A stretch of DNA of 64,000 bases from Hysterangium stoloniferum. Taxonomy: Eukaryota; Basidiomycota; Agaricomycetes; Hysterangiales; Hysterangiaceae. The notes beneath the pieces are model-generated. The model was not told the origin of the DNA. It searched no databases and saw nothing but the letters and a program-made list of their open reading frames with translations. Position 1 is the first letter of the stretch. Every line of letters begins with the position of its first letter. The position numbers and the translations under genes were made by a program. Of this stretch, positions 1 to 64,000 are shown in pieces. Location: positions 124,001 through 188,000 of the forward strand of contig WHVD01000064.1 of the NCBI GenBank assembly GCA_015178975.1, given 5' to 3'.

Positions 1-33
1 TGCAATTTGATGAGTTTTTCTTTTCAGGCAATC

Positions 34-828
34 TGTTACGACTGGAATTCCTGCCAGACTCTGGGCACTAACTTACCCACACCCTATATGCACCAATTGT
101 CAGTTTACCAGAATTCCTGCTGGACTCTGTATGTCAGACTTGTCCACATTTGACTTCGTTATGTCATGTATCAGTCACCGGAATACCTGCCAGACTCCAT
201 CCCTGTCTATGTCTGACCTCATCCCACACATCAGTCACCAGACTCTGCTCGGAAAACCCATCATCCCTCTAACTGAGCCCCATTCCTGTTATAGTCAATG
301 ACCTGTCACAATTCGGACTCCGCTCCCGCTCCATTTCCCATTATGGTTTATGACCTGTCACAATTTGGACTCCACTCCATTCCATTCCATTCCTAACACC
401 AAATTTGGTGTTTACTTATCTCGTTTTATGTTTGCTACTTTCATTTTCATTATTACTGGATTTGGTATGTTATTCATTCCACAGTCTGGCAGATGTTGTA
501 CATACAATCCAGTCAGAAAATCAGCTTAGATTCTCCCCAGTAATCTAGTACATTTTCCACTCTAAACTCCTCTTTGAATTACACCACTCTCGCTAGTGGC
601 TCCGACGCATCTACCACTCAATCTCCAACTTATTTATCTCGACTCCCTGACCTCTTGACCCATGACCTCTTGACCCACAAACTCCGCCCAGACTCCCCGG
701 GATTCCCGTCTGCCCATTTGAAATTGGATAACATGATCTCGCAAGGGTGCAGCCTATAAGCTGAAGCCAAGTCCTATTGGATTTCCCATGGGTTTCTCCA
801 GAAACCCTCCATGTATGCACCCTTAACA
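34..828 (+). mobile_element. Solo LTR, family A (copy 1)
   Basis: LTR of a Ty3/gypsy element left after loss of the internal region. It starts TGTTACGACTGG and ends CCTTAACA, and is flanked by the exact 5-bp duplication CAATC (29-33 and 829-833). The length (795 bp) matches the other A copies. It lies inside a gypsy gag fossil on the minus strand. Confidence 0.9.
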
Positions 829-2060
829 CAATCCCTCGCTGAATGGCCTTTTTCTCCACATAATATACATAATCCTTCTTTAAATCTTCTGTCTCATTCA
901 GCAGGAAGTACATAATCATCCATCAGGTCCTAAAATTGACAAAGACAGTTTCACTTGAGTCAAAGGCCTAAATGTTCTTGAAGTCAAAGTTGTCAGTTTT
1001 GAAGTCGAAGGTGTTTGTGATGTCAAAGGATAAGTCAAAGGAGTCGTCAATTGTCTTCTTTCAAATCTTTGCGGAGTCGAACTTGATTCTGTTTCATGTT
1101 GTCATTCATTTTCTTGCATCCAATAATAAGAATCGAGTTGAAGGGCTGCCATTTGCAATTCAGCAAAACTTTCAGGCTGAACTTGAAGCTTTACTATTTC
1201 ATCCTTAATTTGATTTGGAAGTCCCTCATAAAATCATCATCATAAAGTGAATTCATCATATTGAGTTTGAGCAGTGAGACTTGTAAATTTAATTGAATAC
1301 TTCGCAACATGATGATGAGCTTTCATTCAAAGATTGCCGAGTTTTTCTTTGGCTTCTCCTTCTGCATCAATTTCTCCAAATTGAGCATATAATTCATCTA
1401 GAAAATCGAGATAATCCACAAGAAAAGATAGAGGTGGAATTGGAGGATTTAATAGAAAAGGTTGTCACCACTCTTGAGCTGTTTTCCAGAAATACAAAGT
1501 TACCATCATAATTTTTGAATGATCAGATTTGAATGATTTTGGTCGAGATCAAAAAACCATTTCGCAATGAGCGATAAAATTCTTTAACATTGAAGGTTCT
1601 TCTCCAGTAAACTCTTCAGGCTTATTCACTGTGATTTCAGGCTTATTCACTGTGATTTCAGGCTCCTTCAAAGACATTTGGTCCTTCAATACTTTTCTGA
1701 GCACATCTCTTGAAATGTCATAACATTGTTTCATCATCAGATGTAACAGGTTCGGGAGGTGGAGACTTGGGCAAAGGTGTTAAAGGAGATTTAGATTCTT
1801 CTTGAATTGGCAAGATCGGCTCTTCTTGAATTTCTTCGGATTCTCAAATTGAAGACATCACAGCTCTTTGAGTTTTGGTTAATGGAGAAACTGGAATTTG
1901 TGATGGCCAAATAACTCTCAGTGAAGGAATGGGGGCTACGGATTGAAGTGCTGTAGTACTTGATGCTTTGGTAGTCTCAGATCGCGTCCTGGGCTTCATC
2001 AACAGTTGATAGTTGAGATATACTGTCATGAATTGATTATTCTTCAATAAAGTTGAATAA
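829..2060 (-). mobile_element. Fossil Ty3/gypsy gag region
   Basis: Minus-strand remains of a gypsy gag. Recognisable pieces are an N-terminal capsid stretch near 1555-1640 (KPEEFTGEEP, then FIAHCEMVF) and a later stretch near 1140-1240 (DEIVKLQVQPESFAELQM followed by LDSYYW), both typical of fungal gypsy capsids. The reading frame is broken several times and no pol is seen. LTR-A copy 1 is inserted at its downstream end, so the fossil is older than that insertion. It is more diverged from the gypsy at 43.5-50.5 kb than the gag at 54.7-60.6 kb is, so it probably belongs to a separate lineage. Confidence 0.7.
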
Positions 2061-3404
2061 TATTCTATTGATCAAACTTGAAAGCCTCATTTGACAAAGT
2101 ATATATTTGCCCTGTCAATGAAGTAAGAGGCTATTACCAGTCACGAGAACTCACAAAAGTATTTGTCAAAGAAGTTACAACAAGTTAGATTATTAATATC
2201 ACTAATTTACAGATATTTCAACTGACTTCCCTTGCTCCTTTTGTGGCCCTTTTATGCTTTTCTTCGTATCATTATATTATGATCTAATAATGAAATCATT
2301 CATGATGTCAAAATGAGACATGTCAAAAGAGATTTGATGTTGTCGAATATTACCTTTGAATGTTTGTGACAATTTGTGACTTGTGATGGTTGTGACATGG
2401 ACTGACATTATTCTGCCCACTTATCCTTAGTTGAATTTTGTATTTGGACCTTTTGGATTTATACCTGAGTCCTTTACATATATCCTCTAACAAAAAACCT
2501 GATTTATCATTATATATATTTAAGGCCTGTCCATCTTAGATTTTCACAAATACTAGTGCTCCAAAGCAACTAATTCTCACAACTCTTACAGAAGTGAAGA
2601 GTAACTGGAAATAAAAAAATCACAAATAGCAATGGATTAATAGAAAGGTTAATCAGAGTCTCAACAAGGAATATAATGTGATTTGGGTAGGAATTGCAGA
2701 AGTTGACCGCGAGAGCTCAAAAGATTTCAAACTCCAACACAGCAATGGATGCCGCACACTGCTGCGAAGGTGCCGCGAAAAGTGGGCAATTGCCGCGAAC
2801 ACACATTTTGGTTTCAAACTAAAACAGAGTCATATTTTGAAAGGCAATACTCGAAATATCATGTTAAATGATATATGCTATTAGAAAAGGGCCTAATACA
2901 CCATTTTCCACATTAAACCTAAGTCTTAAAGTAAATTAACAGGCCCCTGTTGAAATATATAGTCCCTAATAGTAATATAGCTCAGTCACGTATATGTATA
3001 ACGGACTAATATATTTTGTACCTAATAGTAATATAGCTAATAAAGCAACTATTAGTTACAGTATCAGTGATTAGCTTAGGATCTTGACTCACCTCAGTCA
3101 CGTATATGTATAACGGACTGAGGTGACACTACAATGGTCAACTAGCTTATATACGCTGCAGGTCCAACCATCACCAGGCACCATCAACGATATGGTGGTG
3201 GTGTCGGGTGTCTATACCCGAGTGTTCATGATGTATACATTCCAACAGCCCCCAGTACACATATTGATATATTATGAAGAATAGGAAAGTTATATCTATT
3301 TATGCTAGTCAAATGTGTTTTTGAGGGCATTTTGAGGTGTTCGCGGCAGTCGCGGCAGTCGCGACACCTGCGCGGCACTTTCCCATGGCCCCATAACACC
3401 CTCT
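2061..3404. other. No gene recognised; AT-rich spacer with short repeats
   Basis: No coding region can be supported. The first part could include the LTR of the gypsy fossil to its left, but no clear TG...CA ends were found. Two GC-rich patches (about 2720-2810 and 3335-3385) share GCCGCGAACAC in opposite orientation and may be the ends of an unrecognised insertion. Confidence 0.5.
3090..3125. repeat. Perfect 10-bp hairpin within a 27-bp direct repeat
   Basis: CACCTCAGTC (3090-3099) pairs perfectly with GACTGAGGTG (3116-3125) around a 16-nt loop. The loop and inner stem, starting CTCAGTCACGTATATG, occur again about 100 bp upstream near 2992-3018 without the outer stem. Function unknown. Confidence 0.7.
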
Positions 3405-3515
3405 GTGAGTACCAGCAAGTTACGTTCAAACTTATAAGCCGTACTTAGCCTCTGCCTTCTAACCACCAGATTGAAGTCCTAAAAGTAAACCCCGGAACTA
3501 CAACACAAACGTGAC

Positions 3516-5039
3516 ATGTCTAACATCAAGCTTGGCGATGCAAGTGGCATCCAGATCGTCAATTTTGCCCCCTTCCTTGACGCAACCGATAGACAAGGTG
3601 TAGCAGATGCGATGTTAGAATCGTTTAAGGATGCCGGGTTTGTGTATCTTGTTAACCATCCATTACCAAAGAGAAAGATTGAGGCAATGTTTGAGTTGGT
3701 GAGCGGCTTAATTGATGTTGTGCATTGATGTAGGCTAGTGCTCAAGCCAGCTTTATTGTATGCTGACAGTCAAAGAAATTCTTCTCCCTTCCAATGGAGA
3801 CCAAAATGCTTGCGCCACACCCGCCATCTGGAACACACCACCGGGGCAAGTTGGATCTTCCCAGAGCAAGAGATTTTACAAAGGTTCTAACCTTGATTTA
3901 TAGGATATTCGAAACCAGGATTAGAGAAAGTGACGCAGCATGTCTACGATACAGAGGAGTTGGTGCGTAACCGCGCCGAGGCGCCTGACGTCAAAGAAAG
4001 CTTTGAATGCGGACGGGAAGTGTCTCTGGAAATGCCTAACATATGGCTTCCAGAAGGCGTGCTCCCTGGGTTTAAAGAAATATGTCTCGATTTTTATTGG
4101 GTACGTCACCATAGTTCTGGTAATCACGGAGAGATTTGGGATTGAGGTTGACTTCCCTATGAAGACATGCAACGAAGTTGAACTTGTTATCTTGAAGGCA
4201 TTGGCCCTCGGCTTTCACTTATCAGAAGACTATTTCACCTCTGTTCATATGAAATCGGATAATCAGCTTCGTCTTTTGCACTACCCAAGGTGCTTATCCC
4301 TCCGCCAACACTAACTATACCATATCGCTAATCATGTTTCAGCGTTCCCGCTGAATCTCTCGAAAAAGGAGAAATCACCAGGATCGGTGCTCACTCCGAT
4401 TTCGCGAGTATAACTCTATTGTTGCAAGACGAGGTGGGCGGCTTAGAAATCGAGGATCCTAAGAATCCTGGTATCTTTAAAGTGGGGTGCCGTACCTCTT
4501 TATACACCAATAGTTGTCTAATGAACTGCAGCCGGCCCCATATGTCGAGGGAGCCCTTATTGTAAATGCTGGAGATTTCATGATGCGTTGTACGTACTCC
4601 TTTGGGTTCCTCGGATATTCAGTTTGCTGACGTTTTGTGACTAGGGTCGAACGATATCATTAGGAGTACTGTGCACCGTGTTCGCGCCCCACCAGGGAAG
4701 GTAAATGAGAATGGTATGACCCCAGAACGATATTCTATTCCCTACGTAAGTCACAATCAAACACCATACTTAAAACAATTGTTGATTCATCTACTACTGG
4801 AAGTTCTGTGCAGCGGTGACTGTTTTTTTCTAACGGATGATAATATTCCACTTACTTGATATGTCTAGGATCATTCCACTGTTGTTGACTGCGTACCTGG
4901 AACTTGGTCAGAGGCAAATCCAAAGAAATACGAGCCTTTATCTGTATTTGTCGCCTATATCTACCCATATATTTGCTAACAGGTACATCTCTTATAGGCA
5001 GGCGAATATATCATGAAGCGGGTGGCGGCACTCTACTGA
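3516..5039 (+). CDS. 2-oxoglutarate/Fe(II)-dependent oxygenase, isopenicillin N synthase-like (copy 1)
   Basis: Ten exons give an uninterrupted 341-residue protein: 3516-3698, 3770-3845, 3904-4100, 4147-4289, 4343-4481, 4532-4589, 4645-4745, 4804-4815, 4869-4943, 4998-5039. The start MSNIKLGD opens the N-terminal DIOX_N-like region (VNFAPFLDATDR, then FKDAGFVYLVNHPLP). The C-terminal jelly roll has the iron-binding HxD in GAHSDFASITLLLQDEVGGL, the distal His in VHRVRAP, and the 2-oxoglutarate Arg in RYSIPY. Length and residue spacing fit soluble fungal non-haem oxygenases. The substrate cannot be told from sequence. Odd features are a GC-AG intron (donor GCAAGT at 3846) and a 12-nt exon coding FCAA. 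A near-identical gene lies in inverted orientation at 14611-16134. Confidence 0.9.
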
Positions 5040-5753
5040 AACGGTTTTAACGTGAGCCTTGCATAAATCCATGAGTCTATTTAAACGATAGTTGGCTGGA
5101 TGGACGCCGCGTATTTCTTGTACTTGTAGATCACCTTATCGCAAATCGATTACCTTAACCATCATCATAATTGTTCAATAACTAAAAATAGCGAATGACT
5201 CATTGTCTAATTTTCGTGACAGCCAGTATTAGCGTTGCCTGCAGCCTGGGCCGCGACTCGACTTTGATTTCAGCTGTAACGTCATGTTCATTCACGAAGA
5301 AAACAGGAGATTAACCATTGTTCTCTCAGCGCTCCTAGCACTTCAAAAACGGCCCGGTGTTATGATTAAAACTTGCATATAATAGGACAGCAAACCTTTT
5401 CAGGGAAGGGAGCGAGCGCGGTATCATTTACAGTGAATTTTCGGGAAAGGAGGGGATGGGGGGGAGAATCTAATTTTCCTCTTACTTTCTTCCATACTAT
5501 TTACATTTAAATATGCTAAATATGTGAACATGTGAATAACTACAGTAGCGTCAAATATACAATTTGCTGAGGAGCACAGCAAACCGCTTGCGTCATCAAC
5601 GGCTTGCAACGCAAATTTTTAGATATTACAACACAGCCAAAATCATCATTATAAAGGGGGTTTGGCAATACGTACGACCTGATACTCTCTATCGTACCGC
5701 TAATCGGGTTACTTCCCCATTCTATAGCATTCTGTCATTTTCGCCGTGTATCG

Positions 5754-5925
5754 ATGGAGTGTCAAGGCATTACTCCCAACGCTGACATCACCGGTAGGTT
5801 TACTCACCTATCCCCACCGCCCTTCGATGTAATCTGACGCAGAAGCCAGCTGAAAATGAGTACTTATATGCTCACATTTCTGTAGGGATCGGAAGCTTGT
5901 ACTTCTTTCGTTCCATCCATTTTGG
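5754..5925 (+). pseudogene. 5' fragment of membrane-protein gene X
   Basis: The start MECQGITPNADITG, a GTAGGT donor and an acceptor CTGTAG followed by codons ending SFVPSI match the first two exons of the gene at 11895-13190. Homology is then lost, so only the 5' end is present. It lies at the inner edge of the inverted-duplication arm; a mirrored remnant is at about 13690-13890 on the minus strand. Confidence 0.6.
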
Positions 5926-6135
5926 CACGAAGCCCGAGCGGGTAATAAATTCAGCTTACCTCGACTCGCGTCTCAAATTATGCCCAGCAGCTCGGGAATA
6001 TCTTTGAAACATTTGGATTGTTATCCATACTACATAAGTCTCCATCAGCAACCGAGAGCAAACTTGAGCATCCGGTGGCTTGGCGCGGAGATCGGTGACA
6101 CAGTCACCTCCACAGTGGATGTGGATCTCGAATGG
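5926..6135 (+). repeat. Direct repeat of about 200 bp, second copy at 10545-10750
   Basis: The segment beginning GAAGCCCGAGCGGG and ending CAGTGGATGTGGATCTC recurs in the same orientation at about 10545-10750 with scattered differences. In both places it follows a piece of gene X, so it travelled with that duplication. No coding function recognised. Confidence 0.75.
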
Positions 6136-6559
6136 AATCGCCCTGCTGGATATCATTGACCATGGTTGTGACATCGGCTTCGGGGGCTACAGGACATGTA
6201 GCCAATCATGTCCTAATCTTCCTACTGCTTCTTCCTTCCCCTATGCAACTGCGGCATAAAACAGGTATAAAGGGGGCACGATTCACGGCGATGCTAGCGA
6301 AGCAGAACAACAGGAGGCATCCTGTTGCTCTGCCCAATGAGAATCACAGTCCCTTTATAGCTGTGCTAGCCCGATGGCATCTGACAAGTCCATTAGTACT
6401 CACTCTCTATCAGGTATTTGCCTTTTGGTGGACCAGAGATCTATTGTTCCTAATAGCCGATCCACTTTATTTATCAGCTATAACTTTCTGCGATTGCGTC
6501 CCCTACCACAACAGAACTCTCTACACTAACCACAATCGTCTCTATCCTACCATGATATA

Positions 6560-7380
6560 TTGCAAACATTTGGCGGGAAAGAATAAACCAATCAGAGTTC
6601 ACACCTTCCTCAGACTGCCTTTGATCAGGAGCTGCATTGGAAAGAACACGCTATGCATGCACTATCGAGAGGTATGGCATGGGTGATGCAATTCCGAAGG
6701 CTACCCAAGCCCAGCTCCGGTATGCCATCCAAACACATTAGACGTTTATATAACGCTATAGCCATTCCACAAATGTTTTACTCGGCCGACATCTGGTTTT
6801 CCCCCATCTGCCAGAAACCGGGTTACAAAAGGCCACGCGGCGACCGGATCGATTAGCATTGCGTCCAAGCTAGAGTCCAAAGGGCGACTGCCTTTGTAGA
6901 CCACGGGTGCAATGAGAACAACGGCCACTGGCATGCTCAATGCTCACGCTGACATGTTACCCATCCAAGAGCTGTTCAGTGCGCTCGATTTTGACCCGAG
7001 AAAGAAGTAGAGACAACAAGACGTCCTCTATCCCAGAGAATCAGCCTTGTAATCATTATAGCTCCAGACAAGGAAGCGGCAATTTAGAAGTGCATGGCAA
7101 TCCAGCCTGATACAACTATGCACAGACGATTCAGATTTCTAAAGGGATTGGCGGCGGCGGTGCTGTATAGGGACGGAAGCGAGGTAGCCATGCTCAACCG
7201 CCAGCTGGGACAAAGCAGTAGTGACACAGTCTACGAAGCAAAGGAAGTCAGTCTACTGGGGATAGAGCTGCTTGAAAACGAGGACGCACGGACTCGAGTT
7301 ATAATTGTTCTGGACACTCGGGCAGTAATGATGGTTCTGCCTTCAAAGATAGCTGTTGGTTCTTCGCATATGATATTTAA
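6560..7380 (+). mobile_element. LINE fragment (Tad-like): RT C-terminal part and RNase H
   Basis: About 6640-6840 encodes the region after the catalytic core of a Tad/CgT1-like LINE reverse transcriptase (ALSRGMAWVMQFRRLPKP, then RRLYNAIAIPQMFYSADIWF). It continues with ASKLESK and a segment ending LNAHADMLPIQELFSAL in another frame. About 7100-7350 is an RNase H-like domain (AAVLYRDGSEVAMLNRQLG, DTVYEAKEVSLLGIELL). The frame changes at least twice, and there is no RT catalytic core, endonuclease or poly(A) tail, so this is a dead 3' piece. Confidence 0.75.
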
Positions 7381-7610
7381 TTCTTACAAAAAATGGCCGC
7401 GATCTATGTTATACGCATCAAAATTTCCTAAATTTTTATGGTCCATTGTGGTAAAAAAACAATGGTGTACCTTAAGAATCAAAGCCGTTCCCACGTGAAA
7501 GACAGACAAACGCCTCTTGAATGCATCACTGGAGAGAAACCGAATTTGTCGCATTTTGTGTATATTCGGAGTTTTTGTTAGGTAGCAATTCCTAAGCAAA
7601 AACAACAAAA
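7381..7610 (+). mobile_element. Fossil Ty1/copia integrase fragment
   Basis: Codons read MLYASKFPKFLWSIVVKKQ and then a short linker, the pattern of the copia integrase core (A/L-A-S-x-L-P-x-F-L-W). The rest is too decayed to follow. A related scrap is on the minus strand at about 20990-21080. Confidence 0.6.
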
Positions 7611-7848
7611 ATGGGACTCACATTCCACATGGTAGGATATGAATCTTACTCTTTGTATAATATTGATGACGATAATGACATTACATCTTCATGAAATATT
7701 ACATCTTGTACCTTTTCGATTCACCTGGATCCAAAATACCAAATCAAATTGGTAAAGTAATTGAGCATTGTCAAAGACTCACGCGCCTCCATCAGAGACC
7801 ATGGACAAATTAATTTGTCCAAGACGTCTAGTAAGAAAAAGTGTCTCA

Positions 7849-7983
7849 GCGATTTTATCGACGCTGAGAGTACGTAGTCATATTTTTTTCTCTTTATTTC
7901 AAATTCTAACTCATTATGTATATTTAGTACTAAAACTGCTATTAGGTAGGTAGTGTACAATCGATTTTATCGACGCTGAGATA
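7849..7983. repeat. Palindrome with a second copy of its core 108 bp downstream
   Basis: TCTCAGCG and CGCTGAGA form an 8-bp inverted repeat around 7849-7875, and the core CGATTTTATCGACGCTGAG recurs at about 7963-7981. Part of the core (CGATTTTATCG) is itself palindromic. It could be the ends of a tiny element; nothing else supports that. Confidence 0.5.
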
Positions 7984-9805
7984 CAAAAGCTATTATTATA
8001 ACTAACTATGTACATGTAGTATTTACATTGAAATTTTTTTTTTTCGGAGGTAGACAACGATCAAACGCGACTAACAACGTGTGCGCTGATGCCGTACACA
8101 ACCCTCCCAGGAAGAAATGCATTGACGCAGACCCAATGTGGGTACTGTGGGGCTCCACGACAAGTGCAATACCCACTAAAACTCCCTGGTGGCTTTGTGG
8201 AACTTTAACCCATGACCTCAACGGGCGGTCGGCATAACGCCAGACCAGGTTTGACGACATGTGCCACTTAGCCGTCGCACCCCACTCTTGGTTGATACGC
8301 ACCTAACATGTCTGAAAAGATGCATTATCAGAAAAAGGAACGGATGGTAAAGACAAAGGATGCTTACCTTTCGTTCATGATCATTGGTTTTTGGAGTGCC
8401 CCTGTAGTTTTGAATAGTAAGCGAAAGGAATGAACGGTCGACTCAAACGAGAGTCACCTTTTTTCTTGATGCATTGGTTGCTTCAGAGTGCTGCGGCGAA
8501 ATAAATTGATCCATTGCATGAGCTGCGAAGAACTACGTGAGTATAACATGACGACTCCTCACCTCCGGCGGTAAAGTTCGCGTTGAAGGTGAACAATAGG
8601 CGAGAATACTTCGAGCATTCCATCGCCCCAGTGTGAACTTGATTGAGGAAACGCCATGCCAACATATAATAAATAAGAACCAAACCATTAGATAAACATA
8701 GCAATGGATAGGTTTTAGTACATGGCACCGGGAGTTCATTGAGGTGAGCGCCAACTGGAGAAGTGTTCCATGAGCGCGACATATCCGCAGACTGTGCGGC
8801 GTACGTGCATAAAGAATGAATCAGCGGCTTGAGGGAACTTGGGGGGATGTGGGGGGATGTGGTAAAGGAGCGGTACTGGAGTTAATCGCTAGTGACTGGT
8901 CTTTTATACGCTGAGAGGTGCGATCATTGGTAGGCGAATTTCGGAACAATACACTGGAAACCAGGATACTTGAGAGATACGAATGACAAAGACCATTCAT
9001 TCCCTTATCCATATCACACGGACTTGGCCTTCCATCAGAACAAGTATACTTAAACGTCACAATACAAATTTCTGTATCGGTACTTGCAACCTCATGGATT
9101 TATGAATGTAAGTATAGGCGTAGATTACCTTTGGAGTCGGTATGTTCCCAGTATACAACGGCTCAGACAATGGATGACTATTTTCTTTGGGATATGCCAT
9201 GACTCAACGCGCGTTCGGAACTGACTTGCCCGCCGGAAACCTTCACATGCTCATTATGCATTGAATCCCATGACAAATTTTCCAGGAGAAAAGAAGTGAG
9301 GTCAGATATCGAGGGCTAGCACAAACGGGAGTTGTGATAGTACGAACTCAGCCGCTGCTCGTGACACGCATCAACGGGAGCTATGTGATCGGTCATAGAT
9401 GACCGTAACTCAAAGTTATTGTGCGACTCCCTTCTTGATCGTCCGCTTCCGAGTCCATGAACATATCGGGGATGCCAAGTGAGTGTGCTATACAAGCTAC
9501 ACTCCCTGATGACAATGAACGATGAGTAAGGGTGGTCTAAGAGGGGTTTAGGGTAAAAATAGTGAAGACTATTCAATGTTAACTCGCTGCCAATAGCCCC
9601 TGTAAATTTGACAGGAACAACTCGCAGATCTCAAGTAAATCATTGTCCCTTGAAGAAAATTTCGTTAATTGAGCGATGGATCGTTTGCGCAAGGAGCTCG
9701 GGATTGGACGCGAATGAAAAGATAGTGTTGGGTGGGGTGTGTACGGCAAAATATCTCATGGTAGGATATAGACGATTGGCATTGGTTTGGAAAGCGGTGT
9801 AATGG
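7984..9805. other. No gene recognised
   Basis: Moderately GC-rich, unique-looking sequence. Short open frames on both strands (for example 8006-8302 minus, 9316-9576 minus) have no family signature, no introns in consistent phase and no neighbour logic. No LTR ends or tandem arrays were seen. Confidence 0.5.
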
Positions 9806-10440
9806 TAGGGAGTAAAATCGCTGGCAGGTTTACTCACATATCCCCACCCCCCTCGATGTAATCCGATGCGGAGGCCAGGTGCAAAAACGAGTACTTGTTC
9901 ATTTGGATTTCTAGGGACCAGGGTGCGGTTGTCTGTCTATATCGCAGCCTTCACTTCTTTTGTTCCGTCCATTTTGGCTATAACGTCGAGTCAAGCCGGT
10001 GCCTCAAGCTGTTATGTATGTGCCCGAATAATTCGCGATTATCCGTGCAGCTCGTCTATCGCTCCTCGCGGCAGGCCTTGGCCTCCTCATTTAACTGCTT
10101 CGATAGAGAGCATGATTTCATCAAACATGGTTTTACTTGGCGAAAACCAATGGACATTGGGACAAACGTTGGCAATGATCCTTGTAGTACCAGGCATCTG
10201 GAGGTTCAAGCGACAACGGTGGGAGCGTCTGAGAGAACCACGCCATAACAAAGACATGGTATTGAAGCCCATATTCCAACAGAGATCTACCAGAGGCGAT
10301 AGGCCTTCACTACTTAATGACGATCACAGGGGCATTTCTCCAAGTGATTGCTAACGCAGTTGTCGGTATAGCGTCTAGTACATCGATTATTCACGAATGC
10401 ATGCTTTCTAATAGTGCAAAGGCTAACCGCCTCAGTATGT
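9806..10440 (+). pseudogene. Membrane-protein gene X, copy with internal deletion
   Basis: This matches the gene at 11895-13190 but lacks its middle. The first intron and exon 2 are present (SVYIAAFTSFVPSIL), and the coding sequence then jumps from GGCCTCCTCATTT directly to GCTTCGATAGAGAGC. Against the longer copy this removes about 670 bp holding most membrane segments. The last part (SMISSNMVLLGENQW, then LGQTLAMILVVPGIW and HNKDMVLKPIFQQ) stays readable. No start codon equivalent to the other copy is clear. Confidence 0.65.
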
Positions 10441-10840
10441 CTGTTACAAGCGCGGTTTTGCCTCCTCCCTCTTCTCCCCCCGCTTTCCCACACCAGTATA
10501 CATTATATTTCTACAGCCATACGTCAGCAATGTGTATCAAATTGAAGCCCGAGCGGGCAACAATCCAGCTTACCTCGACTCACATCTCAAATTATGCTCA
10601 GCAGCTCGGGAATACCTTTGAAACATTTGGTCCGCTACCCGTACTACATTGATCTCTGTCAGCAACCGCGAGAGCAAACTTGGGCATGTGGTGGCTTGGC
10701 GCGAGGATCGGTGACACAGTCATCTCCACAGTGGATGTGGATCTCTGGATCGATCATCCCACAACCACGGCGTAATTTCAGCGTCGTTGAAAATGATGTC
10801 CTAGATCACCTACAAGCGAGCCAGTTCGGGTGCCACGCAC

Positions 10841-10916
10841 GAAGAGCTTGGCGTCCTTTGGATCGTCACAATGAAATTATCGTCATCGTGACGATCCAAC
10901 GGACGTCAAGCTCTTC
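10841..10916. repeat. Strong hairpin, 29-bp arms
   Basis: Positions 10841-10869 and 10888-10916 are reverse complements with 2 mismatches in 29, separated by an 18-nt loop. The outer arms read GAAGAGCTTG and CAAGCTCTTC. It is single copy in the window. The sequence is not T-rich after the stem, so it does not look like a bacterial-type terminator, and the organism is a fungus. Confidence 0.8.
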
Positions 10917-10919
10917 CCA

Positions 10920-11890
10920 AAAGGTCTTGTGGTAATTTGATGCAAAAGTGCTCAAGCTCACCTTTAGGCGTGGGATCCTCCACGATGGATGAGCACTGCC
11001 AGCAGCATGTTGTGAAAGATGCAGAGCCAAGCGTACATTGAGACGAACTATCACGACCAGAGCCTTGCAGCAGGGTCAGTCAAAGGTTCAGAAGTAATAG
11101 ATGAGCCATTGTACCTCTATTTTCGTGGGTAAATCGACATTTCATCTCTCCACGAATCTGCGAGAGCCTACTTCCCAGCGCGAATGCACAACGAGAGCGA
11201 ACGCCGTCCGGCGGTGAGTGAGAGCTTGAAATGGTGGTGAAGGAGAATGAATGTGTTGTCCACGGACCATCCGAGCCGAACGAAACCGCCTGGTTTCATC
11301 ATTGTTGGAGATGGGAGACTCTCCTCTGGGTGAAGGAAATTAATCAAGGAGGCGATCTCGTGTATATGGCCGTCGATCTTCCCCCCGTCTATCAATCGTG
11401 GCCTCCATTCATGACGAGATGGATGTCAAATTCGTTGGAGCTAAAAAGAGTAGACCCAGGGAAGGACCGACGATTGATAACAGCCGCTGTCTGCGACTGC
11501 CTCCGATTACACTTTGTCAAAGATGACTGAGGGGAATAAGTGTCGGCTTGAGACCTCACTGGTAATAAATATGTCCAGCCATGAGGTGACCATGGAGGCC
11601 CATGGTACATCCTCGTTGTCCACTAATATTGTAACAAGCACAACACCTTCTGAGCTGTCAGGGTTCTGAACCAGGCAATGAAATCACATGGCGTTCATCT
11701 GGCACTTCCAATGTGTTGCAGAAGTCGCATTTGCTTCCTCCAAGTCCCCATGACTGCGCTGTTTTAATATGTTAATGTAACCTAACCAGCATTCCCATGT
11801 TAATGTATACATAAGGGAAAACCGCGATATGTACGATCATACTGAATCGGAATGCCTCCCCGTCCTAGCATTCTGCAGTTTTCGCCGTGT
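10920..11890. other. No gene recognised
   Basis: Open frames of up to 99 codons on both strands overlap each other and have no recognisable motif. No repeats or LTR ends were found. The last 60 bases are probably the 5' flank of gene X. Confidence 0.45.
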
Positions 11891-11894
11891 GTCT

Positions 11895-13190
11895 ATGGAA
11901 GGCATCACTCCCAACCCTGACATTTCTGGTAGGTTTATCCCCACCCCTCTATGTAATCCGATGCGGAAGTTAAGTTCGGATGAGTACTTATTTATACACT
12001 CATATTTCTATAGGGATCGACCCACGGTTGTCCATCTACATCCAAGCTTTTACTTCTTTCGTTCCATCCATTTTGGGAATAGCGTTGAGTCAAGCCGATG
12101 ACACAGGCTGTTGTGCCCGAACGATTCGAGTTTCTTCGTGCAACTCGTTTGTCACTCTTCGCAACAGGTTTTGGCCTCCTCATTTCATCCATAATTCAGG
12201 CCAGAGCCTACCAATTCACAGTATATCATGCTTTCATTTTGCTCAACTTGAGCTGGATTACAGCTATTGCAGCAACATCCTCGACGTGGTCTTATATACT
12301 CTTAAATCCACATGCTCCCCAAAAGTCCAAGAGAATTAAGACATCCATGGCTCTCCTCGCAACAGCTTCTCTTCGAATGGTCATGCCCGGGCTGGAATAC
12401 GCTCACCCAAGGTATCGCCTGTGGAAGTATATTGTGACCGACACGGCTCCTGGCAAGTATACCCCGGGTGTTAGGACGCAACGCAGCATTTATTGAATGG
12501 CAATGAGTGCTGTCGGGATATGGATATTCAAAGATATCCAGAGTATCGACGTGCGAACACCGGAATGTACTTTCCAAACACATTTTTTTGATTTTTAATC
12601 ATTCCATACAGGCAACTTCCCACACTCTGAGGAAATTCTTCTTGGTTATCTACATCATTGGAGTACCACCTCTAAATCTTTTTGTCTTGATGCTCTCTGT
12701 TACCCCTTTAATGCTTCTCGCATTTTTTATCATAATTCTCCCATTCCGGGGAGTCTTAAGGTGCCCGGACATAGCTGAAGTCATTCTGAAAACTATTATT
12801 TTGCCTTGGCCGATGAAATTGGTTGTCTCACAGCACTGGCGTTTATCACATGCGTTTTAATCGCTTCGATAGAGAGCACGATTTCATCAAACATGCTCTT
12901 ACCTGGAAAACCAATGGACATTTGGACAAACGTTAGCAAGGATCCTTGTGATACCAGGCATCTGGACTTGTTTTTTAGAGGTTCAAGCGACGCGGGAGCG
13001 TCTGAGGGAACCACGACATAACAAAGACATGGTATTGAAGCCCATATTCCAACAGACATCTACCAGAGGCGATAAGCTTTCACCAATTAATGAAGATCAC
13101 AAAGATATCTTTCGAAATGATTGCCGACGCAGTCGTTGGTATAGCGTCTAGTCAGCAACCATCGATTATTCACGAATGCATTCTTTCTAG
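11895..13190 (+). pseudogene. Membrane-protein gene X (longest copy), probably broken
   Basis: A putative integral membrane protein of an uncharacterised family common in mushroom-forming fungi; its function is unknown. Exon 1 (11895-11928, MEGITPNPDISG) is joined by a GTAGGT...TATAG intron to exon 2 at 12014, giving a first hydrophobic span (SIYIQAFTSFVPSILGIAL). Further hydrophobic spans are near 12160-12290 (FATGFGLLISSIIQA, HAFILLNLSWITAIAA) and 12620-12760 (FFLVIYIIGVPPLNLFVLML, LLAFFIIILPF). A cytoplasmic-looking C-terminus (HNKDMVLKPIFQQTSTRGD) follows. The frame changes near 12110 and again in the last 250 bp without plausible introns, so I call it a pseudogene; extra introns could rescue part of it. 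Confidence 0.55.
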
Positions 13191-13599
13191 TAGTTAATAG
13201 TGCAAAGGCTAACCGCCTCACGATATCCGTTACATATTCGGTTCTGCCTCCTCCTTCTTTCCCTCCCTTTTTCCACACCAGTATACATTGTATACAAAAG
13301 CTCATCACCTTTTCCTATACACATATACTCTATCTCGCCCTTGTCCCCCGTGCTTTTGTGTATGTTGGTTTTTTAGCTCTTATCTGGTCACTCTCATGCA
13401 TCATTTCCGTTGTTGTTATTATATATATATATATATTGCCGTGTATGTGAGGCGGAAATGTAAATCACTATTGTGATGAGTTAGAGAGCAGATGTCGTAA
13501 GGGGTGCTTACCCCTGTCGTATATATATATATAGGAGCCCCAACATTCACACCTTCATTTGCGCCTGAAGACTGAAATTACATTAAATTATCTTCTAAT

Positions 13600-16250
13600 C
13601 AAAAAAAACTGGTTCGAAAGAAGTCATAGCAGCCTAAACGTAACGCGCTTCATGCCGCGCCTCTGTCGAGGTAAGCTGAATTTATTATCCGTTCGGGCTT
13701 TGTGCCAAAATCGATGGAACGAAAGAAGTACAAGCTTGGATGTGGATAGATAACCGTACGCCGATCCCTACAGAACTGTGAGCATATAAGTACTCATTTG
13801 CAGCTGGCTTCTTTGTCAGATTACATCCAGGGGGGTGGGGATAGGTGACTAAACCTACCGGCGATGTTAGGGTTGGGAGTCCATCGATAATACACGGCGA
13901 AATTTACAAAATGCTATAGAAAGGGGAAGTAATCCGATTAGGGTACGATGGTGAGTATCAGGTCGTACGTATTGCAAAATTTTCTTTATAATGATGATTT
14001 TGGCTGTGTTGTAATTTCTAAGAATTTGCGTTGCAAGCCGTTGAGGACGCAAGGGGTCTGCTGTGCTCCTCAGCAAATTGTATATTTGACGCTACTGTAT
14101 TTATTCATATGTTCACAGGTTTAGCGTATTTAAATATAAATAATATGGAAAAAAGTAAGAGGAAAATTAGATTCTCCCCCCTCCTTTCCCGAACACCCGC
14201 CGTAGATGATACCGCGGTCGCTCCCTTTCCTGAAAAGGTTTTCTGTCCTGTTATATGCAATTTTTAATCATAACACCGGGTCGTTTTTGAAGGGCTAGGA
14301 GCGCTGAGAGAACAATGGTTAATTTCCTGTTTTCGTCAACTCCTTTTCGTGAATGAACATGACGTTACAGCTGAAATCAAAGTCGAGTCGCGGCTCAGGC
14401 TGCAGGCAACGCTAATACTGGCTGTCGCGGGTAAAAAAATTAGACAATGAGTCATTTGTTATTTGTAGTTATTGAACAATTATCATGATGGCTAAGGTAA
14501 TCGATTTGGGATAAGGTGATCTACAGGTACAAGAAATACGCGGCGTCCATCCAGCCAACTATCTTTCAAACAGACTCATGGATTTATGCAAGTCTCATGT
14601 TGAAACCGTTTCAGTAGTTTACCGCCAGTCGCTTCATGATATATTCGCCTGCCTATAAGAGATGTACCTGTTAGCAAATATATGGGTAGATATAGGCGAC
14701 AAATACAGATATAGGCTCGTATTTCTTTGGATTTGCCTCTGACCAAGTTCCAGGTACGCAATCAACAACAGTGGAAAGATCCTAGACAAATCAGGTAAGT
14801 GGAATATTACCATCTGTTAGAAATAAACAGTCACCGCTGCACAGAACTTCCAGTGGTAGATGAATCAACAGTCATGTTAAGCATGGTGTTTGATTGTGAC
14901 TTACGTAGGGAATAGAATATCGTTCCGGGGTCATACCATTCGCATTTACCTTCCCTGTTGGGGCGCGAACACGGTGTACAGTACTCCTAATGATATCGTT
15001 CGACCCTAGTCACAAAACGTCAGCAAACTGAATATCCGAGGAACCCAAAGGAGCACGTACAACGCATCATGAAATCTCCAGCATTTACAATAAGGGCTCC
15101 CTCGACGTATGGGGCCGGCTGCAGTTCATTAGACAACTGTTGGTATATAAAGAGGTACGGCACCCCACTTTAAAAATACCAGGATTCTTGGGATCCTCGA
15201 TTTCTAAGCCGCCCACCTCGTCTTGCAACAATAGAGTTATACTCGCGAAATCGGAGTGAGCACCGATCCTGGTGATTTCTCCTTTTTCGAGAGATTCAGC
15301 GGGAACGCTGAAACATGATTAGCGATATGGTATAGTTAGTGTTGGCGGAGGGATAAGCACCTTGGGTAGTGCAAAAGACGAAGCTGATTATCCGATTTCA
15401 TATGAACAGAGGTGAAATAGTCTTCTGATAAGCGAAAGCCGAGGGCCAATGCCTTCAAGATAACAAGTTCAACTTCGTTGCATGTCTTCATAGGGAAGTC
15501 AACCTCAATCCCAAATCTCTCCGTGATTACCAGAACTATGGTGACGTACCCAATAAAAATCGAGACATGTCTCTTTAAACCCAGGGAGCACGCCTTCTGG
15601 AAGCCATATGTTAGGCATTTCCAGAGACACTTCCCGTCCGCATTCAAAGCTTTCTTTGACGTCAGGCGCCTCGGCGCGGTTATGCACCAACGGCTCCGAA
15701 TCGTAGCCATGCTGCGCCACTTTCTCTAATCCTGGTTTCGAATATCCTATAAATAAAGGTTAGAACCTTAGTAAAATCCCTTGCTCTGGGAAGATCCAAC
15801 TTGCCCCGGTGGTGTGTTCCAGATGGCGGGTGTGGCGCAAGCATTTTGGTCTCCATTGGAAGGGAGAAGAATTTCTTTGACTGTCAGCATACAAAAAAGC
15901 TGGCTTGAGCACTAGCCTACATCAATGCACAACATCAATTAAGCCGCTCACCAAGTCGAACATTGCCTTAATCTTTCTCTCTGGTAATGGATGGTTAACA
16001 AGATACACAAACCCGGCATCCTTAAACGATTCTAACATCGCATCTGCTACGCCTTGTCTATCGGTTGCGTCAAGGAAGGGGGCAAAGTTGACAATCTGGA
16101 TGCCACTTGCATCGCCAAGCTTGATGTTAGACATGTCACGTTTGCGTTGTAGTTCCGGGGTTTACTTTTAGGAATTCAATCTGGTGATTAGAAGGAAGAG
16201 AGTAAGCATTACTTATAGTTTGAATGTAACTTGTTACTTACAGAGGTTTT
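13600..16250 (-). repeat. Right arm of the large inverted duplication
   Basis: Reverse complement of about 3405-5990. It holds the second oxygenase gene and, at its inner end (13690-13890 minus), the 5' remnant of gene X. Within the oxygenase gene the two arms have exactly the same start-to-stop length. Confidence 0.85.
14611..16134 (-). CDS. 2-oxoglutarate/Fe(II)-dependent oxygenase, isopenicillin N synthase-like (copy 2)
   Basis: Mirror copy of the gene at 3516-5039, with the same ten exons: 15952-16134, 15805-15880, 15550-15746, 15361-15503, 15169-15307, 15061-15118, 14905-15005, 14835-14846, 14707-14781, 14611-14652. Start-to-stop length is identical (1524 bp), the GC-AG second intron and 12-nt exon are retained, and no frame break was found. 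The metal-binding HxD and distal His and the RxS arginine are conserved. Differences are spread as substitutions: exon 1 has K/E, E/K and E/D changes in 61 residues, exon 3 about six. The C-terminus ends RLAVNY rather than RVAALY. It is probably functional and may have diverged in specificity. Confidence 0.88.
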
Positions 16251-16418
16251 TATGGCACACGAGCTGATGTCTCAGAATCCACCCAGTTTAGCGCCTGTAT
16301 TGCAAGCGCATCAGACGCGCGCCGCTTCTTTTCAAGTAACTGACGTACCTTAAGCAGAGTTTCAATTCCAGTCTCTCAAACAGTGACATTCTTTAGTCAC
16401 CCTTGAAATCACCTCGAT

Positions 16419-18600
16419 ATGCAGACAAACTTCCCTTCTTTTCGTAGGTTCCTGCCCAGCAACTATAACCCCTTCGCTATACCAGACATTGGCGAGTACA
16501 ACAAACTGGCAAATACAAACACCGGTGAGGCCCGATTTTCCAATCATCGTCCATCGTCATCACTACCTAATCCCCTCTCTTGTAGATGTTGACAATTGGC
16601 TGTGGCCTGCACACAACAAAGAGCTATGGACATTGGCCGAACCCCAGTGGCAGGACTTCTCTCCATCAAATGGCGTGGAGCTTCCGAGTGTGATTCGCTC
16701 GCCGATCCCAGTTCTCCAAAGTTGTCTCTTGCACCTCTCATTGAGTTGTCGTTGTATCCTAAAGAATTTCCCATGGCGATTTTGGTCCGCGAGTCTTATG
16801 CTGAGATGTTTCACCGTCTGGGTGCGCGCATTGAAACCACCAAGCCCTAAACGTGCAGGAGTTCTTCTCACCGGTCAGCCTGGCACTGGTATGTACTCTA
16901 CACCTCTAATGTTGCGCAAGATAGTAATGGTGTTGTTAGGAAAGACCCTTTTCCTGTTCTATCTTCTTGTCTGCCTTCTGCAGCAGAAGCAAAACGTGCT
17001 CTTCTCTCTGGATGGTCGCCAGTTGTTCCTATTCTTCCATGATGCTGTCTATTCGGCAAAGGCTGGAATGGACCCAAACCCCCCCACCGCCAAGTCATCG
17101 TCTCCTGAGGTTTATATCTGGTCCTTGTTTGACATTTGAGCCACAGGACCCACCATTCCCGTTGCTCTCTCGCCACTGCTTCCCTGTCCAGACGGCTTCC
17201 CCGGATCCCGTTTGATATAAGACCTGGACGAAGGAGATAAAGGTTCTGATCGCCGGCTTGCCGTTGTGGACCCGTGAGGAGCTCTCACTAGCGTAGGTTT
17301 ACACTGGCCATTATGACGCTTTTGTTCATGTCTGAGCGCACATTGTCCCAGGCTTCAATATCAAGACTATTATGTTAATTTACTAGACATATTGCGTCAG
17401 ATTTAGCCGACAAAGGCTCCTCTCAGCATCGGGTGGATCCCATTATTGTGCTAGATGGGTCCCCAACAATTCTCCAAGAACGTTATCCGACGACAATAGA
17501 AAATACCATTTCACCATCCCCTGAGGATGCCTTTCGATGCTCTTCTAGATGTGGCGATCGAGCATTTTGGATATGTTGCTCGTGATGTCTTCAATGCGAT
17601 GTTTTATTTCAACGCGATGACCGTGGCGCACAAGAAAGCTGTCCAGATAAGTCACCGAGCTTTGCAAGAGATCATAGCCGCCTTTGCCCGTGGTGATAGC
17701 GTTTTCGATCCCCATATTTATCATTGGATCCTCGTTATCCGCCCTATCACTAGTGGACATCTATTGGAGGATCGTTGGGCATTGAATTTCAAGTCGGACA
17801 TGGTTGGCAGGAGCATGCCAAAACAGCTGCATGTTACAGGGGATATCATCATTCGCCAGAAAATCAATATATTTCGACAGATGCCGCAAACAGCGGCACT
17901 GGCAGGGTGGTACTTTGAGCCGCTTGCTCATTGTCAGCTTGTAGCAAACTCCTCATGTTTGACTTGGGCAAACTTCACATTATCAGGTATAGGGGATGAA
18001 AGGTCCTAAGTGACCCCCTCTATGGGTGGCTTCTGGTCTCTTATTGCAATGACTTCCAATGGTGCTGACCCCCTGGAGGTCACTTTGGACCTTGCATCCA
18101 CTGTACCTAATAATCTGAAGTTTGCCCAAGTCAAATGTGAGGGTGTCATGTTCCAATCCACTACTGATCTGTCTACACTTTTTCAGCAACACAAGTATTA
18201 CCAGCCTGCTACACTGAATTTTTGTTGTTTGATGTTTTTACAGTTGATTTCTATTCTTCAAGGAACTCAGCCACTCTCTGGGTTCTGCAGATGACTGAGT
18301 CCTGGTCACATGGAGGCTTGGTGGTGGGTTATCAAGTGATCCACAAGATTGTTGCTGCTTTGAAGAAGTGACTTCAGGAGACTCCTCCAAAAAAAAAAGA
18401 AGGAAAACTATGAATGCTGATGACAAGCAGACAGTCTTGGAGCCATTCATGGAGGTCTGCTACCTTCTCATCTCTCTAAGAGCACCAAATGATCCCATGC
18501 AGCCTACAAAGAAGTGGCACTTTCCCAAAGGATGGAATGAGAATTGCAAGATGTATGACCACCATGGTCATGCATACTGGTTAGAGATGATGCTTACGGT
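16419..18600 (+). pseudogene. Crinkler-like P-loop NTPase gene, decayed
   Basis: The first exon starts MQTNFPSFRRFLPSNYNPFA and is followed by a short intron and DVDNWLWPAHNKELW. Farther on come ILVRESYAEMF and a Walker A motif GQPGTGKT split by an intron (GTATGT...GTTAG), then LLQQKQNVLFSLDGRQLFLF. Later blocks are TASPDPV, HLLEDRWALNFKSDMV, TAALAGWYFEPLAH and KWHFPKGWNEN. This order matches a large family of P-loop NTPase proteins found in many mushroom genomes that resemble Crinkler-type NTPases. The gene carries several breaks and looks like a fossil. A different, better preserved Crinkler-like gene is at 61181-63881. The Crinkler link is inference; the P-loop is seen directly. Confidence 0.6.
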
Positions 18601-19201
18601 GTGTTTGTGGACAATCAGCCTATCATTATTACAAACTGAGTTATTTAACCATATGCGACTTTGCAGTTGTAGATGGCAATTCTTTGAAGCTAAATCCTGC
18701 TACCGAGTCAGGCATGACTCATTACTAATTGTAGTTGTTGAAGTCTGGTATTTTTTCTTGGTGGAGCTTTCCTTGATGTTTTGATGTTTGGTCTGGGTTT
18801 GGAAGCATTTCCATTATTCGCAGGGGTTCATGTACATTAAAACTCAGCAATTTGAAATGAGAATCAAAATATGCATATCAAGTTACAAAATGTACTAGAT
18901 AGTGAGACATTCCCCTACATACCTTGTAGGTAATTCATTAGGTGAAGACTTTGTGAAGAGGAATCCCAGAATATTTAGATACACACTGCATTAAAGATGA
19001 GTCATCTTTCCTTGAATCGTAACCATTTCTCCACTCATCCATTGTCCATTTCTTTCCTGTCTTCATAACCAGCCTTCAAAAACATCAACACATGAAAAAA
19101 TCACTCCAGGTCAAGTTCACTTCATCAAATCAATCCACATAAAACCTCCACTTCCCATTCACTGTTTCCATCCTCCATCATTTTTTGTCCCATTAACATA
19201 T
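18601..19201. other. No gene recognised
   Basis: AT-rich sequence after the NTPase relic. It might hold the relic's last exon, but no motif is readable. Confidence 0.4.
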
Positions 19202-19824
19202 GGAGGATAGTCACAATTCATTGAATACACAAAATTTTATGAAAAACTCCTCATATTTTTAAGTGAGACTATTTCTCCTGGCTATGACTACATGTTTTAG
19301 GGATTTATATTTCATTAACCCAAAATTTCATCTTTAAGACTTGTACACTCCCTTAAAATATGTACAAATGTCATGGTTATACAAGATTATCTGGGTTGTT
19401 ACCTAATCTTTGGGATAAAATGCATTCTCTAGTATCTCCATGACTTTTAAAATGTCCACAAATGTTATAGTTAACCAAAATTACTCGGGTTATGACTTAA
19501 TCTTTTGGATAAGATGGATTCTCTTGTATATTATGCAAACTTTCAAATATAGTTCATATAATTTAAATTTATTTGGTTTAGAAAGTTAACCAGAACTATC
19601 TGGCCAACCAATCCATGTTGTGGAATTTATCCCCAAAAGGATAATCTATATATGTTTGTTTGACTAACTTTTGTCAGAAGATACAAGATAAATATTAATA
19701 TTTCCTTATTCTCCAGAATATTATCTGATAGGCTGAATTTGATTAAATATTAATTTTACAACAAACAATATAAATATATATACTTTAGTGGATAAATAAC
19801 TTTTAAAGTTTTCGGTTATCCTCC
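19202..19824. mobile_element. D element (MITE-like, 623 bp), copy 1
   Basis: AT-rich non-coding repeat starting GGAGGATAGTC and ending GGTTATCCTCC, so its ends are short inverted repeats (GGAGGATA/TATCCTCC). Other copies are at 50550-51168 and, truncated, at about 52515-53000. It has no TG...CA ends and no coding frame. No target duplication could be fixed. Confidence 0.7.
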
Positions 19825-20009
19825 TACCATCCCAGATCCAAATTGTTTAATACACCAAAAATACCTTTTCTCGTCCAAACATCAACTTCCCAATGCTGAT
19901 TTCACCATGAACATAGTCTGTCTCATCCCATCCCATTCTACTTTAGTTCCAAATAACCACTTGAATTCTCCCACATCTTTTATTCTAAGCCCTTTTTTAA
20001 CATTCTCCT

Positions 20010-20827
20010 TGTTATGACTGGAAATCCTGCCGGACTCCAGGCACTAACCTATATGCACCCGTGCCCTATACGCACCCATTATCAGTTTACCGGAATTTCC
20101 ACTGGACTCCATACATCAGACTTGTCTACATTCGTCTTCATTACATTATGTTTCAGTCACTGGAAAACCCACCAGACTCCGTCCCTGTTTATGTCCGACC
20201 TCGTCCCACGCATCAGTCACCGGAACCCACTCAGAAATCCTGTCATCCCTCTAACAGAGCCCCATTCCCGTTTTAGTCAAATGACCTGTCACGATTCGGA
20301 CTCCACTTCTGCTCCATTTCCCGTTATGGTTTATAATTTGTCACTATTCGGACTCCGCTCTGTTCTGTCCTGTTCTTAACACCAATTTGGTGTTTACTAT
20401 TCCCGTTTTATGTTTTGCTCATTTCATTTCATCATTACTGGATTTGGTATGACATTCACTCCACGGTCTATTTAAACTGGCAGATGTTGTACATATGTAC
20501 AATCCAGTCAGAAAATCGGCTTAGATTCCCCCCAGTAATCTAATACATTTTCCACTCTAAACTCCTACTTGAATCACACCATTCACACTAGTCGGAGCCC
20601 ACGGGCTCCGGTGCATCTATCTCTCTCACCTATCTCAACTCATGACCCATGACCTCCAACCTCGACCCCTTGACCCACGACCCCCACCTGGACTCCCCGG
20701 GATTCCCATCCGCCTGTCTGAAATTGGACAACACGATCTAGCGAGGGCACAGCCTATAAGCTGAAGCCAAGTCCTACCAGATATTCTGCGGGTTTCTCCG
20801 GAGACCTGCCGTGTACATACCCTAACA
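20010..20827 (+). mobile_element. Solo LTR, family A (copy 2)
   Basis: Starts TGTTATGACTGG and ends TACCCTAACA, 818 bp, with target duplication CTCCT on both sides (20005-20009 and 20828-20832). A TATA-like TATTTAAA lies at about 20467. Confidence 0.93.
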
Positions 20828-20849
20828 CTCCTTCAATCTCCCCATCACC

Positions 20850-21085
20850 CACTTTTAATTTCTCCTCATTGTCATATTGTCCACCTCAACTCCAGTCACT
20901 TGCCCAGCGAACCTACATTTATTTTCCGTAATTTCCCTATTTCCCCCATCTTCATACAGCATAATCATCTTGTTATTCATTTGTGCAGGAAGGGCTTCAA
21001 TTCTTAACGTGTCCCATTGTTTTAACCACAATGGACCATGCAAATTTAGTGATGTTTGATGCATATAACATAGATCCCACCCCTT
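20850..21085 (-). mobile_element. Fossil copia integrase scrap
   Basis: Minus-strand codons around 20990-21080 (ASNITKFAWSIVVK-like in one frame) resemble the copia integrase fragment at 7381-7610, including the stretch coding WSIVVK. Too short and decayed for more. Confidence 0.4.
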
Positions 21086-22845
21086 CAGTCAGCCATGATC
21101 AAAATGTGAGATAAAGTCCTAGTACTCATGTCCTAGTGGACCCAGATACCTCACCTGCAGTTCGAAGACAAGCCTCAATCGTTGTAGACAATTTCTCTTT
21201 TGGCCTATCGCCAAGGAGAAAACGTCACACTTCCCAGCTTATCTTATTTGTGGCTTTTCCCTTTATATTCTCTCTGCTATTTGAAGGTCAGAGAAACATA
21301 TTTTCCTCAACCACAAATACCTCATCCCTTTATATTTCTCCAATCAAGCCACCGCTACACACCAAATATAATCAGGTTTCACCTACATTTATTGTATATA
21401 TCCCCCACTGTCCGTCATGGCCTCACTGCAACCAGCTGCTACTTGCAGGACTTGTTACAACCGTGTGTCACCCCATCACAGATTTTCATCAACTTTCCAT
21501 TCCTCTGAAGAAACCTATAGCTGAACACATCCCCAGAGATGACATCTTTGGTAACAAAAATCATACACTGCTTCTTGTGTGTTATTCCATCCACTAACAT
21601 CCATAGGAATAATTTTTCCACACCCTACATGTTATCAACTGCCATGACCAACACAAGAACCATAACCCCTCCCCCACAGCCAGACTCTCTGAGTCCTGCC
21701 CTACAGAGACCTCTCTGGATTCCCTACTCGTCCTCTGTTGCCAACTGTCAATCTCTTGTATAGTACTCATAGTACTTCGCGTCATGAAGACATCAGGATC
21801 ATTCAATCCATAACAATGACATGTATGTGAGGAGAGGTCATATCTTATTCATTGACTATTTTCCATACTGCTTCAAAGTGCCCAAGTTTTGCCCTTATCA
21901 AGATTCAACCTCAGATGCAAACAAGAAAGTTTGCTCTCTTAATGGTGGTCACTCCTCTGTATATGTTTGTTCCGTGTGCTAATTCTGTATAAACTGCAAT
22001 GCTTCATCGACCTGCAGACATATTTGGAACTGCCATCACCTGCCCTATTCCTGACATTGCTACACTGTGGAAGGACTCTGGCTCTGATGTATGATCAACT
22101 GCAGTATCCCTCCTGGCAGAATTTTCAGAATACACTGCTGCAGTGAACCCTTTTTGGAGCACCGCAAAATCCTTCCCAAGGAGATGAACTTTAATAAATG
22201 AATTTTATTGTGCACTAAATTTTACTTAAAATAGACATTTTGGGTCACACAAGAGTGGCACTAAAGGTGACTATTAGGTTGAATTTAGTTTGTAAGTAAA
22301 TATCACATCTAGTATTAATATTGAGCATGTCAAAATATACCCAAAAAATGACCTTTTATCAGCATTTTATGGCAGCATAAATGAGTCATTTTGAGACAAC
22401 ATTAAAGAGAAATAATAGTTGAAAATTAGATAGACTTTTGCAAGTTAATAAAGATAACATTTTGTACTTGTTTTATGGAGTATTTAAATCCTATTCCTAA
22501 ATGTGCCCTTTAGTGAAGTGTTAAAAAATAAATTTAGTAAACAGATTTTAGAATACATCAAAATGAGCTATTTAGTACATGGATTTAAAACAGTACAAGA
22601 TGTTTCCCAAATTTAGAATTTTGTGCAGTCCAAAATTCATTGCACTCTGTGCGTGTCGCTTTGGAGACGATCTTCGAACAAACTCACACAATAAAAGTTG
22701 CTTGTTACCAATTGAGCGGCAAGATGTGAGCATGAATATAACAAAAAAATTACTGGCAGGTGACACGATTGTACCAATGTATCAAACATGCAGCATGACA
22801 ATTCACTGCAACATACCAATTGTGACAAATCATCATACTTACCAC
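21086..22845. other. No gene recognised
   Basis: Open frames up to 153 codons (21136-21597 +) have no recognisable domain; their bias to F, P, S and H looks like chance translation of pyrimidine-rich DNA. The stretch 22160-22570 is very AT-rich. Confidence 0.4.
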
Positions 22846-23548
22846 GATAACATCATTAGCTATTTTGAGCAGTTGAAGAAGGGCAAGAGGTATTTACCAC
22901 ATTTCATTCACTGCAAGGACAACAGACTTATGATTATGGCTGGTCTATATGATTCAACTCTGTATGATTGTATTGTCAGGTTGGTGTTCACCTTTTAAAT
23001 TATTCTCTAGGCACTACTGATGAACTGTGGACCTTCACCGTTGGTATGACCGATGCTTCAGAAGCACTTTCCTGGTTGCATGACAGACAACCTGTGATTT
23101 TATCTTCCACTGGACAGCTAGAAGCTTGGCTGGACACAGATAAGGGCTGGCACTCAGGTCTAATTGGAATTTTGAAGCCAGGACATGGGAAAGACCTGGA
23201 ATTGTATGTAATACATATTTCAGTGCCCTGTTCTATCCAAATCTGACCAAAACTCTTTCTTCTTCCAAAGTTACTCAGTGTCAAAAGAAGTTGGGCATAT
23301 AGGAACAAATTCTCCCCAAATTTATCAAACCCATTTCACAGTGAAAAGATGGCATAGAGGCTATGTTCACTAAACAAGTTACAATGGGTATCACTGCACC
23401 TTCGGGTTCAGTTAAATCTAACAATGGCAGGAGCCCAAAGCACAACATAGATGTTGTCACATACCCACCTTCATCTCCTTCATGCTTGGAACCATCAAAT
23501 AAAAAACAGAAATTGAGTCAAGCCCACACAACTCTGATGCCTGCTTAA
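22846..23548 (+). pseudogene. SRAP-domain (HMCES/YedK-like) gene, truncated and frameshifted
   Basis: Blocks in order match the C-terminal half of SRAP proteins, which bind abasic sites in single-stranded DNA: SYFEQLKKGKRYLPHF (with the conserved Glu), DNRLMIMAGLYDS, then after an intron ending at 23010 DELWTFTVGMTDASEALSWL, HDRQPVILSS and LEAWLD. After a second intron (about 23204-23270) come SVSKEVGHIGTNSPQIYQ and, after a one-base frame change near 23350, DGIEAMFTKQ plus a basic serine-rich tail (PSNKKQKLSQ). The N-terminal half with the catalytic Cys2 is not recognisable upstream, so this is probably a dead partial copy. Confidence 0.7.
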
Positions 23549-23689
23549 TATTCAATCTTTCTATCTTAAATATACAGCATGACAATTCACCACAACATAC
23601 CAATTGTGATACCACAATATGCAATTTGTGATGAATCACATGTCATGCACAGGGTGATGAATCGCATGTCATGGGGCTTTGGATTAGGT

Positions 23690-24090
23690 GTATGCATTCC
23701 CATCTGCACGTGATCTTTTTTTTCTTTTTGTATCCTGCTTCAAGTAACAATGTCTAACTGTGGCTAGGGGGTAAAAGGGCCCCCAGGGAAACTATGCTAT
23801 GGAGTTCTGAATGAGCTATGTGTCTATGATGGATTTTAGAGGGCTCAAGTCAGGGTGGGGATGGTGTATGTAAGTTGGTGTGTAAAGTCAGATGTAGCTG
23901 CATGTGTCCTCCCACCAAAATCCCTCATGATCATACCCATGTAGCTCACTTGGCACTTTGTAATTCCATAGCATAGTTTAGTGGGGACACCATGCCCCTG
24001 GCCACAGTTAGTCCTTGTCACTTGAAGTGGGATACAAATATATTTAAAAAAATAAAAAAAAGTAGCTGCATGTGATCTATTTTTTGTATG
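23690..24090. mobile_element. Foldback/MITE-like inverted repeat, about 400 bp
   Basis: The left arm (about 23690-23830, with CTAACTGTGGCTAGGGG and AACTATGCTATGGA) and the right arm (about 23935-24090, with the complements TCCATAGCATAGTT and CCCCTGGCCACAGTTAG) are imperfect reverse complements over about 130 bp, around a 100-bp centre. No coding capacity. It lies between the SRAP relic and the Tnp2 gene. Confidence 0.65.
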
Positions 24091-24286
24091 ATGTTTCGGG
24101 ATGTATGACCTATTGTGCTTTCTTTTTTTTTTTTTTGTCTACATTAGGATCTATTGTCTACTGCTATTGTTCCTTTACAGATAAATACCATATGCAGCAA
24201 GCTTGTAGCTCTCCAGAAACAATTACCTTTTCATGCCCACCTGTAATTGTGAATCACATGGCTGGAAGGGAACAAATATCGCTCTT

Positions 24287-25434
24287 TGTGAGGAGTATGC
24301 TTTTACCACAGTTTCATTGTAGTAAAACACTCCTTTTATTTCATTTATATTTTACATATTTTACTCACATTTTCCTATCCTTTACATTCTTTGACTATTG
24401 CACCATTTCATTAGTTTGAAGCTCTGTGTATACTTGTGGGTGCTCTCAGCACCAAATAAAGACAGACACACTTTTACCCAAGCACCACCACTCGTAAGAC
24501 ACAAACTACAGTAGGTCTACAGTGAGCGGTGACCAGGGTAACATGTCAGCTACCACATAGGCGTTACAACCGTGTCGCAACCCGACAGTCCCTGAGGTTA
24601 TCACCACCTATCGATGTTTCAAGTTAGCATTCAAGTCACCGCATCAGAAACTGTTGGACTCCCGACACTGACATATGCTTTCGTGGTGATCAAACTCTGT
24701 TTACACCCCCATCAAAATATACTCGTACTATCTGGTTAAACTCTGATACATCCCTTTTTATTATGATGATCCATTCTACTCTATGTTTCACATATGTCTA
24801 TATATACTTGTAACCCTCAGACTATTTCCTTTTCTCGTAATCTTGCTCTCAGTTATTTCACAGCCTCTAAACTAATCGTAACCTTCCTGTTCCTAGTCAA
24901 GCTTATTTGTCAATACTGTGTTCCGCTCTTCTCCTAGTTAGTATTTTCTAGACACCGAATACTTGTATATGAACCCGCTGTAGTTATATTTACTAGGCAA
25001 TCAGAATATCGACTCAGAATACCCTCTTACACCTCTAGAAGTCTTATACTAAGTATTCCGCTATCCGCCTTCGCGTGCGCTCACCCACTCTTGGTCCCCG
25101 ACCCCTTGTCCCAACACTTGACTTATCCTTCATTTCCGATTGGTAACTCACCGAGAGAAACTCGTTAGGACTAGTCTTCACCTGTCTGAAATTTAAGGAC
25201 ACCCGACGGATATTTGCAAGGGCGCAGCACATAAGCTGAAGCCAAGTCCTTCCAATCAGTCCATGTCAGCCTACCGACATTAGTCAGTTTTCAGTTCTTA
25301 ACGATAGGTAGCATTATCTGAGCTAGCGAAAACTTCTGGCCTCAAACTATAACAGTCAAGGCCTCCACTCGAATCATCCCATTCTACTCATTTCTTCATA
25401 TATAGAACGGTCAGAACTTCCACCACTCTTCACA
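24287..25434 (+). mobile_element. Solo LTR, family G (copy 1), containing LTR-B
   Basis: Starts TGTGAGGAGTATG and ends CCACTCTTCACA, flanked by CTCTT (24282-24286 and 25435-25439). It sits in the first exon of the Tnp2 gene. About 400 bp remain after removing the B insertion at 24562-25303. A TATA-like CATATATAGAAC lies near its end. Confidence 0.88.
24562..25303 (+). mobile_element. Solo LTR, family B (copy 1)
   Basis: 742 bp, matching other B copies end to end, with target duplication ATAGG (24557-24561 and 25304-25308). The terminal dinucleotides have drifted from TG...CA. The uninterrupted target sequence is visible in the other G copy near 58470-58490. TATA-like CTATATATACTT is at about 24798. 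Confidence 0.88.
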
Positions 25435-25872
25435 CTCTTCACACCTTCAACAACCATGAGCATGAAGATAAGAGGCAATATTTCCAGCAGGCCTTTACTA
25501 AGGGCACCCAAGTTTGTGACAAGCATGACAATGACATTGCAGCCTACATCTCCTTCCTGATACTATCTGATAATGCGACTGGAAGCAACGCCACCCCAGG
25601 GGGTCACCTCTGGTCCCTTTCAGATCAAGATGACACACTATCAGAAAATGGGATGGGAAACAACACTGCCCCAGGTGTGTTGGAAAGCATCATGGACAAC
25701 AGTGTCTATTTTTAGAATGACAAAGGGGTGGTCTCCAGAACTTGTGGACACACAGGGATGTAGGGCTGTGTCACCTTGTGTAAATACTAAGAGTCTGTTA
25801 CTATGTTACCTAGTCTGTTATACTTATCCATGACTCCCTAATAATATGGGTCTTGAATCTTAACAGGTTATG

Positions 25873-26701
25873 TGTTATGACCGGAATTCCTGCCAGACTC
25901 CGGGCACTAACTTATATGCACCTGTGCCCTATATACACCAATTGTCAGTTTACTGGAATTCCCACCAGACTCCGTACATCAGACTTGTCTATGTTCGACT
26001 TTGTTATGCTGTGTATCAGTCACTGGAATACCCACCAGACTCTGTCCCTGTCTATGTCCGACCTTGTCCTGCATGTCAGTTACCAGACCCCGCTCGGAAA
26101 ACCCATCATCCCTCTAACAGAGCCCCATTCCCATTTTAGTCAAATGACCTGTCACGATTCAGACCCCACTTCCGCTCTGTTTCCCATTATGGTTCATGAT
26201 TTGTCATGATTTGGACTCCGCTCCACTCCGTTCTGTACTGTTCCTAACACCCAATTTGGTGTTTACTATTCTTGTTTCATGTTTTGCTAGTTTTGTTTCA
26301 TCATTACTGGATTTGGTATGTCATTCATTCCACGGTCTATATAGTCTGGCAGATGTTGTACATACAATCCAGTCAGAAAATCGGCTTAGATTCCCCCCAG
26401 TAATCTAATACATTTTCTGCTCTAAACTCCTACTTGAATTACACTGCTCACACTAGTCGGAGCCCACAGGCTCCGGCGCATCTATCTCTCTTATTTATCT
26501 CGACTCCTGACCTTTCAACCCACGACCTCCGACTTATGACCCCTTGACCCACGAACCCTGCCTGGACTCCCCAGGATTCCCATCTGCCTGTCTGAAATTG
26601 GATGACACGATCTCGCGAGGGCACAGCCTATAAGCTGAAGCCAAGTCCTACCAGATATCCCGCAGGTTTCTCTGGAAACCCGCCGTGTATGTACCCTAAC
26701 A
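25873..26701 (+). mobile_element. Solo LTR, family A (copy 3)
   Basis: 829 bp, TGTTATGACCGG...TACCCTAACA, with target duplication TTATG (25868-25872 and 26702-26706). It is inserted within the primer-binding site of the copia-type element. Confidence 0.93.
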
Positions 26702-27839
26702 TTATGGGCCCCAGCTCATGCCATATAACCAAGTCACAAAACACTGTCCAATTGTGTTTTTAAGTCTCAAGACCCACCTTCCACTTTCTGCACAGGTTGT
26801 ATTCATCTTCAAAATACTCTTTGCCCCAATATTTTCTTTAGGGCTTATTGTTCTTACAATGGTACTGATCACCCCATTATTTTTGGTTGAACCTGGGGAC
26901 CATTCCACCACAACAATAATCATTCAAAAACACATTTATCACATCTATCATAATTCTATTCAACACAACTACATCATTTCCCTCCAACCTCATTTTTTTG
27001 TCTACCAGCTTTTTTTAAGTGGCAGTATTGCACAATCTATATCTCTCGAATGTCATTACAAATCTTGACTACATTGATGATATTTCATAAATGACCTCAA
27101 GAACTGGACGACCAATGTGGCAACCCCCTTTTATTCATGAACCTGGGATATATTTCATTAAGATGTTACAACCATTCTACAACTATACAGGTCACCATTA
27201 ATTCGACAAGTTGCTGGAGCTTTGTTTTGTGTCACCTAGGCAACCATTTTACAATCACCTTTGCACATCCAACGAACCGATCATATCCTATCTCATGTCA
27301 ACCTAATTTATTTGGTTGCATGTTTTTTTTTTTAGGTCTCTGACAGGGAACTAGGTAACAGGAGGAGGAGTAGAGTGGTGAGGGGGAGCATTGAGAGTTA
27401 AGACACTGCACAATAGGAAGGAGGTGCTCCCTATGTTTATGTTTGATGCACTGATCACAGCTGCCTTCATATGTATCTTCCATTCTTTAGAGTGGCGAGG
27501 AGGAGTATTGAGAAGAGAACACCACACTATGGAAAAAAGCGGCCCCTCCTTTGTTTAGGTTCGCTGCACAATAGTGTCTATCCATCCTTCACCGCACTTG
27601 TCGCATATGCATCATATGTATCCACCATCCTTCAATGTCTCTCTCAACCTACTCTAGCACGTAATTGCATCCACTTCATTATCTCATCACCACCACATCT
27701 ATTGCATCTGTGCTCAACATTCTTGACACTGTCCCATTGTCAGTCCTGCTCATCAGCATGTAAAGGCATCTGTCCACCAATTTCTGTCAATGTCGATTCC
27801 AAAATTCTGCTCATGTATACTTATCATTTCATTATCACC

Positions 27840-28395
27840 TCTGAGTGAAATTTTTGTGTGCCAATCTGCACCGTCATCTATTGCCTATGTGTGAATTTTT
27901 AGTATGCCACTATGCACTGTCTTACTATTGCCTTTGAGTGAAATTCTTGTGCCATTAGGTACTATCATCTTACTATCACCTCTGAGCACAATTTTCACCA
28001 TCATTTTTGTCAGCTATATTTTCTTGGAACCACCTGTTCCAAAGTCTACCACAACCACTCCTCAATAGGAACTAGGTAATTTCTGGGACAAAATTTATGG
28101 CAAAATTTATAGAGCTTAAACTTGAATTCTTTCGGAACTGCCTGTTCCAAGTTGATTGCGACCACCTCTGTCTGGCTGGTGATGAAACTTACGGCAATAT
28201 AGCTCATTTTTATAGAATCACCTGTTCCAAGTTGTCTGCAACCACCTCTGTCTGGCCAGTGATGAAGCTTACAGCAATATATTGAGCAAAACAAAAAAAA
28301 AAATAACAAATTTTGTGGAACCGCTTGTTCCAAGTCCACTGCACCCACCTTTGAGTGGCCATTTTGGTGACAAAATTTATGGCACAATTTATTAA
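27840..28395. repeat. Degenerate tandem repeats inside the copia-type element
   Basis: Two arrays. About 27840-27985 has three units of roughly 55 bp built on TCACCTCTGAGTGAAATTT. About 28030-28390 has four units of roughly 80-90 bp built on CTGTTCCAAGT...ACCACCTCTGTCTGGC and ending in a GCAATATA-like motif. The short open frames here follow the repeats and are not genes. Confidence 0.65.
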
Positions 28396-28721
28396 GTATA
28401 AAACTTATATTTTACTTCCTCAACATGTGATCCTTCTATTTTGACAGGTGGATGGATAATCAGGAAGCAACAATCTATGCCAGCTTAATAGCACATTTAC
28501 AAACCCTTATTTCATCCCCCCCAACTTGTGACCCTCCACTTTAATAGGTGCATGCATAATGTTAAGGGTACGTACATGGCGGGTTTCTGGAGAAACCCGT
28601 GGGAAATCCAGTAGGACTTGGCTTCAGCTTATAGGCTGTGCCCTTGCGAGATCGTGTTGTCCAATTTCAAACAGGCAGATGGGAAACCCAGGTGGAGTTC
28701 ATGGGTGTCATAGGTCAGAGG

Positions 28722-30082
28722 TGTAATGTATTCAGGGGATTCTCTTAGATAGCTCAATATATGCTATAGTGTCACAGAGCTTCAACAATAAAACAAGCAA
28801 AGGTCCAGTAATTTAAATACTGATAGATTAATGAGCTGCGCTATGAAGCTTAAACAACTCAAATCAATGCTTATTTTGATTATTGAAAGGTTCAATAGAA
28901 CTGTGTATGACTCTTTTAGCAAATAAAAGAACTATTCCTTGAGAATAGGGGCTGGAAGCTGAATATATACACAGTAACTTGGCAGAGACTTGATATAAGA
29001 GCTTCGGATTCTTGTATGCTTATTTGTAACTATTAATAGTTATTTAACAAGGTGTTAAATAATTTATTAATAGAGAAAATAATATGTATTGGATTATCTG
29101 AGTGCTTGTACTTGATTAATTCAATAAACTTAGGGCTGGGCCTTGAATAATCTAGTATTGGCAGGGATTTCAGTAAGGATACTTAGATACTTATTAGGTT
29201 TATTATCTAATTAATAAGCCTAAAGGGTAGCTGTGAGGCTGGGGGAACTTAGATGATTAGCTAAGTTCAAGAGTTGCTGACAAAGATTCAAGATGCTGCA
29301 AGTGTAGGTGCTTGCAGTGAGTGTATCAGACTAAGGCTATTATTGTCCTTAGGATGATGAGGTAAGCTTCTGTGCTGTACTGTAAAATATGTGTGAGATA
29401 GATTTATTGGAAACTTAGCCCTCCTTATATACATTTTGATAACTCAATGATTAGCTAACTATTTAGTTTATGAGGTCATTAGTTAGATCATAATGACCTC
29501 ATATTCTACTCATTATTTACCCTTTATTTAACATGTGATTCCCTTCTCTGAGACAAGGGTTCTAACCTCTTGCTTGAACAGGAAGGTTCAAGGCCGCGGT
29601 CCCGGGACGGAAGCAAACGATGAGTCGGCGGAATCTAATAATGACTCGGGTAGTCACATTCGTGACTTGTGTGACTTGGGTGACTTGGGCAGTCACACTC
29701 GTGACTTGTGTGACTTGTGTAGTCACATTCGTGACTTGTGTGACTCGGGTAGTCACATCCGTGACTCGTGTGACATCCCGACACCGGAGGCTTATCTAAT
29801 AAGTCACATGACTCCAAAAATGCGCAAACTAGGCTGCAGCAAGGTGCCAAAAGGTAATAACTAAGTAAATAAAATATAAATAATTAGTTAAAAATTATAA
29901 TAAATTAACTAAGATATAATAGCATAATATGAGTTCATATATGCTATTATTATGCGAAGTTAAAAGGAATAGAGCCTATATTTCACAATAAAAATATAAT
30001 AAAAATACAATAAATTCGAGAAAATATTAATAGATTCAAAGAAAATTAAGAGAAAATTATGAGATAAAGCTGATACCTCACA
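28722..30082 (-). mobile_element. Solo LTR, family F (related to E)
   Basis: 1361 bp, TGTAATGTATTC...ATACCTCACA on the plus strand, with target duplication AGAGG (28717-28721 and 30083-30087) inside LTR-A copy 4. In reverse complement it has the same order as family E: a GTCAC-rich minisatellite (29640-29770), a TATATAAGG box (about 29430) and the end ACATTACA. It is AT-rich outside the array. Confidence 0.88.
29635..29775. repeat. Minisatellite in LTR-F
   Basis: Degenerate units of AGTCACATTCGTGACTTGTG and related forms, each containing GTGAC/GTCAC pairs that can fold into small hairpins. Translations of this array on both strands are repeat artefacts. Confidence 0.8.
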
Positions 30083-31162
30083 AGAGGTCGTGGGTCGAGA
30101 GGTTGGGGAGTTGAGATAAATAAGTTGGAGGTTGAGAGATAGATGTGTTAGAGCCCGTGGGCTCCAACTAGTGAGAGCAGTGTAATTCAAGGAGGAGTTT
30201 AGAGCAGAAAATGTACTAGATTACTGGGGAGAATCTAAGCTGATTTTCTGACTGGATTGTATGTACAACACCTGCCAGACTATATAGACTGTGGAATGAA
30301 TAACATACCAAATCCAGTAATAATGAAAATGAAACTAGCAAAACATAAAATAAGATAAGTAAACACCAAATTTGGTGTTAGGAATGGGACAGAACAGAGC
30401 GGAGTCTGAATCATGACAGGTCATAAACCATAATGGGAAATGGAGTGGGAGAGGAGTCCAAATCATGACAAGTCATTGACTAAAACGGGAATGGGGCTCA
30501 GTTAGAGGGATGATGGGTTTTCCAAGTGGGGTCTGGTGACTGATGCGTGGGACAAGGTTGGACATAGACAGGGATGGAGTCTGGCAGGTATTCCAGTGAC
30601 TGATACACAACGTAATGAAGTCAAACATGGACAAGTCTGATGTACGGAGTCCGGCGGGAATTCCGGTAAACTAACAATTGGAGTGTATAGGGTGCAGGTG
30701 TGTATAAGTTAGTGCCCGGAGTCCGGCGGGAATTCTGGTCATAACACATAATCAGGGAGGAACAGCCACTTTTCAGATTTTTTTCAGGGCTGTTGGTCCT
30801 GATACAAAACTATACAAGTCGAGGAGGAGAATTTCAGTCCTACCTTATGCAACTCAGCAAGCTTTTCTGGCCGACAACTACTCTAAAGATTAACAATTTA
30901 CTTTATTTCTACAATTGTCTAACAGAATGTCATGTTCGGACAAGCCTATGTGAGTTGAGGAGGAGATTTTAGTCTGGCTGACAATTCCTACATCCTACTG
31001 TATGTGACTCAGCAAGTTTGTCTGGCCGACGACTGTAGGGACCCGACAAGGTGGATAAAAAGTTGATCCCGAAATTATTCTGGAGACTCATCCGAAGGAA
31101 GACTCCCATGTGTGAAGAGGAGCTTACCTTAACTGTTGTCCACACTGAGGAGTGTTGGAAAG

Positions 31163-32716
31163 TGTCATGTATTTTAAAGGTTTTTCTATTTTTCGCAATT
31201 TCCCCAAAACGAAATTCTTAACAAAGGCTTCTAAATGTACTTATGTCATGATTATAAAATTGTACAATAGTCTCTTAATTTATATTGCATTTATGCAATT
31301 TATTTTGCATTTTTATCTTATAAATTGAGGGAGCTACGAAATTTCTACCTTCTATTCTTTTTTAACTAATATATCTTCAAACCAGCCACCTGGCGCTTAT
31401 TACACAATGTGCGGGAATATTCGTCACAATGAGTGACCATCATCACAGGGGCACGCAACAGTCACAAGAGCACGCGAGAGTCACAAGAGCGCGCGAGAGT
31501 CACAAGGGTGCGCAACAGTCACAAAAGGTGCGCGACAGTCACAAGGCGCGACGGGTGTCACACGCGCACACACGGGAATATTATGTCATATATTATGTCA
31601 TCTGGGAATATTATGTCATCTGGGAATATTATGTCATATATTATGTCATCATATATACTACAATAGAGAATGGCGGAAATGTCTAAAACATTCCAAGTAA
31701 AATAGCTAAAATAGGATAGAAATAAAGTTCAATATGTCTCTAAATGTCTCAGATCTCAGTGTATATAAGGAGCTCTGCTCCAGCCATGAAATATAACCAA
31801 TTTTATCAACCCATTTACACCACATCTGTGTGTCACTGCAGCAAGCAGGCTACTCCACCCCAATCTGGGCAGTTGGACATCTAATTCCACCTCTATCAGA
31901 GCTGTTGGAAACCCTTGCCACCTCTATCAGAGTTGTTGGCCCAATCAGATCCCTTGTCACCTCAATCTGAGCTGTTGACTGATCTGTTGTTCCCCCTGTC
32001 ACCTCAATCTGAGTTGTTGACTTATTTGTTCCTCCTTGCCATCTCTTAATTGAGTAGCTGGCTTTATTACTTTTTCTAACTTCTATTTTAAGTTGTTGGA
32101 ATCTGTTGCCACCTCGGTTAGAGTTGTTGGCTATTAACCAAGTAATAAATAAATTGTTTGTTTGATTGTTTGAAATTAGAATATAATTCTAATTTCTCCT
32201 GGTTTGGCTTATAGTTAAATACTGAGAATATTCTTGCAGAATCATTAAGACTACATTAAGATCCTCATAAGTTAGTATCACAGTAGATCCAGTAGATTAA
32301 TTTAAAATAAAGCATATATTGTCAAATATTGTTTTGTTCTATAATTGATCTTTTGACCTGTTTATTAATATTTTTACTGTTTGATAAATAGTATAAAATA
32401 TATATAAACTAGCTAGAATCGAAGTTGAATCTAGTTTTGGAATCAGTAAATTGTTATTCATATTTTAGTGGTTGTTTTCACAGAAAAAGAACAAGCTTAC
32501 ATAAGCAGCTCTCAAAAACCTTCTTTGCGAAGTAGGGTGCATATATTCAAGTAAACTCTTGACTTCAGGGGTTCTAAGTCTATTTAGGCTGCCACTGATT
32601 AATATCAAATACTTAAATTATTTTACCTTGGAGTGAATTGAGTATTTGCACACTTTGATAGAGCATTGGACTCCTTTTTCCAGAAAATAATATTAAAATA
32701 AGGCTAATACATTACA
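31163..32716 (+). mobile_element. Solo LTR, family E (copy 1)
   Basis: 1554 bp, TGTCATGTATTTT...ATACATTACA, with target duplication GAAAG (31158-31162 and 32717-32721). The empty site is directly visible in the other LTR of the same copia-type element near 25678-25690. It carries a minisatellite (about 31450-31560), a TATATAAGGAG box (about 31762) and a CACCTC...GTTGTTG-type repeat (31840-32130). Confidence 0.93.
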
Positions 32717-34491
32717 GAAAGCATCATGGACAACAGTGTCTATTTTTAGAATGACAAAGGGGTGGTCTCCAGAACTTGTGGACACATGGGGATGTAGGGC
32801 TGCATCACCTTGTATAAATACTAAGAGTCTGTTACTATGTTACCTAGTCTGTTATACTTATCCATGACTCCCTAATAATATGGGTGTTGAATCTTAACAA
32901 GGTGGTCATCTCTGTTCCTATTCAATGGACTCAACTTGCAGGTCTGATCCTGTTCAAACATCATCCTACCATTCACCACTCAGTGACACACTCTCCAAAC
33001 TTCGCAGTATTGAGAAGGACCTTGAATCCTTGACTTCAGTTGTCAGGCCTCAACTAATGAGTCTTTTTTTCCCCTCATCACAGGATGATATATTCCCATT
33101 GAAGTCCACAATATTGGCTGCTTGCTTACTCCACACTTGCCTCTCCTTAGTCACCAATCAAGTGACTTCTGTTCGTGAAACCAAGGCCACTATCAATGAC
33201 TGTCTAACCCCCTTCCTTCAAGAGCTCATCGATGGCAACACATCGTGGAACAAGAAAATGAAACTGTTACCTGAGGTCAAGGAAACCATCTCTACTTATG
33301 ACACAAGTGAGCTTCTTCCACCAGCATGCTATTAAAATATGCTAATCCAGTCCTCCAGCTCACCATTTTGAGATACCTTACCCAATGTTGATCTGATCAT
33401 TCAAGTCTCCTTGTTTACTATGGTTGCCCTCCATGTAGTCCTCCATGTCAGTCATTGTGGTTGCCATTTCCTTCTCTTGATGATTTGGTACATCATTCAA
33501 CTCTCCATGACTCATAAAAAATATAACATTTCCCCACAAATGAAGAGTTTGTTGTCCACTTCCCTGCTGATCCAGACTCAGCCTCAAAGAAGTTTGCTCT
33601 AGATGGAAAGGAAACAATATATGCCATCTGCCCACAGGCCCAATGTTACAAAACTTATCCACCAATTTTCTACAAGGACTCTTCCATCCCAGTTTATCCC
33701 AAATACTATATCTACACAGAGTTTTAAGGAGGTCCTGAGTGCAGAACACATCTGACTCGCCCTTGTGTATTTGGCGATATTAGTGTGGAGGTCCCCATCA
33801 AGCGATTCATATCCTTCAGTTTTAAGGACTTCGTATCTGGACTTCTTTCATGTCCTGGGTTTGAAGACCAGATAGATAAGCCACAGACATGCCCTGCTGG
33901 TGAAGCTATGCATGACATATTTGATGGACAATTTCTTCGAAATTTCAAGGACCCTAATGGACAACCCTTCCACTCGACCGTCCAAGTAGGGCACTATTCA
34001 TTCAGCCTTTGCGTTGACTTCTTTAATCCTTTTATGAACAAGCAAGCTGGCAAAAAGAGTTCCATTGGTATCATATCTGTTGTATGTGTCAATCTTCCTC
34101 CTTCACTGCAATATAAAGCAGACATACAACTATCCTGAAGGACATCTAGTACAATGTGCCCTCATTTTGGTCATATGTGACCTTCTTGCCGCATGAAAGA
34201 CTGCAGGCTTTGCTGCATGCAGCCACGAGCACTTCTGCTCTGTTTGCCACTGTACACGATCACACCAAGGGTATGGTGATACTAATTACCATAGCTGGAA
34301 GTGCAGGACTGATGCTGATTGTTGGAGTGCGGCTGAGTCATATCACCAAGTGGCTACCCCAGAATCTAGGTTGAATGAGTTCAATAAAACAGGTGTTCGA
34401 TGGTCTGAGCTTCTCTGTCTTCCATACTTTGATATTGCATGCTGCATTGTAGTTGATTCAATGCACAACCTGTTCCTTGGGCTTATCAAGG

Positions 34492-34652
34492 TGTTAGAAT
34501 GAAGAAGGGAGGTGGATGTGAAACACAAGAAGTGTGAGAGCTCAGACACAGACACAGACACGAATAAGTGAATGCAAATTTCACCAGCACACAGTACAGA
34601 CCCACAATGGTACACAACTTGTAACTACTGTGCTGAGTCACTAAATCTAACA
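34492..34652. mobile_element. Very short solo LTR (161 bp)
   Basis: TGTTAGAATGAAG...AAATCTAACA with target duplication CAAGG (34487-34491 and 34653-34657). Removing it and one duplication restores the Tnp2 reading LFLGLIKEHFSG, so it is an insertion and not an intron. The family is not otherwise seen here; the size suggests a small copia-type or TRIM-like element. Confidence 0.85.
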
Positions 34653-35685
34653 CAAGGAACATTTTAGTGGTATTATCAGGCTTGCACCTATGTGTTACCA
34701 TGAGAGCACAGTAATCTCGCTGGCCCTTAGTGCTCTACCTCTGGATCTATCTGAAAGTGACAGAAAGGGAGTGGATAAGCTTAAAAGGTGGCTTGAAGCA
34801 CCAGCTGCAACGGTTTTTTCTCACCCGACCGGGTAAAGGCGGTGGAAAACTGAAGAGTGTCAACATCAAGTCACTCAACTTCATCTGTAAACATGTTCAG
34901 TGTCCTCTCCCAACCAGGATGAGGAATTACACCAAGATGGACTATGTGAGTGCCATCCTTGATTGGGTGAGCCTTCAATTCTTTATATCCAGCTGACATC
35001 CTAAGCCCTTGATAGCATCTCAAGCAAATGGAAGCCTGCGAAACTGGTGCGGATACCTCTACACAGCTTGGTCACATTCTCTCCCCCAAAGACATGACAG
35101 AGATATGGGCTAACCTGGAGCGTATAGTCATGCCTGCATGGATGACTTCCATTCCTCACAACCTTGGAAATGCTGCTCATGGCAAACTCAAAGCTGATCA
35201 GTGGCGTGCCCTCGGTACTATTCACCTTCCCTTGTCACTCATTTGTCTGTGGGGCTATGTCAACAGCGATGATCCTCATTCAGTTCGTTGCCAGAAAATC
35301 CTTGAAGTGACAATGTCATTGGCCTCAGCAGTTGTCATTGCTACATCTCACACTATTTCCGCCACTCACACCAATGCCTACTTACAGTACATGATTGACT
35401 ACCTCAATGGCATCAAAGAACTTTTTCCTGAATACAAGCTTCGTCCTAACCATCACATGGCCCTTCACATTCATAAATACCTCCTGTTATTTGGTCCAGT
35501 CCATTGCTGGTGGACATTCCCCTTTGAGTGGATGATTGGGGTGCTTCAGCGTATGCCGCATAATAACAAAACAGGTGAATTAATTGTTACTGGTCCTTGC
35601 GAGTAGAACTGGTACTATGCTTAAGGAGAACTTGAAGAATCGATTGCTCATGCTTACACACGATCAGCCCATCTTCGTGGGATAG

Positions 35686-36320
35686 TGTGAAGAGTGGTGG
35701 AAGTTCTAACCGTTCTATATATGAAGAATATTGACTGTTTAGGTACGACACTAAGATGTATTGACTGTCTAAGTCTAATACAGTCTGGACACATATTGAC
35801 TACTTAGTTCAATATGATAGAGAGAAGTAGCTATCTAGAGTAAGGTAGAGAGCTAGAACGAATAAGTAGAATTGACTGTTAAGTGCGATTCTGAATGACT
35901 GTTCAAGTGCAAAGTAAAGTAACTAGAGCGTCGAATAATAGAGTAGCGTGGATGTAGTCCACGCAGGTTGAGATAAGGATTGAGTTTCGACTGGTACAGT
36001 TCGAAACTCTGATCGAGTAGATAGCTAAAGCCCGTCTGTGATGGTCGAGACAATACACCAATCACAACTTACAGGACACTAACAGGTGTCTGGGTAAGTT
36101 GTGGTTGCGGTGTAAAAGTATCTGAGTTTTAAACTACGGGTGCTAGAATACATAAGTCTGGCGTGTATGTGCCCACAAGAGTTGATGTACCGCATACATA
36201 GGTCGTCAAACTAATTATAGATATATAATAAAAGAGAGAGAAAAACAGAAATAATAAAGGGAATATAGTAAGAGCTCATCCGACTATATTTCCTGAGTGT
36301 ATTTCGCCATACCTCTCACA
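35686..36320 (-). mobile_element. Solo LTR, family G-like (copy 2)
   Basis: 635 bp, TGTGAAGAGTGG...ACCTCTCACA, with target duplication GATAG (35681-35685 and 36321-36325). The Tnp2 frame is restored across the site (HLRGI then VLKTRCP). Its first 40 bases are the reverse complement of the end of the G copy at 24287-25434, including CTATATATGAAG. Confidence 0.9.
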
Positions 36321-36980
36321 GATAGTATTGAAAACCAGATGTCCTGACATCATATGGCACTGTGAGTCTATTTTTTGCAAGCTTTTGATCCCCAAATATG
36401 TGATAGCCTCCAGACTGACATTCAAAGTCTGGGAGTGCTTCTCGAGGATGAGAATGATGTGCAGCATGTGGTGGTTATAAAGTGGACTATGCGTTTGCTT
36501 CCGACAGAACTGCGTCTCACCTTTCAGCACTCCCAGATCAAGGCACCACCTTCTGGTTACTTCCTCTCGAATTTTTCCATCTGTGGCCTCACATATTCAA
36601 CATTTTCCAAGCACCATGGCAATGCGTGCATTATGATAAAGGCGGCAAATGATGCAAAACCTGTTCCTGCTAAAGTTGCACACATCATTGAATTTTCAAT
36701 AGAAGGAACGAACAAGACTTATCTTGCCGTTCAATGTCACAAACTAGTGACACTCCATCATGCTCCATTCTCCTGATATCCCATTCTTCAGGCTCAGCTG
36801 TGGGCAATGGAGCTATCTAATCTTGAAATTGTGACACCGGGTCAGATATCATCACACTGTGTGCAACTCCCAGTTGAAATCGGACATGAGAAGTATGTTG
36901 CTGTTCTTTCACTTTGTCGTATATGTGCCCCACCCACCTGTCAATCACTGGACTAACAAATCAAAAATCTTCAGTATGTC

Positions 36981-37364
36981 TAGCCCCATGTTTGGCCACT
37001 GTAAAGTAATTACCCTTTCAATAAAATTGTGTCACATTTAACCTCACCATCACACTTACCGTCACTAAGCTTGAGGTCACCTATCTGAGATCTCATAGTT
37101 GATATTCTGGGACTGAATGGTATGGTTTTGACTCTATCAGAGGACCCAAGGACTTTTGTTGCAAGTGCAGATTAGATGATTACTAGAAAGCATCACATTC
37201 TAAGTAATATATATCATGATCACTCTGATAGTTAGTAGCTCCCCATACAGTACTCTTGTGGATGCGCTTGAGCACTAATACATGAGATCTCGTGTTTCAA
37301 CTACTCATTGCATATGGTAATGCAATGGATGGTGAAAAAGTATCTTTCTGGTTTTCAGGCTGTG
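36981..37364. other. 3' flank of the Tnp2 gene, no gene recognised
   Basis: Probably the untranslated end of the DNA transposon. No matching terminal inverted repeat to the 24.1-kb side was found. Confidence 0.35.
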
Positions 37365-37634
37365 TGTCATGTATTTTAAAGGTTTTTCTATTTTTCACAA
37401 TTTCCCCAAAACGAAATTCTTAACAAAAGCTGTTAAAATGTACTTATATCGCGATTATAAAATTGTACAATATTCTCTTAATTTATATTGAATTTATGCA
37501 ATTTATTTTGCATTTTTATCTTATAAATTGAGGGAGCTACGAAATTTCTACCTTTTATTCTTTTTTAACTATATATCTTCAAACCGGCCACCTGGCGCTT
37601 ATTACACAACGCGCGGGAATATTAGTCACAACAA

Positions 37635-37800
37635 GTGACCGGTCGTAAGGGCGCGCGACAGTCACAAGGGCGCGCGACAGTCACAAGGGCGCGTGACAGT
37701 CACAAGGGCGCGCGACAGTCACAAGGGCGCGCGACAGTCACAAGGGCGCGCGACAGTCACAAGGGCGCGCGACAGTCACAAGGCGCGACAGGTGTCACAC
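37635..37800. repeat. 19-bp GC-rich minisatellite in LTR-E
   Basis: About eight nearly identical units of TCACAAGGGCGCGCGACAG, in contrast with the AT-rich rest of the LTR. The corresponding array in the other E copy (about 31450-31560) is far more degenerate. The open frame across it is a repeat artefact. Confidence 0.9.
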
Positions 37801-37957
37801 CTGCACTAGCGCGGGAATATTATGTCATACATTATGTCATTTGGGAATATTAAGTCATATATTATGTCATCATATATGCTACAGTAGAGAATGGCGGAAA
37901 TGTCTAAAACATTCCAAGTAAAATAGCTAAAATAGGATAGAAATAAAGTTCAATACG

Positions 37958-38770
37958 TGTTAGGATACACACACAGGGCGGGTTTCCGGAGAAACCCGTG
38001 GAATATCCGGTAGGACTTGGCTTCAGCTTATAGGCTGCGCCCTCGCTAGATCGTGTTGTCCAATTTCAGACAGGCGGACGGGAATCCCGGGGAGTCCGGG
38101 CGGGGGTTCGTGGGTCGTGAGTTGTAGGTCGTGAGTCGTGAATCGAGATAGTCGAGAGAGATAGATGCGCCGGAGCCCGTGGGCTCTGACTAGTGCGAGC
38201 GGTCTGATAAGAGTAGGGTTTTAGAGAGGAAAATGTATTAGATTACTGGGGGGAATCTAAGCTAATTTTCTGACTGGATTGTATGTACAACATCTGCCAG
38301 TTTATATAGACCGTGGAATGCATGACATACCGAATCCAGTAATAATGAGACGAAACAAGCAAAACATAAAACGGGAATAGTAAACACCAAATTGGTGTTA
38401 GGAACGGGACGGAACGGAGCGGAGTCCGAATCGTGACAAAGCATAACCCATAATGGGAAACGGAGTGGGAGCGGAGTCCTAAATCGTGACAGGTCATTTG
38501 ACTAAAACGGGAACGGAGCTCGATTAGAGCGGTGACGGGATTCTAAGCGGGTTCCGATGACTGATGCGTGGGACGAAGACGGACATAGACAGAGACGGGG
38601 TCCGGGGGAAGTCCGGTGACTGATATGTGTCTTAATGAGGTCGAACGTAACGAGTCTTGATGTAACGGAGTCCGGGCGGGAAATCCTATAAACAGACGAT
38701 TGGTGCTTGTAGCGCGTGGGGGCGTACGAGTTAGTGCCCGGAGTCCGGCGGGATTTGTCCGGTCGTAACA
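37958..38770 (-). mobile_element. Solo LTR, family A (copy 5)
   Basis: 813 bp, TGTTAGGATACAC...GGTCGTAACA, with target duplication ATACG (37953-37957 and 38771-38775), inside LTR-E copy 2 just upstream of the latter's TATA box. Confidence 0.93.
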
Positions 38771-38889
38771 ATACGTCTCTAAATGTCTCAGATCTCAGTG
38801 TATATAAGGAGCTCTGCTCCAGCCATGAAATATCAACCAATCTTATCAACCAATTTATCACCACATCAGTGTGTCACTGCAGCTAGCAG

Positions 38890-39260
38890 TTTATTGCCAC
38901 CTCTTAGTTGAGCATCTGGCACCTAGGATTCCCTGTCACCTCTTGTTGAGTAATTTGACAGTAATTCTACCAATCAGGATTCCCTGTCACCTCTTGTTGA
39001 GTAATTTGACAGTAATTCTACCAATCAGGATTCCCTGCCACCTCTTGTTGAGTAATTTGGTATTAATCCTTTGTACTACAGTCACCTCTTGTTGAGTAAT
39101 TTGACTGCTTGTTACATATCTTGTTATTTGTAGTTTAAAACTTCAGTCACCTCTTGTTGAGTAATTTGACTGATTATTACATTGCAAATAATCCTTGTTA
39201 CATTTCTTGTTATTTGTAATCTAAAAACTTCAGTCACCTCTTGTTGAGTAATTTGACTGA
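38890..39260. repeat. Dispersed tandem repeats in LTR-E
   Basis: Six or seven units containing CACCTCTTGTTGAGTAATTT at irregular 50-90 bp spacing downstream of the TATA box. The same position in the other E copy has weaker CACCTCAATCTGAG-type units. Confidence 0.75.
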
Positions 39261-39821
39261 TTATTACATTACAAATAATCCCTGTTCCCTTGCTCATTTA
39301 TTGTGAATCAGTAAAGCATATTCACATAAATAAATACTGAGAATATCCTTGCAAGATCCTAAGACTACATTAAGATCCTGATAAGTTAGTATCACAGTAG
39401 ACCCTGTAGGTTAGTGTAAATAAAGCATATATTAGCCAAATAGTGTTTTATTCTATATCTAATCTTTTGACCCGTTTATAAATATTTTTACTGTTTGACA
39501 AATAGTATAAAATATATATAATCTAGCTAGCATTGAAGTTAAATATAGCTTTGGAATCAGTAAATTGTTATTCTTATTTTAGTAGTTGTTATCACAGAAA
39601 AAGAACAAGCTTGCACAAGCAGCTCTCAAAACCTTCTTTGCGAAGTAGGGTGCATATAAACTCTTGACTTCAGGGGTTCTAAGTCTATTTAGGCTGCCAC
39701 TGATTAATATCAAATACTTAAATTATTTTACCTTGTAGTGAATTGAGTATTTGCACACTTTGATAGAGCATTGGACTCCTTTTTCCAGAAAATAATATTG
39801 AAATAAGGCTAATACATTACA

Positions 39822-40563
39822 CTGTGGGAGATGTATCTGGGCATCACCACCCTCACTCAGTTTCCACTGCTGCACTTGTCATCAACAACAATGAGCTCAC
39901 ATTCTAACCTTCCTAGTCACTCTAGAATCGCACACTCTCACTATCATATTAGATGCCTTGGGTCTCCTGAGGCATGCAATGCTCTGGGGTAACCACTGTA
40001 ATACCCTCATGCAGCTGAGCCTGTCTGGGGTTTACCTTGGCACACTTAGCTGGTGACATCCCATACTGCATGAAGATTGGCCGTCTCCACCCTGCAAATT
40101 TCTGACTGACTTGAAAATAGGGTATATAATAGAAGTCTGCACAAGTCCATCCAACTACTATAATATACATAAAGGGTATCACAATTACCAGCTAATTAGC
40201 GTTCTCCGCAATGTCCCGTGAGTACATCTCTGTCAATTGTGGACCCATTTCCATCTTGAATACCCTATGCAGGGTGTCATTGTCCATCGAATGAATCAGT
40301 TCCATAAAATTCACAGAGGGCTTGCTGTTTTGTGGGATCAATGCCTGAATAGTCTCAATATAACTTGGGTTATTGGTGGAAATGCGTAAAGTGAATGTCT
40401 CATATTGCTAGTATCTATAAGTACAATCCATTCAATGGAGTTTAATGTAAGCTTACTTCTTTTATAGGTGGAATCCATGCATTTGAAGTCCAGATTGCGA
40501 GGAGTAATATTACAACAATGTTCATGAGGAACTGGAAGTCAGAGTTGAGTCTGATGGTAAGAA
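39822..40563. other. No gene recognised
   Basis: Short minus-strand open frame 39949-40182 has no recognisable domain. The stretch could be a 3' flank or a decayed exon. Confidence 0.35.
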
Positions 40564-41836
40564 TTAATTTTCATAATGTGATGGCCTTTGAAGATTTACT
40601 GGTACCCTTTTTTTCCAGATATGAATGTTGTATTTGCCTGTGGAGGCACCTGTTACAATAATTTGGCTGCTCTGGGAGGACATTGCCTAGTGCATTTGGT
40701 GAATAAACCTTTTGTGATCTTGTCAACATAGTCTCTTACCCCTACTGCTTGAATCATCTGTTCAGCACCCTTGTGCCTCAGAATTTGTTGCAGTTTTCTG
40801 TTGTCAATACCAAAGACATATGCCTTTCCATGGTCACTCCCACAGACAACAGCTTTTCCCCTTTCTGCAAATACACCAGCTTTCACAAACTTCTTCTGGA
40901 CTTTGAATGTCCTCATTGGTGTGGTACGGTTGGCAGGGTAGAGGTCAAACCCATTACCCATATTATTGATTAAAACATTTCCACTCAAAGCACAAATATC
41001 AACATTTCCACTGAGAAAGTTTCAAAAACATGATGGAAGACAAGAGTGAAAGGGCAACTCACATTGCTGATTTAAGTGGACAATTGTACTTCTTGGTTGC
41101 TGTTTCAGTGTCTTTACAAGAACTACAATTCTGCTGTTGGCATTATTGATAGATACTAAGGTATACACTTACATCATTCCTGTTTCCATCACATACATAT
41201 ACGATCACCGAAGTTCCTTCATCAGTGAAAGAGACAGCTCGGGGACTCACATCAGGGAGTGTATCCTCCCACAGTTTAGTGAGATGGGCATGATCAACTT
41301 GAAAGACTTTGAGTTGCCCATAGTGGCTGGTGATGGCCAAACATTGAGCTGAGGGATCAAAGGCAAAACTTTCTATGCTATCATTAAGGGGAAAGATTTC
41401 TTGATGAATATACTTGGTGAAGTCTGACTGCACGGCATTAGACAACACAATAATTGGAATAGTTATCCACTTACTGCCTTGTGATTGTGATGATAAACCA
41501 AAACCTGTCCACAACCAGTTCCGAAACAAAGCCACTCTATTCCAGAAGGTGTGGCATCTTGGTTGATAAAGTTGATAGTTGTGATCTGTCCCCAATGCTG
41601 ATTATTGTTGACAAGTGTCTGAAAAAGGGTGTGTGTCTTCAAGTCCCATATTCGAACTTCTTTGTCATCTCCTATGACATTTCATTTTTCAATTAATTAT
41701 ATGAAACTAGGATATACAAACCTCCACTGGCCAGCAGGGTAGAGCCAGTGTTGAATGCAAAGGTGTTCACAAGTCCTCCATGTCCATCAAGAGAGGCAAC
41801 TAACCGATAGCGCTGGCTGGCTTAGTTAAAATGAGG
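40564..41836 (-). CDS. WD40-repeat protein of a fungal multicopy family (start uncertain)
   Basis: Minus-strand exons in order: YRLVASLDGHGGLVNTFAFN and STLLASGG (about 41715-41815); then DKEVRIWDLKTHTLFQTL, WGQITTINF and LCFGTGCGQVLVYHHHN (about 41475-41670); NDSIESFAFDPSAQCLAITS and YGQLKVFQV (about 41250-41420); and a later exon MGNGFDLYPANRTTPMRTF, KKFVKAGVFAERGKAVVCG and SDHGKAYVFG (about 40745-40960). The last exon, after a short intron, reads IIVTGASTGKYNIHIW (about 40600-40670). The GH...WD-type repeats predict a beta-propeller scaffold. The family is common near repeats in mushroom genomes. Introns have normal borders, but no clear in-frame ATG is seen before YRLVASL, so it may lack its start. 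Confidence 0.65.
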
Positions 41837-41992
41837 AAACCCTAACATAGCATAAGGTGCTCACATCCTCCGACTCAGGCAAGAAGGAATCTATGAATGT
41901 TTCTAAGGCAGACACCATCAATGAGTATCTCCTGTATTCTCTAGGTCTTCGCCTTCACCTTTAAATCAGCTTTAAACTATTATATGGTTATT

Positions 41993-42191
41993 GTTCCATA
42001 TTACTCAATATTGGTGCAGCATGTTAATTGTACTCATTACGTATGCAACTAACTCAAGATGAATCAGAAACGGAATAAAACACTCTTGTCCTTCTTCCAT
42101 ATTACTCAATATTGGTGCAGCATGTTAATTGTACTCATTGTGTATGCAACTAACTCAAGATGAACCAGAAATGGAACAAAACACTCTTGTC
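41993..42191. repeat. Two-unit tandem duplication of about 100 bp
   Basis: The unit containing CCATATTACTCAATATTGG and ending AACACTCTTGTCC occurs twice back to back with only a few differences. It lies upstream of the WD40 gene. Confidence 0.85.
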
Positions 42192-43514
42192 CCTTTAAGT
42201 GTTGCTGATATATTGACATTCAGGCAATCCCACCATTCATGCAGCACACAATTGCTTGACATCTACCACTCATCACCTCCCAGATTGAGTTCCAACCATT
42301 GAAGGCTTCAGGTTGCCGACCAATAATTACACCTTGCATTGATTTTGCTGAAGAATGGGGCCACAATGATGGAATGCTGACATCAATTGAATTGGATATG
42401 CATTCAGATATAGATTCACAAGACAAAGAATTGGATAATGTGATAGAAAATGATGATTGAGACAATGAAGACAATGGAACCCTTGGAATCCTTGGAAAAT
42501 GCAACAATAACAAGATTCCCAAACCACAGGGTGAACCTGGGTGTCCTAACTCTGGTGGGTACAGTGTTGAGAGTGAGCTGTGTGGCTGGAGTCCTGATCT
42601 ACTAGAGAATGTCACTGTGAGTTTCAGCATGAATTGTACACTTACTTCCTGCCTCTTAGCCCTCCCTAGCGATTTGTGAAGAATAAAGCAAATGATACAC
42701 TGGATACCACACAAAGTTACAAGAAACAGAAACCTGCTGACATTAATGCAATTTGTGCCTTGGTGAGTGTTAGATAATCTATCATCATCCACTCATGATC
42801 CTCATGCCTGTATTGGAAGGCAAAAAAGCATTATCCAGTTGTCAATAAGTATGACAACTACTGGCCAATACGAGATATGATCAAGTTGCATTTGAAGTAT
42901 ACATCAGGAATCTATTGGAAGCAAGGGGAAACCTTTTTCAAGGCAGTTTGGAATCATGGAACTCTAGTAAATTAGTATCAAGCCATGTATAGTACACTGA
43001 ATAGACAATCCAACAAACAGGCAACAGAGACAGTTAAAATGACAAATAATATAAAAATGTGGCTAAACTACCAAATGTAGATACAATAAAGGTATAACGA
43101 AGGAGCATGCTAAATTTATTGTATTTCTAAAATGGGGACAAATAGGAACAGTAGGCAACTGACAGAACACATTGCATGGAAATATGAAATGTGCAAACAG
43201 GCAACAGAGACAAAAGCAATGAATAATATAACAAGTGTGGCTAGACTACCAAACATAGATTGCTCATCTTTGCATTTTCCACTCATCTTTGCATTTTCCA
43301 CTCATCTTTGCATTTTCCACTCATCTTTGCATTTTCCACTCATCTTTGCATTTTTCACTTGGCATTATAGTGAAAACATAAAAATCAAAGTCCACGGGTA
43401 AACCGCTTAAGGACTTGAAAAACATGTCAGAACCTGTAAAAGCAAAGAGAGACATAGGGTGACAGGGAATAATGTAAATGAGTCCAAACGTAACACAGGG
43501 TCCATGGGGTGTGG
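42192..43514. other. No gene recognised; short repeats
   Basis: A 190-codon minus-strand frame (42220-42792) is S/C/L-rich with no motif and I do not accept it as a gene. About 43020-43090 and 43190-43260 are diverged copies of one 75-bp unit (GGCAACAGAGACA...TGTGGCTA). No LTR for the adjacent gypsy element is present, so that element is truncated here. Confidence 0.45.
43263..43362. repeat. 19-bp tandem repeat, five copies
   Basis: Five almost perfect copies of CTCATCTTTGCATTTTCCA in a row. Low divergence suggests recent expansion. Confidence 0.9.
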
Positions 43515-46500
43515 TCAGAGAGATGATAGTGGTCCAGGTTTGAGGGAGTAAGCTGTATGAAAGTCAGTAACGATTTCTGTGGCATTACCGAGTTCCATGG
43601 CCAAAATCCATGAGGTTTCTTCATTGGTGCCCTCATAACCGGCCCACTTGACCAAGTAAAGCAGTTTACAAGTGCGTCGATGCTTGTCAATTTTCGAATC
43701 TAAAATTTGCGAGATTTCAAACTTGGGTTCTCCATCAATAATGACCAGAGGAGGCGGAGATTGCATGCGATCCAGGATAGTGTTGGCAGTACAAGGTTCT
43801 AGCATAGAAACATGAAATACCGGGTGTACCACGTGCATGTTATCTGGAAGCTGTAGAGTCCAAGAGACTGAACCTACTTGTGCGATAATTTCAAACGGAC
43901 CTAAATATTTTGCAGCAAGCTTTTTTGATGGACGGGTAGTCTGGAAGAATTGAGCTTTGACAAAAACACAATTGCCAATCTTGAAGTTTGGTGGTGGGAC
44001 CCAGTGTTTGTCCACTGAATGTTGATATTGCTCTTGCGCGGACATTATTGCAGTCCGGAGTTCCTCGTGGAGCTTGTGGAGGTCTGTGGTGAACTCTTGA
44101 GCACAAGCAGAGGTGAGATTTCATTCTGGATGTACTGTAATATTTGGATTATATCCTTTATTTGCAAAGAACGGGGAAATGCCAGTAGTGGCCGAGGGTG
44201 CATTGTTGTAAGCAAACTCTGGTAACAAGGATTTCCAATTGTCCTGTTGGTAATTGCAATATACATGGAGATATTGTTCCAATGTCTGATTGATGTGTTC
44301 AGTTTGTCCGTTGCCTTCCGGGTGATGTCCAGATGTGAAATGTAATGTCATGTCTAAGGATTTCCCGAGGAATCTAAAGAAGTGAGAGATGAACTCTGAT
44401 CCTCAATCGGAAGTCACGTGGGATGGAACTCCGTGCTTGGAAAATACGTGGATAATGAAAAGTTCCACTAACTGCACGGATGTAATAGTATCATAAGTAG
44501 GGATGAATATACCTTGTTTTGAGAATCTGTCAACAATGACTAGAATGGCGGAAAAGCCTTCAGAATCTGGTAGGTGTTCAATAAAATCCATAGAGATAGA
44601 ATTCCATGGATGTTCTGGTACCGGGAGTTGTTTCAAAAGGCCGTATGGCTTGTGTCACTGAGATTTCAAGTGGGGACAAGTAGTGCAAGATTTACAATAG
44701 TGTTTAACGAATCCACGGAGTCTGGGCCAAGTGTATCCTCTTCTTATTAATGATAGATTTTTGTTGTACCCGAAATGTCCTGAGAGTGGATGATCATGTT
44801 TGTATTGAAGGATCCTGAGGTGGAGTCCATTGGAGTCCGGTACATAGATTCGATCGTCAAGTCTAATGAAACCATGCTGATCAAGAGACCACTGAGGTTG
44901 ATCGGGGCCCACGGGATTGTCAAGGTAGCTTTAGTTATCGGGTCTAGTGGAATTGCCGATAGAATATCTTGATGTAACTTCTCAATATCCATAATGATAA
45001 TTCCACGGACAATGGGATTGATGAGGAAAGTTGCGTGGACTGATGTGGTAAGTTGTTGATTCGTGAAAATAGGTTTCAGGTTGTGCGGGTTTACCGTGGC
45101 ATAGTCATTGCTCCCCTCTTTAGGATAGATGTCCCATCATCTAGTTAAAGTGTCGGGTTTGCCACCGAGATGGCCTGGTCGAAAACGGATAATCATGTTG
45201 AAGGCAGATAGATATTCAGACCAGCGGGCCTGCCAGCAGATCAAAAGTTTTGTGGTAGAAAAGTATTCCAGGTTTTTGTGATCTGTTACAACATCAATAG
45301 GAGTTCCCAAGCCTTCCAAATAGTGTCACCACGCTTTGAAAGCTGAAAAGATTGCCAAGAGTTCCTTATCATGAACATCGTAGTTTAGCTCTGCTCTGGT
45401 AAAAGTCTGGGATAGAAAAGCCATGGGGTGTACTTCTCCATCGGAGTCCTGGATAGACAGAATGGCTCCAAGCACATAATCCGAGGCATCCGTTTCAACG
45501 ATGAGCGGGAAGTCCGGTTTCCAATGCAACAGAATAGGAGCTGAGGAAAAAGAATTTTTTAAAAGATTGAAAGCTTTTTGACACTTATCGTTAAAATTCC
45601 ACAGAGTATCCTTACACGTAAGATGGGTAAGGGGTACCATGATGTTGGAATATCCATGGATAAGCTGTCTGTAAAGATTGGCAAAGCCGAGGAAGGATTG
45701 TATATGTTTAACTTGTCAGGGTTCAGGCCAATATTTGATGACTTGCACCTTAGTTTTGTCCATGCGGAGTCCATCGGGTCCCATGATGAAACCCAGGTAT
45801 TCCATGGAGTCCGTGTCAAAAGTACATTTTTTACCATTTGTGAATAAACCATGTTGTCTGAGTCTCCAGAGAACTTCATGGACTTGTTTGTCATGTTCCG
45901 TGGGATTCTCGGAGTAGATAAGAATGTCATCCAAGTAAACAATAATGTATACATCGAGCATGTTGGAGAAAATGTCATTGATAAAACACTGAAAAACAGA
46001 CGGAGCATTGGTGAGTCCAAAGGGCATCACCAACCACTCGAAGGCCCCATAGCGGGTTCTAAAAGTGGTTTTCCATTCGTCACCTGCAGCGATCTGGACC
46101 AAGTGATAGGCGTGTTTGAGATCTATCTTGGTGTAAATCCAGGCATTCCATGGGGCATCAAGCAGATCAGATATGAGTGGAAGTGGATACTTATCCTTTT
46201 CGGTGACAGCATTGAGTCCTCTAAAATCAATACATAGTCGAAGGGATCCATCCTTTTTTCTGACAAACAGAACAGGTGCTCCAAATGGAGACTTTGAGGG
46301 TCTGATAAAACCTATGGACAAATGTTTATCCAGGAAATCGCGGATTACGGAAGGTTCTGTGGACGAGAGCAGATAAATATGTCCTAGGGGTGGCTGGGTG
46401 CCGTCTTCAAGATCGATTTTTAAGTCGTATTCTCTGTGGGGCGGAAGCCGGTCAGCTTTCCGCTTGCTAAAAACATCTGCGAAGTCATGATATTTCTCCG

Positions 46501-49036
46501 GGATGCCTTCTAGGTCAGCAGCTTCGGATACCGGGGTTGAAAAATGTCCAGTTGCTTCATCAATTTTTAAGTTGATAGTGAACGCCTGGGACCCGTCCAT
46601 TTTTGAAGCCCTAATAAAAGCTGCAGCATTAATCAGAGAAATAGATGGAGGTGCCGTGGGTTCCAGGGAAGCCATGGGTGCTGTAGGGATCACAGGAGTC
46701 CTCGAGACTGCAGGTGCCGGGAAGGCCATGGGTGCCGTGGAGGCTGGGACAGGCATAGTTTCCTCAGCTGCCATGGGGGTCTGGAATGTTATACTGTTAG
46801 CTATCCAGTCAATCAACGGATTGTAGCGGGTAAGCCAGTTGTGTCCAAGGACCACCGAGCAACTTGAGTCTAACTGGGTCACATAGAAAGTGACCAATTG
46901 AGATGTTCCATACAGGAAACAGATGGATAAATCACAAGCTTGGGTAACAACCAAATTACTTGTGCCATCGAAGAGGCAGAGGCCGATGGGATTTATCAGA
47001 TAAGTTGACAAAGAATCTTTTTGTGTGAATTTTGTATCTAAAAGACAATGAGTTGAGCTGGAATCTATAAGAGCTGAAAAAACGAATTTCAGAATCATAT
47101 TAGACATAAGTTTAATGAAAAATGAATCAGAATGTGAAAGAGCGGATGCGTTGAGACAAGTAAACTCTTGAATGCACGGAGAGGCAATGCAACCCCCAAC
47201 CCATGCGGAGTCCGCGGGGTTGCTTACTCTTTTTTCGAGTCGGAAGCTGGTTTGTCCTTCAACGGGGTTTCTGTGGAGGCCTTGGCTGTTCAACCCTTTG
47301 AAGAGTTTGCTTTTGCCAGCAGACATTCCAGGATTCGAGCACAAGAGACAGAGGTTATTGTCCATATGACATTGTCTTTCCTGTGGAGTCAATTTGCCAT
47401 CGGGTCCGAGTTTGCTTGAGCGGTCAGGTTTTCCGGCTTGTTTGCTGGACTGTTGACCCTTGTTATTATCCTTGTTGTTGTTGTTGTTGTTAGAAGACTT
47501 TTTATTGTTCTTCTTGTCAGATTGCGTGGAGTTTTGGTTGCTGGTTGATGAGTTGTTGTTGTTTGTTTTATTGGCCGTGGACTTGTTTACTTTGTCCGCG
47601 GAGGTCTTGTGGGCAACTTCCGTGCGACGTTCCCAATAACATGCACCCACGTTTTGAGCTTTGAGGCACATACGGGACAGGGTTTTTGGCTTGCCATCTT
47701 CTCCTTTCGAGACTTCGTCTTTAAGGTGGGACGGCAGACCGGCGTAGAATTGGTGGTGGAGAGTTGGATCACCCCACTGACAACGAGCTGCAAGATTATT
47801 GAATTGGACAATGTAGTCCGTGATGCACTGCATGTCCTTCATATGAAGATTTGTGAGACTGTTCTCAGCTTCTCCTGTTGGATCATATGGGCCAAAGTTG
47901 GTTTCAAGCTCCTCAACAAAAGCATCCCAATCTTCAAGCCAAAGCGGCTCTTCCTCGGAAATTCCACTAAAAGCCAGTTTGAACCATTTCAACGTGGATC
48001 CTGACAAGTATGACAGTGCGTAGTTGACTTTGTGGGAGTCCGTGGAGAATGCAGCAGATCGATCGCGGAAATTGAAGCAACATTGCATGAGGAAAGTAGA
48101 GAGTTTGTTTTGGTTGGAACCCATGAAGGGTTCCGGAGCATTGACCTTTGACCGTGGAGGTTCTTGTTCCTTTTTCTTTTGTTCTTGGAGCAGGTGCGTC
48201 ATAAATTTATCTATAGTACCTGCTAAAAATTCAGAAGTAGGATCCCCCAAGTGTGGTCGTTGACTAGACGGAGGATTTTCGACACCTTTGCCCTTGTTGG
48301 GGGCCACAGATTCATCCTCATGCTCACATTCATCCTGGTTTTCCGGGACTTCTTCGATACGGGCTTCTTCCATGGGTTCTGACTGGTTCACAAGCATCTG
48401 GCTGGTATACAAAGTTAACGGGGAATGAAGAGTCAACGGTCCAGGTAATGATGCCTGTGTGTTCGCTTTCTTTCTTGGTGGCATATTGAAAACAATCTGC
48501 GAGTCTTAGTTAGAAAATACTGTTAGGACACGTACAGGGCGGGTCTCCAGAGAAACCCACGGAATATCCAGTAGGACTTGGCTTCAGCTTATAGGCTGCG
48601 CCCTCGCTAGATCGTGTTGTCCAATTTCAGACTGGCGGATGGGAATCCCAGGGAGTCCGGGCGGGGGTCGTGGGTTGAGGGGTCATAGGTCGGAGGTCAT
48701 GGGTCGTGAGTCGAGATAGGTGAGAGAGATAGATGCACCGGAGCCCGTGGACTCTGACTAGTGTGAGCGGTGTGATTCAAGTAGGAGTTTAGAGCAGAAA
48801 ATGTATTAGATTACTGGGGGGAATCTAAGCCGATTTTCTGACTGGATTGTATGTACAACATCTGCCAGTTTAAATAGACCATGGAGTGAATGTCATACCA
48901 AATCCAGTAATGATGAAACGAAATGAGCAAAACATAAAACGGGAATAGTAAACACCAAATTGGTGTTAGGAACAGGACGGAACGGAGTGGAGTCCGAATA
49001 GTGACAAATCATAAACCAAAATGGGAAACGGAGTGG

Positions 49037-49644
49037 AAGCAATCTATTATGGAATGTTTATTCTGATTTAAAAAAATTGCAACTTTTAGTATAACTTAGA
49101 TCAAGACTAAGTCCAAGATCAAACTAAATTGAAGATCTAAGCAAAAGATTCATTTGAAAATAGAGTAGAATGGGTAAAAAATAACTATCAAAAGATTAAG
49201 TGAATTGTGCTCGAGATAACAACAATCGGTAAATCTAATCGTAATAAAACTTGAACTCTTTAAGTTTTATTTATTTTTATTTAGTTTGCCGGCTTACACA
49301 AATAAGATTTATACTTAATCTTAGATACTCTTTTATTGACTGGCTTTGATCATTGATCTCTTTTTTAATAATACACTTGAGCTTTGCTCAGCCAAATACC
49401 ATCTATAATCTGTTTATTTTTAAAATACATCCTCGACCTTTTGATCTTTGAATGTTCAAAGAACAAGAGAGCAATTTTGTAGTAAGCTTTTATAATTAAT
49501 TATTAATAATCTAGAAGTTGTAATTTTTAATAAAATAAATATATTCGGATGTACTTTAATTCTTTTTTGATGTGTTTAAATATTTTACTTTTAATCCTCT
49601 GGTACTTTATCTTTTATCTCCTTTATTCTTTTTTATTATAATTG
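49037..49644. mobile_element. AT-rich insertion of about 605 bp within the gypsy LTR
   Basis: The A-LTR alignment stops at GGAAACGGAGTGGAAGC and resumes at GGAGTCTGAATCGTGACAGG, with about 605 bp of very AT-rich unique sequence between. There are no TG...CA ends, inverted ends or coding frame, and the target duplication is not clear. Nature unknown. Confidence 0.6.
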
Positions 49645-49689
49645 TGGAGTCTGAATCGTGACAGGTCATTTGACTAAAACAGGAACAGT

Positions 49690-50428
49690 TGTTAGGATAT
49701 GTACAGGGCGGGTTTCCGGAGAAACCCGCGGAATATCTGGTAGGACTTGGCTTCAGCTCATAGGCTGCACCCTCGCTAGATTGTGTTGTCCAATTTCAGA
49801 TGGATGGACGGGAATCCTGGGGAGTCCAGGCGGGGGTCGTGGGTCGAGGGGTTGTAGGTCGGAGGTCGTGTGTCATGAGTCGAGATAGGTGAGAGAGATA
49901 GATGTGCCGGAGCCCGTGGGCTCCAACTAGTGCGAGCGGTGTGAATCAAGTAGGGTTTTAGAGCAGAAAATGTATTAGATTACTGGGGGGAATCTAAGCC
50001 GATTTTCTGACTGGATTGTATGTACAACATCTGCCAGTTTAAATAGACCGTGGAGTAAATGTCATACTGAATCCAGTAATAATGAAACAAAACGAGCAAA
50101 ACATAAAACGGGAATAGTAAACACCAATTTGGTGTTAGGAATGGGACGGAATGGAGCGGGAGCGGAGTCCAAATTGTGACAGGTCATTTGACTAAAACGG
50201 GAACAGGGCTCTGTTAGAGAGGTGACAGGTTTTCTGAACAGGGTCTGGTGACTGACACGGAAATAGACAGAGATGGAGTCCGGTGAGTATTCTGGTGACT
50301 GAAACACAATGTAATGAAGACGAACGTAGACGAGTCTGATGTACGGAGTCCAGTGGGAATTCCGGTGAACTGATAATGGGTGTGTATAAGTTAGTGCCCG
50401 GAGTCTGGCAGGATTTTTGGTTGTAACA
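49690..50428 (-). mobile_element. LTR, family A (copy 7), nested in the gypsy's own LTR
   Basis: TGTTAGGATATG...GGTTGTAACA, 739 bp. It sits in the middle of another A LTR (sequence resumes ATGGGGCTCTGTTAGAG). The flanking 5-mers do not match, so recombination between A copies is as likely as a clean insertion. Confidence 0.75.
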
Positions 50429-50549
50429 ATGGGGCTCTGTTAGAGAGATGACAGGTTTTCTGAGCAGGGTCCGGTGACCAATGTGTGGGACGAGGTTGGA
50501 AATAGACAGAGATGGAGTCTGGTGGGTTTTCCGGTGACTGAAACACAAT

Positions 50550-51168
50550 GGAGGATGGTCACACTTAATTGAATATACAAAATTTTACTGAATAATCCTC
50601 ATATTTTCCAAGTGTGTCTATTCCTTCTGGCCATGACAACTTATTCTATGAGTTTATATTTAATTACCTGAAATTTCATCTTTAAAATATGCATGCCCTT
50701 TTAAAATATGCATGCCCTTTTAAAATATGCACAAATGACATAGTTACACAAGATTATTTGGGTTAACCTAGATTATTTGGGTTAACCTAGATTATTTGGG
50801 TCAAACAAGATTATTTGGGTTAAACAAGATTATTTGGGTTATGACTTAATCTTTGGGTTATGATCTATTCTCTTGTATACAAGCAAACTTTCAAATATAT
50901 TTCATATGATTTAAATGTAGTTGGTTTAGAGAGTTAACCAGAACTATCTGGGGTACCAATCCCCATTGTGCAATTTATTCCAAAAGAATACTCTATAGAT
51001 GATTGTTTGACTAAATTTTGTCAGATATAGGATAAATATTAATATTTTTGCATTCTTTAGAGTGATACCTAATCAACTGAATTTGATTAAATATTAATTT
51101 TACAACAAACAATATAAATATATATACTTTAGTGGATAAATAACTTTTAAAGTTTTGGGTTATCCTCC
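50550..51168. mobile_element. D element (MITE-like), copy 2
   Basis: GGAGGATGGTC...GGGTTATCCTCC, 619 bp. It is internally duplicated near 50680-50830 (several TTAAAATATGC and AGATTATTTGGGTT units). The left neighbour is a cut LTR-A, the right neighbour a cut LTR-B end, so it marks a chimeric junction. Confidence 0.7.
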
Positions 51169-51362
51169 TAAGCTGAAGCCAAGTCCTTCTGATCAGTCCC
51201 TGTCGGTCTACCGACATTAGTCAGTTTTCAGTTCTTACCAGTTCTGAACAAAGGATCTGGAAGTCCCGCAGATTTTCCGGTAATTATTCCAAACACACTT
51301 TCCAGGAATGTCCCATGGAGTCCCTGGGTAATCAGTCTGGGGAATTTCTCAGTCATAACAGA
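51169..51362. mobile_element. LTR fragments (family B end plus an unassigned LTR)
   Basis: 51169-51240 matches the last 70 bp of LTR-B in plus orientation (AAGCTGAAGCCAAGTCC to CAGTTTTCAGTTCTTA). It runs into about 120 bp ending TTCTCAGTCATAACA that fits no other family here. Confidence 0.55.
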
Positions 51363-51431
51363 AGGTGTCTAGTTGGGGGGGCAGACTGACAGAATGGGAT
51401 GTGAGTCAAAGGGTACTTGAGGGATGAGGGT

Positions 51432-52169
51432 GTTAAGAACTGAAAACTGACTAATGTCGGTAGGCCAATGGGGACCGATCGGAAGGACTTGGCTTCAGCT
51501 TATATGCTGTGCCCTCGCAAATAACCGTTGGGTGTCCTTAAATTTCGGATGGGCAAAGACTAGTCCTAATGAGTACCTCTCAGTGAGTTACCGATTGGGA
51601 CCGAAGGATAAGTTGAGTGTCGGGCCAAGGGGTCAGGGACCGAGAGTGGGCAAGTGCATGTGAAGGTGGAGAGTGGGATACTTAGTGTAAGACTTCTAGA
51701 GATGTATGTAGGTGTTCTGAGTCGATATTCTGATTGCCTAGTAACTACAACTACAGTGGGTTCATATACAAGTATTGGGCATCTAGAAAATACTAACTAA
51801 GGGAAGAGTGGAAACATTATTGACAAATAAACTTGACTAGGAATGGGAAGGTTACAATAAGTTCAGAGGCTGTGATTAACTGAGAGCAGAATTACGAGAA
51901 AAGGAAATAGTCCGAGGATTACAAGTATATATAGGCATATGTGAAACATAGAGTTGAACGGATCATCATAATAAAAAGGGACGTATCAGAGTATAACCAG
52001 ATAGCTCAAGTATATTTTGACAGGGGTGTAAATGGGGTTTGATCGCCATGAAAGCATACATCAGCATTGGGAGATGATGGTTTCCGATGCGATGACTTGA
52101 TTGATAACTTGAAACGTCAATAGATGGTGATATCCTCAGGGACCATCGGGTTGCGACACAGTCATAACA
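51432..52169 (-). mobile_element. Solo LTR, family B (copy 2)
   Basis: TGTTAAGAACTGAAAAC...ACAGTCATAACA, 738 bp. Flanking 5-mers differ (GAGGG and AGAAC), so no target duplication is claimed. Confidence 0.85.
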
Positions 52170-52182
52170 AGAACTTAACATT

Positions 52183-54079
52183 TGTTAGTCATTGATGGTA
52201 TAATGAAAATGGACAAATTTTTGTATGTATGACCAAGCTGCTGTAAAGTACATCTTAGCCAGGTATATTTTACAAAAGTGCATATTTAGTAAATTGTGAG
52301 TTTCCTCAACAACTTACAACATTAATATAACTAAAACCAACATGCCCACTTGATGCAAAATTCATCTGAAAATTGAAAACAAAAATCCACTGTGCCCACT
52401 AGACACAATATTCATCCAAAACTTGAAAATACACTGCACCCACCAGATGCAGAAACCATCTGGTACTTTTGGTGTCAAATTGAACCTCAGAGCATCCCTT
52501 ACTCCTAGTATGGGAAAAGTCCTCATATTTTTAAGTGAGACTATTTCCTTTGGCTATGACTATATGTTTTAGGAGTTTATATTTCATTACCCCAAAATTT
52601 CATCTTTAAAACTTGTATACTCTTTTAAAATATGCAATGTCATGGTTAACCAAAATTATTTGGGTTATGACTTAATCTTTGGGATAAGATGTATTCTCTT
52701 GTATATTATGCAAACTTTCAAATGTAGTTCATATAATTTAACTTTATTTGGTTTAGAAAGTCAATCAGAACTATCTGGCCAACCAATCCATGTTGTGGAA
52801 TTTATCCCCAAAAGGATAATCTATATATGCTTGTTTGTTTGACTAACTTTTGTCAGATACAAGATAAATATTAATATTTCCTTATTCTCTAGAGTATCAC
52901 CTGATAGACTGAATTTGATTAAATATTAATTCTACAACAAACAATATAAATATATATACTTTAGTGGACAAATAACTTTTAAAGTTTTGGGTTATCCTCC
53001 CTCCCAGAATAAAAAAAATGCTGGACCTTGGAGCCCTTCTCATGACTCGTAGTCCACATGATGATATTAGACATGCAAAATAAAAACATTCTCCCCTGTG
53101 CTTACAGTGAGAGCCTCTGGGTTTTTGGTAGGTGATCCACTCATTGACAAATCAACTGGCTTCAGTGCAGGACAAAAATGCACAATATGACCTTTGCCAT
53201 TGCATCTATAGCAGTTTCTCAGTTGTTTCACAATTGGTGAGTCTGTTTTTGCTTTCAGGGCAAACTGATCATTATTGTCCTTCCAGCCCTTTATATGGCT
53301 CTCCTCTTCCACCAGTGCTGCCGAAATATCTTTGACGGTAAGTGATCCTACTAGCTGCATGAGAGCAGTTGCAACTGCACTAAACTCTGGAGCTAAACAA
53401 TAGATAAGGACATCTGGCACATCCTCCTCATGTAATTCGACTCTAATTGCTCAAAGTTGCAAAGCAAGAGTCAGAATCCTGTGTACATATTCCATCACCA
53501 GTGTTTCAACATTGTGACTGTATGTATACAGCTGCCATTTCAATGAGATCCAGTTGGCCTGATTATTTGCCTGGTAACCTTTTGTGTGCTTTCTATGCCT
53601 CAGGTCCAGTAGTACAATCCCAAATATACGATTGTTGACTTGTTTCGATTATAAGCCCAATCACTGTGTAACCATCCTCCAAATGCTTTTCCCATTCCAA
53701 ATACTCCTTGCTACTCTCATCTTTAGGTGGCTTTGTTCCACTACTCACAACACTCCAAGATCCAGAATGCTGCAGAACTATTGACAGTGAAAATTTCCAT
53801 TCATGGTAATTATCACCTGAGAGTTTTAGGACACTTGCAAGTAAGGCATTGATGTTAGACATAAGATGATGAGATAGTATTAATGTGACTTTTTAAAGCA
53901 ATGAGGTGGGGCCTATACCCTGTTAGATGTTGACAGTATAATTAAAATGGACAAAGTTTTGTATGTATGACTAAGCCCCTGTAAAGTACATCTTAGCCAA
54001 GCATATTCTACAAAAGTGCATATTAGTAAATTGTGAGTTTCCTCAACAACTTACAACATTAATGTAACTAAAACCAACA
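52183..54079 (-). mobile_element. Gag-only copia-type element (copy 1)
   Basis: LTRs of 159-160 bp (53921-54079 and 52183-52342, TGTTAG...AACCAACA on the plus strand). Between them is only a gag-type region. It holds a DUF4219/UBN2-like start (MSNINALLASVLKLSGDNYH, 53862 downward), the gag core, and a CCHC knuckle with surrounding CYRCNGKGHIVHFCP (about 53160-53225). A 3' non-coding part and the left LTR follow, with no protease, integrase or RT. It is broken a few times and carries a truncated D element in its 3' part. The plus-strand copy at 55232-57371 has the same layout. Confidence 0.8.
52515..53000. mobile_element. D element (MITE-like), copy 3, left-truncated
   Basis: Matches D copies from TCCTCATATTTTTAAGTGAG to GGGTTATCCTCC; the first 50-60 bp are missing. 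Inserted in the 3' part of the minus-strand gag-only element. Confidence 0.7.
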
Positions 54080-54714
54080 TTATTTGCCACCTCATACCAT
54101 TTAGAATACTTTTGTTACATCCATTTAGTTTTAGTTTGATCCTTGCCTTCCATGCTTCCCTTGACCAATCACTACTTCCCACTTCCTTGATTGGACCTCC
54201 AGCCCTCCATTATACTTTTGTATAAAGTTCCTACCATGTATGCTATAGTTCCTTAGTTTGAAACTCAGCCTAGATTACCCCCACTTCAACTTACATTACA
54301 CTCCTCTTGTCCAAACCCCCTTACTCTTCTCTTAATACCCTCAAAGATGTCATCAGCAAGCCACAACTCTTACCCACATGACTCTTAGTATATTGGCCCT
54401 CCAGTCAATTGAGCTAAGTGTGGTCTTTAGTCTCTGTCATAATATCTGCTCTGTTTGAAATACTTGCCTTCAAGAAAGAAACCATCAGAACAACCATCAG
54501 AACAACCGAATTTACTGGAGTCTTCCACTCTCCAGTGACCATTCATTTTGTAGACCACCCAGACACACAGAAACCAACCAGGCACCACAGATGAATCCCA
54601 TATTGAAGAAGTACTGGAGAATCTGTTGAAAACCCCCCAACTATGGAATGACCACATCTTGAAGCTCCCATTTCTAAACTGTTATCAGGTATGTTAAAAA
54701 AATATATTACTCAC
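54080..54714. other. No gene recognised
   Basis: C/T-rich sequence without motifs; the minus-strand frame 54427-54657 has no family signature. Confidence 0.4.
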
Positions 54715-55231
54715 CTGCTCAAAGAAAGAAAGAAGAAAGATCAGGAGCCCCCATGGTCAATGGTCAATGCTCTGGAACCCTTCATGGGCTTTAACCCCAA
54801 AAAACTGTCCACTTTCCTCATACAGTGTCACTTTAACTTCTGTGATTGACCTACCACATTTTCCACAGACTCCCAAAAGTCAACTATACACTCTCTTACC
54901 TCTCAGGATCCACATTGAAATGGTTCAAACTGGCTTTTAGTGGACTTACTAGGGGAGAGCCAACCTGGCTTGAAGATTGGAATGCATTTGTTGAAGAACT
55001 GGAAATGAATTTTGGCCCATATGACCCAACCAGAGAAGCCAAGAACAGCCTCACAAAGCTTCACATGAAGGACAACCAGCATACATATATGGACTATATC
55101 ATCCAATTCAATAATCTGGCAGCATGTTGCCAATGGGGTGATGTAAGGGCAACCCCTACTACCTAATATTCACACTAGGCTAGCATGAGGGAATGCGAAG
55201 ATATATTAGAATTAATATATATACAAGCAGC

Positions 55232-57371
55232 TGTTAGCGTATGTTGTATTGCAAGCTGTTGACACATTTCAATGCTCGGCTATTTCGTACTTTACAGTCA
55301 CTTAGTCATTGTAAATAAACCTTGTCCGTTTTCGTTACACCTCATTGAACAGGTTATGGGCCCCGCCCCATTGCTTTAAAAAGTCACACTAATACTGTCT
55401 CATCATCTTATGTCTAAGTATCCCAAAACTCTCAGGTGATAACTACCACAAATGGAAATTTTCACTGTCAATGGTTTTGCGGCGTTGTTACGACTGTGTC
55501 ACAACCCTTCACACACCGACGGTCCCCGATGGTATATCGTAGTTATACGTCTTCAACAAGACAAGATCTCGGAAGCCGTCGGTCCCCCGACGCTGACGTA
55601 TGCTCTCCGGTCAATCAAACCCGACTACGCCTTTCTGTCTGGTTATGTTTTGATACATCCCTTTCATTATGTTGATCTGTTCCACTCTATGTTTCACACA
55701 TGTCTATCTATATTTGTAGTCCTCGAACTATTTCCTTTTATCGTAATTTCCATTCTCGGTTATCATCGGCCTCCGAACTAATCATAAACTTCCCGTTCCT
55801 AGTCAAGCTTAATGCTAATACCGTTTTCCGCCCTTCTCCCATTAGTATTTTCTAGACGCCTGTTACTTGTATATGAACCCGCTGTAGTTGTAGTTACTAG
55901 GCAATCAGAATATCGACTCAGAATACCCTCATACGTCTGTAGCAGTCTCATACTGAGAATCCCCCATCCGCCTTCGCGTGCACTCGCCCACTCTCGGCCC
56001 CGACCCCTCGGCCCGACACTTGACTTGTCCTTCGGTTCCTATCGGTATCTCGCCGAAAGGTTCTTCTTAGGATTTAGTCTTCGCCCGTCTGAAATTTAAG
56101 GACAACCAACGGATAATTGCAAGGGCGCAGCACATACATAAGCTGAAGCCAAGTCCTTCCGATCGGTCCCTGTCGGCCACCGACATTAGTCAGTTTTCAG
56201 TTCTTAACAGGCGTGCTGGATCATGGAGTGTTGTTAATGGTGGAACAAAGGCACCTAAGGATGAGAATAGCAAGGAGTATTTGGATTGGGCAAAGCATTC
56301 GGAGGATGGTTACATGGCAATTGGATTGACAATTGCGTCAAGCCAACAATCATATATTCGGGATTGCACCACTGGACCAGAGGCATGGCAAGCACTTGCG
56401 AAAATCTATCAGGCAAATAATTGGGCCAATCGGATTTCATTGAAATGCCAGCTCTATATGTATCAACATGATGTCAAAAAGCCAGTGATGGAATATGTCC
56501 ATGGCATTTTGACTCTGGCTTCGCAGCTTTGAGCGATTGGAGTCGAGTTACGTGATGAGGATGTGCCGGATGTCCTCATCTATTGTTTGGCTCCAGAATA
56601 TGGTGCAGTAGCAACTGCTCTTATGCAGCGTGTGGGATCACTTACAGTTGAAGAAATTTCCACGGCGCTGGTAGAAGAAGAAAGCCATCTAAAAGGGCGG
56701 AAAGAAAATGAGGGTCAGATTGCCATGAAAATGAAAGTCAACTCACCAAATATGCGACAGCCAAAGAATTGCTATAGATGCAACGGCGAAGGTCACATTG
56801 CGCATTTTTGTCCTGTGCCGAGGCCGGTTGTTTCATCTTCAAATGGATTACCTACTGAAAACCAGGAGATCCCCACTGATAGCACAGGGATGAGTGCTTA
56901 TATTTTGCACACTTGAAATCATCACATGGACTAGGAGTTGCGAGTAGGGCTCCAAGGTCCGGCATTTGTTTGTCATCTGGGAGGTTGGGGGAACGCGTTC
57001 TAAGAGCGAGGATGCTCTGAGGTTCGGTTCGACGCCAAATGTACCAGACGAATATTGCATCTAGTGGGCGCAGCGAGTTTCTCAAAATTTTCGAGCAGTT
57101 CTGCGTCTAGTGGGCGCAGCAGGTTTTTGTGTCAACTTCGGGATGGATTTTGCGTTGTGGGCACAATATCTTTGTGTGTTGAAAATGGTTTATTTCTCAT
57201 GTTTCATGTGTATGGACTTACTACACATCTCAGTGACTTGCAAAGTGGGCATGTTAGCGTATGTTGTATTGCAAGCCGTTGATGCATTTCAACACTCAGC
57301 TATTTCGTACTTTACAGTAGCTTAGTCATTGTAAATAAACCTTGTCCATTTTCGTTACACCTCATCGAACA
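55232..57371 (+). mobile_element. Gag-only copia-type element (copy 2), both LTRs and target duplication present
   Basis: LTRs 55232-55351 and 57252-57371, each 120 bp (TGTTAGCGTATG...GAACA), about 92% identical, flanked by GCAGC (55227-55231 and 57372-57376). GGTTATGGGCCCC follows the 5' LTR directly: the half initiator-Met tRNA primer site of copia. The body is gag only: a UBN2-like region (starting GSWSVVNGGTKAPKDE, to TTGPEAWQALAKIY and later MPDVLIYCLAPEYGAVATAL) and a CCHC knuckle (CYRCNGEGHIAHFCP, about 56770-56815). About 335 bp of non-coding DNA then runs to the 3' LTR. Net length is about 1.42 kb after removing LTR-B. A few breaks in gag. Confidence 0.88.
55496..56209 (+). mobile_element. 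Solo LTR, family B (copy 3)
   Basis: TGTTACGACTGTGTC...TTCAGTTCTTAACA, 714 bp, with target duplication GGCGT (55491-55495 and 56210-56214), inside gag of the gag-only element. Confidence 0.92.
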
Positions 57372-58208
57372 GCAGCTACCTAACTCACCTAGCAGGAGGG
57401 AATCCAAAGAGAAACAGTCTAAGGAATTCCTCCTGCAAGGTGTGACCCATAGGCACCCAGTAGTCTGAAAATAACTCTACCTAATACAGAACAGGGACCT
57501 TTCCCACAATGGAATACTAATGCTGTGAGCTTCTAAGTTAATTATTAAGTTGCATGTCGCAAGGTTGAAAGTCCGACAGGGTCTGAATGGTAGGACATGC
57601 CTTCAGCTTATGTGCTGCACCCTTTCAAAGGTTCCATCAGTTGTCCTGGTATTTCAAGTGTATGGGACTTAACTGTCGGAAACCCGAACAGCAAAGAACT
57701 GTCAGATTCCTGGGTTGTTTGAAGGCAGGGAAGAAGGAGATGAATGGAAGTATGAGAGATGAACAAAGAACTGGAAGAGTAACTTAGTCGATATTATGAT
57801 TTGTCCTGTAACTACTTTACAGCTCAGTATTAATACAGATTTCCAGTGTCAAAAGCATACTAATGAGGAGACAAGGAAACTACCAAAGCAGGACAAGACT
57901 ATCACTGTTTAGGGAATACAACATATTTGGGTTTCCAATATTCAGAAAATACATATTAGGATGAAAGGACATAACACAGTTGGACATACAGATTGTACTA
58001 ACATCTGAGAGCATGGGTAATATTAGGTGACTCAGGGCACCTTGGGATCCTGAATGTGGGTTGTAACATTTATCACCTACTCCTCAGAGGCATGTATTAG
58101 CCAGAGTAGTTGATATCCACAAGGAGAGGGAAAGTGATGAAAGGCATGGGGTTGGACTGTGGACTCAGGACTTCAATAAGATGAGAAAATGGTACTCCCT
58201 AGGGTCTG

Positions 58209-58682
58209 TGTGAGGAGTATGCTTTTACCACAGTTTCATTGTGGTAAAACACTCCTTGTATTTTATTTATATTTTACACATTCTATTCATATTTTTCTAT
58301 CTTTTATATTCTTCTAATATTGCATCATTTCATTAGTTCGAAGCATTGTGTATACTTGTGGGTGCACTCGGCACCAAATGAAACTCAGACACACTTTTAC
58401 CCAAGAACCACCACTCGTAAGACATAAATTAGGTCTACTACAAGCGGTGATCAGGGTAACGTGTCAGCTACCACATAGGTAGCAATATCTGAACTATCTA
58501 ACACTTCTGGCCTCGAACTGTAACAGTCGAGGCCTCCACTCGATCCATCGCACTCTTTGACTACTGTGTCATCTCGTGCTCTCTCTCACACTTTCTCTCA
58601 TATTGCACTGAATAGGTCGATTCCTCCCATTCTACTCATTTCTTCGTATATAGAACGGTCAGAACTTATACCACTCTTCACA
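58209..58682 (+). mobile_element. Solo LTR, family G (copy 3)
   Basis: TGTGAGGAGTATG...CCACTCTTCACA, 474 bp, with target duplication GTCTG (58204-58208 and 58683-58687), inside LTR-H. It contains the empty target site of LTR-B copy 1 (CACATAGGTAGCA near 58475). TATA-like CGTATATAGAAC near 58645. Confidence 0.9.
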
Positions 58683-58966
58683 GTCTGTGACAGAGGGTCC
58701 CCTGACAGGTGATTCTGCACTCTATCATCAATTCTACTCCAGTTTGCCTTCCCACCTTAAGGATGAAGTCTCAAAAGGCAAAGATGGCAAACCCAAGACA
58801 CTTTCCCATATGCACCTCAAAGCTCAGAATGCAGATGCACACTATTGGGAATGTTGAGTGGAAATTGCCACAAGACACCTGTGGACAAATTCAATAAGTC
58901 CATGGCAAACAAGACCAACAGCAATAACTCATCTACTAGCAATCAGACCTCCATGCAATCTGACAG

Positions 58967-60526
58967 TGTTAAGAACAGAAAACTGACTGATGTCAGAAGA
59001 CTGACAGGGACTGGATGGAAGGAGTTGGTTTGTATGTGCTGCACCCTTGCAAATTACCATCGGGTGTCCTTAAATTTCGGGTGGGCAGAAAACTAAGTCC
59101 TATCAAATAATCCTCTCAGTAAGTCACCAATCAGAAACTGAAGGATAGTTGGTGGTCGTAGGGTCGGAGACCGAGAGTGAGTGAGTGCAGGTGAAAGCGG
59201 GAGCGGGATACTTAGAGCAGGACTATGAGAGAGGGATACAAGTGTTCTGAGTTGATATTTTGATTGACTTGTAGCTACATTACAGTAGGACTTAAATACT
59301 AATTATCGGCATCTCGAAATACTAACTAAGGTAAGAGCAGAAATGTCCAACTAGTGACAAATAAACTTGATTAGAAACTGGAGGGTTACGATACGATCAG
59401 AACCTGTGATTAACCAAGAGCAGAATTACAAGAAAAGGAAATAGTCCAAGGGCTACAAGTATATATGGGCATATGTGAAATATGTAGAACTGTTAGGATA
59501 CGTACAGGGCAGGTCTCTGGAGAAACCTGCAGAATATCCGGTAGGACTTGGCTTCAGCTTATAGGCTGCGCCCTCGCTAGATCGTGTTGTCCAATTTCAG
59601 ACAGGTGGACGGGAATCCCGGGGAGTCCGGGCGGGGGTCATGGGTCGAGGAGTCGTAGGTCAGAGGTCGTGGGTCGTGAGTCAAGATAGGTGAGAGAGAT
59701 AGATGTGCCGGAGCCCGTGGGCTCTGACTAGTGTGAGCGGTGTAATTCAAGTAGGAGTTTAGAGTGGAAAATATATTAGATTACTGGGGGGAATCTAAGC
59801 CAATTTTCTGACTGGATTGTATGTACAACATCTGCCAGTTTAAATAGACCGTGGAGTGAATGTCATACTGAATCCAGTAATAATGAAACGAAATGAGCAA
59901 AACATAAAATGGGAATAGTAAACACCAATTTGGTGTTAGGAATGGGACGGAACGGAGTGGAGTCCGAATAGTGACAAATCATAAACCATAACAGGAAATG
60001 GAGCAGGAGCAGAGTCTGAATCGTGACAGGTCATTTGACTAAAATGGGAATGGGGCTCTGTTGAGAGGTGACGGGTTTTCTGAGCAGGGTCCGGTGACTG
60101 ATGCACGGGATGAGGTCGGAAATAGACAGAGATGGAGTCCGGTGGGTTTTCTGGTGACTGAAACACAACGTAATGAAGATGAACATAGATGAGTCTGACG
60201 TACGGAGTCCAGTGGGAATTCTGGTAAACTGATAATGGGTGCGTATAGGGTGGCGCGGGTGTGTATAAGTTAGTGCCCAGAGTCTGGTGGGATTTCCAGT
60301 TGTAACAAGAACAGATCAAACATAATAAAAAAGAGGCATATCAAAGCATAACCAGATGGTATGAGTATAACCTGACAGGGCCGTAAATGGGGTTTGATCA
60401 CCATGAGGGTATACATCAGTGTCGGTTTACCAATGGCTTCTGATACAATGACTTTGGCCAGTAACTTGAAGCACAGATGGACAATAGTACCATTGGGGAC
60501 TGTCAGGTTGCGACACAGTCATAACA
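58967..60526 (-). mobile_element. Solo LTR, family B (copy 4), containing LTR-A
   Basis: TGTTAAGAACAG...ACAGTCATAACA with target duplication GACAG (58962-58966 and 60527-60531), in the Asn-rich part of the gypsy gag fossil. Net about 738 bp. Confidence 0.93.
59491..60307 (-). mobile_element. Solo LTR, family A (copy 8)
   Basis: TGTTAGGATACG...CAGTTGTAACA, 817 bp, with target duplication AGAAC (59486-59490 and 60308-60312), inside LTR-B copy 4. Confidence 0.94.
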
Positions 60527-60597
60527 GACAGGAAGAATGACAAGAAGTCTTCCAACACCAACAACAACAACCCTGGCAAGGGTCAACAATCCAGTAA

Positions 60598-61180
60598 TTC
60601 TCACAAGATTTTTTCAGACAGGAAATCACAGTTTTCACTCAATTCCCTAAGGGGCAAAATTGAGTAGGAATATGTAGTTTTTAATTAATTTCTCTAGGGA
60701 CATTATTATAGTTTTCATAGGATTATGTATGTTGGGTGGAAAAACCCTAACAAAATACAGTTTGGTTTTTTAAGAGTTTTCTCATTCATAAAATCCATAA
60801 AAAATAGACAATTTCTAACAATGTTTCCTTACAATTTCCTGATGCAAATTTTTAGGATTTTCAGATACAATGTTTGGCCTCAGAAAAACCTGCTGATACT
60901 CAAAATTTTCAAACAGTTTTTGTGTTCAAAAAATGCTTAGAAAATTTGGCCAAATAGCAAGATTTTCTGAAGGTTTTCCAACTCCAAAAATCTTGGGGTG
61001 CCTCTAGTGTAAGTACTGTATATCCTTATACCAACCTTGATCAACAAGGTTACCTGCATATTTGGTAATTGAAACAACATACACTTATACAGGATAGCAA
61101 GGGAGTGGCACAAATTAAGCAACAAGGAAACTCTTATTTAAACATTCCGAGTCAATTTGATCAAAAAAACTTGACATTCA
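60598..61180. other. No gene recognised; AT-rich spacer
   Basis: Follows the end of gypsy homology and precedes the 3' end of the Crinkler-like gene. Open frames are A/T-driven. It may include the 3' UTR of the minus-strand gene. Confidence 0.45.
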
Positions 61181-63881
61181 CTAAATAATTTTAATTCTCT
61201 TGTGTGGGTTACTTTGACTGGAACGGGGCATCATAGCTTCCAGTGAATCGGCCATTGAACCAATATAATGTCCCACAACATCCCATCGCAAAACAGCTAC
61301 ATCACCCTTCCATTCCCCTTTCAGACATTTCTGCTCTTCATCGTCAGGGGTTGCAATGATGCGAAGGAATCTGGGGGTTTGTCGCGTTGAATGCGAAGCA
61401 GATTGTTGCTGAGCTTGGATGCTGCTGTGGAGTTTTCTGTGATAACTGTTAGCTATTGGCGCATATACGGCTGGCCCGAGAACCATCTCCAAACTCCCTG
61501 TTAGATCATCTATGAGATTTGGGTAAGACACTCGTGTATATCGATCCCGTGTCCCTCCATTCTATAAATATCAGAATAAAGGTTGAGTGCAATAGGGTTT
61601 ACAAGGTTTAATACCTACCTGCACCATGTAAAAGAATTCAGGCATAACAGAAGTGATGGCATCTCGCAATTTCTGAGCATTGAGGGTTGGTCCTTGCACT
61701 GCAAGAATTATCAGCTCCTTCGTCTCCTTGTCTTGGAGGGTACACAACATGTCAGGGGCCATGTGGTTATCTGGAAAAAGAAAGGGCTTTCCATCTGGAT
61801 TGTGCAAGAAAGCGAGAACATCTTCAGGGGAATTAGCCTTGAGACCCAAGCGATCAGAAGTGCCTGTCTTCCACGATACCGGGGAGCATTGCATTATGTC
61901 ATCAGCCCCACGCTTCAGCGCGACTAAGGTAACCTTCCTCGACCCTAATGACTCGCTACAGTGGAAGGCGTGCGAGAGAGGTTTGAACTTCCCCCCAAAA
62001 GTCTCCATGAGCACGAGAAGGATCGCCTGTGCAAACATATATCCACGTAACGAGGCGCTACGAGCACTGCGAAATGCATTGGTCATCCATGTCTCCCTGA
62101 TCGCGTGATTGTGCTTTTGGAAAACCGAGCTGAGGGAGAGAACTACCAATGGTTCGGAAATGTATACAGGATAGTTCATATTACGTTTGAATTGCCAAGG
62201 GTTCGTCATCGTGTCCAAAAAACCTATGCCATACCCAATTATGTCGTGCATATGGCCTTCGATGGGGATGTACGTAAGTTCACTTCCTAAAGTCCACCGC
62301 ATAAGAACGTCAACTAAGTTTCCTAACAATTCCTCTCCTATCAAATATGCGGTCAGTCCATACATCAGTAAAAAATATATCACACTTACTGTTCTGTTCT
62401 TTGCAAATGTGGTTCAAATCACAAATTGGGCTATAATGGCCGATCATCGAGGACATCTCAAGGGAAATGGGGGGTTCACCAGCCTCCAGTTCGATTGTGT
62501 CAGTGAGTTTGAATCCAGTCAACTGCTCAACGAACGAGGTGAAGACACGGTGACGCGGAACATTTTCGAAGCAGAGGAAAAGCTCTATGAGGCTAGCTGT
62601 AAGGCGGTGACTACAATATGAACGATGAGAATGAATCTTGTAGGGTCAAATGATAGACATACCGGCCAGAAAACCAGTACATTATACGCTTCAATAATAG
62701 TCGATCTGAGTCATTTTCGGAGAGAGTGAGGTATCGGCGAATATAATCCTCTTGAGAAGAATCACCCCTCGTGAAACGCCCAATATCAGTGAAGACTAGG
62801 GGCCGTGCAAACCTGTCTGTCCGTTTTGCGGAAAGAGAACCTGCGGTATTCTGCACCATTTCCATCGACAGACCCGTTCCCGAAAGAATAATCCCAGATA
62901 TAATTTCAGAGTCCAAAAAAAAACTATACATTTCATGAAGAATGGGGCGCAGATCTGACCCAGTGTCGGAGCGAAAGTACTCTTTCAAATGGTCGGCAGC
63001 CACCTGTGCCTCGTCGATCACGGCGAATAGAGGTGTGAATCCCGCTGGAAACAAATCTTTCCTCTTATTCATAAACTGATTTAGCATGGAATTGATACTT
63101 GTGATCATGATATCAGTGTCAGCGTGCCGAATGGTTTGAAGGATTGTGACGAAGAGGTCGTCACCCTTCTGGGACAAGCGGGGTGGCAAAGCTTGAGCAA
63201 GAACCCATCGCCGTCGAGCTACCGTAGCATCTGTGTTAAGAGGAAGGTATTTCACAAGTTGCTTCAGGACGAAGACGCGCGCAAACAACAACATTGCGAA
63301 GACGCGGTCTGCAGATTCAGCGTTTTTGCTATGCCCATCACTGTCTCCTGTGTTCCAGGTGCTCATAGTTTGCAACATTTTCGTCGCTACATTGAAGTCG
63401 TTGGAGCCAGATGCTGGGCCTCCTGTGTTCTTGCACGAAATATAAAGGCCCCAATTCCAGCAAAGACCGTCAAGTGAAAGGCGTGTTTTACCCGAGCCAG
63501 AAACGCCGAATAGATGGCTGGAAAGAGCAAGATTAGGATGAGCTGTTTTTACAATTGTGCGGATGCCACGAACACTGTATCATCGATGAACAATTTTTCG
63601 ATCCGCTTGTTGTCCACATGCCTGCCGAGGTCGTGAAGGAGAAGAATTGGATCAAGGGGCAGATAAACGCCGAGGTCTGTAACTTTGTCGTGACGTTGGA
63701 TTGAGTCGAGATATCCGTCCAATTTCCCAATAGCCAAGTATTTAATGTAGTTCTCAAAGTCTTTAAACGCGGCGGCAGTCTTCCTTTCCGTCTGTTCGAG
63801 GGTGAGACGTGGGGATAATTCTAATGAAAACTGTTCACAACCATCCACACTAAAAGGTACACGACCTACCATCGGCTGCAT
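61181..63881 (-). pseudogene. Crinkler-like P-loop NTPase gene, nearly whole, about one break
   Basis: Minus-strand exons 62663-63881, 62390-62610, 61619-62337 and 61181-61561, joined by 52-57 nt GT-AG introns, about 846 codons. The N-terminus starts MQPMVGRVPFSVDG. Walker A GVSGSGKTRLS lies near 63490-63520, a Walker B-like FAVIDEAQVAADHL near 63000, and GIILSGTGLSMEMV (sensor-like) near 62880. The C-terminal half (MRWTLGSEL, YPVYISEPLVVLSL, FHCSESLGSRKVTLVALKRG, SWKTG, GKPFLFPDNHMAPDML, then LIILAVQ) resembles the nuclease-like module that follows NTPases in Crinkler-type proteins. RFLRIIATPDDEEQ and VAVLRWDVV close it. There is about one break in the first exon, which may be real or a sequence error. 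The family is known from plant-associated and saprotrophic basidiomycetes; a cellular role is not established here. The nuclease assignment is inference. Confidence 0.68.
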
Positions 63882-64000
63882 TTCTTATGCGTGTCCCGGC
63901 AGGCGGGGTGTGCGGTGGTTGGCTGTGGTCTGATTGGAGCATCTCTAATAAGAGCGATGAGGACAAATGGCGCGACAGTAATAAACTAGAAACTTACCAA
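63882..64000. other. 5' flank of the Crinkler-like gene
   Basis: Short non-coding flank at the window edge; no promoter element is distinct. Confidence 0.4.

Follow-up and report, generated by a model that had tools for sequence, protein, structure and literature searches.

Two oppositely oriented retrotransposon copies in the window, a 64,000-nucleotide stretch of the Hysterangium stoloniferum genome, were confirmed as members of one copia-type, gag-only LTR family. Through the search of the window's own 111-Mb assembly, we identified 46 distinct LTR-bounded gag units (examination of 92 sequences: 90 loci and two cuts of the window), and it is very probable that they form a non-autonomous family of copia-type LTR retrotransposons (TR-GAG type) which has long persisted in a fungus and has moved in recent times. 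The units, about 1.43 kb long, are composed of an LTR (120-160 bp), a primer site (PBS), a Gag of 264-265 aa, a non-coding tail (about 260-350 nt), a PPT and the second LTR. The earlier note on this DNA had placed the two copies at 52183-54079 and 55232-57371 on opposite strands, with LTRs of 120-160 bp, and these coordinates were re-checked and found correct.

The copy on the plus strand (55232-57371, including a nested foreign solo LTR) was recognized by its LTR pair, TSD, PBS, gag and tail. Its 5′ LTR (55232-55351) and 3′ LTR (57252-57371) are direct repeats of 120 bp (TGTTAG...GAACA) with 92% identity, and GCAGC is present on both sides of the element (55227-55231 and 57372-57376), as had been described. 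The PBS GGTTATGGGCCCCGC (55352-55366) adjoins the 5′ LTR and is reverse-complementary at 15 of 15 bases to GCGGGGCCCATAACC, a stretch of the anticodon region in the genome's own initiator-Met tRNA genes. This bears out the half initiator-Met tRNA primer site claimed before, and the primer site of the family fits putative half initiator-tRNA priming, a copia feature. The start of gag (55410-55485, frame broken), located by sequence and by its inverted repeat to the minus copy, includes the TSD GGCGT at 55481-55485 and is followed by a 724-bp solo LTR of another family (TGTTACGAC...TTAACA, 55486-56209, plus strand) with GGCGT on both sides. This nested LTR, which splits the gag and was missed by the earlier note, is foreign to the element and has relatives at 24728-25302, 51431-52004 and 58967-59483. 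The remaining gag (56210-56916; ORFs 56281-56532 and 56563-56916) contains an in-frame TGA after 56530 and the CCHC knuckle. Directly 3′ of it lies the non-coding tail (56917-57251) with repeated GTGGGC motifs, ending in the PPT-like AAAGTGGGCA (57242-57251).

The copy on the minus strand (52183-54079) belongs to a minus-type subfamily. Its LTRs, direct repeats with about 91% identity, are located at 53921-54079 (5′ LTR, TGTTGG...TAACA, boundary set by homology to two other minus-type copies, L091 and L094) and at 52183-52342 (3′ LTR). The TSD depends on this boundary: it is AATAA/AATGT (3 of 5) if the homologous TGTTGG is taken as the start and AATGT/AATGT if TGGTTT is taken; those of L094 (GCTAG/GCTGG) and L091 (GTGTA/GTTTT) are imperfect. 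The primer site, assigned by sequence (53908-53920, GGGTATAGGCCCC), carries two changes, and the intact motif GGTTATGGGCCC is kept in L091 and L094. The gag (53067-53862, frame broken; ORFs 53593-53862 and 53067-53420) is 65% identical with the plus gag in the C-terminal part. Between the two copies the LTRs show 72-78% identity over 55-69 nt aligned without gaps, in agreement with the great difference noticed earlier. An insertion of about 485 bp in the minus tail (52515-53000, ends approximate), foreign to the element and also present as a repeat at 19243-19824 and 50548-51170, had been overlooked, and so had the broken gag frames of both window copies. Since both frames are broken, both window copies are dead.

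The length of 39 of the 46 units is 1384-1454 bp, and the longest has 2140 bp. Perfect 5-of-5 TSDs were found in 41 units, with 39 different sequences, and the primer motif ACAGGTTATGGGCC is exact in 45. Fourteen of the 92 sequences yielded no gag or no LTR pair and were dropped: those without gag (L004, L017, L022 and L030), those truncated, gapped or interrupted (L028, L053, L079, L080 and L090), and cuts missing one end (L001, L002, L006, L015 and L061); some of these copies are still counted in the 46 through another cut. That the window holds unrelated decayed fragments, alike by chance or through two separate deletions, would agree with both copies being broken, but it is extremely improbable, because chance remnants are ruled out by 46 units of the same anatomy, 41 of them with perfect TSDs. 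The family reading, a mobile non-autonomous family and not two chance deletions, had been proposed from the window and is upheld by these units and by their shared junction. LTR identity within the 46 units ranges from 90.7 to 100%, and six units have LTRs 100% identical over the BLAST segment; from these identical LTRs only, we infer that the family probably inserted recently. Rfam gave no match to the element, and nothing was found with ARAGORN (three loci) or in an IMG/VR scan with the gag.

The two window copies had been described as devoid of protease, integrase and reverse transcriptase. The same holds for the family: units of only 1384-2140 bp leave no room for pol (protease, integrase, reverse transcriptase, RNase H), so that none of the 46 could hold it, and the possibility that most genomic copies carry pol was not borne out. 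The 28-nt LTR core, with at most three mismatches, occurred at 311 places in the genome and at none in the reversed control, which is well above chance. Among 100 listed exact core places of these 311, we found 31 LTR pairs 680-2034 bp apart (26 of them at 1270-1333 bp) and none farther apart, up to 15 kb. Thirty-eight of the 100 were unpaired within that list, 17 of which had no listed gag within 4 kb, and two of the 17 (C223:1836092 and C268:389466) have gag in a search with 741 candidates. Among the unpaired places there are solo LTRs, for example L004, which has the TSD CATTC. RVT_2 is abundant in the genome (150 scored of 1270 candidates). No gag match lay in a frame longer than 433 aa among those scored (150 of 224 candidates and 144 of 741), and none of the pairs of LTR cores, scored gag matches or RVT_2 places examined revealed a pol-bearing element that shares the family's LTR or gag. 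Of the RVT_2 places, this cross-check covered 59 out of 150 listed (1270 candidates in all); it further covered 100 of the 311 LTR-core places and part of the 150 scored gag matches (of 224 candidates).

In an alignment of seven sequences, the gag stop, tail, PPT and LTR are collinear between plus-type and minus-type copies, with the PPT-like AAAGTGGGC preceding the 3′ LTR in all seven; 40 scored places, out of 199 candidates, have the tail immediately behind gag. The gag-to-LTR junctions of the two types, which might have proved unrelated, thus align throughout, and this argues that pol was lost, probably in a single event, before the types split. It is very unlikely that each subfamily arose by an internal deletion of its own from pol-bearing parents which lasted until recently, with gag conserved from its evolution in complete parents. 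Deletion derivatives are common, and as only 150 of 224 and 144 of 741 gag candidates were scored, a pol-bearing parent could be missed; against this stand the junction, collinear with the tail included, the scored matches, among which no pol-bearing gag relative occurred (36-100% identity including short pieces in the 224-candidate search, 47-100% in the 741-candidate search), and the 31 LTR pairs from the 100 listed core places, none of which is of pol length.

The gag core and CCHC knuckle noticed earlier were recovered over the Pfam cut-offs in the open relative L051 (Retrotran_gag_2, PF14223, 96.8 bits, cut-off 27; zf-CCHC 22.9, cut-off 20.8), and the plus copy scored 98.2 bits for Retrotran_gag_2 across its stop; the separate ORF pieces of the window stay below the cut-offs (zf-CCHC 19.7 and 15.0, Retrotran_gag_2 14.5 and 14.2). 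Residues 11-219 of Gag match the Copia capsid structure 8vvw (E 2.2e-8), which we take to be that of Drosophila copia. In 22 of the 46 units the gag frame runs uninterrupted for 264-265 codons.

Between plus-type and minus-type gag, dN/dS is 0.19 with dS about 0.7 (15 pairs with one open minus-type sequence, pairwise and not per branch), which supports the earlier view of an old and maintained layout on one open minus-type gag only. Randomly placed changes gave a dN/dS of 0.63 with a minimum of 0.35 in 500 runs, none of which was free of stops (7.0 on average). Given 0.19 against at least 0.35, gag has been maintained by selection, most likely in the gag-only state. Within and between plus-type groups dN/dS is 0.23-0.44. 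These figures leave out three of 26 frames, L012, L033 and L037 (257, 327 and 286 codons), because their lengths point to shifted ends; with them kept in, the plus-type values are 0.38-0.68, and the value of the main plus group (A) against the minus type is 0.19 in either case. L050 (401 codons) was never in the set, and the badly bounded L082 was assigned to group A by its sequence.

A passive gag is unlikely, though it has some evidence on its side: an RNA would be mobilised wholly in trans if its LTR, primer site and tail are the right ones, and open frames would reflect youth only. Gag is interrupted in two of the six units with identical LTRs, so that a gag in cis may be dispensable, and LTR pairs at two loci enclose another ORF; but a passenger would hardly keep a dN/dS of 0.19 across the old split, where random placement never gives less than 0.35 and brings in a mean of 7.0 stops, or 0.23-0.44 among the plus-type groups. 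In the preferred reading of a selected gag, the LTR would drive an RNA that yields Gag, and Gag would build a copia-like capsid round that RNA, perhaps via recognition of the tail. For its enzymes (protease, integrase and reverse transcriptase) the element would depend in trans on the many pol-bearing copia elements of the genome, of which at least one family has the same primer site, and gag would be retained because its own Gag helps the RNA to move.

The autonomous Ty1/copia elements L092 (C13) and L093 (C549), both of one family, likewise have a Retrotran_gag_2 gag, and their LTR, whose last bases are ACA, is immediately followed by the primer motif. However, their gag is only 26% identical to that of the gag-only family (one pol-bearing copia family compared), L092 has no DNA similarity to the gag-only element beyond the primer site, and its gag start is followed by RVT_2 at a distance of about 2.5 kb, whereas the gag-only units have none. 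Having a copia-type gag and no pol with PR-INT-RT-RH order in any of the 46 units, the family is a non-autonomous derivative and not a full copia element. Drosophila copia uses half initiator-Met tRNA priming; the family resembles it in capsid homology (8vvw) and in a primer site in the initiator-Met tRNA anticodon region, but Drosophila copia is a complete element with pol.

TR-GAG elements of plants were reportedly the subject of a 2015 study. Their length criterion is under about 4 kb, and the fungal units, at 1384-2140 bp, lie within it; they also share two LTRs with TSDs, PBS, PPT, a single Gag ORF and the lack of enzymes. The plant host, in which TR-GAG elements have so far been described, is a point of range and not of structure, and here the fungal family differs. 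Our literature searches revealed no report of a gag-only LTR element of this kind in fungi. As the kind is already known from plants, its fungal occurrence is an extension of range, in a very compact form. TRIMs lack coding sequence, and in BARE-2 the gag is defective; both need enzymes in trans, as the gag-only family does, whereas the latter keeps an open gag. Both are named as non-autonomous LTR classes in PMC10025401, which also gives length quartiles of 3,608, 4,837 and 8,054 bp for plant TR-GAG elements, far above the about 1.43 kb found here. According to PMC8704663, there is evidence of TR-GAG movement in Arabidopsis ddm1, and a relative very close in sequence to the mobile element is potentially autonomous, whereas none was found for the fungal family among the places examined. 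Gag-only elements raise the question why a capsid gene is retained when every enzyme is borrowed. This genome offers a natural test, with dozens of LTR-bounded copies of varied age and two old subfamilies, in which gag shows the signature of purifying selection even though pol had probably gone before they split.

At C1:687965-688982 and C486:529450-530493, the ORF enclosed by the family's LTR core is not gag but a small unknown one; at the C1 locus this ORF is followed by the beginning of the tail (38 bp, 89%). The small ORF has 68 matches in the genome, and at all eight sites on contigs C1-C20, for which the primer-motif list is complete, the motif is found on the same strand, about 15-85 bp upstream of the ORF (compared by eye). 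It is possible, at a little under even chances, that a common chassis of LTR, PBS and tail, which lives as a parasite on copia enzymes, is combined with exchangeable payloads: its own Gag in one lineage, a small unknown protein in another. If true, this would be a retrotransposon lineage whose sole gene is neither gag nor pol, and such sister elements may show which cis parts are sufficient for mobilisation. As to the tail, Alifold on 13 diverse tails gave a z of -6.7 against shuffled columns, a weak control; single-sequence folding gave z of -1.67 (sense) and -2.53 (antisense) for the L051 tail, -0.31 for L094 and 0.63 for a gag stretch. In the tail hairpin, 781 of 835 cells are paired over 35 distinct rows, with two-sided change in one pair only. 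The genome also contains a hydrophobin family (18 matches over the cut-off), as expected of a fungal host.

We found that the two gag-only copia-type elements of the window lie where the earlier note had placed them. In the plus copy (55232-57371, plus strand), the 120-bp LTRs are 92% identical, the primer site immediately follows the 5' LTR, and the target site duplication (TSD) is GCAGC. The minus copy (52183-54079, minus strand) has LTRs of 159-160 bp. Three features had been overlooked: the gag frames of both copies are broken, a solo LTR of 724 bp (TGTTACGAC...TTAACA, TSD GGCGT) is nested in the plus-copy gag at 55486-56209, and a repeat of roughly 485 bp is located in the minus-copy tail at 52515-53000. 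The solo LTR has relatives in the window at 24728-25302, 51431-52004 and 58967-59483, and the repeat is related to 19243-19824 and 50548-51170. A gypsy-type element was also found near both copies (45719-48505, minus strand), with a 929-aa open frame matching Retrotrans_gag, RVP_2 and RVT_1.

In the genome containing the window (111,116,353 bp, 554 contigs), 92 sequences were examined: the two window copies and 90 loci excised around the top-scoring matches to the LTR, gag and tail. An LTR pair around gag was revealed in 78 of them, which collapsed to 46 distinct units; because the loci were the best-scoring matches, young plus-type copies are over-represented among these. Thirty-nine units were 1384-1454 bp long and the remaining seven 1717-2140 bp. 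The TSD was perfect in 41 units (the window minus copy counted only with an alternative LTR start) and matched at four of five bases in two; the exceptions were two units without a TG/CA call and one badly bounded unit, L082. The primer motif ACAGGTTATGGGCC was exact in all units except the window minus copy (45/46). LTR-pair identity ranged from 90.7 to 100%, reaching 100% over the BLAST segment in six units and at least 98% in 14, and gag was open over 264-265 codons in 22. The proposal of a mobile non-autonomous gag-only family is thus supported by 46 units, with perfect TSDs in 41 and identical LTRs in six.

The earlier reading would have failed if most copies carried pol, but by its length none of the 46 units has room for it. 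In a check that depends less on score, we searched the genome for a 28-nt LTR core, allowing at most three mismatches, and obtained 311 places, against none in the reversed control. Among 100 listed places, all exact matches, there were 31 same-strand neighbour pairs and 38 places without a partner in the list. Twenty-six pairs were spaced at 1270-1333 bp and the others at 680, 990, 1016, 1745 and 2034 bp; no longer pair, up to 15 kb, was found among these 100 of 311 places, and none of the 31 is of pol length. No gag match lay in a frame above 433 aa among the best 150 of 224 and the best 144 of 741 candidates; other PF14223 matches in the genome lay in frames of up to 1508 aa (best 150 of 1177 candidates). 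Since scoring covered the best candidates, there is strong though incomplete evidence that the family lacks a pol-bearing relative.

The 265-aa Gag of one genomic copy, L051, matched Retrotran_gag_2 (PF14223) at 96.8 bits and a CCHC knuckle at 22.9 bits, and its residues 11-219 matched the Copia capsid 8vvw (E 2.2e-8). Half-tRNA priming at the anticodon region is known for copia. The initiator-Met tRNA pattern occurred at three genome places, containing GCGGGGCCCATAACC, and the 15-nt primer site of the plus copy is its exact reverse complement, so the copia-like half initiator-Met tRNA site claimed before agrees with the genome's own tRNA over all 15 nt. The complementary stretch is the anticodon region, a sequence match that resembles copia; the last few bases of the site differ in some other copies. 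The term "half tRNA" was not found in the literature searched. The 14-nt primer motif occurred 941 times in the genome and not in the control, and is therefore common to many elements. The only pol-bearing family compared, a copia family with two copies (L092 on contig C13, L093 on C549), shares the primer motif, but its gag is only 26% identical, and L092 showed no other DNA similarity to the gag-only element.

By LTR start, we divided the copies into plus-type A (TGTTAGATTA), B (TGTTAGAATA) and C (other TGTTAG) and minus-type D (TGTTGG). Unrelated gag-to-LTR junctions would have spoken against one family; in seven sequences, the four groups aligned unbroken from the gag stop across the tail and the PPT-like AAAGTGGGC[A/G] into the LTR, which argues that pol was gone before the two types split. 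Between A and D, gag gave dN 0.135, dS 0.71 and a ratio of 0.19 (15 pairs, with L094 the single open D gag). The 155 differences between L094 and the plus-type L056 fell 36, 33 and 86 at codon positions 1, 2 and 3. Placed randomly (500 runs), these substitutions gave a median dN/dS of 0.63 (0.35-1.05) and a mean of 7.0 stops, and no run was stop-free. Because the junction is shared and dN/dS is 0.19, gag was probably under selection while gag-only, as judged from a pairwise rather than branch-by-branch ratio. The old, maintained layout proposed earlier is supported by these values and by the junction common to both types, and there is good evidence that the family is old, was recently active and has maintained its gag. 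From L056 to L094, 76 of the 155 differences were G→A or C→T changes, against 36 in the reverse direction, an excess that would be consistent with methylated cytosines having mutated in the older copy.

Most likely, the RNA would be driven by the LTR, Gag would be supplied in cis and assemble into particles, and putative copia helpers would provide the enzymes in trans to RNA bearing a presumed packaging signal; priming would be by half tRNA, and integration would generate the 5-bp duplication. The products supporting this are the TSDs, identical LTRs, primer match and constrained gag, but gag is interrupted in two of the six identical-LTR units, which counts against a strict need for it in cis.

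These results support a known kind of element, TR-GAG, in a new host group, a fungus. Plant TR-GAG elements are treated in PMC8704663 and PMC10025401, and PMC12477816 (Ectocarpus) contains the term in its reference list only. The available parts of the fungal surveys PMC3248453 and PMC4905642 mention non-autonomous elements, none of gag-only LTR type. No fungal gag-only LTR family was found in our partial literature collection, and "unreported" applies to that collection.

The LTR-core pairs on C1 (990 bp) and C486 (1016 bp; 529450-530493) flank an unknown ORF instead of gag, with no gag match inside either among those scored. In the C1 sequence L095 (G000:C1:688480-688840, minus strand), this ORF is followed by the start of the family tail (38 bp, 89%). 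Searches of Pfam, PDB and NCBIfam with an 85-aa piece of it gave no match, but the host genome gave 68 (78 of 78 candidates scored), the C486 match falling within the LTR pair. On contigs C1-C20, the primer motif stood close upstream on the same strand at 8/8 sites, compared by eye. A hydrophobin family gave 18 matches over its cut-off in the host genome and none in 14 control genomes, on which basis the host is regarded as a fungus. The tail (56917-57251 in the window, and other copies) contains three TCTAGTGGGCGCA-like motifs resembling the PPT (AAAGTGGGC), conserved in both types. It also holds a putative hairpin, some 75 nt long, in which 781 of 835 cells are paired but covariation is slight.
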